A stretch of 43,587 nt of DNA, from NCBI GenBank assembly GCA_021824575.1, contig JAKAKJ010000013.1, positions 1 to 43,587 on the forward strand. The letters run 5' to 3'. This document shows, piece after piece, positions 1-43,587 of the stretch. Every line of letters begins with the position of its first letter. The stretch's first letter is position 1. The notes under the pieces were generated by a model. That model made no database searches, was not told where the DNA came from, and saw only the letters and a list, made by a program, of their open reading frames with translations. The DNA comes from Chloroflexota bacterium (GTDB lineage: Bacteria > Chloroflexota > Anaerolineae > Anaerolineales > Villigracilaceae). The position numbers and the translations under genes were made by a program.

Positions 1-669
1 GCCGAGATTCAGCAAGCCACATCCATGGGACATCCCATCCAAAATCTGGTTGCGACGCGCGGCACGCAGCCGCCGGAACTAATCCTCGGCGCACATTATG
101 ATTCGCGTTTGTGGGCAAACCGCGATCCTGATCCCGCCAAACAGCAACAGCCTGTGCCCGGCGCAGATGACGGCGCGTCCGGCGTCGCGGTTCTTCTGGA
201 GTTGGCAAGAACACTGCCGGAAAATTCGATTCCGGTCGAAATGGTTTTCTTCGACGCCGAAGACAATGGCGAAATCCCCGGCTGGGACTGGCTTCTTGGT
301 TCAAAGGCTTTCGTTCAATCCATGACCGTCAAGCCAAAGGAAATGATTCTGGTAGATATGGTCGGCGGCGAAAACCTGAGCCTGCCAATGGAAGCAAGCT
401 CCAGCATTGCGCTCCGCACTTCGATCTGGGACACCGCGGCAAAGTTGGGTTATGGGAATATATTCATCCCGCAGGTAAAGTACAACATCGAAGACGATCA
501 TTGGCCGTTCCTTCAGGCTGGTATTCCCGCGGTGGATATTATTGATATTGACTACCCTTACTGGCACACTACATCCGATACGCCGGACCACGTTTCAGCG
601 CAAAGCCTGCAAATTGTCGGCGACGTGTTGTGGACGTGGATCAGCCAGCAAAATCAGCAATCAAATTAA
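1..669 (+). CDS. M28-family zinc peptidase / glutaminyl-peptide cyclotransferase-like protein (5' partial)
   Basis: The reading frame is open from the first base, so the true start lies outside the window. The visible part has the zinc-ligand motifs of family M28 in order: GAHYDS (His), PGADDGASG (bridging Asp), FFDAEDNGE (Glu) and, near the C-terminus, WHTTSDTPDHVS (His). The segment EDDHWPFLQAGIPAVDIIDID just before that resembles the DDHIPFL region of glutaminyl-peptide cyclotransferases, which share the M28 fold and make N-terminal pyroglutamate. Family membership is clear; whether it is a cyclotransferase or an aminopeptidase is inference. Any signal peptide would be in the missing part. 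The next gene starts about 60 bases downstream on the same strand. Confidence 0.85.
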   Translation, partial: AEIQQATSMGHPIQNLVATRGTQPPELILGAHYDSRLWANRDPDPAKQQQPVPGADDGASGVAVLLELARTLPENSIPVEMVFFDAEDNGEIPGWDWLLGSKAFVQSMTVKPKEMILVDMVGGENLSLPMEASSSIALRTSIWDTAAKLGYGNIFIPQVKYNIEDDHWPFLQAGIPAVDIIDIDYPYWHTTSDTPDHVSAQSLQIVGDVLWTWISQQNQQSN

Positions 670-728
670 AATCCGCGAAAGGCGCGGTTCAGCGTAAACT
701 TGGAGAAGCCGAGGAAATTACCCATTCA

Positions 729-1997
729 ATGAGAGCCGCCGAGCTTTTGACACAAGTCCGTACAACCTGGTTGCAGCGCGTTTCCGTGAGTCTGGCTCGC
801 GGCACGGGCGCACGCCAGCCGTTTGGTCAACAGCTCGAACGCTTTTACGATTGTCTGCAGCAGGCGGTGACGAGCGGGAATCCGGCCTGGCTGGATTCAA
901 TCCTACTCGAGTGGACAGGCTCGCCCACCTTGACTGATTTGCAGCAGCAAAAAAACAATGTCTCCGAATTGCTGACCAAAATCATTTCGATCACGAACGA
1001 CGTCGCCATCGAAAATCTGGCCGAGCAGGACGCGCTCGACCTGTTGACGACCATCACGCCGTTTTACACATACGCCCTCGAAAAGACTGCGCGGCTCGAA
1101 ATGGAAGCGCGTGTGAATTACATTTCGAACGAACTGATCGAAATGCAGCAGAAGTTGGAACGACTCGACAAGACAAAGTCGAACTTTATTTCGGTCGCGG
1201 CGCACGAGTTGAAGACACCGCTGACGCTCATCGAAGGGTACGCCGCCATGATGCGCGACAGCGTCTCGAAGGACGGCAACCATCAGATTGATACGCTCCT
1301 GACGGGCGTCAACACCGGCATCCAGCGCCTGCGCGCAATCATTGACGATATGATTGACGTCTCGGTGATTGACAATAACCTGCTTTCGCTCAACATGCAG
1401 CCGCTTTGGCTTAGTCATCTTTTTGAAATACTCCAACGCGATCTCGAAAACGTGACCCGCGAACGGCATCTGGATTTGGAATTCAAACCTTTCGAGGGCA
1501 GCGAATTGTGGATCTACGCAGACACAGAACGTCTATATCAGGCGTTCTATAACGTGCTGACCAACGCCATCAAATACACGCCCGATCACGGCAGGATCAC
1601 CATTGACGGGCGGATGCTCCCCGGATTTATTGAAATCACCGTGACCGATACCGGCATCGGAATCTCGCCGGAAAACCAGGCTGTCATTTTCGAAAAATTC
1701 GGACAGGTTGGGCGCGCCAATCTGCATTCCAGCGGCAAAACCAAATTCAAAGGCGGAGGCCCAGGTCTGGGATTGCCCATCACGCGTGGTATCATCGAAG
1801 CGCACGGCGGCACGATCTGGGTCGAGTCGGATGGTTATGATGAAGAGAAATGTCCCGGCTCGAAATTCCACATCCTGATCCCCGCCCGCACCGAGGCGAC
1901 CGACCCGAAGATCGCAAAGCTTTTCGGAAAACTGGAGAAAGCGCAACCTGAACCCGATGGCAAAGAGAATCCCTCAACCGACGCATCCGCCCCGTGA
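729..1997 (+). CDS. Soluble sensor histidine kinase
   Basis: This is a cytoplasmic histidine kinase of about 422 residues with no membrane segment. The N-terminal ~120 residues are helical and resemble RsbRD-type sensory domains. A coiled coil follows (about 115-155), then the HisKA box FISVAAHELKTPL with the phospho-acceptor His near residue 159. The ATPase boxes are N (NVLTNAIKYTPDHG), G1 (DTGIGISPE), F (FEKFGQVG) and G2 (GPGLGLPITRGIIEAHGG). The frame is open back to 630, but that would overlap the previous gene. The ATG at 729 follows a GAGGAA and leaves the upstream gene intact, so I chose it. No response regulator is adjacent, so the partner is unknown. The 3' end overlaps hflX by 41 bases. 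Confidence 0.87.
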   Translation: MRAAELLTQVRTTWLQRVSVSLARGTGARQPFGQQLERFYDCLQQAVTSGNPAWLDSILLEWTGSPTLTDLQQQKNNVSELLTKIISITNDVAIENLAEQDALDLLTTITPFYTYALEKTARLEMEARVNYISNELIEMQQKLERLDKTKSNFISVAAHELKTPLTLIEGYAAMMRDSVSKDGNHQIDTLLTGVNTGIQRLRAIIDDMIDVSVIDNNLLSLNMQPLWLSHLFEILQRDLENVTRERHLDLEFKPFEGSELWIYADTERLYQAFYNVLTNAIKYTPDHGRITIDGRMLPGFIEITVTDTGIGISPENQAVIFEKFGQVGRANLHSSGKTKFKGGGPGLGLPITRGIIEAHGGTIWVESDGYDEEKCPGSKFHILIPARTEATDPKIAKLFGKLEKAQPEPDGKENPSTDASAP

Positions 1998-3309
1998 GCG
2001 CGCGTTTCTCGTCGGTGTTGAAATCCACCAGCAAAAAAACAATTTATCGCTCGAAGATTCGCTTACTGAACTTGCCCTGCTTGCCGATACAGCCGGGCTT
2101 GAAGTTGTTGGTGAACTAACACAAAAGCTGGACCGTCCTCACGTTGGAACATACATCGGCCCGGGCAAGGTGGAGGAGCTAAAAGCGCTGGCCGAAGAAA
2201 CTCTCGCGCAGGTAGTCATCTTCGACGATGAACTTTCGCCGCGGCACCAACGGGAACTGGAGGAGGCACTGGGATTGAATATCCGCGTGCTCGACCGGAC
2301 GGCTTTGATTCTCGACATCTTCGCCCAGCACGCACACACCGCGGAAGGAATGGTGCAAGTCGAGCTGGCTCAATACGAATATTTATTGCCGCGTCTTACT
2401 GGACAGTGGACGCATCTTGCCCGGCAGGCTGGTGGTGGCGGCGGGCGAACCGGCTCGGTCGGTGGCGTGGGTTTGCGCGGTCCCGGTGAAACACAACTGG
2501 AAGTGGACCGGCGCTCCATCCGCACTCGGATCGCACACCTGAAGCGCGAACTGGAAAAAGTCCGCGCACATCGCATGCGATACCGTGCACAACGTAAGCG
2601 TTCACGCATCCCAACTGTGGCATTGGTCGGCTACACCAATGCAGGCAAATCCACGCTCCTGAATCGCGTCGCAAAAGCGGACGCGTATGTGGCAAATCAA
2701 CTTTTCGCCACGCTGGACCCCACCACTCGCCGAATCGAATTGCCGGGCGGTTATCAAGCTTTATTGACTGACACCGTGGGCTTCATTCAAAAATTGCCGA
2801 CGGCGTTGGTCGCGGCTTTCCGCGCCACACTGGAAGAAATCGCCGAAGCGGATTTGCTTTTGCACGTGGTGGATATTTCACACGCCAACGCGTTGAATCA
2901 ATATCAATCTGTGCAGGAAACGCTGAAAGAGATCGGCGCGGGGCACATCCCAGCCGTCACGGCGTTGAATAAAATAGACCGCCTCAGCCAGCCCGAAGTC
3001 GCGCGCGAGACGGCACGTCAATATCCAAAATCGGTTGCCATCTCGGCCCGCGAAGGAATCGGTCTGCCCGATCTCCTGGATTTGATCAAGAAAGAATTGT
3101 ACGAGACATACACCCCCATCCTTGTCAAATTGCCTTACCAACAAGGCGCGTTGATTTCACTATTTCACGAAAGCGGACAAGTCGAACGCATAGAGCACGA
3201 ACGCGGCGGCGTGCTGATGCAGGGACGCATCCCCGGACGCCTGGCTGCACAGTTCTCCGCATGGCAGGTGTCTGGCGACGAACCTGAACCCGAAGAGGAG
3301 GAAATCTGA
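1957..3309 (+). CDS. hflX: GTPase HflX
   Basis: HflX is a ribosome-associated GTPase that splits or rescues stalled 70S ribosomes under stress. The 450-residue protein has the N-terminal HflX domain (glycine-rich segment GGGGGRTGSVGGVGLRGPGETQLE around 160-180), a helical linker rich in Arg/Lys, and the GTPase domain: G1 VALVGYTNAGKSTLL, G3 DTVGF, G4 TALNKID. Length and order match the family. Its start lies inside the end of the histidine-kinase gene (41-base overlap), so the two are probably translated from one mRNA. It ends in TGATG, shared with the start of the next gene. Confidence 0.96.
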   Translation: MAKRIPQPTHPPRERAFLVGVEIHQQKNNLSLEDSLTELALLADTAGLEVVGELTQKLDRPHVGTYIGPGKVEELKALAEETLAQVVIFDDELSPRHQRELEEALGLNIRVLDRTALILDIFAQHAHTAEGMVQVELAQYEYLLPRLTGQWTHLARQAGGGGGRTGSVGGVGLRGPGETQLEVDRRSIRTRIAHLKRELEKVRAHRMRYRAQRKRSRIPTVALVGYTNAGKSTLLNRVAKADAYVANQLFATLDPTTRRIELPGGYQALLTDTVGFIQKLPTALVAAFRATLEEIAEADLLLHVVDISHANALNQYQSVQETLKEIGAGHIPAVTALNKIDRLSQPEVARETARQYPKSVAISAREGIGLPDLLDLIKKELYETYTPILVKLPYQQGALISLFHESGQVERIEHERGGVLMQGRIPGRLAAQFSAWQVSGDEPEPEEEEI

Positions 3310-3521
3310 TGTCCAAATTGCTTGATGAGCTTTCTGAATATCTCGCGCACCGCAAGGGGCTGCTGCCTATCATTGGGATTGTGCTTATTCTGGTCAATCT
3401 TGTTCTGCAATTTTTGCTCTCACCGCTGGGGCCAGCAGGATGGCTGGTCAGCACCAACCTTTTGTTGCACATCGGACTCGTGGTCGCCATCTTCGGATTG
3501 ATGCTGGCATGGGCGTTGTAG
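3309..3521 (+). CDS. Small two-helix membrane protein
   Basis: A 70-residue protein of unknown function. After a charged N-terminus (about 17 residues) it has two hydrophobic helices, roughly 19-37 and 45-69, joined by a short SPLGPAGW turn. The start overlaps the hflX stop in a TGATG junction behind a good purine-rich Shine-Dalgarno (gaggaggaaatc), which supports real translation. Its end overlaps the start of the glycosyltransferase gene by 13 bases. I recognise no family. Confidence 0.65.
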   Translation: MSKLLDELSEYLAHRKGLLPIIGIVLILVNLVLQFLLSPLGPAGWLVSTNLLLHIGLVVAIFGLMLAWAL

Positions 3522-5086
3522 AAACAGACTCAAGAGAAAAACGATTCTGGATTTGGTTATTTCTGGCCGGGTTAATCGCCGGCCTTATTTTACGTTTTTA
3601 TCTTGCCAGTTTCGCACAGATGCCAGGGCACGGCGATTCCGCGTTTTACTACACCGTTGCAAAAAACATAGCAAGCGGCCGCGGACCGGTCATTGATTAC
3701 ATCGTCTATTTTTTCAGCGGACTTTTGCCGCTTCCCCATTACGCCGGCGATTTTTGGAATCCGACCGCATCATTTCTGATCGCGATTCCAATGATTCTAT
3801 TTGGCAGGACAATTTCCGCTGCGTTGATCGCGCCGATTGTGTTTGGCATTATCCCGGCTGTTGCCGGATATTTAGCCGGAAAACATTTTTCCGGTTCCGT
3901 TAAAATCGGTGCGCTGACCGGAATCCTGACGTTCTTTTCGCCATTCCAAGTTTGGTTTTCGACAACAACAGAAGCAATCATTTTCGCGGGCGCATTCGGC
4001 GCAATCTCGATTTACTTCATGATGAGGGGATTCAAAAAGCCGAAATATTTTTTCCTTGCGGCGCTTTTTACTGGACTTGCCAACCTAATTCGACAGGACG
4101 ACATACTCCTCTTAGCTACACTCATAATTTGTATCCTGCTTGCTTCAACGACCTGGAAAGATAAATTTGCCATCGCGGCCGCGGCGGTTGGAATTCATCT
4201 GCTAATTTTATCTCCACTGATGGTTATGAATTACACGGAACTGCACGTATTATTCCCGCCCGGCCCGGCAAAAACCGCGTTCCTGACAACTTATGAAGAT
4301 TTCCATTCGTATGGAAAGGAAATTGATTGGCGAACTCTGCGAGCCACATTCGGCATCGTCGGCGTTCTCAGCCGCAGATGGCACACCGCCCTGGAAAATC
4401 TCGGACAAGTCAACGCTTTCCTCGATCCTGTCTTCACAGTATTATTTTTTGTCTCCCTTGCAGACGCACTTTTGATTCGTCGGGACAAAAACAAACTTCT
4501 GCTTCTCATCCCCGCCTCGGTTTTCGCTGTTTTCGAATATTTATTTTATACAGTCATTGCCAGTTTTTCTGGCCCCGGCTCGCTCATCAAAAGCCTGGGC
4601 ATACTCATGCCATTCGTTTGTTTGCTGATCGTGGACTTCTTTGCCAATTATCTGCACTCAAAATTGTTATTCACCAGCGCTGTAATCTTACTTTCCGTTT
4701 ATGCAGGCTATCAAGGTTTCGCAGCCAATTACAGCTCAACAATCTATTACAACCGCGTTTATCAGGAATACAAGATTGTCAAATCCATGATTGTCAATGA
4801 CGCAACTCAACAAGGCATGGACACCAACAATATTACCGTTTTGGCGCGCGACACATGGGACGTTTACGAAGGGACCGGATTCAAGACGGTTATGGTTCCG
4901 AATAATGATATCAACACCATCGTCTTCGTTGCCCAGCACTATGACGCGCGCTACATTCTGCTCCCGGCTTTGCGTCCACAATTAGATAAGATTTACTACA
5001 ACACAACACCCGATCCGCGATTTATTTTGGTTGGTTCTGTGCCAAACACGGACATAAAAATCTTCCGCATCGACTTCAATCAATAA
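3509..5086 (+). CDS. GT39-like (ArnT/PMT-type) membrane glycosyltransferase
   Basis: A 525-residue polytopic membrane protein with the outline of GT-C glycosyltransferases, which move a sugar from a polyprenyl-phosphate carrier to an acceptor on the outer face of the membrane. After the first helix (residues ~9-30) comes the loop GHGDSAFYYTVAKNI, whose acidic residue followed by aromatic residues corresponds to the catalytic DE/DS loop of PMT/ArnT proteins. About ten further helices follow, then a soluble C-terminal domain of ~130 residues. The frame is open from 3440, but the ATG at 3509 gives a natural N-terminus (short charged segment, then first helix) and only a 13-base overlap with the upstream gene. 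Acceptor and sugar cannot be deduced. Confidence 0.75.
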   Translation: MGVVETDSREKRFWIWLFLAGLIAGLILRFYLASFAQMPGHGDSAFYYTVAKNIASGRGPVIDYIVYFFSGLLPLPHYAGDFWNPTASFLIAIPMILFGRTISAALIAPIVFGIIPAVAGYLAGKHFSGSVKIGALTGILTFFSPFQVWFSTTTEAIIFAGAFGAISIYFMMRGFKKPKYFFLAALFTGLANLIRQDDILLLATLIICILLASTTWKDKFAIAAAAVGIHLLILSPLMVMNYTELHVLFPPGPAKTAFLTTYEDFHSYGKEIDWRTLRATFGIVGVLSRRWHTALENLGQVNAFLDPVFTVLFFVSLADALLIRRDKNKLLLLIPASVFAVFEYLFYTVIASFSGPGSLIKSLGILMPFVCLLIVDFFANYLHSKLLFTSAVILLSVYAGYQGFAANYSSTIYYNRVYQEYKIVKSMIVNDATQQGMDTNNITVLARDTWDVYEGTGFKTVMVPNNDINTIVFVAQHYDARYILLPALRPQLDKIYYNTTPDPRFILVGSVPNTDIKIFRIDFNQ

Positions 5087-5119
5087 AAAAATCAGGGCCG
5101 GTTCATAAACCAGCCCTGA
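5084..5119 (-). terminator. Rho-independent terminator for the acyl-CoA synthetase gene
   Basis: An inverted repeat TCAGGGC..GGTT / AACC..GCCCTGA with a CATA loop (5092-5119, one internal mismatch). On the minus strand it is followed by a run of seven T (the A run at 5084-5090). It lies about 110 bases past the stop of the minus-strand synthetase gene and abuts the stop of the plus-strand glycosyltransferase gene, so it may also impede readthrough from that side. Confidence 0.7.
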
Positions 5120-5227
5120 AAATCTATGGAATTGTCTAATCCCAAATGACGTATCAATATGTCATTGCTTCGCCCTTTCTGGACTCACAATGTCATTCTA
5201 TCTGCTTGGGTTTAGATACTCTCAAAT

Positions 5228-6859
5228 TTATTGTGCTTCCGGCAATTGATAATCTTTGTACTGCTGCCTCAGCACCTTCTTGTCAAACTTGCCTACACTC
5301 GTCTTTGGCACGGCATCAATGAAGACAATGTCGTCGGGCAAATACATTTTGTCGAAGCGCGTTCGCAGGTGGTCATAGATTTCGGCTTTGGTCAGATTAT
5401 CTTTGTAATCAGGTTTCGGGACAACGCAAGCCAGCGGGCGTTCCTGCCATTTCGGATGCGGAACCGCAATCACAGCCGCCTCCAAGACTTTCGGGTGCGC
5501 CATGATCACATTTTCCAAATCCTGGCTTGAAATCCACTCGCCGCCGCTCTTGACCAGATCCTTGGTGCGGTCAACGATCTGTACGAAACCTTCAGGGTCA
5601 ATCGTCACCACATCGCCGGTACGAAACCACCCGTCCATGAACGAATCCGCACTGCGATCATCATTGTAATAACTGCTAACGATCCACGGGCCGCGCACTT
5701 GTAGTTCGCCGAATGCTTTTCCGTCCCAGGGAATTTCTTTGCCAGAGTCGTCCACTGCGCGAATGTCCACGCCCGGCACAGATAACCCCTGTTTGGCGCG
5801 GATCGCAAAACGTTCTTCCTCCGGCAAATCCTGCTGATAACTTTTCAAATGGCTGACCGTTCCCAGCGGCGACATTTCGGTCATGCCCCACGCGTGGACA
5901 ACACGGATTCCATGTTTCTTTTCGAACGCTTCGATCATGGATTGTGGAGCGGCCGCGCCTCCGACGATCATTTCGCGCAGGCTGCTGAGATCGTAGCGCT
6001 CTTTATCGAGCAGCGCCAGCAATCCAAGCCAGAGAGTCGGGACGCCTGCTGTGATCGTTACCTTTTCGGATTGGATCAGTTCTGCAAGATCACGCGGCTG
6101 CAAATGTGGGCCGGGAAATACCAGCTTGGTTCCGAGCATGACCGCAGCGAACGGCGTGCCCCACGCCAACACATGAAACATCGGAACCACCGGGAGACAA
6201 ACATCGCGTTCCGAAATCCCGAAGGAATCGCTCATGCTCAAACCGAGACTGTGAAGATAAATGGAGCGATGCGAATACACCACACCCTTCGGATTGCCCG
6301 TTGTTCCGGATGTATAGCACATTGCTGCCGCATCATTTTCATTTAGATGCGGCCACGGATATTCAGGGCTGGCATTAGCCAGCAATTCCTCATAAGAATG
6401 AACCGGGCTGAGTGTTGTGCCTTCAGGAATCTTGTCGCCCATAACAACATAATGTTTGATACTCTTTAGCTGTGGTGCAAGTTTTTCGACCACTGGCAAA
6501 AGCGTCGGGTCAACAAATAAAACCTGATCATCTGCGTGGGCGACAATATACGTTAACTGGTCCGCTGGCAGCCGGAGATTTAGCGGATGCAAAACGGCCC
6601 CCATGCACGGCACGGCGAAATACAATTCGAGATGGCGCACATTGTTCCAGGCAAACGTCGCCACACGGTCGCCGCGCCGCACGCCGAGCTTTTCCAGCGC
6701 ATTGGAAAGCCGCGCCACGCGTTCGGTCATTTCACCATAAGTGAAACGCTCCAGGCTTGGCCCGGCCTTAGTGACAATTTCCTTTTTTGGGAAAAGCCGC
6801 CGCGCCCGTTCCAGCAACGGCGTCAACGTAAGCTGATAGTCCATCATCTGTCCTTGCAT
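5228..6859 (-). CDS. Long-chain acyl-CoA synthetase (AMP-forming)
   Basis: This ANL-superfamily enzyme of 543 residues activates a fatty acid (or similar carboxylate) with ATP to an acyl-adenylate and then to the CoA thioester in the cytoplasm. The P-loop motif YTSGTTGNPKG is at about 182-192. Other motifs are HAWGMTEMSPLGT (A5), GWFRTGDVV (A7), VDRTKDLVKSGGEWIS (A8 hinge) and the C-terminal KTSVGKFDKK with the catalytic Lys of A10. Length and the AWGMTEM motif fit the medium/long-chain FadD-like group; the exact chain length is not deducible. The start is fixed by a strong Shine-Dalgarno (aaaaggaggcttccc) just before the ATG. It is apparently monocistronic, with its own promoter and terminator. 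Confidence 0.93.
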   Translation of the reverse strand: MQGQMMDYQLTLTPLLERARRLFPKKEIVTKAGPSLERFTYGEMTERVARLSNALEKLGVRRGDRVATFAWNNVRHLELYFAVPCMGAVLHPLNLRLPADQLTYIVAHADDQVLFVDPTLLPVVEKLAPQLKSIKHYVVMGDKIPEGTTLSPVHSYEELLANASPEYPWPHLNENDAAAMCYTSGTTGNPKGVVYSHRSIYLHSLGLSMSDSFGISERDVCLPVVPMFHVLAWGTPFAAVMLGTKLVFPGPHLQPRDLAELIQSEKVTITAGVPTLWLGLLALLDKERYDLSSLREMIVGGAAAPQSMIEAFEKKHGIRVVHAWGMTEMSPLGTVSHLKSYQQDLPEEERFAIRAKQGLSVPGVDIRAVDDSGKEIPWDGKAFGELQVRGPWIVSSYYNDDRSADSFMDGWFRTGDVVTIDPEGFVQIVDRTKDLVKSGGEWISSQDLENVIMAHPKVLEAAVIAVPHPKWQERPLACVVPKPDYKDNLTKAEIYDHLRTRFDKMYLPDDIVFIDAVPKTSVGKFDKKVLRQQYKDYQLPEAQ

Positions 6860-6887
6860 GGGAAGCCTCCTTTTGCGAATTTATTCG

Positions 6888-6916
6888 ATTTTAGCTCAGC
6901 GGCGAGTCAAATACAA
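6888..6916 (-). promoter_or_regulatory. Probable sigma70 promoter of the acyl-CoA synthetase gene
   Basis: On the minus strand there is TTGTAT (6916-6911), a 17-base spacer and TAAAAT (6893-6888), about 30 bases before the start codon. The short inverted repeat CGAAT-TT-ATTCG at 6876-6887, between the -10 and the Shine-Dalgarno, could be part of an operator; that is a guess. Confidence 0.45.
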
Positions 6917-6946
6917 TGAAGAAATTCGGACGGAATCTGGATAATG

Positions 6947-6986
6947 AACATGCAATCGCCTCGTATGCCGAAGGCGATTGCATGTT
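6947..6986 (-). terminator. Perfect 15-bp hairpin downstream of pckA
   Basis: AACATGCAATCGCCT (6947-6961) and its exact reverse complement (6972-6986) are separated by a 10-base loop. The hairpin begins about 14 bases after the pckA stop. There is no T run on either side, so it is either a non-canonical terminator or an mRNA 3'-end stabiliser. Confidence 0.5.
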
Positions 6987-7000
6987 GTTCGGTGTTTCAG

Positions 7001-8647
7001 TTATATACGGGGTCCCGCATCCATGACCTCCTGCGGCGTATGATCTTCGAACTTCTTGAAATTCTCGATGAAGCGCGCCGCAAGATCGCGATAGCGCTTA
7101 TCGTATTCTTTTTGGTCATGCCACGAGCCAGCGGGATCAAGAACCTCGTCCGGCACATCGGGACACTGCGTTGGAACTTCAAAGCCGAAGATTGGATCTT
7201 TCTTATACTTGACGTTATCCAGTTTTCCATTCAACGCGGCTGAAAGCAGGGCGCGCGTGTATTTAATGCTGATGCGTTTGCCAATGCCGTATGGCCCGCC
7301 GACCCAGCCTGTGTTAACCAGCCAGCATTTGACGTTATATCTATCAATTTTGCGTTTAAGTATATCAGCGTAGTAATACGGATGATGCACCATGAACGGT
7401 CCACCGAAGCAAGCCGAGAAAGTGATCTCCGGCTCGTCGCGCAGACCAATTTCCGTGCCGCCGACTTTGGATGTATAACCCGATATGAATTGATACAATG
7501 CCTGATTTGGTGTCAGCCGCGCAATGGGCGGCATCACGCCAGATGCATCGCAGGTCAGGAAAATAACATTTTTCGGATGCCCGGCTTTCTTTTCCGGCAC
7601 AGCATTATCAATGAATTCCAGCGGATAGGATGCGCGCGTGTTCTCTGTCAATGTATCATCGTCAAGATCAATGTAACGCGTCACCGGATCAAAAACTACA
7701 TTTTCCAGAACAGTACCAAATCGTTTGGTCGTCGCGTAAATTTCGGGCTCAGCGGTCGCCGAGAGGCCAATGACTTTTGCGTAGCATCCGCCTTCAAAGT
7801 TGAAAACACCGTCGTCACTCCAGCCGTGCTCATCGTCCCCGATGAGGCGGCGCGTGGGATCCGCTGACAGCGTGGTCTTGCCTGTCCCACTGAGGCCAAA
7901 GAACAAAGCCACATCATCCGCATCTTTTGGATTCACATTCGCCGAGCAGTGCATTGATAGCACGCCTTCAAGCGGAAGGAGATAATTCAAAATCGTGAAG
8001 ACCGACTTTTTGATCTCACCTGCGTAACCGGTGTTGCCGATGATGGCGAGTTTCTTTTCAAACGATAAGCAGATGAACGTTTCGGTCGCGGTATTATCCA
8101 GTGGCGGCATGCCTTTGAACGATGGTAAGGCCACAATCGTAAACTCGGGCACGAAGCGTTTGTATTCTTCGAGTGATTCCGGCGGAATGAACATGTTACG
8201 AACGAACATGCTGTGCCAAGCAAGTTCGGTCACGATGCGAATCGGCAGGCGATAATTTTCATCGGCGCCTGCTTTCAAATCCTGGACGAAAACATCACGT
8301 CCCTGCAAGAACCCCAACATGCGGTCGTACAAAACTTCAAACTTCTCCGGCGCAAACGGACGATTATATTGTCCCCACCAAACATGGCCTTCACTGGAAA
8401 CCTCTCGCACGATGAACTTGTCAGTTGCTGAGCGCGCCGTGTGTTTACCGGTGTTCGCCACAAACGGTCCACCCGCAGTCGTCGCGCCTTCGCCGCGGAA
8501 AACCGCTTCTTCATACAATGCTTCGGTTGGAAGATTCCAATAAGCCAGCCGCAAATTTCCAATGCCGTGATTCGATAAGTTGTAATCCGCCCTGCGAACC
8601 TGGGCAATCGACTCTGCAGGCGTTTTGATATTGAGCAAATTGTTCAT
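7001..8647 (-). CDS. pckA: Phosphoenolpyruvate carboxykinase (ATP)
   Basis: PckA converts oxaloacetate and ATP to PEP, CO2 and ADP, the entry step of gluconeogenesis (EC 4.1.1.49), in the cytoplasm. The 548-residue protein has the ATP-type kinase-1a P-loop GLSGTGKTTLSADP (251-264), the upstream substrate segment GNTGYAGEIKKSVFTILNYLLP and the metal region DDEHGW, and it lacks the GTP-enzyme features. Length matches the ATP family. The start codon overlaps the aminotransferase stop (ATGA), so the two genes are translationally coupled. Confidence 0.97.
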   Translation of the reverse strand: MNNLLNIKTPAESIAQVRRADYNLSNHGIGNLRLAYWNLPTEALYEEAVFRGEGATTAGGPFVANTGKHTARSATDKFIVREVSSEGHVWWGQYNRPFAPEKFEVLYDRMLGFLQGRDVFVQDLKAGADENYRLPIRIVTELAWHSMFVRNMFIPPESLEEYKRFVPEFTIVALPSFKGMPPLDNTATETFICLSFEKKLAIIGNTGYAGEIKKSVFTILNYLLPLEGVLSMHCSANVNPKDADDVALFFGLSGTGKTTLSADPTRRLIGDDEHGWSDDGVFNFEGGCYAKVIGLSATAEPEIYATTKRFGTVLENVVFDPVTRYIDLDDDTLTENTRASYPLEFIDNAVPEKKAGHPKNVIFLTCDASGVMPPIARLTPNQALYQFISGYTSKVGGTEIGLRDEPEITFSACFGGPFMVHHPYYYADILKRKIDRYNVKCWLVNTGWVGGPYGIGKRISIKYTRALLSAALNGKLDNVKYKKDPIFGFEVPTQCPDVPDEVLDPAGSWHDQKEYDKRYRDLAARFIENFKKFEDHTPQEVMDAGPRI

Positions 8648-9861
8648 AGCCAGTCCCTCACCATCTTTTTATCGCCAATGTAAATTTCATTCGGGCTGGT
8701 TGGGTCAAGCGCCCACTTCATACGCGCCACGCCTTCCGTCACGTCTTTCACTGTGCCACTATAAGAGATTCGGATGTGCCCCTCCATGCCAAATTCTTTT
8801 CCCGGCACCGTCACAACCAATGCTTTCTTCAAAAGGAATCGCGCCATTTCGACTGAACTATTATTGAATGCGCGCAAATCAGGCAACGCATAAAAAGTTC
8901 CATCCGGCGGGATCAGACGCGCGCCGTTGAACGACTTCATCTCTTGAAGCAAAACGTCGCGGTTATTTTGGATTTGCAATCGCAACGCCTCCACCACGGA
9001 CTGCAGGCCGTTCAGCGCCCCCTCAGCCGCCGCCTGACTGACAGGGCTGACTCCTGAAGTGATCTGAACTGTCACATTGGTCATCACGCGCACCAAGTCG
9101 CGCGGTCCCACCACCCATCCTACGCGGAAGCCAGTCATGCCATAAAGCTTGGCGACGCCGTTCACAATAATTACATGTGAATCTTCAACATTCTTTTTTG
9201 TATATCGTACAGCTGGTATGGCAATATTTTTATCAAACGTCAACTTGTGATAAATATCATCACAAACCATAAAGATACCCTTACGTTCGCAAAAGTCAAC
9301 CAGCTTTTGAATTAACTCTGGCGGATAAATCGCGCCCGAAGGATTATTTGGGCTGTTGACAATGATCGCCCGCGTATAGGATGTGACCGCTTTTTCAATA
9401 TCTTCAAAGCGCGGTGTGAAGGTTCCGTCTTCAGGCGTAACAATCACTGGCCGACCCAGACACATTTTGATAATTTCAGGATACGAAACCCAGTAAGGTG
9501 CGATAACTATCACTTCATCCTGCGGATTCAATATCGAATAAAAAATATTGAATAGTGATTGCTTCGCCCCATTGGTCACGATCACATTTTCCGGTGCAAC
9601 GAGGCGGTCATAATTTTCTTCCGTATAACGGACAATCGCCTTCTTGAGAGAGGGCACGCCATCTGGCGGCGTATATTTGACCTCCCCACTCGTCAGCTTT
9701 GCTGCCGAGGTCAAAATGGCATTGATGGGCGTTTTGTTTTTCGGTTCGCCAATACCGAGATTGATTACCGCTTCGCCACGTTCGCGCAATAGGCGCGCTT
9801 CTTCGTTCAAAGCAAACGTTGGCGATTCAGCAATCTCGCTGGCAATTTTGCTTAACTTCAT
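8644..9861 (-). CDS. Class I/II pyridoxal-phosphate aminotransferase (aspartate aminotransferase-like)
   Basis: A fold-type I PLP aminotransferase of 405 residues, subgroup I-gamma by pattern. Motifs are TNGAKQSL (cofactor phosphate), NSPNNPSGA (Asn contacting the PLP ring), CDDIY (Asp to pyridine N), VAKLYGMTGFRVGW with the Schiff-base Lys near residue 238, and HIRISYSG with the carboxylate-binding Arg. Aspartate aminotransferase is the likeliest activity. The ATGA coupling to pckA supports this, because its product oxaloacetate is the PckA substrate, but other dicarboxylic or branched-chain specificities are possible. The start follows aaggagaattgga. A T-run hairpin sits 60 bases upstream. 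Confidence 0.92.
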   Translation of the reverse strand: MKLSKIASEIAESPTFALNEEARLLRERGEAVINLGIGEPKNKTPINAILTSAAKLTSGEVKYTPPDGVPSLKKAIVRYTEENYDRLVAPENVIVTNGAKQSLFNIFYSILNPQDEVIVIAPYWVSYPEIIKMCLGRPVIVTPEDGTFTPRFEDIEKAVTSYTRAIIVNSPNNPSGAIYPPELIQKLVDFCERKGIFMVCDDIYHKLTFDKNIAIPAVRYTKKNVEDSHVIIVNGVAKLYGMTGFRVGWVVGPRDLVRVMTNVTVQITSGVSPVSQAAAEGALNGLQSVVEALRLQIQNNRDVLLQEMKSFNGARLIPPDGTFYALPDLRAFNNSSVEMARFLLKKALVVTVPGKEFGMEGHIRISYSGTVKDVTEGVARMKWALDPTSPNEIYIGDKKMVRDWL

Positions 9862-9910
9862 TCCAATTCTCCTTAATTCACCTCCGCCTCCAGGAGAGGA
9901 GCCGGGGGAA

Positions 9911-9950
9911 AAGTAAAAACAAAATCTGGTCAGGGATTACCTGACCAGAT
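9911..9950 (-). terminator. Rho-independent terminator after fabD, or attenuator before the aminotransferase gene
   Basis: A perfect 11-bp stem (9924-9934 with 9940-9950, GATTA loop) is followed on the minus strand by TTTTGTTTTTACTTTT. It lies 113 bases after the fabD stop and about 60 bases before the aminotransferase start, and a TATAAT lies upstream of it. It could end fabD transcription or attenuate the next operon. A GC-rich imperfect repeat (9886-9905) lies between it and the aminotransferase Shine-Dalgarno. Confidence 0.8.
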
Positions 9951-9963
9951 AGGGTTCAACCAC

Positions 9964-10044
9964 TTACAAAAACAGAACCGCGTCGACAATTGCGGCAATG
10001 TTGACGACTGTAATGTCGGACCAATTGCTCACGCCGCAATTATA
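9964..10044 (-). other. Candidate leader with -10 box, 22-codon ORF and internal hairpin
   Basis: On the minus strand a TATAAT (10044-10039) is followed six bases later by GTG at 10032, opening a 22-codon frame that ends at 9964. The conceptual peptide starts MSNWSDITVVN and is rich in Ile, Val and Leu (9 of 22). The same DNA holds an imperfect inverted repeat (GTCG at 9982-9985 to CGAC at 10005-10008). No good -35 is visible. This could be a leaderless leader peptide or only a structured leader RNA. Confidence 0.25.
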
Positions 10045-10063
10045 CTATAAGGCACAATCGGCT

Positions 10064-11008
10064 TTATTGTTCCAACGATACAAAATCAGGCGGATTGCCA
10101 AGCGGATAACCAGCGGCCGACGGCGCAATACGACGGATCAAACCGATCAAAACGTTTCCCGTTCCAACCTCGACGAAATTCGCAGTCCCCTGCCCGGCCA
10201 GGAGTTGAACCGTTTCCACCCAGCGCACGCGCGATTGCATCTGTGATTGGATGTCGGCGCGCAAATCAGCGGCCAATTGCATGGCTTTGGCGCTCACATT
10301 TCCAATGATTTGAATCTTTGCATCTTTGATGCCCGCCGCGCTGACCGCTTCATTCCATTCATCCTGAATGGACGCCATTAACTTTGAATGCGCCGCAATC
10401 GAAACCGCCAGCGGAATGGCACGCTTCGCGCCGGCAGCCTTTGCGCCCGCCATGGCGCGTTCGACTGCGGCTTTTGCGCCGGAGATGACAACCTGCCCCG
10501 GAGAATTATCATTCGCAACTTGTACTGCTTCACCTTCGCGGCTGGCATCGGCGCAGACTTTCTCGAGCGCTGGAATATCAAGATTCAAAATCGCCGCCAT
10601 GCCGCCGGGATTCAATTCACCAGCTTTCTTCATCAATTCGCCGCGCTTGCGGACGAGTCGCAAGCCTGATTCGAAAGATAGCGCGTCCGCTGCAGCGAGA
10701 GCCGACAACTCACCGAGAGAATGCCCGGCCAGCGCCGCCGGCTTCCAGTCCGGGTTAAGATGCGTGAAGACTCGAAACGAAGCCATCGAATGAACAAACA
10801 ACGCGGGTTGTGTGTTGATCGTGTCATTCAGTTCCGGCTCCGGCCCATCCCACATCAATTTGGAAAATGGAGAATGGAGAACATCATCCGCTTCTTCAAA
10901 AGTTTTTTGTGCAGCTTCATAAGTTGAAGCTAATTCTTTACCCATGCCGACAGCCTGCGAGCCTTGTCCCGGAAAAATGAATGCGGTGGTTTTAGAATCA
11001 AGTTTCAT
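10064..11008 (-). CDS. fabD: Malonyl-CoA:ACP transacylase
   Basis: FabD moves the malonyl group from CoA to acyl-carrier protein to feed type II fatty-acid synthesis. The 314-residue protein has the N-terminal FPGQGSQAVGMG, the nucleophile elbow GHSLGE with Ser near residue 97, the conserved Arg region GLRLVRKRGELM, the Gln-rich NDNSPGQVVISG and the His of SIAAHSKLM. The start follows an AAAGGA. It lies 58 bases after rpmF on the same strand, the common rpmF-fab arrangement, but no other fab gene follows here. Confidence 0.96.
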   Translation of the reverse strand: MKLDSKTTAFIFPGQGSQAVGMGKELASTYEAAQKTFEEADDVLHSPFSKLMWDGPEPELNDTINTQPALFVHSMASFRVFTHLNPDWKPAALAGHSLGELSALAAADALSFESGLRLVRKRGELMKKAGELNPGGMAAILNLDIPALEKVCADASREGEAVQVANDNSPGQVVISGAKAAVERAMAGAKAAGAKRAIPLAVSIAAHSKLMASIQDEWNEAVSAAGIKDAKIQIIGNVSAKAMQLAADLRADIQSQMQSRVRWVETVQLLAGQGTANFVEVGTGNVLIGLIRRIAPSAAGYPLGNPPDFVSLEQ

Positions 11009-11066
11009 AGATTATCCTTTGCCCTTTAAACACAAACGAGCCGTGTTCGTCACGGCTCGCTGCGGG

Positions 11067-11267
11067 TTACTCGGGGTTTTGTTTTTCTTTCTTGACTTCA
11101 AACACTTCACGGCCCTGGTAATGCCCGCAATTCGGGCAGACTGTATGCGGCAGTCGCATTTGTCCGCAATTCGAGCAGGCGACCAGGTTGTGAGCCTGCA
11201 ACGCATCATGTGCGCGGCGGCGATCGCGGCGGCCCTTGGAATGTTTGCGCTTGGGATGTGGCGTCAT
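11067..11267 (-). CDS. rpmF: 50S ribosomal protein L32
   Basis: A 66-residue zinc-ribbon ribosomal protein of the large subunit. It has the basic N-terminus MTPHPKRKHSKGRRDRRR and the two CxxC pairs CSNCGQ and CPNCGHYQGREV. The frame is open 18 codons further upstream, but the ATG at 11267 follows an ideal aaaggagaaagtc and gives the family N-terminus. It is transcribed from the strong promoter at 11334-11362, followed by fabD. Confidence 0.96.
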   Translation of the reverse strand: MTPHPKRKHSKGRRDRRRAHDALQAHNLVACSNCGQMRLPHTVCPNCGHYQGREVFEVKKEKQNPE

Positions 11268-11289
11268 GACTTTCTCCTTTACATACAAC

Positions 11290-11309
11290 GGACGGGCCAA
11301 CGCCCGTCC
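11290..11309 (-). promoter_or_regulatory. Hairpin in the rpmF 5' untranslated region
   Basis: GGACGGGC (11290-11297) pairs perfectly with GCCCGTCC (11302-11309) over a four-base loop, placed between the promoter and the Shine-Dalgarno of rpmF. It may stabilise the leader or serve in feedback control; neither is shown by sequence alone. Confidence 0.4.
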
Positions 11310-11333
11310 AACAATTTCCAACGAAGCGGGCAG

Positions 11334-11362
11334 ATTATAGCGGCATCAGGCAGTGACGTCAA
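11334..11362 (-). promoter_or_regulatory. Strong sigma70-type promoter for rpmF-fabD
   Basis: On the minus strand TTGACG (11362-11357), exactly 17 bases, then a perfect TATAAT (11339-11334). The start site should lie about 60 bases before the rpmF ATG. Its -35 box overlaps the -35 of the divergent plus-strand promoter. Confidence 0.8.
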
Positions 11363-11381
11363 GCCTGAAACGTTGTAGAAT
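11353..11381 (+). promoter_or_regulatory. Divergent promoter giving a probable leaderless mRNA
   Basis: On the plus strand GTGACG (11353-11358), 17 bases, then TAGAAT (11376-11381). The ATG of the phosphatase gene comes seven bases after the -10, where transcription should start, and no Shine-Dalgarno precedes it. Confidence 0.55.
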
Positions 11382-11388
11382 CATTTTC

Positions 11389-12096
11389 ATGGAAGTGCAA
11401 ATCGCGGTCGCAAAGATCAACAAATATGCCACGATCGAAAGCGGCGACACGCTCGAAGCTGTTGAACGTCCCAATGGCGGGCTTTCGGTTGTGCTTGCTG
11501 ACGGACAAACATCCGGGCCGGGCGCCAAAGCTGTCTCGATGATGGTTGTCCGCAGAGTCATCAGTTTGCTCGCCGAAGGCGTGCGCGATGGTGCGGCTGC
11601 ACGCGCCGCGTCCGATGCGCTGTTCACCGAGAAAAAAGGCAGGGTAATCTGCACACTCAACATTGCATCAGTGGATTTGCACAGTGGAACCATTGTCCTC
11701 ACGCGCAATAACCCTGCGCCAATCTTCGTTTGCCGCGGCGACAAAGCGGATTGTCTCGAAGCTGAAAGCATTCCGCTTGGCACATCGCGCGACGTGCGCC
11801 CGGTTATCACGGAGCTTGAAATTGAAACAGGTACAACCATTGTCATTTATACCGACGGTTTGATGAATGCCGGTATCCGCCGCAGTCAAACCATGGATGT
11901 TTGCGAAGTCATCCGATCCCTATTGGATGAACAGGAGCCGACCCCGCAGGAGCTGGCTGATTCGCTGCTCGGTTATGCGGTCAAACTCGACGAAGGGCGG
12001 CCAGCCGATGATATCAGTGTCCTCGTCCTGAAGGTTGTCCCGCGCAACGGCGACGATGTCCGCCGCATGACAGTACGTCTCCCCATTTCATCATGA
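11389..12096 (+). CDS. SpoIIE-type PP2C serine phosphatase
   Basis: A compact 235-residue protein consisting of the SpoIIE/RsbU phosphatase domain alone. Metal-binding and core motifs are ADGQTSGPGAKAVS (Asp near 38), YTDGLMNAG and the C-terminal DDISVLVLK. Family members dephosphorylate serine in anti-sigma antagonists or other partners; no such partner lies nearby, so the target is unknown. The frame is open from 11353, but the ATG at 11389 lies seven bases after a -10 box and begins the domain, so I chose it. It ends in an ATGA overlap with the next gene. Confidence 0.82.
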   Translation: MEVQIAVAKINKYATIESGDTLEAVERPNGGLSVVLADGQTSGPGAKAVSMMVVRRVISLLAEGVRDGAAARAASDALFTEKKGRVICTLNIASVDLHSGTIVLTRNNPAPIFVCRGDKADCLEAESIPLGTSRDVRPVITELEIETGTTIVIYTDGLMNAGIRRSQTMDVCEVIRSLLDEQEPTPQELADSLLGYAVKLDEGRPADDISVLVLKVVPRNGDDVRRMTVRLPISS

Positions 12097-12467
12097 ACGA
12101 CAAAGATGAGCCTGACAGTAAACGATTCCTGATCGGCGTGGTTGGGCCGTGCGGCTCAGGAAAGTCAACATTGATCGCAGGTTTGGAAAAGGAGGGCTTC
12201 AAATGCCGCCACATCGCACAGGAACATTCTTATGTTCCAAGCATGTGGCAGAAGATTACAAATCCTGACTTACTGGTTTTTTTAAATGCATCCTTTGAAA
12301 CATGCACCCAACGCCGCAGGCTGAACTGGAATAACGCCGATTATCAGGAGCAACAAAACAGGCTGGCACATGCGCTCCAACATGCCGACCTCATTATTCA
12401 GACTGATTCGTTGACCATCGAAGAAGTCCAAAGCCGCGTTCTGGATTTCCTGCGCGCCAAACGATGA
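12093..12467 (+). CDS. Small P-loop NTPase / nucleoside-kinase-like protein
   Basis: A 124-residue P-loop protein. The Walker A GPCGSGKST is at 18-26, the strand PDLLVFLNAS resembles the kinase core, and TCTQRRRLNW could be a lid-type Arg cluster, as in the shikimate, adenylate or dephospho-CoA kinase group. It is shorter than those enzymes (about 170-200 residues) and no specific substrate motif is evident. It overlaps both neighbours by ATGA (12093-12096 and 12464-12467), so it is translated with the phosphatase and the peptidase lipoprotein. Confidence 0.65.
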   Translation: MNDKDEPDSKRFLIGVVGPCGSGKSTLIAGLEKEGFKCRHIAQEHSYVPSMWQKITNPDLLVFLNASFETCTQRRRLNWNNADYQEQQNRLAHALQHADLIIQTDSLTIEEVQSRVLDFLRAKR

Positions 12468-13948
12468 AAAAGCTCTTTTTGTTAATCCTCCTAATCGCAG
12501 TTGCATGTCAAACGGCGCCGCTGACCTCTGCAACAAATCGCGATCTTCTTCAAACAAGCTGGGATGACCGTTCAGTTTTTCGTGATGGACTTTCTGCTTC
12601 CTATCAATCCATACTCGACCAATTGCCGGGAGCAAGTGTTTATCACATCGAATATAGAATTGCTGACGACCTGTATCACGTAAATGGCTTCGAAGAAGTA
12701 CACTACACAAATCGAGAAATCCTGCCATTGAATGAAGTTCAATTTCACCTCTTTCCAAACATTTTGGGCGGTGCAATAACGGTATCAAATCTGCTTGTTA
12801 ACGGAAAACCGGCAACGCCGAAGTACGAGTTATTAGATAGCCTCATGAGGGTTCCTTTGAGCTTACCCCTTGAGCCCGATCAAAGCATTGTTATTCATAT
12901 GGACTTTGAAGTTACCGTTCCTCGCACCGTGGAAAACAATTATGGCGTTCTGGCCTTCACAGATGGCGTATTGGCGCTCGCCCACGCATATCCCTTGATT
13001 GCTGTTTACGATACAAAAGGCTGGGAGGCGGAAATCCCCTCACCGCAAGGTGATCTTGTTTATTCGGATGCGTCCTTTTATATTGTTAGAATCGCAGCGC
13101 CCAAAAACCTGGTCATTGCTGCAACAGGCCGGAAAATTCAACAGGAAACCATGGGCCATGAACAGATTGCCGCTTTTGCATTGGGACCGGCGCGTGATTT
13201 CTATTTGGCAGCCAGCCCAGATTATCGAATTAAAACGCGGACCGTTGGCGGCGTCACGATCAATAGCTTTGCGCCCGCGCCCGATCAGGATGGCGCACAA
13301 ATTGCGCTTGATGTGGCATCCCGTTCCATTTCTGATTACGGTCAGCTTTACGCTCCGTATCCTTATACACAACTAAATATCGTTTCCACACCAACATTGG
13401 CTTTGGGCATCGAATATCCTGGCCAGATCGCAGTCGCCGAACGAATCTATGCCCCAAATTCAAGTCAACAGGGAACGCCCAACAGTGTCTATATGGAGTC
13501 CACGGTGGCTCATGAGGCGGCCCATCAATGGTTCTATAACCTCGTGGGCAATGATCAGCTTGATGAGCCGTGGCTGGATGAGGCGCTGGCGCAATTTGCC
13601 ACACTCGAATACTACACAACAGAGTATGGCATACAAGCCGCGGATGGATTCCGGCAATCGCTGGAGGCGAGATGGTCAAGAGTAAATGATGCCAGGATCG
13701 CGCTGGATCAGCCGGTGGCCGCCTTTCGCGGGCAGGAATATGGAGCCATTGTTTACGGGCGTGGGCCGCTGTTCTTCGACACCCTCCAACACCAGATGGG
13801 ACAGCAGGCATTTAACAGATTCCTGAAGGATTATGTCGCATCCAACGCATGGAAAATTGCTACCACAGATGGACTGAAAGCAGCGGCCGAAAAGGATTGC
13901 AGCTGCGACCTGACGCCGATCTTCAATGAGTGGGTTTATCCAAATTAG
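12464..13948 (+). CDS. M1-family metallopeptidase-like lipoprotein
   Basis: A 494-residue exported zinc peptidase of the gluzincin M1 group. The N-terminus MKKLFLLILLIAVAC is a lipoprotein signal with the lipidated Cys at 15. The catalytic part has GIEYPG (315-320, position of the GAMEN exopeptidase motif), the zinc site HEAAH (350-354) and the third ligand Glu in WLDEALAQF (373). A Tyr that could be catalytic lies in YGAIVYGRGPLFFDTL. It probably trims peptides at the outer face of the membrane. The start overlaps the P-loop gene by ATGA; a T-rich hairpin follows the stop. Confidence 0.88.
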   Translation: MKKLFLLILLIAVACQTAPLTSATNRDLLQTSWDDRSVFRDGLSASYQSILDQLPGASVYHIEYRIADDLYHVNGFEEVHYTNREILPLNEVQFHLFPNILGGAITVSNLLVNGKPATPKYELLDSLMRVPLSLPLEPDQSIVIHMDFEVTVPRTVENNYGVLAFTDGVLALAHAYPLIAVYDTKGWEAEIPSPQGDLVYSDASFYIVRIAAPKNLVIAATGRKIQQETMGHEQIAAFALGPARDFYLAASPDYRIKTRTVGGVTINSFAPAPDQDGAQIALDVASRSISDYGQLYAPYPYTQLNIVSTPTLALGIEYPGQIAVAERIYAPNSSQQGTPNSVYMESTVAHEAAHQWFYNLVGNDQLDEPWLDEALAQFATLEYYTTEYGIQAADGFRQSLEARWSRVNDARIALDQPVAAFRGQEYGAIVYGRGPLFFDTLQHQMGQQAFNRFLKDYVASNAWKIATTDGLKAAAEKDCSCDLTPIFNEWVYPN

Positions 13949-13970
13949 TTTCAATTTACAAATTTCAGAG

Positions 13971-13976
13971 TATAAT
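13971..13976 (+). promoter_or_regulatory. Candidate -10 box upstream of secD
   Basis: A perfect TATAAT about 90 bases before the secD ATG. A weak -35 (TTTCAA, 16-base spacing) precedes it. The expected start falls right before the hairpin at 13986-14000. Confidence 0.45.
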
Positions 13977-13985
13977 CACGCCGCG

Positions 13986-14009
13986 CCAGCCCAAGGCTGG
14001 TATTTTTAT
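13986..14009 (+). terminator. Short hairpin with T-rich tail between the peptidase gene and secD
   Basis: CCAGCC-CAA-GGCTGG followed by TATTTTTAT. It could terminate the upstream peptidase operon. Because a TATAAT lies just upstream, it could also sit at the very 5' end of the secDF transcript. Confidence 0.45.
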
Positions 14010-14067
14010 GGTTTGGACTGCTGACCCTAAGGGGCTCAAAACGCAAACCTTTTCGATGGAGTGACGC

Positions 14068-15534
14068 ATGACTCGTAGCCGCAATACATGGCTGATCGTG
14101 ATCGCCCTGCTGATTATCTTTTCACTTTGGGTGGACCTCAGCAACAATATCACGATCATGAATCCTTTCAATGACAAACCGCTTATAAACCGTGATACAC
14201 AACTTCAGCTCGGGCTTGACATCCGGGGCGGACTTCAAACCCTGCTTCAAGCTGACGTTGCCAACTGCTCCAGCGTGGATCCAAGCGCGTTGGATGTCAC
14301 GCGGCAAATTCTCCAGAACCGCGTTAATGCCCTCGGCATCAGCGAAATCACAATGCAGACGGCCGGAAATTGCCGCATCATCGCGGAGTTTCCCGGCATC
14401 ACCAACCCACAGCAGGTAAACGACTCGCTGCAGCAGACCGCGCTTTTGGAATTCGTGGACATGGGCAACAATCCCCTGCCCGTTGGCTCGACTGTTGTAA
14501 CCGATTATCAATCATCATCTGCCAGCGCACAGCCATCAACGACTGCCGCGGCGCCAACCGCAACCGCTGCCCCCACTGAGACAGCAACACCGGCCTCAAC
14601 TGCGACACCAGAAGCAAACGCAACGCCCGGCGCGACGCCCACGGCAACCGCTCCAGCACAGGTCTATCACACCGTTATGACCGGAGCGGATCTTGATACC
14701 GTTAGCGTACAGGCTGGCACATTGGGCGGCCAGTATGAAATTGCGTTTACGTTGAAGCCGAATGGCACGAAAGTCTTCGGCGATTACACGTCCACACACG
14801 TTGGCCAATATCTCGCGATCGTGCTCGATAAAAAAGTCATTTCTGCACCCGTCATCAATAGCGCCATCACCGGCGGACAGGGCGTGATTCAGGGCAACTT
14901 CACTGCAGACACAGCCAATGCGCTGGCTGTACAACTTCGCTACGGTTCGCTTCCAGTTCCAGTAAAGATCGTTGAGAGTCAAACCGTCGGTCCGACGCTT
15001 GGGGCCGATTCCGTCCGCAAGAGCATTCTCGCAGGAGCCATTGGTCTCGCTGTGGTTATTCTCTTTATGGCGCTTTATTATCGCCTGCCCGGAATCATTG
15101 CAGACCTTGCACTCGTAACGTACGCCATTCTTTCTTTAATGATCTTTAAGATGGTTGGCTTCACATTGTCCCTGCCGGGCACAGCTGGTTTCATTTTGAG
15201 TATCGGTATGGCGGTGGACGCGAATGTTCTTATCTTTGAACGTTTGAAGGAGGAATTGCGCGCGGGCCGCAATCTTCAGCAAGCCATTGACCTTGGCTGG
15301 AGCCGCGCCTGGCCATCCATTCGCGACTCGAACATATCAACGCTCATAACTTGCACCATCCTGTTTATCTTTGGTAACGCATACGGCGCCAGTATCGTAA
15401 AAGGTTTTTCAATCAACCTCGGACTCGGCGTGTTGGTTTCCCTGTTCACGGCTGTCGTTGTGACACGCATTTATCTGCATCTTGTGCTGGACAATATAAA
15501 GATGAGCGAGCATCCGCGCTGGCTCGGGCTTTAG
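14068..15534 (+). CDS. secD: Protein translocase subunit SecD
   Basis: SecD works with SecF to pull secreted proteins through SecYEG using the proton gradient. The 488-residue protein has TM1 at about 7-24, the D1 motif LQLGLDIRGG (47-55), a periplasmic region and a block of five further helices. That block carries the D5 motif GMAVDANVLIFERLKEE and LGWSRAWPSIRDSNISTL. Within the periplasmic domain, residues ~149-198 form a low-complexity stretch of Ser, Thr, Ala and Pro not typical of SecD. The start follows ggagtgacgc. secF follows after nine bases. Confidence 0.96.
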   Translation: MTRSRNTWLIVIALLIIFSLWVDLSNNITIMNPFNDKPLINRDTQLQLGLDIRGGLQTLLQADVANCSSVDPSALDVTRQILQNRVNALGISEITMQTAGNCRIIAEFPGITNPQQVNDSLQQTALLEFVDMGNNPLPVGSTVVTDYQSSSASAQPSTTAAAPTATAAPTETATPASTATPEANATPGATPTATAPAQVYHTVMTGADLDTVSVQAGTLGGQYEIAFTLKPNGTKVFGDYTSTHVGQYLAIVLDKKVISAPVINSAITGGQGVIQGNFTADTANALAVQLRYGSLPVPVKIVESQTVGPTLGADSVRKSILAGAIGLAVVILFMALYYRLPGIIADLALVTYAILSLMIFKMVGFTLSLPGTAGFILSIGMAVDANVLIFERLKEELRAGRNLQQAIDLGWSRAWPSIRDSNISTLITCTILFIFGNAYGASIVKGFSINLGLGVLVSLFTAVVVTRIYLHLVLDNIKMSEHPRWLGL

Positions 15535-15543
15535 GAGCAAGTC

Positions 15544-16488
15544 ATGAACATCATCAAGAATCGTTATCTTTACTTTCTGATCTCGCTGTTGGTCATTGTA
15601 CCGGGCGTCGTCTTTATGATCCTGCACTGGACAAGCACCGGACAAGGCCCACTGGCACTGGGAATTGATTTCAGAGGCGGATCGCTCCTCGAGGTTCAGT
15701 TTGCAGGCACGCTTCCATCCACAGATACGATCAACGCACTTTACACGCAATTCTCAACACCGCAGGAACCAATCGCCGGCCCCATCATTCAGCCGCTCGG
15801 AAATAACGCTTACTCGATTCAGTCCGCGCCAATGAACGACGCAACTGAAAGCAGCCTGCTCGCAGCCATGAAGACCAAGACCGACGGCGCGGTCACCGTT
15901 TTGAATTTCACATCGGTGTCCGCCTCCATCGGTGCGGAAGTCACGCGAGCGGCCGGCATCGCGATCCTGCTGGCAGCAGCTGCCATTCTTCTCTACATTT
16001 GGTTCGCCTTCCGCAGCGTGGATCATTCTGTTCGTTATGGCACAGCGGCTATCATCGCCATGCTCCACGATGTGCTCGTTGTGCTGGGCGTGGAAGCCAT
16101 GCTCGGATATTTCCTGCATTGGGAAGCGGACTCATTGTTCCTGACAGCCGTGCTTACCGTGATCGGCTTCTCGGTTCACGATACCATCGTCGTGTTCGAC
16201 CGCATCCGCGAGAACGCCAACATTTACCGGCGCGTGGATTACGAGACCATGGTGAATCACTCCGTTGTCCAAACACTGGATCGTTCCATCAATACACAAT
16301 TGACCGTGATGTTCACATTGTTTGCCCTCGCCCTCTTCGGCGGCGACAGCATCCGGCACTTTGTCATCATCCTGCTTGTCGGCATCTTCAGCGGAACATA
16401 TTCATCCATCTTCAACGCTTCGCCCATCCTCGTCGTTTGGGAAAAGCAGGAGTGGAAGAATTGGTTTGGAAGGAAGGCCGAGGCATAA
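15544..16488 (+). CDS. secF: Protein translocase subunit SecF
   Basis: The partner of SecD in the SecDF translocation motor. The 314-residue protein has TM1 (about 8-26), the family motif LALGIDFRGGSLLEV, a periplasmic domain of ~80 residues and five C-terminal helices. These contain the conserved GFSVHDTIVVFDRIREN and NQS-type helix SVVQTLDRSINTQLTV. The start follows ggagcaagtc directly after secD. A strong hairpin ends the unit. Confidence 0.97.
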   Translation: MNIIKNRYLYFLISLLVIVPGVVFMILHWTSTGQGPLALGIDFRGGSLLEVQFAGTLPSTDTINALYTQFSTPQEPIAGPIIQPLGNNAYSIQSAPMNDATESSLLAAMKTKTDGAVTVLNFTSVSASIGAEVTRAAGIAILLAAAAILLYIWFAFRSVDHSVRYGTAAIIAMLHDVLVVLGVEAMLGYFLHWEADSLFLTAVLTVIGFSVHDTIVVFDRIRENANIYRRVDYETMVNHSVVQTLDRSINTQLTVMFTLFALALFGGDSIRHFVIILLVGIFSGTYSSIFNASPILVVWEKQEWKNWFGRKAEA

Positions 16489-16521
16489 CATTCGGTTACA
16501 TAAAGTTTTGCCAAATCTTAC

Positions 16522-16553
16522 AGCAACGGCGCACCAAATGGTGCGCCGTTGCT
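16522..16553. terminator. Strong hairpin between convergent genes
   Basis: A perfect 14-bp stem, AGCAACGGCGCACC (16522-16535) with GGTGCGCCGTTGCT (16540-16553), AAAT loop, midway between the ends of secF and the minus-strand lipoprotein gene. Neither side has a clear T run, so it probably acts as a bidirectional terminator or transcript-end structure. Confidence 0.6.
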
Positions 16554-16580
16554 TATGTCCCGGTCTTCCAGAGCGAAAAT

Positions 16581-17276
16581 TCACGGCCGCAAAACGCAAT
16601 AAGGCTGAACGCCGGCGTTTTTGGGGATAATCCACTTACAGGTGTTATGCGAACTGCAGGATGACGATGTGGAGAATTGGGAGCAATCCACATAGCCGCA
16701 CGAACTTGTATCGAAACTCAACGTCACGCAACCGTTTTGATCGTTTGCAGCCGCCTGGCAGCATTGCTGGTCTGCCAAATAATCATACCCTGACGGGCAT
16801 CGCCCGGACGGAGTCGCTGTGACTGCGGGCGAAGGCACCGCACAAGTTGTGTTGCAAACCCGCAAATTGAAAGCGGATGATCTTGGACCCGTACACGTCA
16901 GCAATTGAAAGTTATTCTTCACGCCCGCATCATCGCAAGTAAAGCCCGCCGTAACTGGCTGATAGGTATCACCCACCGGAATCGCGATCAGCGTATAGGG
17001 GATTTTGTTCACACAGAATTGATCGCGCTGGTCGCCCGTAGGAAGCGCACACTGATTTGAGCTGGGCGTCGGCGTTTCATTCCACACGCAGAACAGGGCC
17101 TGCGACACCGCAGTGGCAGTGGAAGTATCCGTTGGCACCGGCACAAGTGTTGGCGTTTCCAATGGAGGAAGGCTGGTATCCGTCGGAGTGCTCACGAGAG
17201 TTGATGAGGCACAGGAGACTCCCAAAAGCAATAATAAGATGCTTGCAAACGAAATCCGAATGCGATTTGATATCAT
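16581..17276 (-). CDS. Cysteine-rich lipoprotein of unknown function
   Basis: A 231-residue protein with a lipoprotein signal: hydrophobic residues ~8-20 ending in LLGVSC. A Thr/Pro/Ser linker (about 25-60) follows. The C-terminal ~170 residues contain 16 more Cys, many in close pairs such as QQCC and CGYVDC, arranged as two cysteine-rich modules split by a second short Pro/Thr linker (AVPSPAVTATPSG). This predicts a disulfide-stabilised domain outside the cell. I recognise no family. No clear Shine-Dalgarno precedes the ATG. It follows the amino-sugar genes on the same strand but has no visible tie to them. Confidence 0.7.
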   Translation of the reverse strand: MISNRIRISFASILLLLLGVSCASSTLVSTPTDTSLPPLETPTLVPVPTDTSTATAVSQALFCVWNETPTPSSNQCALPTGDQRDQFCVNKIPYTLIAIPVGDTYQPVTAGFTCDDAGVKNNFQLLTCTGPRSSAFNLRVCNTTCAVPSPAVTATPSGRCPSGYDYLADQQCCQAAANDQNGCVTLSFDTSSCGYVDCSQFSTSSSCSSHNTCKWIIPKNAGVQPYCVLRP

Positions 17277-17338
17277 GGTTGTTTCGCATGAAATTTTACC
17301 CCCAAGTCATTTTAGAATCGCCGGTAATCAGAAAGCGC

Positions 17339-18376
17339 TTATCGTGTTTCGGTTATTTTGCTGATCGTACGCGGTTGATCGGGATCGTAGCCCTTCGCAA
17401 GTGTCAAATGATATGAAAACAGTTGCGCCGGGACGATATTGACCAGCGGTGTCAACGCCTCCGGGATTTCAGCCTGGATTGCGACACGCGCTTGCGCCAT
17501 GCTCAACGCTGTATCCACGTTCGAGATAACGACAAGTTCGGCCAGCAAATCTTCCTTCAAATGCTCCAACAAACGCATCAACGAATCAGCGACTTTGCCC
17601 TTTGACACGACCGCCATCACCGGAAAACCGCGCGCCACCATGGCAATCGGCCCATGCTGAAAGTCAGCGGACGAATACGGCTCAGCTTCGACATATGTCA
17701 GCTCTTTCAACTTCAGCGCCCACTCATAAGCTGTGGCGTAATTGAAGCCGCGTCCCAGTACCACGCATTGCTGCATGTAGCGATAACGTTCCGCCGTTTG
17801 ACGGATTGTCTCATCCTGTTTCAAAACTTCATTGATCCATTCCGGGACTTTTACCAGCGAATCCCAATTGGATTTATCTCCGCCCAAAGCCGCGGACAAC
17901 ATCGCAATCGCCATCAATTCAGCGGTGTATGTTTTCGTGGCGGCCACCGCGTGTTCGGGTCCGGCTTGAACGTCGAAAACAAAATCTGATTGAGAAGCCA
18001 ACGGCGAGTCTGGCTCGTTCGTGATGGCAAGCGTCAAACATCCCTGACGTTTGCCTTCCCGCAAAACACTGACGATATCCGGTGATTGTCCTGATTGCGA
18101 AATGCCAACCACCAAAGCGCCCGCGAGATTCGGAGGCTGTTGATAATACGTGAACAGCGACGGCGTCGCCAATGCCAGCGGCAAACGATTGACTGCACCC
18201 AAAAGATAATTTGCATAACGACCGGCATTATCTGATGTGCCGCGCGCCGCGAGAAAAACGTACGAAACGTCGCGCGACTTGATCGCCCGCGCAATTTCCT
18301 CGACGGTTTTTCGCTGAGACGCTACAAGATTCGCGAGACGTTCAGGCTGTTCCAAAATTTCAGAATGCAAAGGCAT
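17339..18376 (-). CDS. SIS-domain glucosamine-6-phosphate deaminase/isomerase (NagB-II/GlmD-like)
   Basis: A 345-residue protein made of two SIS (sugar isomerase) domains, like the isomerase half of GlmS but without its glutamine-hydrolysing domain. The first domain has FLAARGTSDNAGRYANYLL and the phosphosugar loop GISQSGQSPD; AATKTYTAEL and the second-domain FQHGPIAM follow. Such free-standing double-SIS proteins include NagB-II and archaeal GlmD, which turn glucosamine-6-phosphate into fructose-6-phosphate and ammonia. Context supports that role; the related AgaS or fructosamine deglycases are alternatives. It begins six bases after nagZ, behind gaggaa. Confidence 0.85.
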   Translation of the reverse strand: MPLHSEILEQPERLANLVASQRKTVEEIARAIKSRDVSYVFLAARGTSDNAGRYANYLLGAVNRLPLALATPSLFTYYQQPPNLAGALVVGISQSGQSPDIVSVLREGKRQGCLTLAITNEPDSPLASQSDFVFDVQAGPEHAVAATKTYTAELMAIAMLSAALGGDKSNWDSLVKVPEWINEVLKQDETIRQTAERYRYMQQCVVLGRGFNYATAYEWALKLKELTYVEAEPYSSADFQHGPIAMVARGFPVMAVVSKGKVADSLMRLLEHLKEDLLAELVVISNVDTALSMAQARVAIQAEIPEALTPLVNIVPAQLFSYHLTLAKGYDPDQPRTISKITETR

Positions 18377-18382
18377 GCTTCC

Positions 18383-19996
18383 TCACAAATCCAAATGATA
18401 CCCCACCGGGCACAAACCTGGAATCGCAACAGGCAGGCGGCCGTAGAATTTTTGTTGTCCAAACAGCGCCGACGCCAACGCGTTCATCGAAGGCTCAAGG
18501 ATCGAATACGTACACACAAACGTCACCGCTTCAGGAAAAGCCATCAGATCATACGGAAGCCGCATCGCCACAACGATAACCGGCTTGCCGCTTCCCAAAA
18601 CTTTACGAACCAATGCGCTCTGGCCGGAATTGTTAAACGCATTCAATGTGGCAGCCACAATTAAATCATAAGACCGCGTTCTTTCAACAACAGAAACAAT
18701 TTCGTTTTCCGATGGCGAATGCGAAACGATGAACTCATCCACATTCAGATGAAATGCACGAAGAGCAGAAGCCAGATTCGGAATGATATAAGACGACGTA
18801 TCAGCCGGTGTAAGATCAATTGGTTTGGGGACAATCACTGCGATTCTTTTCCCGGACCCGAGGCGGAGCGGCAACATTCTGGCTTGATCCCGCACAAGAG
18901 TAACGGAACGCGCCGCGATCTCATCAGCGACTTTACAATGGTCCGCACAACCAACAACGTCTAAATTTAATCCAGTCTTTTGATTTATTACCCATTCTTT
19001 GAGCGAAGCAATTCTTTCGGCAGATGTTGCCAAATCCTCGCGGGAAAGCGTCCCATCTTTTGCAGCCCGCATCAGACTCTCGTGAACGAGTTGTTGATCT
19101 TTTGGGTCAGTTGTAATCAATAACAAGTCAGCGCCAGCCTTTGCCGCGCGGACAGCATTCGCGCCCAGGGCTTCGCCTTGCGTGATGGCATGCATGTCCA
19201 TCGCATCGGTAATAACAACGCCTTGAAATTTGAGTTGATCGCGCAAAAGATTTTTCAAGATGGCAGGCGAAAGTGTGGCGGGCGGCGCGTCAGAACCGTC
19301 AATGGCTGGCAAAGCCAAATGCGCGGTCATCACCATTTTCGTCCCGGCCCGAATCGCAGATTCAAACGGAGGGAATTCCACTTTGCGGAGACGATCCAAT
19401 GAATGAGGAACAACCGGCAAACCCAGATGCGAGTCGCTGGATGTGTCACCGTGGCCGGGAAAATGTTTGGCGCAAGCCGCGACACCCACAGATTGAATCC
19501 CATCCAGCATGGCAGAAGCCATTTCCGCAACCATTGCGGAATCTTCACCGAACGAACGAGTGCCAATGACTGGATTTTTCGGATTCAAATTCACATCGCA
19601 ACTTGGCGCGTAATTGACATTGACGCCCATCGCCGCAAGTTCACGTCCAAGCACCTCGCCCGCGCGGCGCGATAAATCTGCCGAACCCGTTGCGCCAAGC
19701 GCCATGTTGCCCGGCAATTGCGTTGTGCCATTGCCGACCGCCATTAATTGTCCGCCTTCCTGATCCACGGCAATCAGCAACGGAGGAAGCCCCGCTTCAC
19801 GCGCCGCATCTTGCAGCAGAGTTGTCAAATGTTTAACTTGTTGTGGGTTGTCAACGTTGAAACTTCTGAAAAGTGTAATCCCCGCAGGCTTGATTTTTTT
19901 GATTGCGTCACGAATTTCGGGTGATAACTCATCTTTGCCGCGAAAAGCCAGCATCAATCGCTGGCCGATCATTTCTTCAATTGAATTTTCCACCAC
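18383..19996 (-). CDS. nagZ: Glycoside hydrolase family 3 beta-N-acetylhexosaminidase
   Basis: A GH3 enzyme of 537 residues in the NagZ subfamily, which removes terminal beta-GlcNAc from muropeptides or chitin fragments. The diagnostic loop KHFPGHGDTSSDSHLGLP carries the His/Asp dyad specific to NagZ-type GH3 proteins. VDQEGGQL binds the N-acetyl sugar, and VITDAMDMHAI carries the nucleophile Asp. It has the extra C-terminal alpha/beta domain found in two-domain members. There is no signal peptide, so it should act in the cytoplasm on imported saccharides. It starts with GTG immediately after the permease stop, behind aaggatga. Some GH3 members of this kind have been described as phosphorylases. 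Confidence 0.92.
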   Translation of the reverse strand: MVENSIEEMIGQRLMLAFRGKDELSPEIRDAIKKIKPAGITLFRSFNVDNPQQVKHLTTLLQDAAREAGLPPLLIAVDQEGGQLMAVGNGTTQLPGNMALGATGSADLSRRAGEVLGRELAAMGVNVNYAPSCDVNLNPKNPVIGTRSFGEDSAMVAEMASAMLDGIQSVGVAACAKHFPGHGDTSSDSHLGLPVVPHSLDRLRKVEFPPFESAIRAGTKMVMTAHLALPAIDGSDAPPATLSPAILKNLLRDQLKFQGVVITDAMDMHAITQGEALGANAVRAAKAGADLLLITTDPKDQQLVHESLMRAAKDGTLSREDLATSAERIASLKEWVINQKTGLNLDVVGCADHCKVADEIAARSVTLVRDQARMLPLRLGSGKRIAVIVPKPIDLTPADTSSYIIPNLASALRAFHLNVDEFIVSHSPSENEIVSVVERTRSYDLIVAATLNAFNNSGQSALVRKVLGSGKPVIVVAMRLPYDLMAFPEAVTFVCTYSILEPSMNALASALFGQQKFYGRLPVAIPGLCPVGYHLDL

Positions 19997-20863
19997 TCAT
20001 CCTTTCACCGCGCCGGTCAAACCGCGCACAAATTGCCGTTGAAGCGTGACAAACAAAATCAAAATTGGGATCACGGTCATGACCACGCCTGCCGCAACGC
20101 CACGCGTATCGGATGCGAACATTCCCTGCAAAGCTACAAGTCCAACTTGCAGAGTCATGCGTTCGCGCGTGTGAAGCATCAGCGACGGCCAGAAGAAGTC
20201 ATTCCATTGATTGACAAACGTAATGATCGCCACGGTCGCCAGCGAAGGTTTAACCAGCGGCATCAAAATGCTCCACCAAATCCGCAATTCGCTTGCGCCG
20301 TCAATCCGCCCGGCATCAATCAAATCGTTTGGCACGGCTTTGAATGCCTGGCGAAGCAGGAAGATATTAAAGACGGTTGCGAGACTCGGAAAGATCAGAG
20401 CAATGATCGAATCGTAGTAATGGAAAACGTTGACAGCCAAAATAAAACTTGGAATGTAAGTCAATTGCGGTGGAACGATAAAGGTTGCCAGCAGCAAATA
20501 GAAAATCGCATCACGTCCGCGGAAGTTCATCTTGGCAAATGGGTAGGCGGCCAACGATGTAAAGAGCAAATTCAAAACAACAGTTGCAACCGCCACAACA
20601 ATGCTGTTGATAAAGAAATTTCCAACCGGCAATTGATTCCAAACCCGCACATAATTTGCAAAAGTCGGATGTTGTGGAAGCAATTGCAGTGGAATGGCGG
20701 CCACCGAATCCTGCGGTCCCTTGAGCGAGGTGGTTATCACCCAAACAAATGGAAAGACAGTTACAACGGCAATCACGCACAGGACGATGTACCAAAAAAT
20801 GGTTTCAAAAACCCGGCGAGTTCTTATGCGGGGGCGCGGAGTTTTCGCCTGTGTGCGGTTCAT
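19997..20863 (-). CDS. Carbohydrate ABC transporter permease (MalG-like)
   Basis: The second inner-membrane subunit of a CUT1-type sugar importer, 288 residues with six helices. The N-terminal helix is followed by the extracellular segment TSLKGPQDSV typical of MalG. The cytoplasmic EAA loop DAGRIDGASELRIWWSILMPLVKP contacts the ATPase. It overlaps the upstream permease by ATGA. The end is adjacent to nagZ, which ties the transporter to that hydrolase. Confidence 0.93.
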   Translation of the reverse strand: MNRTQAKTPRPRIRTRRVFETIFWYIVLCVIAVVTVFPFVWVITTSLKGPQDSVAAIPLQLLPQHPTFANYVRVWNQLPVGNFFINSIVVAVATVVLNLLFTSLAAYPFAKMNFRGRDAIFYLLLATFIVPPQLTYIPSFILAVNVFHYYDSIIALIFPSLATVFNIFLLRQAFKAVPNDLIDAGRIDGASELRIWWSILMPLVKPSLATVAIITFVNQWNDFFWPSLMLHTRERMTLQVGLVALQGMFASDTRGVAAGVVMTVIPILILFVTLQRQFVRGLTGAVKG

Positions 20864-21738
20864 GACTCAGTCTCCGTGCCGCTCTCCAGCAGCCGGATAT
20901 TTGCAATGGAGAAAGCGAGGGTAATTATCAAAAGCACCATCGCAATCGCGGATGCCATTCCAGCGTGATGATATTTGAAAGCCTGCTGCCATAAATAAAA
21001 CACCATCGTGACACCACTATTTAGAATTCCGCCCAGGCCGCCGGTCAAAATATAAATTTCATTGAACACTTCCAGCGCGGCGAGACTCGAAATCACCGCA
21101 ACGAACGTGATCTGCGGCCGAAGTCCGGGAACAGAAACGTGCCAATGTTTCTGCCACGCATTGCATCCGTCAATCACCGCCGCGTCATATAAATCCTCGG
21201 AAATGTTCTGGAGTCCGGCCAGAAAGATCATCATGTAATAGCCGAGTCCCATCCAGGTGGTCAGCAACATTGCAATTGGAAGTGTGTAAGCTGGCTCGGC
21301 AAGCCACTGGATCGGTTCCTTGATCCAGCCCAATGAAAGCAGGAGACCGTTGAGCAGGCCGTTTGTATCCAGCATGAGTTTCCACGAAATTCCTACCGCG
21401 ATGCTGCCGCTGATCACCGGGATGTAATAAAGTGCGCGAAAAGCATTGATGCCGGGAAGTTTTCGATTGACAATAATTGCAAGGATAATGCACAGAAAAA
21501 TCAAAACGGGCGTGACGAGCAAATAGATGAATGAATGTGCGAGAGCCTGCCAAAATACAGTATCGTGAATCAATTGCTGGTAATTCTTTAATCCAGTCCA
21601 GATGGGCGGAGTCACAATACTGTAATCGGTGAAGCTGTAATAGATCACCGCCACGATGGGATACAAAACAAAGACGCCGATCACGAGCAAGGCAGGTGTT
21701 AGAAAAAGGTACGGAGTGAACATAAATTTTTTGCCCAT
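20860..21738 (-). CDS. Carbohydrate ABC transporter permease (MalF-like)
   Basis: The first permease of the same CUT1-type importer, 292 residues with six predicted helices. The N-terminus has FLTPALLVIGVFVLYP, a hallmark of this group, and the EAA loop is DAAVIDGCNAWQKHWHVSVPGLRP. A longer frame begins at a TTG at 21774, but the ATG at 21738 follows ggagactcgc and gives the usual N-terminus. It couples to the next permease by ATGA. No ATPase gene is present in the window, so a shared MsmX/MalK-type ATPase elsewhere must energise it. Confidence 0.93.
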   Translation of the reverse strand: MGKKFMFTPYLFLTPALLVIGVFVLYPIVAVIYYSFTDYSIVTPPIWTGLKNYQQLIHDTVFWQALAHSFIYLLVTPVLIFLCIILAIIVNRKLPGINAFRALYYIPVISGSIAVGISWKLMLDTNGLLNGLLLSLGWIKEPIQWLAEPAYTLPIAMLLTTWMGLGYYMMIFLAGLQNISEDLYDAAVIDGCNAWQKHWHVSVPGLRPQITFVAVISSLAALEVFNEIYILTGGLGGILNSGVTMVFYLWQQAFKYHHAGMASAIAMVLLIITLAFSIANIRLLESGTETES

Positions 21739-21753
21739 GCGAGTCTCCGTTTG

Positions 21754-21787
21754 GGCTGGCCCTCTCAAGAACAAAAGAAGGCCAGCC
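21754..21787 (-). other. Intercistronic hairpin between binding-protein and permease genes
   Basis: GGCTGGCC (21754-21761) pairs perfectly with GGCCAGCC (21780-21787) over an 18-base loop, without a T run. In this position such hairpins often protect the binding-protein mRNA so that it is made in excess over the permeases; here that is inference. Confidence 0.45.
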
Positions 21788-21812
21788 GATTACATCGTAT
21801 TATCCTCGTGCG

Positions 21813-23216
21813 TTACGGAAGTAGTGCGTTGGCTTTCGTAACTGCGTCGTTCAACGCGGTTTGCGGATCAACACCGTTGAACAAAGCTTGCTGAATCGCA
21901 TTTAGAACGATTGTGTTAACGTCGGTCTTGTGCGGGATGGTCGGCACGATGTCGGCATACGTGGCAACGATGCCCTTCGCAAGCGGTTTGGCGCTGTCTT
22001 CGATCGCAACCGGTTTGGCTGAGAAGAACGGATCGTCGTAGGAAGCTGGAGTGGATGGATAGATGGAGACGATCTTCGCAAATTCCAACATGCTCTTCGG
22101 ATTGGTGAAGAACTGCGCCAGTGCGATGGACGCATTTGGATATTTGGTCTTCGCGTTGACAGAGATGCCCATTGAACCCTTGGCAATCACGCCAGACTTT
22201 CCTAAAGGCAGGGGCGCGACAGCCAAATAACCATACAGACCCGGATTATTCGCGCGCACATCACGGATCAAGTTCGGAGCCGTCTGGAAGAAAGCCGCCT
22301 TGCCGCTCTCAAACAAATCGAGTGCGACACGGTCTTGATCGGTCAGGAGCGCGGTCTTATCAACAGTTCCGGCCTTGACCATATCCACGTACATTTGAAG
22401 CCACTTTACCGCATCCGGTGAGTTGAACGTGAATTGCTTGCCGTCATCGCTGATGACTTTTACATTGCCCTCATAAACCATCTGCGATAGAAGATCGTTC
22501 ACGCTCAAGCGGATATCGCAAAGCGTTCCGGTCTTATCTTTGATCGTCTGGCAAAGCGCAGGAAGGCCGTCAATTGTCTTCGGAAAATCTTCCACCTTCA
22601 ACCCCGCCCCGCCCGTGTAGGTCACGTTGCCGCTTGCGTCTGTTTGCGGTGTTCCGGTGTAAATCTGCGTATTGATAAGCTCAACCGGGATGCTTTGATA
22701 CCACGGGAATTGATAGTTGACACCTTTGACCAGTTGTTCCTTCCACAAGCCGGGGAAATACATATCCTTTACACTCTGCGGAACTTTGTCATCCAGCGGA
22801 AGCAGCAAACCCTGGGTTGCGTAATCGCTGACCCAGCCTTCGCCTACAGACAGGTTAATCACGTCCGGCGCATTGCCTGCGGCAAACGCATTGTTCAAAT
22901 CCTGTTGGAAGGTTGCCTGATGATCTTCCCATTTGACCGTTACACCAGGATAAGCCTGATTGAAGCGGGCAATGGTGCTTTTGATGTAATCATCGAAAGT
23001 CGGGGACAGATAATATGTCCAGAATGTGATCGTCGCATTCGGTTCGACATTCGGAATAACCGCTTCGGGATTGGGACCCGGAGTGGGGGTCACCTCGACG
23101 ATTTGAGTCTGGATGACCTGCTGAGTCACAACCTGTGGGGTTGCTACAGCTGCAGGGCCGCAAGCCGTCAGCAAAATGCCGAGCAGAGCCAGCATCGCAA
23201 AAATTTTAGTTCGCAT
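21813..23216 (-). CDS. Sugar ABC transporter substrate-binding lipoprotein
   Basis: A 467-residue extracellular solute-binding protein of family 1 (CUT1 type). The signal ends in the lipobox LLTAC, and a Val/Gln/Thr/Pro linker (about 21-50, including VTPTPGPNP) tethers the domain. Mature motifs include TITFWTYYLSPTFDDYI, FNQAYPGVTVKWEDH and NAPDVINLSVGEGWVSDYA. It should capture an oligosaccharide, probably a GlcNAc-containing one given nagZ, the deacetylase and the kinase beside it. The ATG follows aaaaggagaagaaac. The 120-base gap before it contains a GACCGGTC palindrome (23243-23250) but no promoter I can defend. Confidence 0.93.
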   Translation of the reverse strand: MRTKIFAMLALLGILLTACGPAAVATPQVVTQQVIQTQIVEVTPTPGPNPEAVIPNVEPNATITFWTYYLSPTFDDYIKSTIARFNQAYPGVTVKWEDHQATFQQDLNNAFAAGNAPDVINLSVGEGWVSDYATQGLLLPLDDKVPQSVKDMYFPGLWKEQLVKGVNYQFPWYQSIPVELINTQIYTGTPQTDASGNVTYTGGAGLKVEDFPKTIDGLPALCQTIKDKTGTLCDIRLSVNDLLSQMVYEGNVKVISDDGKQFTFNSPDAVKWLQMYVDMVKAGTVDKTALLTDQDRVALDLFESGKAAFFQTAPNLIRDVRANNPGLYGYLAVAPLPLGKSGVIAKGSMGISVNAKTKYPNASIALAQFFTNPKSMLEFAKIVSIYPSTPASYDDPFFSAKPVAIEDSAKPLAKGIVATYADIVPTIPHKTDVNTIVLNAIQQALFNGVDPQTALNDAVTKANALLP

Positions 23217-23336
23217 GTTTCTTCTCCTTTTAATTTTGTTTGACCGGTCTTGAATAACGGATTGGCAGGAAAGGCGTCTTTTTGCTCATCCTCCTTTCGT
23301 TGGGCATTCGGGACGAATAAGGAAATTTGCAGGCAT

Positions 23337-24185
23337 TCAACCGACTCTGAGAATACGCTCGCTCACATCTTGATCAAAATGCTGAATAAGTCCGCGAACA
23401 AATTCCAACAGGTCCAATTTATCGTTTTCGATCAACAGCGTCATATCCATGCAATAGGAAAGGCCCGTAGTCAAATCCACGCCATGCGTTTCGAAATACG
23501 TGGCGTTTGCACGGCGGCGTCCCATCGAAGCCAGGTCATAGCGTTTACCGCCCGCAATCTGCGAATCAAAAACACCCAACAAAGCGGCCTGCAAATTCTC
23601 GTGCTCGGAAACGTCCATCGGCGACTTATCGGAATCCGCCATCCAATCCAGTGCGCGCCAGACCTCACACCCGAACAGTTTTTTCGGGCGTTTTTCCATT
23701 GGCAGGCCGCGAATTGCAGCGATGACTCTCAATGCGACGCTCACATGTGTATCGTGTTTGTCGGCAAGATTGTGTGTATAAACAAATTCGGGATTGGCGG
23801 CATCAAGCAATGCGACCAGGTCATCAACCGGCTCTTTTCTCGACACGTCCTTCACAATTTTGCTTGGATAATCCAACATAACTTGCGCCGCATATTCGCC
23901 GACAATTGCCGCCTTGCGCTGTTCCGTGAATCGAACCAGCCGCATCTCCTCATCCGAGTAATCTTTATACAAACCATCGCGCGGCGAACCGCGTCCATCG
24001 GTAACGACCGCGCCGGTGAACCATTTATCCTTTTGCTGGAAGCATTCCAGGATCGGGCGAGCTGCCATGATTTCAATATCATCTTGATGTGCGGAAACAC
24101 ACAGGTGAGTCGTGCGCGCCAATGCCTGTTCGGCGGGCATTTGATCAGGGATAAAAACTTCTGACGTGTCGAGATGAAAACGCAT
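23337..24185 (-). CDS. PIG-L family deacetylase
   Basis: A 282-residue zinc deacetylase of the PIG-L/MshB/BshB superfamily, which removes the acetyl group from N-acetylglucosamine-type sugars. The metal motif SAHQDDIEIMA (about 31-41) corresponds to the canonical AHPDDE, with Gln in place of Pro, and the later THNLADKHDTHVSVALRV holds the third zinc ligand His. There is no signal peptide, so it is cytoplasmic. It lies 11 bases after the ROK-fold kinase gene and before the sugar-binding protein. The context makes an amino-sugar substrate likely, perhaps replacing NagA or acting like archaeal Dac. A thiol-biosynthesis role is possible but unsupported here. Confidence 0.88.
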   Translation of the reverse strand: MRFHLDTSEVFIPDQMPAEQALARTTHLCVSAHQDDIEIMAARPILECFQQKDKWFTGAVVTDGRGSPRDGLYKDYSDEEMRLVRFTEQRKAAIVGEYAAQVMLDYPSKIVKDVSRKEPVDDLVALLDAANPEFVYTHNLADKHDTHVSVALRVIAAIRGLPMEKRPKKLFGCEVWRALDWMADSDKSPMDVSEHENLQAALLGVFDSQIAGGKRYDLASMGRRRANATYFETHGVDLTTGLSYCMDMTLLIENDKLDLLEFVRGLIQHFDQDVSERILRVG

Positions 24186-24196
24186 AATCGTCCTGT

Positions 24197-25609
24197 CTAC
24201 GAATTCAAAGATGGCAAACTTGCTGCGGCAACGGATTGTCCAATGCGCCGGATTTTTTCATCAGGCAAATGAAGTTGAACGCGTTCTGCCAGGTCGGGAA
24301 ACTCAGATTTCAAAACATTTTTCGCGCCTTCGAGCAATAAATCGCCGCCGCGTCCCGATGTGCAGCGTCCCAAAATCAAAACATGTTTGATGTCATAAAA
24401 ATCAGCGTAATGTGTGAGTCCGTAACCAAGATAAATTCCCATGCTCTGCCATATCTTGATCGCGCCTTCATGTCCCGTTTCCAATTTATCCTGAACAAAT
24501 GTGAGTTTGTCCGCGTCAGTCAATTCGGATGGAATTTCAATTCCGGCTTTGGGCGCAAGTCGAAAAACACATTGCTGCGAAAAATACGACGCGCCGCAGC
24601 CGCGATCCCCAGACCATTCCTCAACAGACGCAGATGGGTTGTCATCAATCGGCGCAAATGCCAATTCGTTCAACCAGCCCGTGATGTGTCCGTTCATATC
24701 CACATAACCCGCGGCCTCGCTCGAGCCAAGCGCAATGCCCAGAATGCCGTTATCTTCGATGGACATCGAGCCAGCCAGCGCCGTCACATCGCCATCGTTG
24801 ATGACTTCCAGCGGCACGTTCATTTCTTTTTGGATTCGCAAAAACAGATCGCGGATTTCATCAAAGCGATTCGCGGGAACAGATCGAAACAACGAAGCCA
24901 CCATCGGACGATTATTGATATAGATGCCCGCGGAGCTTCCACCAATCGCGTCCACGCGGGACATTTTAGCGGCCGCCGTTTTCAAAGCTGTGAGAATCTG
25001 CTGATAGTGATACGCGGGATCCGCGTGCTTGCGCGGCTCCCAAACCACTTCCTCGCTGTAGACAACTTCTCCATCCACCACCGCACTGGCTTTGCGGTCC
25101 GAGGCGCCGAGGTCAAAGCCGATGCGGCAGCCGTCTAAATGGCGGCCAAGCCGCTGTCCGGCCTCGCGCGAAGCGGGCACTTCATCCGGCTCGCAAGCAA
25201 TGACCGAAAATGGCTTCTCATAAACCTGTTCGCCCATGAAGCGAAAATCAAATTGACGTTCGCCATCGGTGCTGTAAACCTTGCGAATATACTCGCCGAT
25301 TGATTTCGGCCCACCGATATAAAGTCTGTGTCCGCCGCGCTGCCAGAGCAGAAACTTCACCAGTCTCTCAACATAATGCAAATTCTCAACGGCTTGCGGA
25401 TGATCTTCTGGAAACACCAATGTTTCATGAACAGAAATTTGATGATCGGCTCGTTCCAATCCAATGAGCAAAGGAACAGCCCCGCTTGCTCGCACAGTTT
25501 TTTCAAATGCTCGATTCGCCAAAACTGCCGGACGGAAATCTCCATCCAGCGGAGGGGCAAAAACAGGCCTGGCAAGATTCAACATTGAAGACAAGGCCGC
25601 ATTCCTCAT
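24197..25609 (-). CDS. Divergent ROK-fold (ASKHA) sugar kinase-like protein with extra N-terminal domain
   Basis: A 470-residue protein. The last ~300 residues have the ASKHA/ROK kinase layout: phosphate-1 loop GFDLGASDRKASAVVDG, a second segment IGGSSAGIYINNRP, the catalytic-Asp strand VINDGDVTALAGSM and the glycine loop GIALGSSEAAGYV. The usual ROK sugar motif (GExGH) and zinc motif (CxCGxxGCxE) are absent; NELAFAPIDD and GDRGCGASYF stand in their place. The first ~165 residues form a domain I do not recognise. A longer frame exists, but the ATG at 25609 overlaps the regulator stop by ATGA. A GlcNAc or GlcN kinase is the likely role from context. Confidence 0.78.
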   Translation of the reverse strand: MRNAALSSMLNLARPVFAPPLDGDFRPAVLANRAFEKTVRASGAVPLLIGLERADHQISVHETLVFPEDHPQAVENLHYVERLVKFLLWQRGGHRLYIGGPKSIGEYIRKVYSTDGERQFDFRFMGEQVYEKPFSVIACEPDEVPASREAGQRLGRHLDGCRIGFDLGASDRKASAVVDGEVVYSEEVVWEPRKHADPAYHYQQILTALKTAAAKMSRVDAIGGSSAGIYINNRPMVASLFRSVPANRFDEIRDLFLRIQKEMNVPLEVINDGDVTALAGSMSIEDNGILGIALGSSEAAGYVDMNGHITGWLNELAFAPIDDNPSASVEEWSGDRGCGASYFSQQCVFRLAPKAGIEIPSELTDADKLTFVQDKLETGHEGAIKIWQSMGIYLGYGLTHYADFYDIKHVLILGRCTSGRGGDLLLEGAKNVLKSEFPDLAERVQLHLPDEKIRRIGQSVAAASLPSLNS

Positions 25610-26814
25610 TCGAGAATTGGTTCCTGCGTAAATAAAAGAGAGTAGCCATCCAGCAAATTCAAAGCGGAGGCCCCCAACATGCAACCGCGGTAATCCAGTT
25701 TGGCAATTTCGATGCTTGTGCTCTCTGCAAGTTTTGAAAGTGTCGCCTGGCGGACTTTCTCGCGAACAGCATCCAGCCAACGCTGACCAAAGCGAGTCAT
25801 GTCGCCAGTCAAAACAAATTTTTGAATATTCAATGTGCTGATCAAGCTGGCGATCGAAAGGCCAAGATATTGCGCCGCGTCGTTGATCACTTTTTCGGCT
25901 AATGGATCGTTTGCATTGAATGCTTCCTGCAAAATATCCAAATCAATCTCATTCATTTTTGCCAAATCAGAAGAAGGAAAATCAGGAGCCAGTAATTTTA
26001 CGCGTTGGATAACTGCACGCGCACTGGCAAGCGTTTCCAAACATCCATGCTTGCCACAGCGACACAACAATCCATTTTCCTGAACCACCACATGACCAAT
26101 TTCGCCTGCGCCGCCGCCGTCGCCCTGGAACAATTTTCCGTTGATGAGAATCCCCGCGCCGATTCCCTGCCGCACATTGATCACAACGAGATTCTCGTCC
26201 GCGTTGTAACCGCCGCCGTAAACAAATTCGCCGATGGCTGCCGCCTGGCTGTCATTCACCACATGAACCGGCAATTGATATCGTTGCTGCAAAAGGTTGG
26301 CCAACGGCAGATTTTGCCAATCTAAATTAACCGCGTTGACAACCATACCTTCTTTGGTGTTGATCAGGCCCGGTGTGCCAACGCCAATCCCGACTAGCGG
26401 CTTCCATTGAAGCGTCAGAAGTCTGTCGAGAATTTCATAGACTAGAGCTAGCGCCTGTTCGCCATCGCGTCCGCTAACAGGCAGGCTGATCATGTCTTTC
26501 GTTTCCCCGCGCAGATTGACAATGGCTCCGCAAAACTGGTCATAAGCCAGATTAAGGCTAATCATGTAGCGAGCGTCTTTGACAAGACTCAACAAAATGG
26601 GAGACTTCCCGCCAATTGATAAACCAACGCCGACTTCTTCAACCAGGCCCTCACCCAACAGAATATCTACAACATCCGAAACGGTTGTGCGGGTCAGGCG
26701 CGTGACGCGGGCAATTTCCGCGCGGCTGATGGTTTGATTGTCGAAAATGGTTTTCAAAACCAAATCTCGATTGTGCTTTTTCGTTTCCTGATGGGTCGCT
26801 TTTTTGATTGCCAT
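25606..26814 (-). CDS. ROK-family transcriptional repressor (NagC/XylR type)
   Basis: A 402-residue regulator. The N-terminal winged helix-turn-helix (about 15-75, ISRAEIARVTRLTRTTVSDVVDILL) is followed by a ROK sugar-binding domain with GAGILINGKL, GEIGHVVV and the zinc motif CRCGKHGCLETLAS. Family members bind a sugar or sugar phosphate and leave DNA. It heads the amino-sugar operon, and an inverted-repeat operator overlaps its own start-site region, so negative autoregulation with induction by an amino sugar is the natural reading. It is coupled to the kinase-like gene by ATGA. Confidence 0.92.
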   Translation of the reverse strand: MAIKKATHQETKKHNRDLVLKTIFDNQTISRAEIARVTRLTRTTVSDVVDILLGEGLVEEVGVGLSIGGKSPILLSLVKDARYMISLNLAYDQFCGAIVNLRGETKDMISLPVSGRDGEQALALVYEILDRLLTLQWKPLVGIGVGTPGLINTKEGMVVNAVNLDWQNLPLANLLQQRYQLPVHVVNDSQAAAIGEFVYGGGYNADENLVVINVRQGIGAGILINGKLFQGDGGGAGEIGHVVVQENGLLCRCGKHGCLETLASARAVIQRVKLLAPDFPSSDLAKMNEIDLDILQEAFNANDPLAEKVINDAAQYLGLSIASLISTLNIQKFVLTGDMTRFGQRWLDAVREKVRQATLSKLAESTSIEIAKLDYRGCMLGASALNLLDGYSLLFTQEPILE

Positions 26815-26821
26815 TTCACCA

Positions 26822-26850
26822 ACTTTGTAAGTTCAATTTACTTACAAAGT
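26822..26850 (-). promoter_or_regulatory. Inverted-repeat operator of the ROK regulator
   Basis: ACTTTGTAAG (26822-26831), nine bases, then its exact complement CTTACAAAGT (26841-26850). It lies between the -10 box and the start codon, over the expected transcription start, the ideal place for a repressor. I did not find a second copy in the window. Confidence 0.75.
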
Positions 26851-26851
26851 C

Positions 26852-26880
26852 ATATTACAGCTTTTGAGGTGAAATGTCAA
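26852..26880 (-). promoter_or_regulatory. Sigma70 promoter of the amino-sugar operon
   Basis: On the minus strand a consensus TTGACA (26880-26875), a 17-base spacer and TAATAT (26857-26852). The ROK operator follows at once. It should drive the regulator, kinase-like and deacetylase genes, and possibly the transporter, nagZ and SIS genes as well. Confidence 0.8.
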
Positions 26881-26940
26881 TAGTTACAGCTGACACAGAA
26901 GAGAATTACTAGGACATTACTGGCTATACGAAGACTACTA

Positions 26941-26973
26941 AATAAAAGCCGCCCTCGCCCAACGAAGGAACGC
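26941..26973 (-). terminator. Weak candidate terminator after hypE
   Basis: On the minus strand CCTTCG-TTGGG-CGAGGG (with one G-T pair) is followed after CGGC by TTTTATTT, a few bases after the hypE stop. The stem is short, so the call is tentative. Confidence 0.35.
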
Positions 26974-26975
26974 AA

Positions 26976-28040
26976 TCAGCAAATTCTCGGCAGCATCTCC
27001 CCTGCTAACATATCCACCACGCGCTGACTGCCGATGGCGGTTCTCATCAGCACGCGCCCGCGCGGCTCGGCGGTCACTTCGCCTATCATCACCGCTTCTT
27101 CGCCGTACCGCGTTTGTCGCATGGCTTTCAACACCGCGTCCGCATCTTCATGCGCAACCATCGCAACCAATTTGCCTTCATTCGCAACATACAAGGGATC
27201 GAATCCCAGCATCTCGCACGCCGCGTTGACTTCTGGATGAACCGGAATTGTTGTTTCATTCAACATAATTCCAATATTCGATTGTGATGCGATTTCATTC
27301 AGCGTGGTTGCCAGCCCACCGCGCGTTGGGTCGCGCAGCACATGAACATTATCGCTTGCATTCAACATTGCATCAATCAAATGATTGAGGGGAGCAACAT
27401 CGCTTTGAATGCTTGACTCAAATCCCAACTCGCCGCGTGCGCCAAGCACCGCAATACCGTGATCACCGATCGTCCCGGATAAAATCAGGACATCACCCGG
27501 TTTGGCTTGCGAGCCGCCGATTTTTAAATTCGGTCGTACCAAACCGACACCTGCGGTCGTAACGTAAAGTCCGTCAGCCTTTCCCCTTTGCACAACCTTC
27601 GTATCACCCGCCACGATTTGAACATTCGCCTCCTGCGCGGCTATCTTCATAGACGCGATAACTCGCTGAAGCGTCTCGACGGATAAACCTTCTTCAAGAA
27701 TGAATCCTGCCGTCAAATAAAGAGGCGTCGCTCCGAGCATCGCCACATCGTTCACTGTGCCGCACACCGCCAATCGTCCGATATCGCCGCCGGGAAAGAA
27801 TAACGGCGAGACGACATGCGCGTCGGTGCTGATCGAAAGTTGCACGCCAGCCTTGGGTTCCAACGCCGCGGCATCATCTCCTGCGCGCAAAGCAGAATTA
27901 TCAAATGCAGGCAGAAATGCTTTTTGAATCAATTGATGCGTCATGCGTCCGCCCGCGCCGTGACCCATCACAATTTGTTCATTGTGCGGCAAAGGCGGCG
28001 CACAGACCGCACCTTCGATGTTTACCGTTTCATCATTCAT
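26976..28040 (-). CDS. hypE: Hydrogenase maturation protein HypE
   Basis: HypE dehydrates the carbamoyl group it receives from HypF to a thiocyanate on its C-terminal Cys, the source of the CN ligands of the [NiFe] centre. The 354-residue protein has the PurM-like ATP-binding features [42 protein letters not shown] and [16 protein letters not shown]. It ends in the diagnostic PRIC tail with the reactive terminal Cys. It overlaps hypD by ATGA and is the last gene of the operon. Confidence 0.97.
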
Positions 28041-29146
28041 GGCGCAACCGAATCCTTCATCTCGATCCGACCATACTTATAATATGCCGCGCACGCGCCC
28101 TCGGACGAAACCATCGTCGCACCAAGTGGATGTTCGGGCGTGCAAACGCTTCCAAACGCGGAACACTGATGCGGTTTCTTCAATCCCTGCAGAATCTGAC
28201 CCGCGATACACAACGGCGACTCATTTGTGGTGATTGCTTTCACATCGAATCTTTTTTCCGCATTGAACTCATCAAACTCAGGACGCAAGCACCAGCCGCT
28301 CATTGGAATCATTCCAATGCCGCGCCATTTGCGGTCACATTCCATGAACACTTGTTGAATTGTTTTCTGCGCGGGTTGGTTGCCTTCAAACGTCACCGCG
28401 CGCGAATAAGCGTTGCCAACTTCCATTTTGTCTGCTTCGAGCAACTGAACCGTCTGCAAAATTCCCTGTGCGATGTCAAGCGGCTCGAAACCCGTCACCA
28501 CCATCGGCACCTTGAATTTTTCCGCAAGCGACGGATATTCATGAAAGCCCATCACCGCACAGACGTGACCCGCCAATAAAAATCCCTGCACGCGATTTGA
28601 CGGCGAAGAAAGAATCGCGCTGATCGCAGGCGGCACGCGCACATGCGAAACGAGAATCGAATAATTCTTGAGCCCCAGTCTTTGCGCCTGCAAAACGCTC
28701 ATCACGTTCGGCGGCGCGGTTGTTTCAAAACCAATTGCAAAGAATACAACTTGTTTGTCCGGATTCTCCTGAGCAATTTTGACAGCGTCCAATGGCGAAT
28801 AAACGACGCGCACATCGCTGCCCTGCGCTTTCACCGAAAACAAATCGCTGCCCGAACCAGGCACGCGCAGCATGTCGCCGTAGGAACAAAAGATCACATC
28901 TGGACGCGAAGCAATGGCAAGTGCCTTATCAATCAACTCAAGCGGTGTCACGCAAACCGGACAGCCCGGGCCGTGCACCAACTCAATTTCGGCTGGCAGC
29001 AATAAGTCCAGACCGTGGCGCACAATGGCATGAGTCTGCCCGCCGCAGATTTCCATCAACGTCCACGGACGCGTCACCGTGCGGCAGATTTCGTCAATCA
29101 CGCCGCGCACTAATTTTGCGTCGCGGTATTCGTTGACGTATTTCAT
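28037..29146 (-). CDS. hypD: Hydrogenase maturation protein HypD
   Basis: HypD is the iron-sulfur scaffold on which, with HypC, the Fe(CN)2CO unit is built. The 369-residue protein has the family motifs [29 protein letters not shown] and [11 protein letters not shown], and a C-terminal Cys set ([40 protein letters not shown]) that binds the [4Fe-4S] cluster. A longer frame begins 114 bases upstream, but the ATG at 29146 forms an ATGA with the hypC stop and gives the standard N-terminus. Confidence 0.97.
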
Positions 29147-29394
29147 GCCGCAGGCCCAAGTTCCTGTTCGATGTCCGATATTTGCTTCAGCAAATCCAAA
29201 GTCTCTTGCGCTTCTTTCTCGCTCAACAGACTGATCGCAAATCCAACATGGATGACGCAATAATCATTGATCTTCGCTTCGGGAACGTAATCCAAACAGG
29301 CTTCGCGGAACACGCCGCCAAAGTCCACCTTCGCCATTTTGAGTCCGCCCTTTTCATAAATCTCGACAATTTTCCCTGGCACACCAAGGCACAT
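29143..29394 (-). CDS. hypC: Hydrogenase assembly chaperone HypC
   Basis: A small chaperone (83 residues) that carries the iron moiety with HypD and delivers it to the hydrogenase large subunit. It starts with the diagnostic [12 protein letters not shown], whose Cys2 is essential after Met removal, and has [15 protein letters not shown] and the [16 protein letters not shown] helix. It is separated from hypF by one base, with gagaggttaag as Shine-Dalgarno, and overlaps hypD by ATGA. Confidence 0.97.
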
Positions 29395-29395
29395 C

Positions 29396-31684
29396 TTAAC
29401 CTCTCAATCTATTTGCTGCAATCACCGCCTGCCCAAGCGATAAGCCGCCGTCGTTCGTCGGTACCTGGCGATGTAGGTATACCGTGAATCCGTCCACCCG
29501 CAATAGTGACAAAGTTCGTCGTAATAAAGTGAGATTCTGCCAAACTCCGCCAGACAACGCGACCTCGCGAATTCCAGTTTCTTCGCCTATTTTATTGACC
29601 GTCACTCGGATCGCATCGGCCAGACCGTTATGAAAGCGCGCCGAAATTTTGGAAGTGTGGACTCCGGACGCAACATCTTTTATCAACGCTTCAATTCCGC
29701 TTCTCACTTCGACTTCATTTTGATTCAGCGAAAACGAATAACTCTCCGCCTCATCCGGATCCGCCAAGGCTTCAAACTCGATGGCGGCCTGCCCTTCGTA
29801 ATTGACAATTTGCCGGACGCCCACCAATGCCGCCGCCGCGTCGAATAGACGGCCCATGCTCGACGTCATAGGCGTGTTGATTTTCTTTTCCAATTGAATT
29901 CTCAAAATATTTCGTTCTTCTTTATTGAATTCGGCGGCAGATGCAAGGCGTTCGTCCCATTCGATTCCCAGCGACCAAAGCAACGCTAATGCCGTACGCG
30001 CCGGCTTCTTGATGGATGCGTCGCCGCCGGGTAACGGGAAATATCGAAGATGAAATGGCCGTTGATACGATTTGTAATCCGCGATCAAAAATTCACCGCC
30101 CCAGATCGCGCCGTCTTCGCCGTAACCCGTTCCATCGAACGATAAGCCGATGACAGGTTGTGAGCCATCCAATCCGTGCTCTGCCATGCACGCCGCGATG
30201 TGCGCGTGATGATGTTGAACTCCGATGGCCGGCAGGTTATCGTGTTCAGCGCGTTCCAGCGCATAGCGCGTTGCCAAGTAATTTGGGTGCAGGTCATAAG
30301 CAATGGCTTCGGGTTTAACACGGAATAATCGCTCGAAATGTTCAACACCCTGCTCGAATGATTTCAGCGTTTCATAGTTTTCCATGTCGCCAATGTGGTG
30401 ACTCAGAAAGGCATAATTTTTATTCGTAATGCAAAAAGTGTTTTTGAGTTCAGAGCCAGTTGCCAGGATTTGCGGAACTTCAAACGGAAGTTTTACCGGA
30501 AAAGGAGAATAACCGCGTGAGCGGCGGATGGGATTGATTTCCTTTTCAAACACTCGCACCACCGAATCGTCACAGCGAATATAAATATCGCGGTTGTGCA
30601 TCAGAAACGCATCCGCCAACGACGATAATCTTTGACGCGCTTCATCGTTATCGGTAGCAATCGGCTCTTCGCTTAAGTTGCCGCTGGTCATGACAAGCGC
30701 TGGTGGAAAGTTATCAGTCTGCTCAAGAAGCAAATAATGCAACGGCGTATACGGCAGCATCACGCCAATAAAATCTTGATTTGGTGCGACTTCTTTTGCG
30801 ATATTCGATACTGATTTGCGGCGCAATAAAACAATTGGCCTCGCCGTTGATTGTAATAACTCACGTTCCGCATCGTTAACAAAACAATGCCGTTCGATTG
30901 TCGCAAGATCAGGCATCATCAAAGCAAATGGTTTGTCCACGCGCAGCTTGCGGCGACGGAGTTCAATGACAGACTCAGCATTGGTCGCATCGCAGGCGAG
31001 ATGAAATCCGCCCAAGCCTTTGACCGCGATGATTTTGCCTTCAACCAGCAATCGCCGCGTTTCTTGAATTGCATCACCATCAACGTTTGAAAGTTCCAAC
31101 TTTCCAACGTTCAAACGTTCCAACCAAACTTTAGGTCCGCACTTCGGACATGCCACTGGCTGTGCATGAAAACGCCGATTCGATGGATCGGTATATTCGC
31201 GTTCGCAATCGAGGCACATGGCAAAAGGCGCCATGGTTGTTTTGGGACGATCATACGGAATATCTTTGATAATGGTGAAACGCGGCCCACAATTTGTGCA
31301 GTTGATGAACGGATAACGATAGCGTCTGTCGTTGGGATCAAATAACTCACGCAGGCAATCGTCGCAAATGGCAACGTCGGGCGAGATCGGCTGGAAGGCG
31401 GAAGCAATGGATTCGGAGTGGATAATTTCAAATGAACGGAATCCGTTGGCAGGTCCGAACGAGACGGCCAGTTCATCAATGTGAGAAAGTGTCGGCGCTT
31501 CATCGCGTAACGCTTTGACAAACGCGTCCAAAACATCGCGTTCGCCGTCTGCTTCGATGTCCACGCCTGCGGACGTGTTTCGCACCCAGCCTTTGAGTTT
31601 CATACGTGTGGCAAGGTTATAAACAAATGGCCGAAAACCCACTCCCTGTACGATGCCGGTAATGTGGACGCGCAATCCCTGCAT
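29396..31684 (-). CDS. hypF: Carbamoyltransferase HypF
   Basis: HypF makes carbamoyl-adenylate from carbamoyl phosphate and ATP and transfers the carbamoyl group to HypE. Domain order in the 762 residues is as expected: acylphosphatase (ITGIVQGVGFRPFVYNLA, N-terminus), two zinc-finger units (CDDCLRELFDP..CTNCGP and CLDCEREYTDP..CPKCGP), a YrdC-like domain (KGLGGFHLACDA, VMTSGNLSEEP) and the Kae1-like carbamoyltransferase domain (HHHAHIAACMAEHG, GLSFDGTGYGEDGAIWGGEF). A longer frame begins at 31720; the ATG at 31684 overlaps the hypB stop as TAATG and starts the domain correctly. Confidence 0.97.
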   Translation of the reverse strand: MQGLRVHITGIVQGVGFRPFVYNLATRMKLKGWVRNTSAGVDIEADGERDVLDAFVKALRDEAPTLSHIDELAVSFGPANGFRSFEIIHSESIASAFQPISPDVAICDDCLRELFDPNDRRYRYPFINCTNCGPRFTIIKDIPYDRPKTTMAPFAMCLDCEREYTDPSNRRFHAQPVACPKCGPKVWLERLNVGKLELSNVDGDAIQETRRLLVEGKIIAVKGLGGFHLACDATNAESVIELRRRKLRVDKPFALMMPDLATIERHCFVNDAERELLQSTARPIVLLRRKSVSNIAKEVAPNQDFIGVMLPYTPLHYLLLEQTDNFPPALVMTSGNLSEEPIATDNDEARQRLSSLADAFLMHNRDIYIRCDDSVVRVFEKEINPIRRSRGYSPFPVKLPFEVPQILATGSELKNTFCITNKNYAFLSHHIGDMENYETLKSFEQGVEHFERLFRVKPEAIAYDLHPNYLATRYALERAEHDNLPAIGVQHHHAHIAACMAEHGLDGSQPVIGLSFDGTGYGEDGAIWGGEFLIADYKSYQRPFHLRYFPLPGGDASIKKPARTALALLWSLGIEWDERLASAAEFNKEERNILRIQLEKKINTPMTSSMGRLFDAAAALVGVRQIVNYEGQAAIEFEALADPDEAESYSFSLNQNEVEVRSGIEALIKDVASGVHTSKISARFHNGLADAIRVTVNKIGEETGIREVALSGGVWQNLTLLRRTLSLLRVDGFTVYLHRQVPTNDGGLSLGQAVIAANRLRG

Positions 31685-32340
31685 TAGCGTTTTACGTTTT
31701 GTGCAAGCCAGTTGGTCCACGCATCAAGGCCTTCGCCTGTACGACATGAAACAGGGAAAGTCACAACGCCAGGATTGAGCGCTTCGACACCGCGTTGAAA
31801 GTAATCCATCTTGAAATCGAGATAAGGCAGAAGATCAATTTTGTTGACGACCAATGCATCCACGCCGCGATACATGCCGGGATATTTATACGGCTTGTCG
31901 TCACCTTCAGGCGTGGAAGCGATCAAAACAGATTTGTGCGTGCCGAGGCGAAAGTCGGCGGGGCAAACGAGGTTGCCGACATTTTCAACGATGAGCAAAT
32001 CAAACTTTGAGAGATCAAGTTGATTGAGCGCACCCTGCAGCATGACCGCGTCGAGATGACATTCGCCACCCGTGTTGATTTGAATCGAGGCCTGCGCACC
32101 GGCCGCGGCGGCGCGGTCAGCATCGAGCGAAGTGGCGATGTCGCCGTCCACAACCGCGACGCGCAATTTGTCCGCGAGGCGCGAGAGTGTCTGTTCGATG
32201 ATGGAGGTCTTGCCCGCGCCGGGAGAAGCCATCAAGTTGACCGAAAAAACTCCCGCCGATTCGATGCGGGCGCGGTTCTCTTCTGCCAGACGGTCATTGG
32301 CACTTAGAATATTTTCAACAATCGGTATACGTTGTGTCAT
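31684..32340 (-). CDS. hypB: Hydrogenase nickel-incorporation GTPase HypB
   Basis: HypB is the SIMIBI GTPase that, with HypA, inserts nickel into the hydrogenase large subunit. The 218-residue protein has the P-loop ASPGAGKTSIIEQTL, switch region GDIATSLDADR and the metal-binding NTGGECHLDAVML at the dimer interface; NKIDLLPYLDF gives guanine specificity. It lacks the N-terminal His-rich stretch some HypBs use to store nickel. It overlaps hypA (ATGA) and hypF (TAATG). Confidence 0.97.
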   Translation of the reverse strand: MTQRIPIVENILSANDRLAEENRARIESAGVFSVNLMASPGAGKTSIIEQTLSRLADKLRVAVVDGDIATSLDADRAAAAGAQASIQINTGGECHLDAVMLQGALNQLDLSKFDLLIVENVGNLVCPADFRLGTHKSVLIASTPEGDDKPYKYPGMYRGVDALVVNKIDLLPYLDFKMDYFQRGVEALNPGVVTFPVSCRTGEGLDAWTNWLAQNVKR

Positions 32341-32693
32341 GAGTTTTCCTGATCTTCTACGTCAATTGCTTCCAAAGAGAATTCTTCGCCCGCAATGATT
32401 TTTGCGCCTACACTGCCGCACTTCGGACACACAAGCTCGCCGTCATCCGGATGATACTTCTCAAAACATGCCATACACTGAAGCTCGGCCGGCACGCGGC
32501 GGAAGTGTAGCTTCGCGCCTTCTGCAATTGTACCTTTCGCAATAATATCCCAATAAAACTGGACGGAGTCATCTACGTTGGTAGACAGCTCACCAATCGC
32601 GATATGAATGTCTGTGACGCGTTTGGCCCCGGCGTCTTTAGCATGGCGCAGGACAATATCCAGAACAGATTGAGTTACTGCCAGTTCGTGCAT
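32337..32693 (-). CDS. hypA: Hydrogenase nickel chaperone HypA
   Basis: A 118-residue nickel metallochaperone. The N-terminal MHE motif binds nickel and the C-terminal zinc site is built from CMACFEKYHPDDGELVCPKC (two CxxC pairs). The central IGELSTNVDDSVQFYWDII matches the family. It starts three bases after the stop of the MFS transporter gene, without a strong Shine-Dalgarno of its own, so its translation probably depends on the upstream gene. Confidence 0.96.
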   Translation of the reverse strand: MHELAVTQSVLDIVLRHAKDAGAKRVTDIHIAIGELSTNVDDSVQFYWDIIAKGTIAEGAKLHFRRVPAELQCMACFEKYHPDDGELVCPKCGSVGAKIIAGEEFSLEAIDVEDQENS

Positions 32694-32696
32694 ACA

Positions 32697-34286
32697 TCAA
32701 TCCGCCGCGCGAAGTTCCTCGATTTGAGCTTCTTCCGTTGCAGCCATCTGGGCGCCCTTCTGCTCATCCACACGCCAAAGCATGTAAATTCCAAGGACGA
32801 AAAACACCGAGATGGAAAGGATGCTCGCGCGCGGGTCATGAGTGATCTCGCCGACAATTCCGTAAAGCAATGGGCCGAGGATTCCTGCGAATTTTTCGCT
32901 GAGACCGTAAAGCCCGAAGAACTCGCCGGATTTCGCGCGGGGCGTCAGCGAAGCGTAGATCGAGCGGCTGAGTGCTTGAGTCCCGCCTTGAACGGTACCG
33001 ACCAGCCATCCGATCAGGAAGAATTCAGCTTGCGTCTTGAGAAAGAATCCCCACACTGGGATCAGGGTGTAAATCACAAGTCCAAGAATGACCGCTTTCT
33101 TGGTGTCCAGCTGCAAAGTGAATTTTGCAAAGAGATGCCTTCCTATGAGGAATGATAATAAAGCGCCCAGTAATTGATTGGCCAGAATTAGGATAAACGT
33201 ATCGGCCACGCTTACCTTACCAGATAGATTTGCATACAATCCCATGAGCGGGAAAGTTACGCCTGTCCAAATCAACATCGAGACGAACGCACTTCGCCAT
33301 TTGCTGTCGGCGGCAGGAATCTTCCCATAGATCAGCGCATAAGGGAACGCGACAAATTGCGTCATCAGCAGGGTGCCAATCAAGATCGCTGTATTCAAGC
33401 CCAACGCCGCTCCGTATGAAGTCGCCAATAAAATGATCGCGCCGATGCCTTCCATGTAGAGCCAGAAAGCCACAAGCATTTTGAAAAGTTCCTGATATTG
33501 ACGCGCGGCCCTGATCGTGTTTCGCAGACGGACAAACGAATCAAGAACTGCGCTGCCGCGGCTGTTATGCGCCAATGGCGTGGGCGGCGGCTCTGGAACG
33601 TTCAACATCACAGGCAAAGTAAATAATGTCCACCAGATTCCCACCGAAAGAAACGCGATGCGGACGGCCAATCCGCTGTCAATTCCGATCTTGTCAGAAA
33701 ACAGATACAGCGCAGTGTTCAAAGCAAGAAGCACTCCCCCGCCTACGTAACCCATCGCATATCCCAGACTGGATACCCGGTTCATGTCGTCCTGGCGGGC
33801 AACATGCGGAAGCAAACTGCTGCTAAACCCCAGGCAGAAATTCATCGTCACCTGCGAGAGGAAATAAAGCAGCAGCCCCATCTGCCACATGCCCGTTGTC
33901 AGGATGAACATCAGCGAGGAAAAAACACTCGCTCCGACAGTGGTGACAACCAGCAACTGTTTTCGCCTGCCAGTAATGTCGGCAAAGGCGCCAATGATCG
34001 GCGCAAGCACTGCGGCGACAAACAACGCCAACGAGACGCTCAACGCGAAAATATTGGAGGCAGTATCACGCGCCAGTGCCTGAGCAGTTTGGTCGGTGGC
34101 CGCGGCTCCCGCCGCGATAAAAGATGGCGCGGCGATGGCTATAAAATAAGGCGGGAAAAAAGTCGAAGCGGTCGTCGTAATATAGGCATGATCAGCCCAG
34201 TCATACCAGGCCCAGGATAAAACGCGCTTGTTGTATTGATTTGCAGGTTGAACTTCGGGAGCTGAGAGCGGAATCTCGGTAGCCAT
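32697..34286 (-). CDS. MFS transporter, Atg22/UMF1-like
   Basis: A 529-residue major-facilitator protein with about 12 helices. The N-terminal motif VLSWAWYDWADHAYITTTASTFFPPYF is the signature of the UMF1 (Atg22-like) family; ADITGRRKQLLVV is the loop 2-3 motif. Eukaryotic Atg22 exports amino acids from the vacuole, while bacterial substrates are mostly unknown. A start at 34298 is possible, but the ATG at 34286 follows ggagaggtat. It is the first gene of the hyp operon, three bases from hypA, which suggests a part in metal or hydrogenase physiology; that is inference. Confidence 0.88.
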   Translation of the reverse strand: MATEIPLSAPEVQPANQYNKRVLSWAWYDWADHAYITTTASTFFPPYFIAIAAPSFIAAGAAATDQTAQALARDTASNIFALSVSLALFVAAVLAPIIGAFADITGRRKQLLVVTTVGASVFSSLMFILTTGMWQMGLLLYFLSQVTMNFCLGFSSSLLPHVARQDDMNRVSSLGYAMGYVGGGVLLALNTALYLFSDKIGIDSGLAVRIAFLSVGIWWTLFTLPVMLNVPEPPPTPLAHNSRGSAVLDSFVRLRNTIRAARQYQELFKMLVAFWLYMEGIGAIILLATSYGAALGLNTAILIGTLLMTQFVAFPYALIYGKIPAADSKWRSAFVSMLIWTGVTFPLMGLYANLSGKVSVADTFILILANQLLGALLSFLIGRHLFAKFTLQLDTKKAVILGLVIYTLIPVWGFFLKTQAEFFLIGWLVGTVQGGTQALSRSIYASLTPRAKSGEFFGLYGLSEKFAGILGPLLYGIVGEITHDPRASILSISVFFVLGIYMLWRVDEQKGAQMAATEEAQIEELRAAD

Positions 34287-34370
34287 ATACCTCTCCATGC
34301 ATCAGAAATAACCATCTACCAAATTCAGCCAATGATACCCGATAATGACAAAGTGGTGATTAACGTCAGT

Positions 34371-34398
34371 TTGAAAACAAAACCAGGACAGTTAAAAT
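34371..34398 (+). promoter_or_regulatory. Promoter of the ArsR/SmtB-family gene
   Basis: TTGAAA (34371-34376), a 16-base spacer and TAAAAT (34393-34398), followed by the palindromic operator. The transcription start should lie near 34405, about 30 bases before the ATG. Confidence 0.6.
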
Positions 34399-34407
34399 AG
34401 GAATATC

Positions 34408-34421
34408 TGAATATATATTCA
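34408..34421 (+). promoter_or_regulatory. SmtB/ArsR-type palindromic operator
   Basis: A perfect 14-bp palindrome TGAATATATATTCA, the core form seen in SmtB/CzrA-type operators, located just downstream of the -10 box and 12 bases before the start codon. Repressor bound here would block the promoter of its own gene. Confidence 0.7.
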
Positions 34422-34433
34422 TGTGTTTGTTTT

Positions 34434-34751
34434 ATGAGTAACAGCCATATTAATCCCCGCACATTGGATGAAAGAACCGCCGCCGGTGTGGCGGAACTGT
34501 TCCGCGCATTCAGCGATACCAGCCGCGTTCGCATCCTGTCCACGATCATCCAGAACGAGATGAACGTCAGCGCGATTGCCGAGGCGGTTGACATCAGCGA
34601 ATCAGCCGTTTCGCACCACCTGCGAAGCCTCCGCCAAATGAAGATCGTGCAAGCGCGGCGGGACGGCAGGGAAGTTTTCTACAAAGTTGACGATGATCAC
34701 ATTGTGGCCCTATTCAGGCAAGGTGCCAACCATGTTCAAAATGAACGGTAG
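34434..34751 (+). CDS. ArsR/SmtB-family metal-responsive repressor
   Basis: A 105-residue winged-helix repressor. The recognition helix is in ISESAVSHHLRSLRQMKIV, followed by the wing QARRDGREVFYKV. The C-terminal helix carries DDDHIVALFRQGANHVQNE, which fits the alpha5 zinc site of SmtB/CzrA (Asp-x-His, ten residues, His). The last ligand is shifted by one (Glu at +4 rather than +3). Zinc or a similar divalent metal is the likely signal. There is no clear Shine-Dalgarno. A short overlapping gene follows, then a cation ATPase that may belong to its regulon. Confidence 0.88.
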   Translation: MSNSHINPRTLDERTAAGVAELFRAFSDTSRVRILSTIIQNEMNVSAIAEAVDISESAVSHHLRSLRQMKIVQARRDGREVFYKVDDDHIVALFRQGANHVQNER

Positions 34752-35040
34752 CGTCGGGAAACCATTTCCAAACAAGCAAACCATCCTCAGCCTGGTCTTA
34801 ATATGCTTTTGCCTTGCCGGCTCATCCGCGCATTTTCTCTCCAACCCAATTTGGGATGATGCAGAGGTCAGTCACTCCTTGGTGATAGAGACCTACGAAG
34901 AAAATGAAGACGGCATCATTTTGCCGTTGATCCAAAGACTCCAGCCTGAAAAACAGATGACCAGCATTTCGATCTGCCGATATATTTTTCGGGCAGTTCC
35001 CCTCCTCGCCCCACAACTTCCCCCTCCAAAATTCACATAA
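34732..35040 (+). CDS. Small probably exported protein of unknown function
   Basis: A frame of 102 codons overlapping the end of the repressor gene by 20 bases. The N-terminus is basic (MFKMNGSVGKPFPNK) and is followed by a hydrophobic stretch TILSLVLICFCLAGSSAHF that looks like a signal peptide or membrane anchor. The remainder is short, acidic at first and Pro-rich at the end. The frame also has an ATG at 34687, deeper inside the repressor gene. No family is recognised and a chance frame is possible. Confidence 0.45.
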   Translation: MFKMNGSVGKPFPNKQTILSLVLICFCLAGSSAHFLSNPIWDDAEVSHSLVIETYEENEDGIILPLIQRLQPEKQMTSISICRYIFRAVPLLAPQLPPPKFT

Positions 35041-35063
35041 CGCTTCATGGGTTGTCGTTTGCA

Positions 35064-35122
35064 GGGCAGATGCATTCGATTTCAGAGTCCGTTAAATCGT
35101 CAGGCTTTGCATTAGTCTGCCC
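35064..35122 (+). other. Nested inverted repeats upstream of the P-type ATPase gene
   Basis: Three nested complementary pairs can form one long imperfect hairpin: GGGCAGA (35064-35070) with TCTGCCC (35116-35122), TGCA (35071-35074) with TGCA (35108-35111), and CGATTT (35077-35082) with AAATCG (35094-35099). It ends 89 bases before the ATPase start and lacks a T run. It could be a structured leader or a terminator-like remnant. Confidence 0.35.
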
Positions 35123-35211
35123 ACATCCGAGCAGATAAGGTTTCATGTGCCGTTTTGCTAATAAGATTTGAGTTTGTTACACCTGCATTGCAGAAATCAA
35201 AGGAACCGTAA

Positions 35212-37794
35212 ATGGACAAGAAGGCCAACAATACAACAATTCAAGGTCTCACCGAACAGGAAGTTGCGGAAAGACTTGCCGAGGATGGGTATAACGAACT
35301 TCCTTCAACAGAGAGACGGACAATCTTCCACATCCTGCTGGAAGTCATGCGTGAGCCAATGTTTTTACTTTTGATCGCATGCGGGCTTCTTTATCTCCTG
35401 CTGGGAGATCGCGAAGAAGCCTTGATGTTGATGGGATTTGTTTTCGTCATTATTGGCATTACATTTTATCAGGAGCAGAAAACGGAAAGAGCGCTGGAAG
35501 CGCTGCGCGATTTGTCGAGTCCGCGCGCATTGGTTATCCGCGATGGAATCCAGCAGCATATCGCGGGACGTGAGGTGGTGCGGGACGATATTCTTCTCGT
35601 GTCTGAGGGCGGACGCGTCCCGGCGGATGTTGTGCTTTTATCAGGAAGCAATATCAGCGTGGATGAATCCTTATTAACCGGCGAATCGCTCCCGGTCCGG
35701 AAAAGAGCGCAAAACGGTCAACAGGCTATCAGCCGTCCCGGTGGAGATGATCTGCCATTCTTATATTCTGGCACGCTTGTCATTAAAGGTCAGGGTATCA
35801 CACAAGTTTGCGCCACCGGCACGAGGACAGAGATTGGCAAGATTGGCAAAGCACTGCAAATCCTTGAACCGGAAGAGACCAACCTGCACCTCCAAACATC
35901 GAGGATTGTCCGCAACTTCGCCATTCTCGGATTGAGTTTATGCGCCTTGATTGTTGTCGTGTTCAGCCTGACTCGGGGAGATTGGCTGAACGGCTTCCTC
36001 GCAGGAATAACGCTGGCGATGGCAATGTTGCCAGAAGAATTTCCAGTTGTGTTGACCATCTTTCTTGCGCTCGGCGCATGGAGGATTTCACTTCGCCATG
36101 TTTTGACCCGCAGAGTCCCTGCGATTGAAATGCTTGGAGCGGCGACCACATTGTGTGTTGATAAGACCGGCACGCTGACGCTGAACCGCATGACCGTGAC
36201 ACAATTAACGGCGGGCAATGAAAACATGAAAGTAGACGGAAGGCAAACTTCATTGCCCGAAGCCTTTCATCAATTAATCGAGTATGCGATTCTTGCCAGC
36301 CCGGTGGATCCATTTGACCCAATGGAGAAAGCCATGAAAGAATTGGGCGGCCGCACGTTGATCAATACCGAACATTTGCACAAAGATTGGGAACTTGTCC
36401 GCGAATATCCGCTATCAGAAAATCTGATGGCAATGTCGCATGCCTGGCGATCTCCCGACAAAACCAATTGTGTTCTTGCGGCAAAAGGGGCGCCGGAAGC
36501 GATTGCCGATTTATGCCACTTGCCCGAAGAACAAATACAAACACTTAATGCCAACATCAACCAGATGGCAGGCCGCGGGCTGCGCGTGATTGGTGTGGCG
36601 AAAGCTGAGTTTCGAATTCAAAGCCTGCCCACCAGTCAACATGATTTTCCTTTTGAATTTATCGGGCTGCTTGGGCTGGCTGACCCAATCCGCCCGGAAG
36701 TTCCAAATGCCATTAAGGAATGTTACACCGCCGGCATTCGCGTCATCATGATCACTGGCGATTATCCCGGAACCGCCCGTAACATCGCAGACCAAATTGG
36801 GCTTCAGCCTTCAGACAACATCATCACCGGTCCTGAACTGGATTCGATGAGCGACGAAGAACTTCAAGAGCGAATCAAAACCGCCTGCATTTTTGCTCGT
36901 ACCGTGCCAGAACAAAAGCTGCGAATCGTCAACACCCTCAAAGCAAACGGTGAAGTCGTTGCCATGACAGGCGATGGCGTCAACGATGCGCCCGCGTTGA
37001 AGTCCGCACACATCGGCATCGCCATGGGCGGGCGCGGTACGGATGTTGCGCGCGAAGCCGCCGCGCTGGTTCTGCTCGACGATAATTTTGCTTCCATTGT
37101 TCAGGCCGTTCGAACGGGCCGGCGGATTTATGATAACTTGAAGAAGGCCATGTCATTCATCTTTTCCGTACACCTGCCGATTGCCGGAATGTCACTCATC
37201 CCGGTCCTGTTCAATTGGCCGCTGGCGCTCTTCCCGGTTCACATTCTTTTTCTGGAATTGATTATTGACCCGGCCTGCACCATCGTCTTCGAGGGCGAAT
37301 TGGATGAGCCGGATATCATGCAACGACCACCGCGTCAAATCAACGAGCCGCTCTTCGGACGATCCATGCTCGTCTCCGGCCTGATTCAGGGATTGGGGGT
37401 ATTCGCCGTAACGCTCGCTGTCTATTCATACATCCTGACAAAAGGCTACGGCGCAGGCGAAGCGCGGATGATTTCATTCGTCTGCATGGTCATTGGTAAT
37501 CTCGGCCTGATCTTCGCCAACCGTTCGGTGAAATTTTCGATCCTGAAAACTCTCCGCGTTCCAAACAAGGCGTTGTGGTGGGTTTCAGGCGGCACCGTCT
37601 TTTTCCTTTCAATGGTTCTGGCGGCTCCGTTCCTGCGTGAACTCTTCAAGTTCGCACCACTTCATCCATGGGAATTCATTTTGATCGTAATTTCAGCCTT
37701 CACCAGTCTGGCAATTTCAGAAAGCGTAAAGAACAAAGGCCTTCGAAAACTGTTCGAAACAAATGGCAATAAAAAAGAAACGGAGAAAGAATGA
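35212..37794 (+). CDS. Cation-translocating P-type ATPase (P2-like)
   Basis: An 860-residue ion pump with the full P-type layout: N-terminal cation-ATPase segment, actuator loop DESLLTGESLPV (151-162), phosphorylation motif CVDKTGTLTLNR with Asp near 317, nucleotide domain (AAKGAPEAI) and hinge MTGDGVNDAPALKSAHIGIAMG, then a C-terminal six-helix block. It has no N-terminal heavy-metal domain and no CPC motif, so it is not a P1B zinc/copper pump. M4 reads AMLPEEFPVVLT and M6 ELIIDPACTIVFEGELDEPDIM; both differ from the SERCA sites, so the ion is uncertain (Ca2+, Mn2+ or other). The ATG follows aaaggaaccgtaa. Confidence 0.92.
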   Translation: MDKKANNTTIQGLTEQEVAERLAEDGYNELPSTERRTIFHILLEVMREPMFLLLIACGLLYLLLGDREEALMLMGFVFVIIGITFYQEQKTERALEALRDLSSPRALVIRDGIQQHIAGREVVRDDILLVSEGGRVPADVVLLSGSNISVDESLLTGESLPVRKRAQNGQQAISRPGGDDLPFLYSGTLVIKGQGITQVCATGTRTEIGKIGKALQILEPEETNLHLQTSRIVRNFAILGLSLCALIVVVFSLTRGDWLNGFLAGITLAMAMLPEEFPVVLTIFLALGAWRISLRHVLTRRVPAIEMLGAATTLCVDKTGTLTLNRMTVTQLTAGNENMKVDGRQTSLPEAFHQLIEYAILASPVDPFDPMEKAMKELGGRTLINTEHLHKDWELVREYPLSENLMAMSHAWRSPDKTNCVLAAKGAPEAIADLCHLPEEQIQTLNANINQMAGRGLRVIGVAKAEFRIQSLPTSQHDFPFEFIGLLGLADPIRPEVPNAIKECYTAGIRVIMITGDYPGTARNIADQIGLQPSDNIITGPELDSMSDEELQERIKTACIFARTVPEQKLRIVNTLKANGEVVAMTGDGVNDAPALKSAHIGIAMGGRGTDVAREAAALVLLDDNFASIVQAVRTGRRIYDNLKKAMSFIFSVHLPIAGMSLIPVLFNWPLALFPVHILFLELIIDPACTIVFEGELDEPDIMQRPPRQINEPLFGRSMLVSGLIQGLGVFAVTLAVYSYILTKGYGAGEARMISFVCMVIGNLGLIFANRSVKFSILKTLRVPNKALWWVSGGTVFFLSMVLAAPFLRELFKFAPLHPWEFILIVISAFTSLAISESVKNKGLRKLFETNGNKKETEKE

Positions 37795-38450
37795 ACAAAT
37801 TCCTGCGCCTCTTTTTCCTTATAGTCGGAAACGCACTGGCACTGACCCTCTCCCTGCTCGCTCTGGAGAGCACCGCGACAAATTTTCTGGGGTGGTTCCT
37901 GCTGGGCGTTGGAATCTTTTACGGAGCAGGCGGCGTGATTTATCTGTGGTGGGATCGCGGACAAACCGGTTCCATTCGGACCGAGGCTGGCAACCGTTCA
38001 TTTTGGTGGATCATCCCCGGATTCGCCGCGGCCTTCTTCGCACCGGTGCTCGAATATCAATTCCTACCAGCCTTCCTTCCGCGCGCCCTCGAATTAGAAA
38101 TGGCAGGACTGATTATCATTTTGGCAGGACTGATCGTGCGCGTTTGGTCACGCGCTGCTTTGAAGAATCAATATTCCGGATATCTCCGAATCAAAACAGG
38201 GCATAAATTAGTCACCGAGGGCCCGTACCGGTTTGTACGCCATCCCGGATACAGCGGTTTGTTATTGATCGCGCTGGGAATATCCATCGGATATTCCAGC
38301 ATCATCGGCCTGCTCGTGATTCCACTAATGCTATTTCCGGCATTGGCTTACCGAATCAACATTGAAGAAAAACTCCTCACCGATGAATTTGGTGATAGAT
38401 ACCGCGCCTATGCTCGTTCTACAAAACGGCTGATTCCCATCCTTTGGTAA
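37791..38450 (+). CDS. ICMT/PEMT-like membrane methyltransferase
   Basis: A 219-residue membrane protein with about five helices. Its C-terminal signature is that of isoprenylcysteine carboxyl methyltransferase-family proteins: GHKLVTEGPYRFVRHPGYSG, then RINIEEKLLTDEFGDRYRAYARSTKRLIP, where the RHP and EE..L residues bind SAM. Bacterial members methylate lipids or unknown membrane substrates. It overlaps the ATPase stop by ATGA, so the two are translated together. Confidence 0.87.
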   Translation: MNKFLRLFFLIVGNALALTLSLLALESTATNFLGWFLLGVGIFYGAGGVIYLWWDRGQTGSIRTEAGNRSFWWIIPGFAAAFFAPVLEYQFLPAFLPRALELEMAGLIIILAGLIVRVWSRAALKNQYSGYLRIKTGHKLVTEGPYRFVRHPGYSGLLLIALGISIGYSSIIGLLVIPLMLFPALAYRINIEEKLLTDEFGDRYRAYARSTKRLIPILW

Positions 38451-38463
38451 TAACGGTTGGCCT

Positions 38464-38489
38464 GGATGATTCCCACAAATGGGTCATCC
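38464..38489 (+). terminator. Imperfect hairpin after the methyltransferase gene
   Basis: GGATGA-tt-CCCA / TGGG-TCATCC with a CAAA loop, 14 bases after the stop. There is no strong T run (CAGAATCCTTTCTTG follows), so it is only a possible terminator. Confidence 0.35.
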
Positions 38490-38571
38490 CCAGAATCCTT
38501 TCTTGTGGTTAAATTAGGAGCCAAAAGGTAAGATTTACAAATTCCAACGCCAAAGGAAGGAATCAGTCATT

Positions 38572-39405
38572 ATGGTACAACCAGCTCAAAATGTTTCAGA
38601 TGCAGTGGAACGCCTGAAGTGTAATTGGTGTCAGGGACTCAATCTCAAGACAGCTTTATCCTGCCAATTTTGCGGTGCGCCGCTCGACCTGAAGGATGTG
38701 GTCAGCGAATCAGGATGGCGCGAAGCGCCGCGGCTCAAAGACATGACTGAGTTCCATTTTGCAAATAGCACATGTCAGGTCGAGGGCGAGATCGTTCCAG
38801 TCGCGGAGATCAATCTGGCGCAAGGCGACGCGGTCTATTTCGAGCATCACGTGATGCTCTGGAAAGATCCGCAAGTTCCGATGTCCACAATGCAATTGCC
38901 GGGCGGCACAAAACGGATGTTAGCCGGGATGCCATTTTTGATCAGTGTCGCGCAAGGCCCGGGACGCGTCGCGTTTTCGCGCGATGCAACTGGCGAGCTG
39001 GTTGCACTTCCGCTTCATCCCGGAATGGAAATTGATGTGCGCGAACATGCTTTTCTTCTGGCTTCTTACAACATCGCCTACAGCTTCGAACGCATCAAAG
39101 GATTGCGAAATATTCTGTTTGGCGGACAAGGCATGTACATGGATCGCTTTGTCACGACCAATCAATCTGGTCTGCTCTTGTTACATGGATACGGCAACGT
39201 TTTCGAACGCACCCTGAAACCCGGAGAATCGATTTTGATTGAACCTGGCGCTTATCTTTATAAGGATTCGTCGGTACAGATGAATGTCCAAATGCAGCAA
39301 TTGACGACCGGCATCTTCGGCGGGACAGCGATGAGCCTGGCACAAATGATCGGGCCTGGCCGCGTCGGCATTCAGTCCATGTACGTTCATCACACAACGG
39401 AATAG
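38572..39405 (+). CDS. AIM24-family protein with N-terminal zinc ribbon (copy 1)
   Basis: A 277-residue protein. Residues 17-34 hold a zinc-ribbon-like Cys quartet (CNWC..CQFC). From about 60 on is an AIM24/TIGR00266 beta-prism domain, with AEINLAQGDAVYFEHHVMLW, AGMPFLISVAQGPGRVAFSRDATGELV and GLLLLHGYGNVFERTLKPGESILIEPGAYLYKD. AIM24 proteins are widespread but poorly understood; the yeast member is mitochondrial. There is no signal or membrane anchor. A paralogue follows six bases later. An aaaggaaggaatc precedes the start. Confidence 0.85.
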   Translation: MVQPAQNVSDAVERLKCNWCQGLNLKTALSCQFCGAPLDLKDVVSESGWREAPRLKDMTEFHFANSTCQVEGEIVPVAEINLAQGDAVYFEHHVMLWKDPQVPMSTMQLPGGTKRMLAGMPFLISVAQGPGRVAFSRDATGELVALPLHPGMEIDVREHAFLLASYNIAYSFERIKGLRNILFGGQGMYMDRFVTTNQSGLLLLHGYGNVFERTLKPGESILIEPGAYLYKDSSVQMNVQMQQLTTGIFGGTAMSLAQMIGPGRVGIQSMYVHHTTE

Positions 39406-39411
39406 ACGGCC

Positions 39412-40353
39412 ATGAGCGCAACACCTTCTGCTCCCGTCGCGGGACGAAGCTACACCTGCAATTGGTGCGGCACAGTTTCAGACGGCACTACGTTAAGTTG
39501 CCCGGCCTGCGGCGCGGTCATCAACATCAAAGATATCGTCACGCCGACCGGCTGGACTGAAGTTCCCGGCCGCAAAGACATGACCAAATTGCAGATCGGC
39601 AAATCGTCGTGCCAGATCGAGGGTTTGTACGTTCCGGTCGCGGACTTCAATCTTTCTCCTGAAGATGGCGTTTACTTTGCCCACCACGTTTTGCTGTGGA
39701 AGGAAAACGCGGTCAATGTCACCATGATGTCCATGAAAGGCGCATGGAAACGCGCGCTGGCAGGCATGCCAGTCTTCATGACTCAAGCCAAAGGTCCCGG
39801 TCACATCGCGTTCTCGCGCGATAACCCTGGCGAGTTGTTGCCGATTCCTTTGCAGCCGGGGCAGGCTGTGGATGTCCGCGAACATTTTATGCTGGTGGCG
39901 ACCAGCCAGGTTGATTACAGTTGGACCAATACAAACATCTGGTTTCAAACCCAAAATGGGGACGAAACCGAAACCCATTATCCCATTGGACAAATGCTGG
40001 ACCGTTTCACGGCAGGCAAAATGCCCGGGCTTCTATTGCTCCACGCTTCAGGCAATGTCTTCATCCGAGACCTCGCTCCGGGACAGTCCGTCCTGATCAA
40101 GCCGACTGCACTGATCTTCAAAGATCCGACCGTAACAATGCAGCTTCATTTCGAGCACCCCGGTGTCGGCTTTGGCGGCGCCCAGCAAATTGCTGGTTTG
40201 TTGTTGGGCGGTCTGGCGGCGTTCTCATTACGTTATCTTTGGTTGCGCGTCACAGGTCCCGGAAGAATCGCCATCCAGTCTGCGTTCGAGCCAGTTGAAG
40301 ACAATGGCCGCAATATAACCAGCCACTCACCCGCTACTCGTCAGAATTGGTAA
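39412..40353 (+). CDS. AIM24-family protein with N-terminal zinc ribbon (copy 2)
   Basis: A 313-residue paralogue of the preceding protein, colinear along its length. The Cys quartet is CNWC..CPAC (16-33). The AIM24 core has ADFNLSPEDGVYFAHHVLLW, AGMPVFMTQAKGPGHIAFSRDNPGELLPI and GLLLLHASGNVFIRDLAPGQSVLIKPTALIFKD. It differs by an insertion near 183-200 (FQTQNGDETETHYP) and by a Gly-rich hydrophobic stretch near the C-terminus (GGAQQIAGLLLGGLAAFSLRYL) that may insert in a membrane. The pair looks like an old tandem duplication that could act as a hetero-oligomer. Confidence 0.85.
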   Translation: MSATPSAPVAGRSYTCNWCGTVSDGTTLSCPACGAVINIKDIVTPTGWTEVPGRKDMTKLQIGKSSCQIEGLYVPVADFNLSPEDGVYFAHHVLLWKENAVNVTMMSMKGAWKRALAGMPVFMTQAKGPGHIAFSRDNPGELLPIPLQPGQAVDVREHFMLVATSQVDYSWTNTNIWFQTQNGDETETHYPIGQMLDRFTAGKMPGLLLLHASGNVFIRDLAPGQSVLIKPTALIFKDPTVTMQLHFEHPGVGFGGAQQIAGLLLGGLAAFSLRYLWLRVTGPGRIAIQSAFEPVEDNGRNITSHSPATRQNW

Positions 40354-40380
40354 ACAATTTCAAACGCAAGTAAAAACAAA

Positions 40381-40422
40381 ATGGCCGCGACGTCAAAACG
40401 TGTCGCGGTCATAATTTTTTCT
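40381..40422. terminator. Bidirectional rho-independent terminator
   Basis: ATGGCCGCGAC (40381-40391) and GTCGCGGTCAT (40402-40412) form an 11-bp stem with one G-T pair over a 10-base loop. The plus side continues into AATTTTTTCT and the minus side into TTTTGTTTTTAC. It separates the plus-strand AIM24 gene from the minus-strand fur-family gene and should serve both. Confidence 0.85.
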
Positions 40423-40433
40423 ACAAAAGCAGA

Positions 40434-40883
40434 CTATTTCTGTTTCCGACAGTCTGCACAAACGCCAAAGAGGGTCAGCGAATGCCCCTCGATGACGAAA
40501 TCCGTCTGGCGCGCAATGGAATCAAATTCAAGCGGTGGGCAAATATCAATATCCACCACGCAGTGACATTGCACGCAGGTGATATGATGATGGTGGTGGT
40601 CACCGCAGGCGCGGTAACTGTGGCTACCGTCAGGAAAATCAATTCGATTCAACAATCCCTGACTGACCAACATCTCGACCGCGCGAAATACGGTTGCGCG
40701 TCCCAAATGCGGGTTGGAGCGGCGAAGTTCGCGCCACAGTTTTTCCACAGTGAAATCGGCATGGCTGGCGCCCATCTTCGCGAGCCGCTCCGCTATTTGA
40801 CTTTTCGCGGCCGTTTGGCGCTGGCCGTTCGCTTCGAAGGCCGCTCGAATCTTTTCGCCCATCAGGTCAGATTTAGAATTCAT
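40434..40883 (-). CDS. Fur-family repressor, probably zinc-responsive (Zur)
   Basis: A 149-residue Fur-family regulator. The winged helix (about 30-90) contains HLGRATVFRAVEMLVSQGLL. The metal-sensing part has the run HHHHHITCVQCHCVVDI, and the structural zinc site is built from CVQC and the C-terminal CADC. As the last gene of an ABC metal-uptake operon it most likely senses zinc and represses zinc uptake; Fur, Mur or PerR roles cannot be excluded from sequence. The start follows ggaggaattcaatt. It lies 63 bases after the second permease gene. Confidence 0.88.
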   Translation of the reverse strand: MNSKSDLMGEKIRAAFEANGQRQTAAKSQIAERLAKMGASHADFTVEKLWRELRRSNPHLGRATVFRAVEMLVSQGLLNRIDFPDGSHSYRACGDHHHHHITCVQCHCVVDIDICPPLEFDSIARQTDFVIEGHSLTLFGVCADCRKQK

Positions 40884-40946
40884 AATTGAATTCCTCCAAA
40901 AGATCTCCTCGGCATTCCATATTATCCGCTTGTCTGCTCATCAGCA

Positions 40947-41789
40947 TCACACTTCCCGGCTGGGATGCGGTAATTCCCGGTACCTGCCCGGAATACGGAA
41001 ACGCGGGGCAAGGCGTGAAATAATATAAAACAACGAGGTGAATGCCACAATATAAAAACTGGCGGGTTGATGTCCAACAAGCGAAAGCAATAGGCCCGAC
41101 CAGGTGGAAAACAAGCTGATAACGACCGACAGGATCAAAACAGAAAATGGCTTTATCGCAAAACGTTCTGCCGACGCAGCCGGGACTATCAGCAGCGCAA
41201 AGACCAGCAACGCACCGACCACTTCGACCGCCTGCGAAACGGTCAACGCCAATACAAACAGGAACAAAATCGAAAGAGTTTGCACAGGCACGCCGCGCGC
41301 CTCCGCCGCAACAGGGTCGAGGGAGGCAAAGAGCAAAGGGCGAAATAGGATAATCAACACAATCAAGACAACAACGCTTGAACCGAGAGTCAACATCACG
41401 TCTTCGCGCGTGACGCTCAGAATCGAACCGAAAAGAAGATTGACGGCCCTCGTCGCGTTTTGCGTGTAAAGGCTCAGAAACAAAACGCCGAGACCGAGCA
41501 TGAACGAAAGCACCATGCCAACTTCGATATCGCGTCCCTTTACGCGCTGGCCGAGAGTTCCCATGCCAATCGCCGTAAGAACCGTGAGAAAGATCATACC
41601 GATCAAAGAATTGATTCCGATCAAGGCTGCGCCCGCCGCACCGGCAAACCCAACGTGCGACAACGTTTCAGTCGCAAAGGCCTGACCACGCAAAATGACG
41701 AAATATCCAACAATGCCAGAGATGACCGCGATGATCGTCCCAGCCAGGAATGCATTCTGCACAAATCCCTGACGGAGCAAGTCAAGCAT
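40947..41789 (-). CDS. Metal ABC transporter permease (ZnuB-like, copy 2)
   Basis: A 280-residue membrane subunit of an ABC-3 family importer for Zn2+ or Mn2+, with eight or so helices. The motif GFVQNAFLAGTIIAVISGIVGYFVILRGQAFATETLSHVGFAGAA is typical, and DPVAAEARGVPV is the ATPase-contact loop. A longer frame starts at 41924. I chose the ATG at 41789 because a gaggtgag precedes it at good spacing and the N-terminus then aligns with the sister permease. It overlaps that gene's end by eight bases. Confidence 0.92.
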   Translation of the reverse strand: MLDLLRQGFVQNAFLAGTIIAVISGIVGYFVILRGQAFATETLSHVGFAGAAGAALIGINSLIGMIFLTVLTAIGMGTLGQRVKGRDIEVGMVLSFMLGLGVLFLSLYTQNATRAVNLLFGSILSVTREDVMLTLGSSVVVLIVLIILFRPLLFASLDPVAAEARGVPVQTLSILFLFVLALTVSQAVEVVGALLVFALLIVPAASAERFAIKPFSVLILSVVISLFSTWSGLLLSLVGHQPASFYIVAFTSLFYIISRLAPRFRIPGRYRELPHPSREV

Positions 41790-42615
41790 GGACATTCTCA
41801 CCTCGAAAGCCGCGTCCCCACCAGTGCGAAGAAAGCAAGCGCACGGGCAAATAGACAACAAAAGAAAGCGCGGCCACAAAGAAACTGACCGGGAAAACAG
41901 TATTGGCAGCAAGTATGATTCCAAGCCAAATGTAAATCAAGCCAAGGACAATTGCCAATCCCATCGCCCGCGCGGGACGTGGAGTCAAACGATTGGCGGT
42001 GGCCGCTGGGCCAACCAGCAAGGCAAAGACAATCAAGACTCCGACGATTTGCATCGAAACCGAAATCGCCAGAGCCACAAGAATCAGAAAGATAATATCC
42101 AATGTACGCACAGGCACGCCGCGCGCCTCGGCAGCTTCTGGATCAAACGAACTGAACATCAACGGCCGCGCCAAATATCCAAACCCCAAAATGATAATCA
42201 AACTGAAGAGAGCAGTCACAATTACATCGCTCTGGCTAATTCCGAGGATCGAGCCAAACAAAATACTGTAAGCACTCTCGGCAAATCCATGATAAAGCGA
42301 CAGAAATAAAATACCCAGGCCAAGAGCAAATGTCATGACCACGCCGACGGCCACATCGCGTTCGCGAATTCGTTTTCCAAGAATGGAAATAATCACACTT
42401 CCCGCGACCGTAAAGATAACCAGTCCATACACCGGCTGGATACCGGCGAGAACTGCTCCGGCTGCGCCCGCAAAGCCGACGTTGGATAAGGCATGCCCGG
42501 CAAACGTCAGGCCGCGCACGATCAGGAAATATCCAAGCAAAGCCGCGACGACCGCGACAATCGAACCCGCGATAAAAGCATTTTGAATAAAACCATATTG
42601 GAAAATATTGAACAT
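41782..42615 (-). CDS. znuB: Metal ABC transporter permease (ZnuB-like, copy 1)
   Basis: A 277-residue ABC-3 family permease, colinear with the next gene. It has GFIQNAFIAGSIVAVVAALLGYFLIVRGLTFAGHALSNVGFAGAA and the coupling segment DPEAAEARGVPVRTL. Many zinc importers use one ZnuB as a homodimer; here two different copies suggest a heterodimer or alternative complexes. It starts 15 bases after znuC and belongs to the same unit. Confidence 0.92.
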   Translation of the reverse strand: MFNIFQYGFIQNAFIAGSIVAVVAALLGYFLIVRGLTFAGHALSNVGFAGAAGAVLAGIQPVYGLVIFTVAGSVIISILGKRIRERDVAVGVVMTFALGLGILFLSLYHGFAESAYSILFGSILGISQSDVIVTALFSLIIILGFGYLARPLMFSSFDPEAAEARGVPVRTLDIIFLILVALAISVSMQIVGVLIVFALLVGPAATANRLTPRPARAMGLAIVLGLIYIWLGIILAANTVFPVSFFVAALSFVVYLPVRLLSSHWWGRGFRGENVHA

Positions 42616-42630
42616 AGGTCTATGCAGCGT

Positions 42631-43395
42631 TCACAATTCCGCACCGAGGACGAAGAAGCGATCGGCTACACGCGCAACTTCGACAGGCAAGCCATATAAA
42701 CGACTCAATGTTTCATTGTTGATCACTTCCGACGGCGCGCCAATGGCAGCATGGCCGCGAGCCAGAAAAAGAACGCGGTCGGTTGCCTGCAATAATGGAT
42801 TGATGTCGTGCGATACCAGCAAAGTGGTCACGCCGCGCGTCCTGCAAATTCTTGAGATCAAGCCGACCACTTCCTGCTGATGAGCCAAATCAAGATTCGC
42901 TAAAGGTTCATCCAATAATAAAATTTTCGGATCGGTCAACAAAGCTTGGGCGATCATCAAACGTTGCTGTTCGCCGCCGGATAATAACCCGACCGGAGAT
43001 TCTGCCAGAGATAATGCGTCCACTTCCTCCAGCGCGCGGTCAATCATTTCGGTTCGCGCGCGGCTCGGTAAACCTATCCCCCAGCGGTGACCGTCCAAGC
43101 CGAAGCCGACCAAATCCCGCGCGCGAAGCGGCGTCTCCGGTTCAATGACGCGATGCTGCGGCACATATCCAATCGCTTGATTCCCGCGTCGAGGCGTTCG
43201 TCCCAGGATTTGAATCTTTCCCGCGCTTGGATGAATCAATCCCAATAAAAGTTTTAGCAGCGTGGTTTTGCCCGCGCCATTCGGTCCCAACACAACAATG
43301 AACTCGCCCGCGTGGATGGACAGGTTTACGTCGTTCAGGATGGACAGCTCGCCGAAGCGAACGCCGACATTTTCGAGAATGATCGAATCCTGCAT
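42631..43395 (-). CDS. znuC: Metal ABC transporter ATPase (ZnuC-like)
   Basis: The 254-residue ATPase subunit of the zinc/manganese importer. Motifs are Walker A GPNGAGKTTLL, Q-loop YVPQHR, ABC signature LLSGGEQQRLMIAQAL, Walker B ILLLDEPLANLD and the switch His in LLVSHDI. Starts at 43401 (overlapping the upstream stop as TAATG) and 43395 are both possible; the latter has the better distance to aggtgg. It follows the substrate-binding protein gene directly. Confidence 0.94.
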   Translation of the reverse strand: MQDSIILENVGVRFGELSILNDVNLSIHAGEFIVVLGPNGAGKTTLLKLLLGLIHPSAGKIQILGRTPRRGNQAIGYVPQHRVIEPETPLRARDLVGFGLDGHRWGIGLPSRARTEMIDRALEEVDALSLAESPVGLLSGGEQQRLMIAQALLTDPKILLLDEPLANLDLAHQQEVVGLISRICRTRGVTTLLVSHDINPLLQATDRVLFLARGHAAIGAPSEVINNETLSRLYGLPVEVARVADRFFVLGAEL

Positions 43396-43400
43396 AATCA

Positions 43401-43587
43401 TTAACCACCTAAAGCCGTTTGAAGTTCTTGGAGTTGATCGAGCATCCACTGTTGATAGGTGTTGCCGGACGGCATGGTTTCCGAAACTGCGACGATTGGA
43501 ATGTTCATTTGTTTGGCTTCATTTTGAAGATTGGTCGTGACCGGCGTGACAGTCTGGCTGTTGTAGATCAAGACTTTGACCTGCCGC
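43401..43587 (-). CDS. znuA: Metal ABC transporter substrate-binding protein, C-terminal end (ZnuA-like, partial)
   Basis: A frame that enters from the right edge and ends at TAA (43403-43401). Its 61 visible residues include VKVLIYNSQTVTPVTTNL, QMNIPIVAVSETMPSGNTYQQW and a final Leu/Gln helix. This matches the C-terminal lobe of cluster A-I (ZnuA/TroA) binding proteins, which catch Zn2+ or Mn2+ outside the membrane. The signal peptide, metal His residues and start lie outside the window, as does the promoter of this unit. Confidence 0.85.
   Translation of the reverse strand, partial: RQVKVLIYNSQTVTPVTTNLQNEAKQMNIPIVAVSETMPSGNTYQQWMLDQLQELQTALGG

Follow-up and report, generated by a model that had tools for sequence, protein, structure and literature searches.

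A PIG-L family protein predicted to replace NagA beside a divergent ROK-fold kinase in an N-acetylglucosamine operon of Anaerolineae

In bacteria, N-acetylglucosamine (GlcNAc) is used through the NagK-NagA-NagB-II route, which comprises a GlcNAc kinase, a deacetylase and a SIS-type glucosamine-6-phosphate (GlcN-6-P) deaminase. The substrate of NagA is N-acetylglucosamine-6-phosphate (GlcNAc-6-P), and its gene is a usual marker for scoring genomes for GlcNAc use. In the chitin route of Thermococcus and Pyrococcus, a PIG-L deacetylase (Dac) is combined with a SIS enzyme (GlmD). The locus described here has the same proposed chemistry as the former and shares with the latter the use of PIG-L and SIS enzymes in amino-sugar breakdown. 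It differs from the NagK-NagA-NagB-II route in that its deacetylase is a PIG-L protein, not a NagA amidohydrolase, and its kinase is a ROK protein that is divergent and extended at the N-terminus. In contrast to the Thermococcus/Pyrococcus route, its SIS protein is NagB-II/GlmS-like, its PIG-L protein is not specially close to Dac, a NagZ-type GH3 and an ABC importer are present, and phosphorylation probably precedes deacetylation. Chloroflexi have been reported as GlcNAc users in sludge in two papers (PMC6753630, PMC9942424).

The window, a stretch of 43,587 nucleotides of contig JAKAKJ010000013.1 from a Chloroflexota bacterium of the class Anaerolineae, carries an eight-gene operon on the minus strand (17339-26814), in the order ROK repressor (ROKR), ROK-fold kinase (ROKK), PIG-L protein (PIGL), sugar-binding protein, two permeases, NagZ-type GH3 and double-SIS protein. 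The order and the shared direction are as given in the first-pass annotation, whose labels are backed by Pfam and NCBIfam. The analysis supported its proposal of a GlcNAc operon in which the PIG-L and double-SIS proteins stand in for NagA and hexameric NagB; the absence of these two, which it had noted for the operon, holds across the genome searched (98.2% completeness). The only TIGR00221 (NagA) match, at 22.7 bits with a cut-off of 225.65, lies in a protein reading as imidazolonepropionase, and the only PF01182 (NagB) match reads as a 6-phosphogluconolactonase, its gene adjoining a 6-phosphogluconate dehydrogenase-like gene. This search, set beforehand as a check that might refute the proposal, found neither gene, and the two scans led us to reject a distant nagA or nagB for the genome searched.

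The best explanation, which we regard as fairly likely, is an inducible operon for the uptake and breakdown of GlcNAc saccharides, with PIGL performing the NagA reaction. The ABC importer, its ATPase presumably encoded elsewhere, would take in a short GlcNAc oligosaccharide, from which the NagZ-type GH3 would release GlcNAc. ROKK would convert GlcNAc to GlcNAc-6-P, PIGL, though of another protein family, would carry out the NagA reaction by removing the acetyl group from the latter, and GlcN-6-P would be converted to fructose-6-P and ammonia by the SIS protein. ROKR would repress the operon at a palindrome until released by a sugar of the pathway. We infer every substrate in this scheme, as well as the order of the steps, the regulation and the role of the pair outside Chloroflexota. 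Weighing against the scheme are the PIGL genomes that have a NagA elsewhere or lack ROKK, the pairs without GlcNAc genes around them outside Chloroflexota, the few NagA-type loci showing the palindrome, the SIS score under the NagB-II cut-off, the low identity of PIGL to solved PIG-L structures and the resemblance of the ROKK fold to ROK repressors, all detailed below.

The importer genes encode a sugar-binding protein (21813..23216, minus strand; SBP_bac_1, 116.1 bits), a MalF/UgpA-type permease with an uncertain start codon (20860..21774, minus strand; BPD_transp_1, 38.7 bits; UgpA, 70.9 bits, under cut-off) and a MalG/UgpE-type permease (19997..20863, minus strand; BPD_transp_1, 61.9 bits; UgpE, 136.7 bits, under cut-off). 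The following gene (18383..19996, minus strand) encodes a GH3 beta-N-acetylglucosaminidase of NagZ type, 537 aa long (Glyco_hydro_3, 280.9 bits), which scored 204 bits against the NCBIfam beta-N-acetylhexosaminidase model NF003740 (cut-off 207) and is closest among solved structures to the GH3 beta-N-acetylglucosaminidase 6k5j (332 bits). It carries AKHFPGHGDTSSDSH, fitting KHxPGxGxxxxDxH, the His-Asp signature of NagZ-type GH3 enzymes. The last gene (17339..18376, minus strand) encodes a double-SIS protein of 345 aa (SIS, 121 bits), a predicted GlcN-6-P deaminase of NagB-II type. Its NCBIfam scores, all under cut-off, were 254.5 bits for GlmS (cut-off 381), 237 for NagB-II (NF046059; cut-off 430), 76.4 for the archaeal GlmD (NF041128; cut-off 580) and 52.1 for the AgaS family, and its best solved matches include a putative phosphosugar isomerase (3fj1, 163.5 bits, the highest) and a glucosamine-6-phosphate deaminase (8eol, 151.7 bits). 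By these sequence comparisons the protein is bacterial NagB-II/GlmS-like, not GlmD. It matches GlmS positions 256-596 only, and that it might be the GlmS of the cell was rejected on finding two homologues in GlmS-size open frames elsewhere (634 and 595 aa), to which it is 31% and 28% identical.

ROKR (25606..26814, minus strand; 402 aa) is a ROK-family repressor of NagC/Mlc type (PF00480, 203.7 bits), with weak winged-helix matches and 211 bits against the NCBIfam NagC model (cut-off 650). Just upstream of its gene, at 26823..26849, reading of the sequence revealed the palindrome CTTTGTAAGTAAATTGAACTTACAAAG, a probable operator. At three or fewer mismatches the motif has a single copy in the genome, giving no sign of a wider ROKR regulon, and a reversed-pattern control gave none. 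At the same tolerance it stands upstream of the genes for related ROK repressors in 34 of 55 distinct cases, and in none of the 55 in shuffles preserving base composition only, the count leaving out repressor genes with less than 120 bases upstream, poor starts or duplicate upstream regions. Since the pattern was drawn up after viewing some upstream regions, these counts describe conservation and are no independent test. Two of the 11 related operons that carry NagA (L052 and L060) are also headed by the palindrome, with two mismatches each; these are the only two at three or fewer, one further locus (L160) having six and the other eight lacking a usable repressor start.

PIGL (23337..24185, minus strand; 282 aa) is a PIG-L/LmbE-family deacetylase that clears the PF02585 cut-off (53.9 against 28.2 bits); its listed Pfam and NCBIfam matches were to PIG-L and BshB models only, with none to TIGR00221. 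His33, Asp35, Asp36, His144 and His147 are invariant in an alignment of 30 sequences, and H33, D35, D36 and H147 fit the HXDD+H metal/base motif given for the family in a review (PMC4101496). Among solved structures, phmmer retrieved none at E 0.001, a profile search reached BC1534 at E 1.8e-5 and Dac only at E 0.9, and identity to solved PIG-L structures was at most 21% among the matches listed; a designed repeat protein topping the profile search, with five weak repeats, was taken as spurious. The predicted model (pLDDT 87.6) superposes on 6ull with Z 21.7 (rmsd 2.5, 203 aligned), and Z values were 21.7 for both BshB and BC1534, 19.6 for archaeal Dac and 17.0 for MshB. PIGL has the PIG-L fold and metal motif in common with BshB, BC1534 and MshB, but is 15-19% identical to them in those alignments, has its own conserved C-terminal motif (GGKRYDLA..GRRRA) and neighbours a ROK-fold kinase.

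That kinase, ROKK (24197..25609, minus strand; 470 aa), is a ROK-fold sugar kinase and, by its neighbours, a predicted GlcNAc kinase. Its start is best read as the ATG at 25609, which overlaps the ROKR stop by four bases (ATGA). The protein is borderline at the Pfam ROK cut-off of 22.9 bits, scoring 21.7, or 22.5 in the genome scan and 23.8 there with neighbours included, and against solved structures neither phmmer (at E 0.001) nor a profile search (at 0.01) found a match. In the predicted model (pLDDT 90.4), residues 159-470, which the fold search mainly covered, have a ROK fold; the roughly 158 residues before them form an N-terminal extension. The ROK-fold part matches ManNAc kinase 2yhy (Z 25.8), the ROK repressor 5f7r (Z 24.8) and GlcNAc kinase 7p9l (Z 24.1). 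Asn271-Asp272 is invariant in the alignment of 30, from which CxCGxxGC, the zinc motif of ROK kinases, is absent. By the model, ROKK has the kinase-domain fold in common with NagK and ManNAc kinase; it differs from them in its borderline Pfam score, the lack of CxCGxxGC and the extra N-terminal part.

The gene order in related Anaerolineae, which the first-pass annotation had proposed to compare, was examined in 298 genomes of the class, 61 of which bear ROKK (ROKK and PIGL were scored as present at E < 1e-40; for NagA, E < 1e-60 served in place of its cut-off). In 34 of the 61 the gene after ROKK is PIGL and in 11 it is NagA, holding the place of PIGL, never both; in the remaining 16 neither was seen beside ROKK (contig ends, split contigs and three with a narrow stretch). 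PIGL is absent from the whole of all 11 NagA-type genomes, and seven of these loci continue with a SIS gene of the same family; 13 SIS proteins, five from NagA-type loci among them, align with that of the window at 52-68% identity. NagA was detected in 11 of 40 genomes with both ROKK and PIGL against 17 of 21 with ROKK only (Fisher p 1e-4, uncorrected for descent), and in 14 of the 51 genomes with PIGL compared with 173 of the remaining 247 (likewise uncorrected), leaving 37 of the 51 without it. A looser NagA threshold weakens the ROKK contrast (15/40 against 17/21, p 0.0014) and gives 18 of 51 PIGL genomes with NagA, 33 being without it at E 1e-40. Eleven of the 51 PIGL genomes lack ROKK at E < 1e-40. 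ROKK and PIGL distances are correlated over 35 of the 38 loci named (r 0.72; 0 of 2000 permutations as high).

In a ROKK tree of 67 rows, 11 of which carry no PIGL or NagA neighbour label, the partner changed three to four times, and a single clade of NagA-partnered rows was rejected (AU test, p-AU 3.5e-5); the exchange of PIGL and NagA beside ROKK has occurred repeatedly. The tree includes 15 of 16 loci hand-picked from the 80 best named PIGL loci and leaves out two NagA-type loci without a called ROKK frame (L159, L162), one of 94 aa (L241) and ROKK fragments. No alignment column was found to separate the NagA-partnered (9) from the PIGL-partnered (47) rows, which argues that the substrate of the kinase is unchanged. 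Because NagA takes the place of PIGL in 11 related operons, we predict that PIGL acts on GlcNAc-6-P; the NagA and NagB-II-type SIS neighbours likewise lead us to predict that ROKK phosphorylates GlcNAc.

The first-pass annotation had placed the steps in the opposite order, GlcNAc being deacetylated and glucosamine then phosphorylated. Because operons with the same kinase have NagA in the place of PIGL, and NagA acts on GlcNAc-6-P, this order is probably reversed. A scheme like that of Thermococcus Dac, in which PIGL deacetylates free GlcNAc or its disaccharide, ROKK is a glucosamine kinase and the SIS protein deaminates GlcN-6-P, is consistent with the Dac-like predicted fold of PIGL and with PMC4101496, the available part of which names deacetylases of GlcNAc compounds, including GlcNAc2 for Thermococcus Dac, and does not contain the term '6-phosphate'. 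We nevertheless consider it unlikely, as it needs a shift of ROKK substrate at each of the three to four partner changes, yet no column separates the partners, and PIGL is no nearer to Dac than to BshB. The mosaic with archaeal-type chemistry suggested earlier is not supported either: on the SIS bit scores (NagB-II and GlmS against GlmD), the PIGL fold Z and the PIGL profile E we reject an archaeal origin of the two steps.

The pair reaches beyond the class. In 69 of the 80 best named PIGL loci the gene immediately preceding PIGL is ROKK, and its adjacency to PIGL, recurring across these and the ROKK-bearing genomes, exceeds chance. Twenty-five of these loci are labelled outside Chloroflexota or unassigned, and none of them shows the SIS gene in the stretch examined; in ten loci outside Chloroflexota no GlcNAc-pathway genes were seen by eye beside the pair, the neighbours at some related loci coming from a simple frame picker, at times on the wrong strand. 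We read ROKK-PIGL as a portable two-gene module: other phyla have it without the remaining operon genes and may use it there to channel GlcN-6-P directly to cell-wall synthesis. A ROKK homologue (48.8%) also occurs on a Subdoligranulum plasmid record, with no partner genes seen by eye, and is uninformative on function; no PIGL match was found among plasmids.

Such solitary pairs would also suit another acetamido sugar (GalNAc, ManNAc or peptidoglycan-derived) or a non-catabolic task such as metabolite repair, the GlcNAc operon being a secondary setting. ManNAc kinase is, by a small margin, the closest fold to ROKK, and GalB (5cgz), which has the LmbE fold, has been described as a hydratase; yet NagA, NagB-II-type SIS and NagZ-type GH3 genes surround ROKK in Anaerolineae and AgaS scores so little on the SIS protein that we hold this to be quite improbable. 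That PIGL makes a thiol precursor in the manner of BshB or MshB and sits in a sugar operon by accident is highly improbable, since, although BshB is among its closest solved relatives, it scores 22.9 bits against the BshB1 cut-off of 182.5, neighbours ROKK and is exchanged with NagA.

Returning to the preferred reading, PIGL as the NagA-step enzyme, we give about even chances to a broader proposal: that ROKK-PIGL is a widespread, self-contained module for salvage of GlcNAc to GlcN-6-P replacing NagK-NagA in Anaerolineae and several phyla, that PIGL is, as far as our searches reach, the first PIG-L/LmbE enzyme acting on a free hexosamine phosphate, and that nagA-less genomes scored as non-users are GlcNAc users. 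Among the titles listed from open-licence PubMed Central, bioRxiv excluded, no PIG-L enzyme with N-acetylglucosamine-6-phosphate deacetylase activity was found. The results provide a testable function for two uncharacterised, tightly paired protein families; if true, the PIG-L family would extend to sugar phosphates, and if a PIG-L protein does the work of NagA in Anaerolineae and in further groups, most of them uncultured, calls of GlcNAc use based on nagA would be wrong there.

All eight genes of the amino-sugar operon described in the first-pass annotation were recovered in one direction on the minus strand, from 26814 down to 17339: a ROK repressor, a ROK-fold kinase (ROKK), a PIG-L deacetylase (PIGL), a sugar-binding protein, two permeases, a GH3 glycosidase and a double-SIS protein. 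An ATGA overlap joins the repressor and kinase genes, and the GH3 protein is closest to solved beta-N-acetylglucosaminidases (6k5j, 332 bits). None of the eight genes encodes an ABC ATPase and the MalK-type C-terminal domain has a single match in the genome, so that an ATPase common to several importers could plausibly serve the transporter of the operon. Directly upstream, also on the minus strand, genes at 26976-32340 read as [NiFe]-hydrogenase maturation functions, including a HypE-like gene with AIRS domains and genes that by eye resemble HypD, HypF and HypB.

The absence of NagA and NagB, noted initially for the operon, extended to the genome as a whole (98 contigs, 98.2% complete), in which no NagA scored above cut-off and no PF01182 match read as NagB. 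A single weak NagA match belonged to a probable imidazolonepropionase, and the sole PF01182 match, adjoining a 6-phosphogluconate dehydrogenase-like gene, to a probable 6-phosphogluconolactonase, both names being readings of the sequences and their neighbours. Five more PIG-L proteins are encoded in this genome, on contigs C31, C59, C15, C52 and C65 (loci L001-L004 and L006); none matched the operon protein as query at E 0.001.

ROKK, PIGL and NagA were searched in one set of 298 genomes of the class. At E < 1e-40, ROKK was found in 61 genomes and PIGL in 51, with both in 40. Of the 61 genomes with ROKK, 34 have PIGL downstream of it in the same orientation, the interval being no more than 300 bases in 29 of them and 0.9 to 2.5 kb in the other five; in an additional genome (G231) PIGL adjoins a fragment of ROKK. 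When named genomes were scanned with the PIGL alignment, at least 593 stretches matched, at least 569 of them relatives, and among the best 80 loci ROKK lies directly upstream of PIGL in 69, at no more than 226 bases except for one at 1343. One locus with the repressor, ROKK and PIGL in a row, accompanied by two permeases, is that of Anaerolinea thermolimosa IMO-1 (L197). The operon's SIS gene was seen in 23 of these 80 within the retrieved stretch. Distances for the two proteins were correlated over 35 loci (r 0.72; none of 2000 permutations was as high).

The titles of 25 of the best 80 loci were unassigned or outside Chloroflexota (Hydrogenedentota, Armatimonadota, Acidobacteriota and, as single records, Planctomycetota, Thermotogae, Nitrospirae, Silvanigrella, Bathyarchaeota and 'uncultured bacterium'), these records being metagenome bins whose taxon labels may be wrong. 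None of the 25 showed the operon's SIS gene within the retrieved stretch. Inspection by eye covered 12 of 15 chosen loci; in ten non-Chloroflexota or unassigned loci so inspected no GlcNAc-pathway gene lay next to the pair, and one (L217) carried the repressor.

The pair can also be split, since in one family (f18: L150, L151, L154) ROKK lies on another contig, PIGL being near the SIS gene on the opposite strand. One contig (L149/L227) carries a repressor-PIGL-SIS operon that lacks ROKK; its whole genome gave no ROKK match, and the kinase may be supplied from elsewhere. In genome G253, a divergent ROKK (53%; L058, 7741-10820) is followed, by eye, by a methyltransferase-like gene and by a short PIG-L gene other than PIGL, and the NagA of this genome is far from it; on the ROKK tree this ROKK groups on a long branch with a Bathyarchaeota-labelled row. 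A ROKK homologue (48.8%) was also found on a Subdoligranulum plasmid record from gut Clostridia (OY725879.1; L259, 8947-10416), with no PIG-L, NagA or SIS gene seen next to it by eye.

NagA takes the position after ROKK in another 11 of the 61 genomes (G030, G056, G084, G092, G103, G112, G128, G161, G210, G240 and G286); the two genes are -3 to 299 bases apart in nine of these and 1.2 to 1.3 kb apart in the other two. The TIGR00221 cut-off was exceeded by ten of the 11 NagA genes; for G092 only the genome-best E (7.2e-72) was available. None of the 11 genomes had a PIGL match, no locus among the 61 genomes had both PIGL and NagA beside ROKK, and in the remaining 16 neither was seen next to it. 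The SIS gene comes after NagA in seven of the 11 loci, and the window's SIS protein shares 52-68% identity with 13 SIS proteins, five of which belong to NagA-type loci. Since the ten other ROKK-adjacent NagA copies are 58-67% identical to the G084 reference, against 37-48% for five copies from elsewhere in ROKK genomes, it seems that a single lineage of NagA was recruited beside ROKK.

On a 67-row ROKK tree, partner identity required three changes by the quick method, four by the careful one and 3-4 in bootstraps, compared with about 8.5 in shuffles; forcing the nine NagA-partnered rows into one clade cost 90 log units (p-AU 3.5e-5). No alignment column separated NagA- from PIGL-partnered kinases, and 97 columns were invariant in both sets. 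With descent ignored, NagA was rarer in genomes with PIGL than in those without, both among all 298 (14/51 versus 173/247) and among ROKK genomes (11/40 versus 17/21; p 1e-4), the latter contrast weakening at a looser NagA threshold (15/40, p 0.0014). The 14 PIGL genomes with NagA elsewhere argue against strict exclusion.

A palindrome at 26823-26849, just upstream of the repressor gene, has a single genomic copy when up to three mismatches are allowed (reversed control, 0). Its consensus, written after such upstream regions had been seen, precedes 34 of 55 distinct related repressor genes at up to three mismatches and 48 at up to five, the best of 20 shuffles giving 0 and 2. Among the 11 NagA-type loci, eight of which gave no usable repressor start, it was present at two mismatches in L052 and L060, but in L160 only at six; at least two NagA operons thus have a site in common with PIGL operons.

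The model of PIGL (282 aa; pLDDT 87.6) is nearest in fold to BshB 6ull and BC1534 2ixd (both Z 21.7), followed by GalB (20.6), Dac (19.6) and MshB (17.0). The HXDD + H motif described for the PIG-L family (PMC4101496) is intact (H33, D35, D36, H147), and H144 is likewise invariant in the alignment. Two further sets of invariant residues, Lys214/Arg215/Arg223/Arg224 and Arg69/Arg85, are candidates for binding the phosphate of the predicted substrate. An archaeal character had been proposed for this chemistry; profile scores contradict it for the SIS protein, and neither the fold comparison nor the profile search lends it special support for PIGL. In the model of ROKK (470 aa; pLDDT 90.4), the part from residue 159 to 470 resembles ManNAc kinase (Z 25.8), a ROK repressor (Z 24.8), NagK (Z 24.1) and other ROK proteins. 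Residues 1-158 (gene at 24197-25609), of mixed strands and helices, were barely covered by the fold search; because two plant hexokinases could be aligned with the protein starting at residue 20, this part may represent a decayed kinase half.

Chloroflexi of activated sludge have been reported to use GlcNAc released by lysed cells (PMC6753630), and PTS and nagAB genes have been reported for one MAG (PMC9942424). No description of a PIG-L GlcNAc-6-P deacetylase was found in titles and abstract openings of the open-licence literature. NagA and PIGL stand in a common setting, with the same kinase, one deaminase family and partly the same regulator and site around them, and the simplest account is that both enzymes catalyse one step. 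ROKK would convert GlcNAc to GlcNAc-6-P, and PIGL, as NagA does, would convert GlcNAc-6-P to GlcN-6-P, which reverses the order initially proposed, in which deacetylation preceded phosphorylation.
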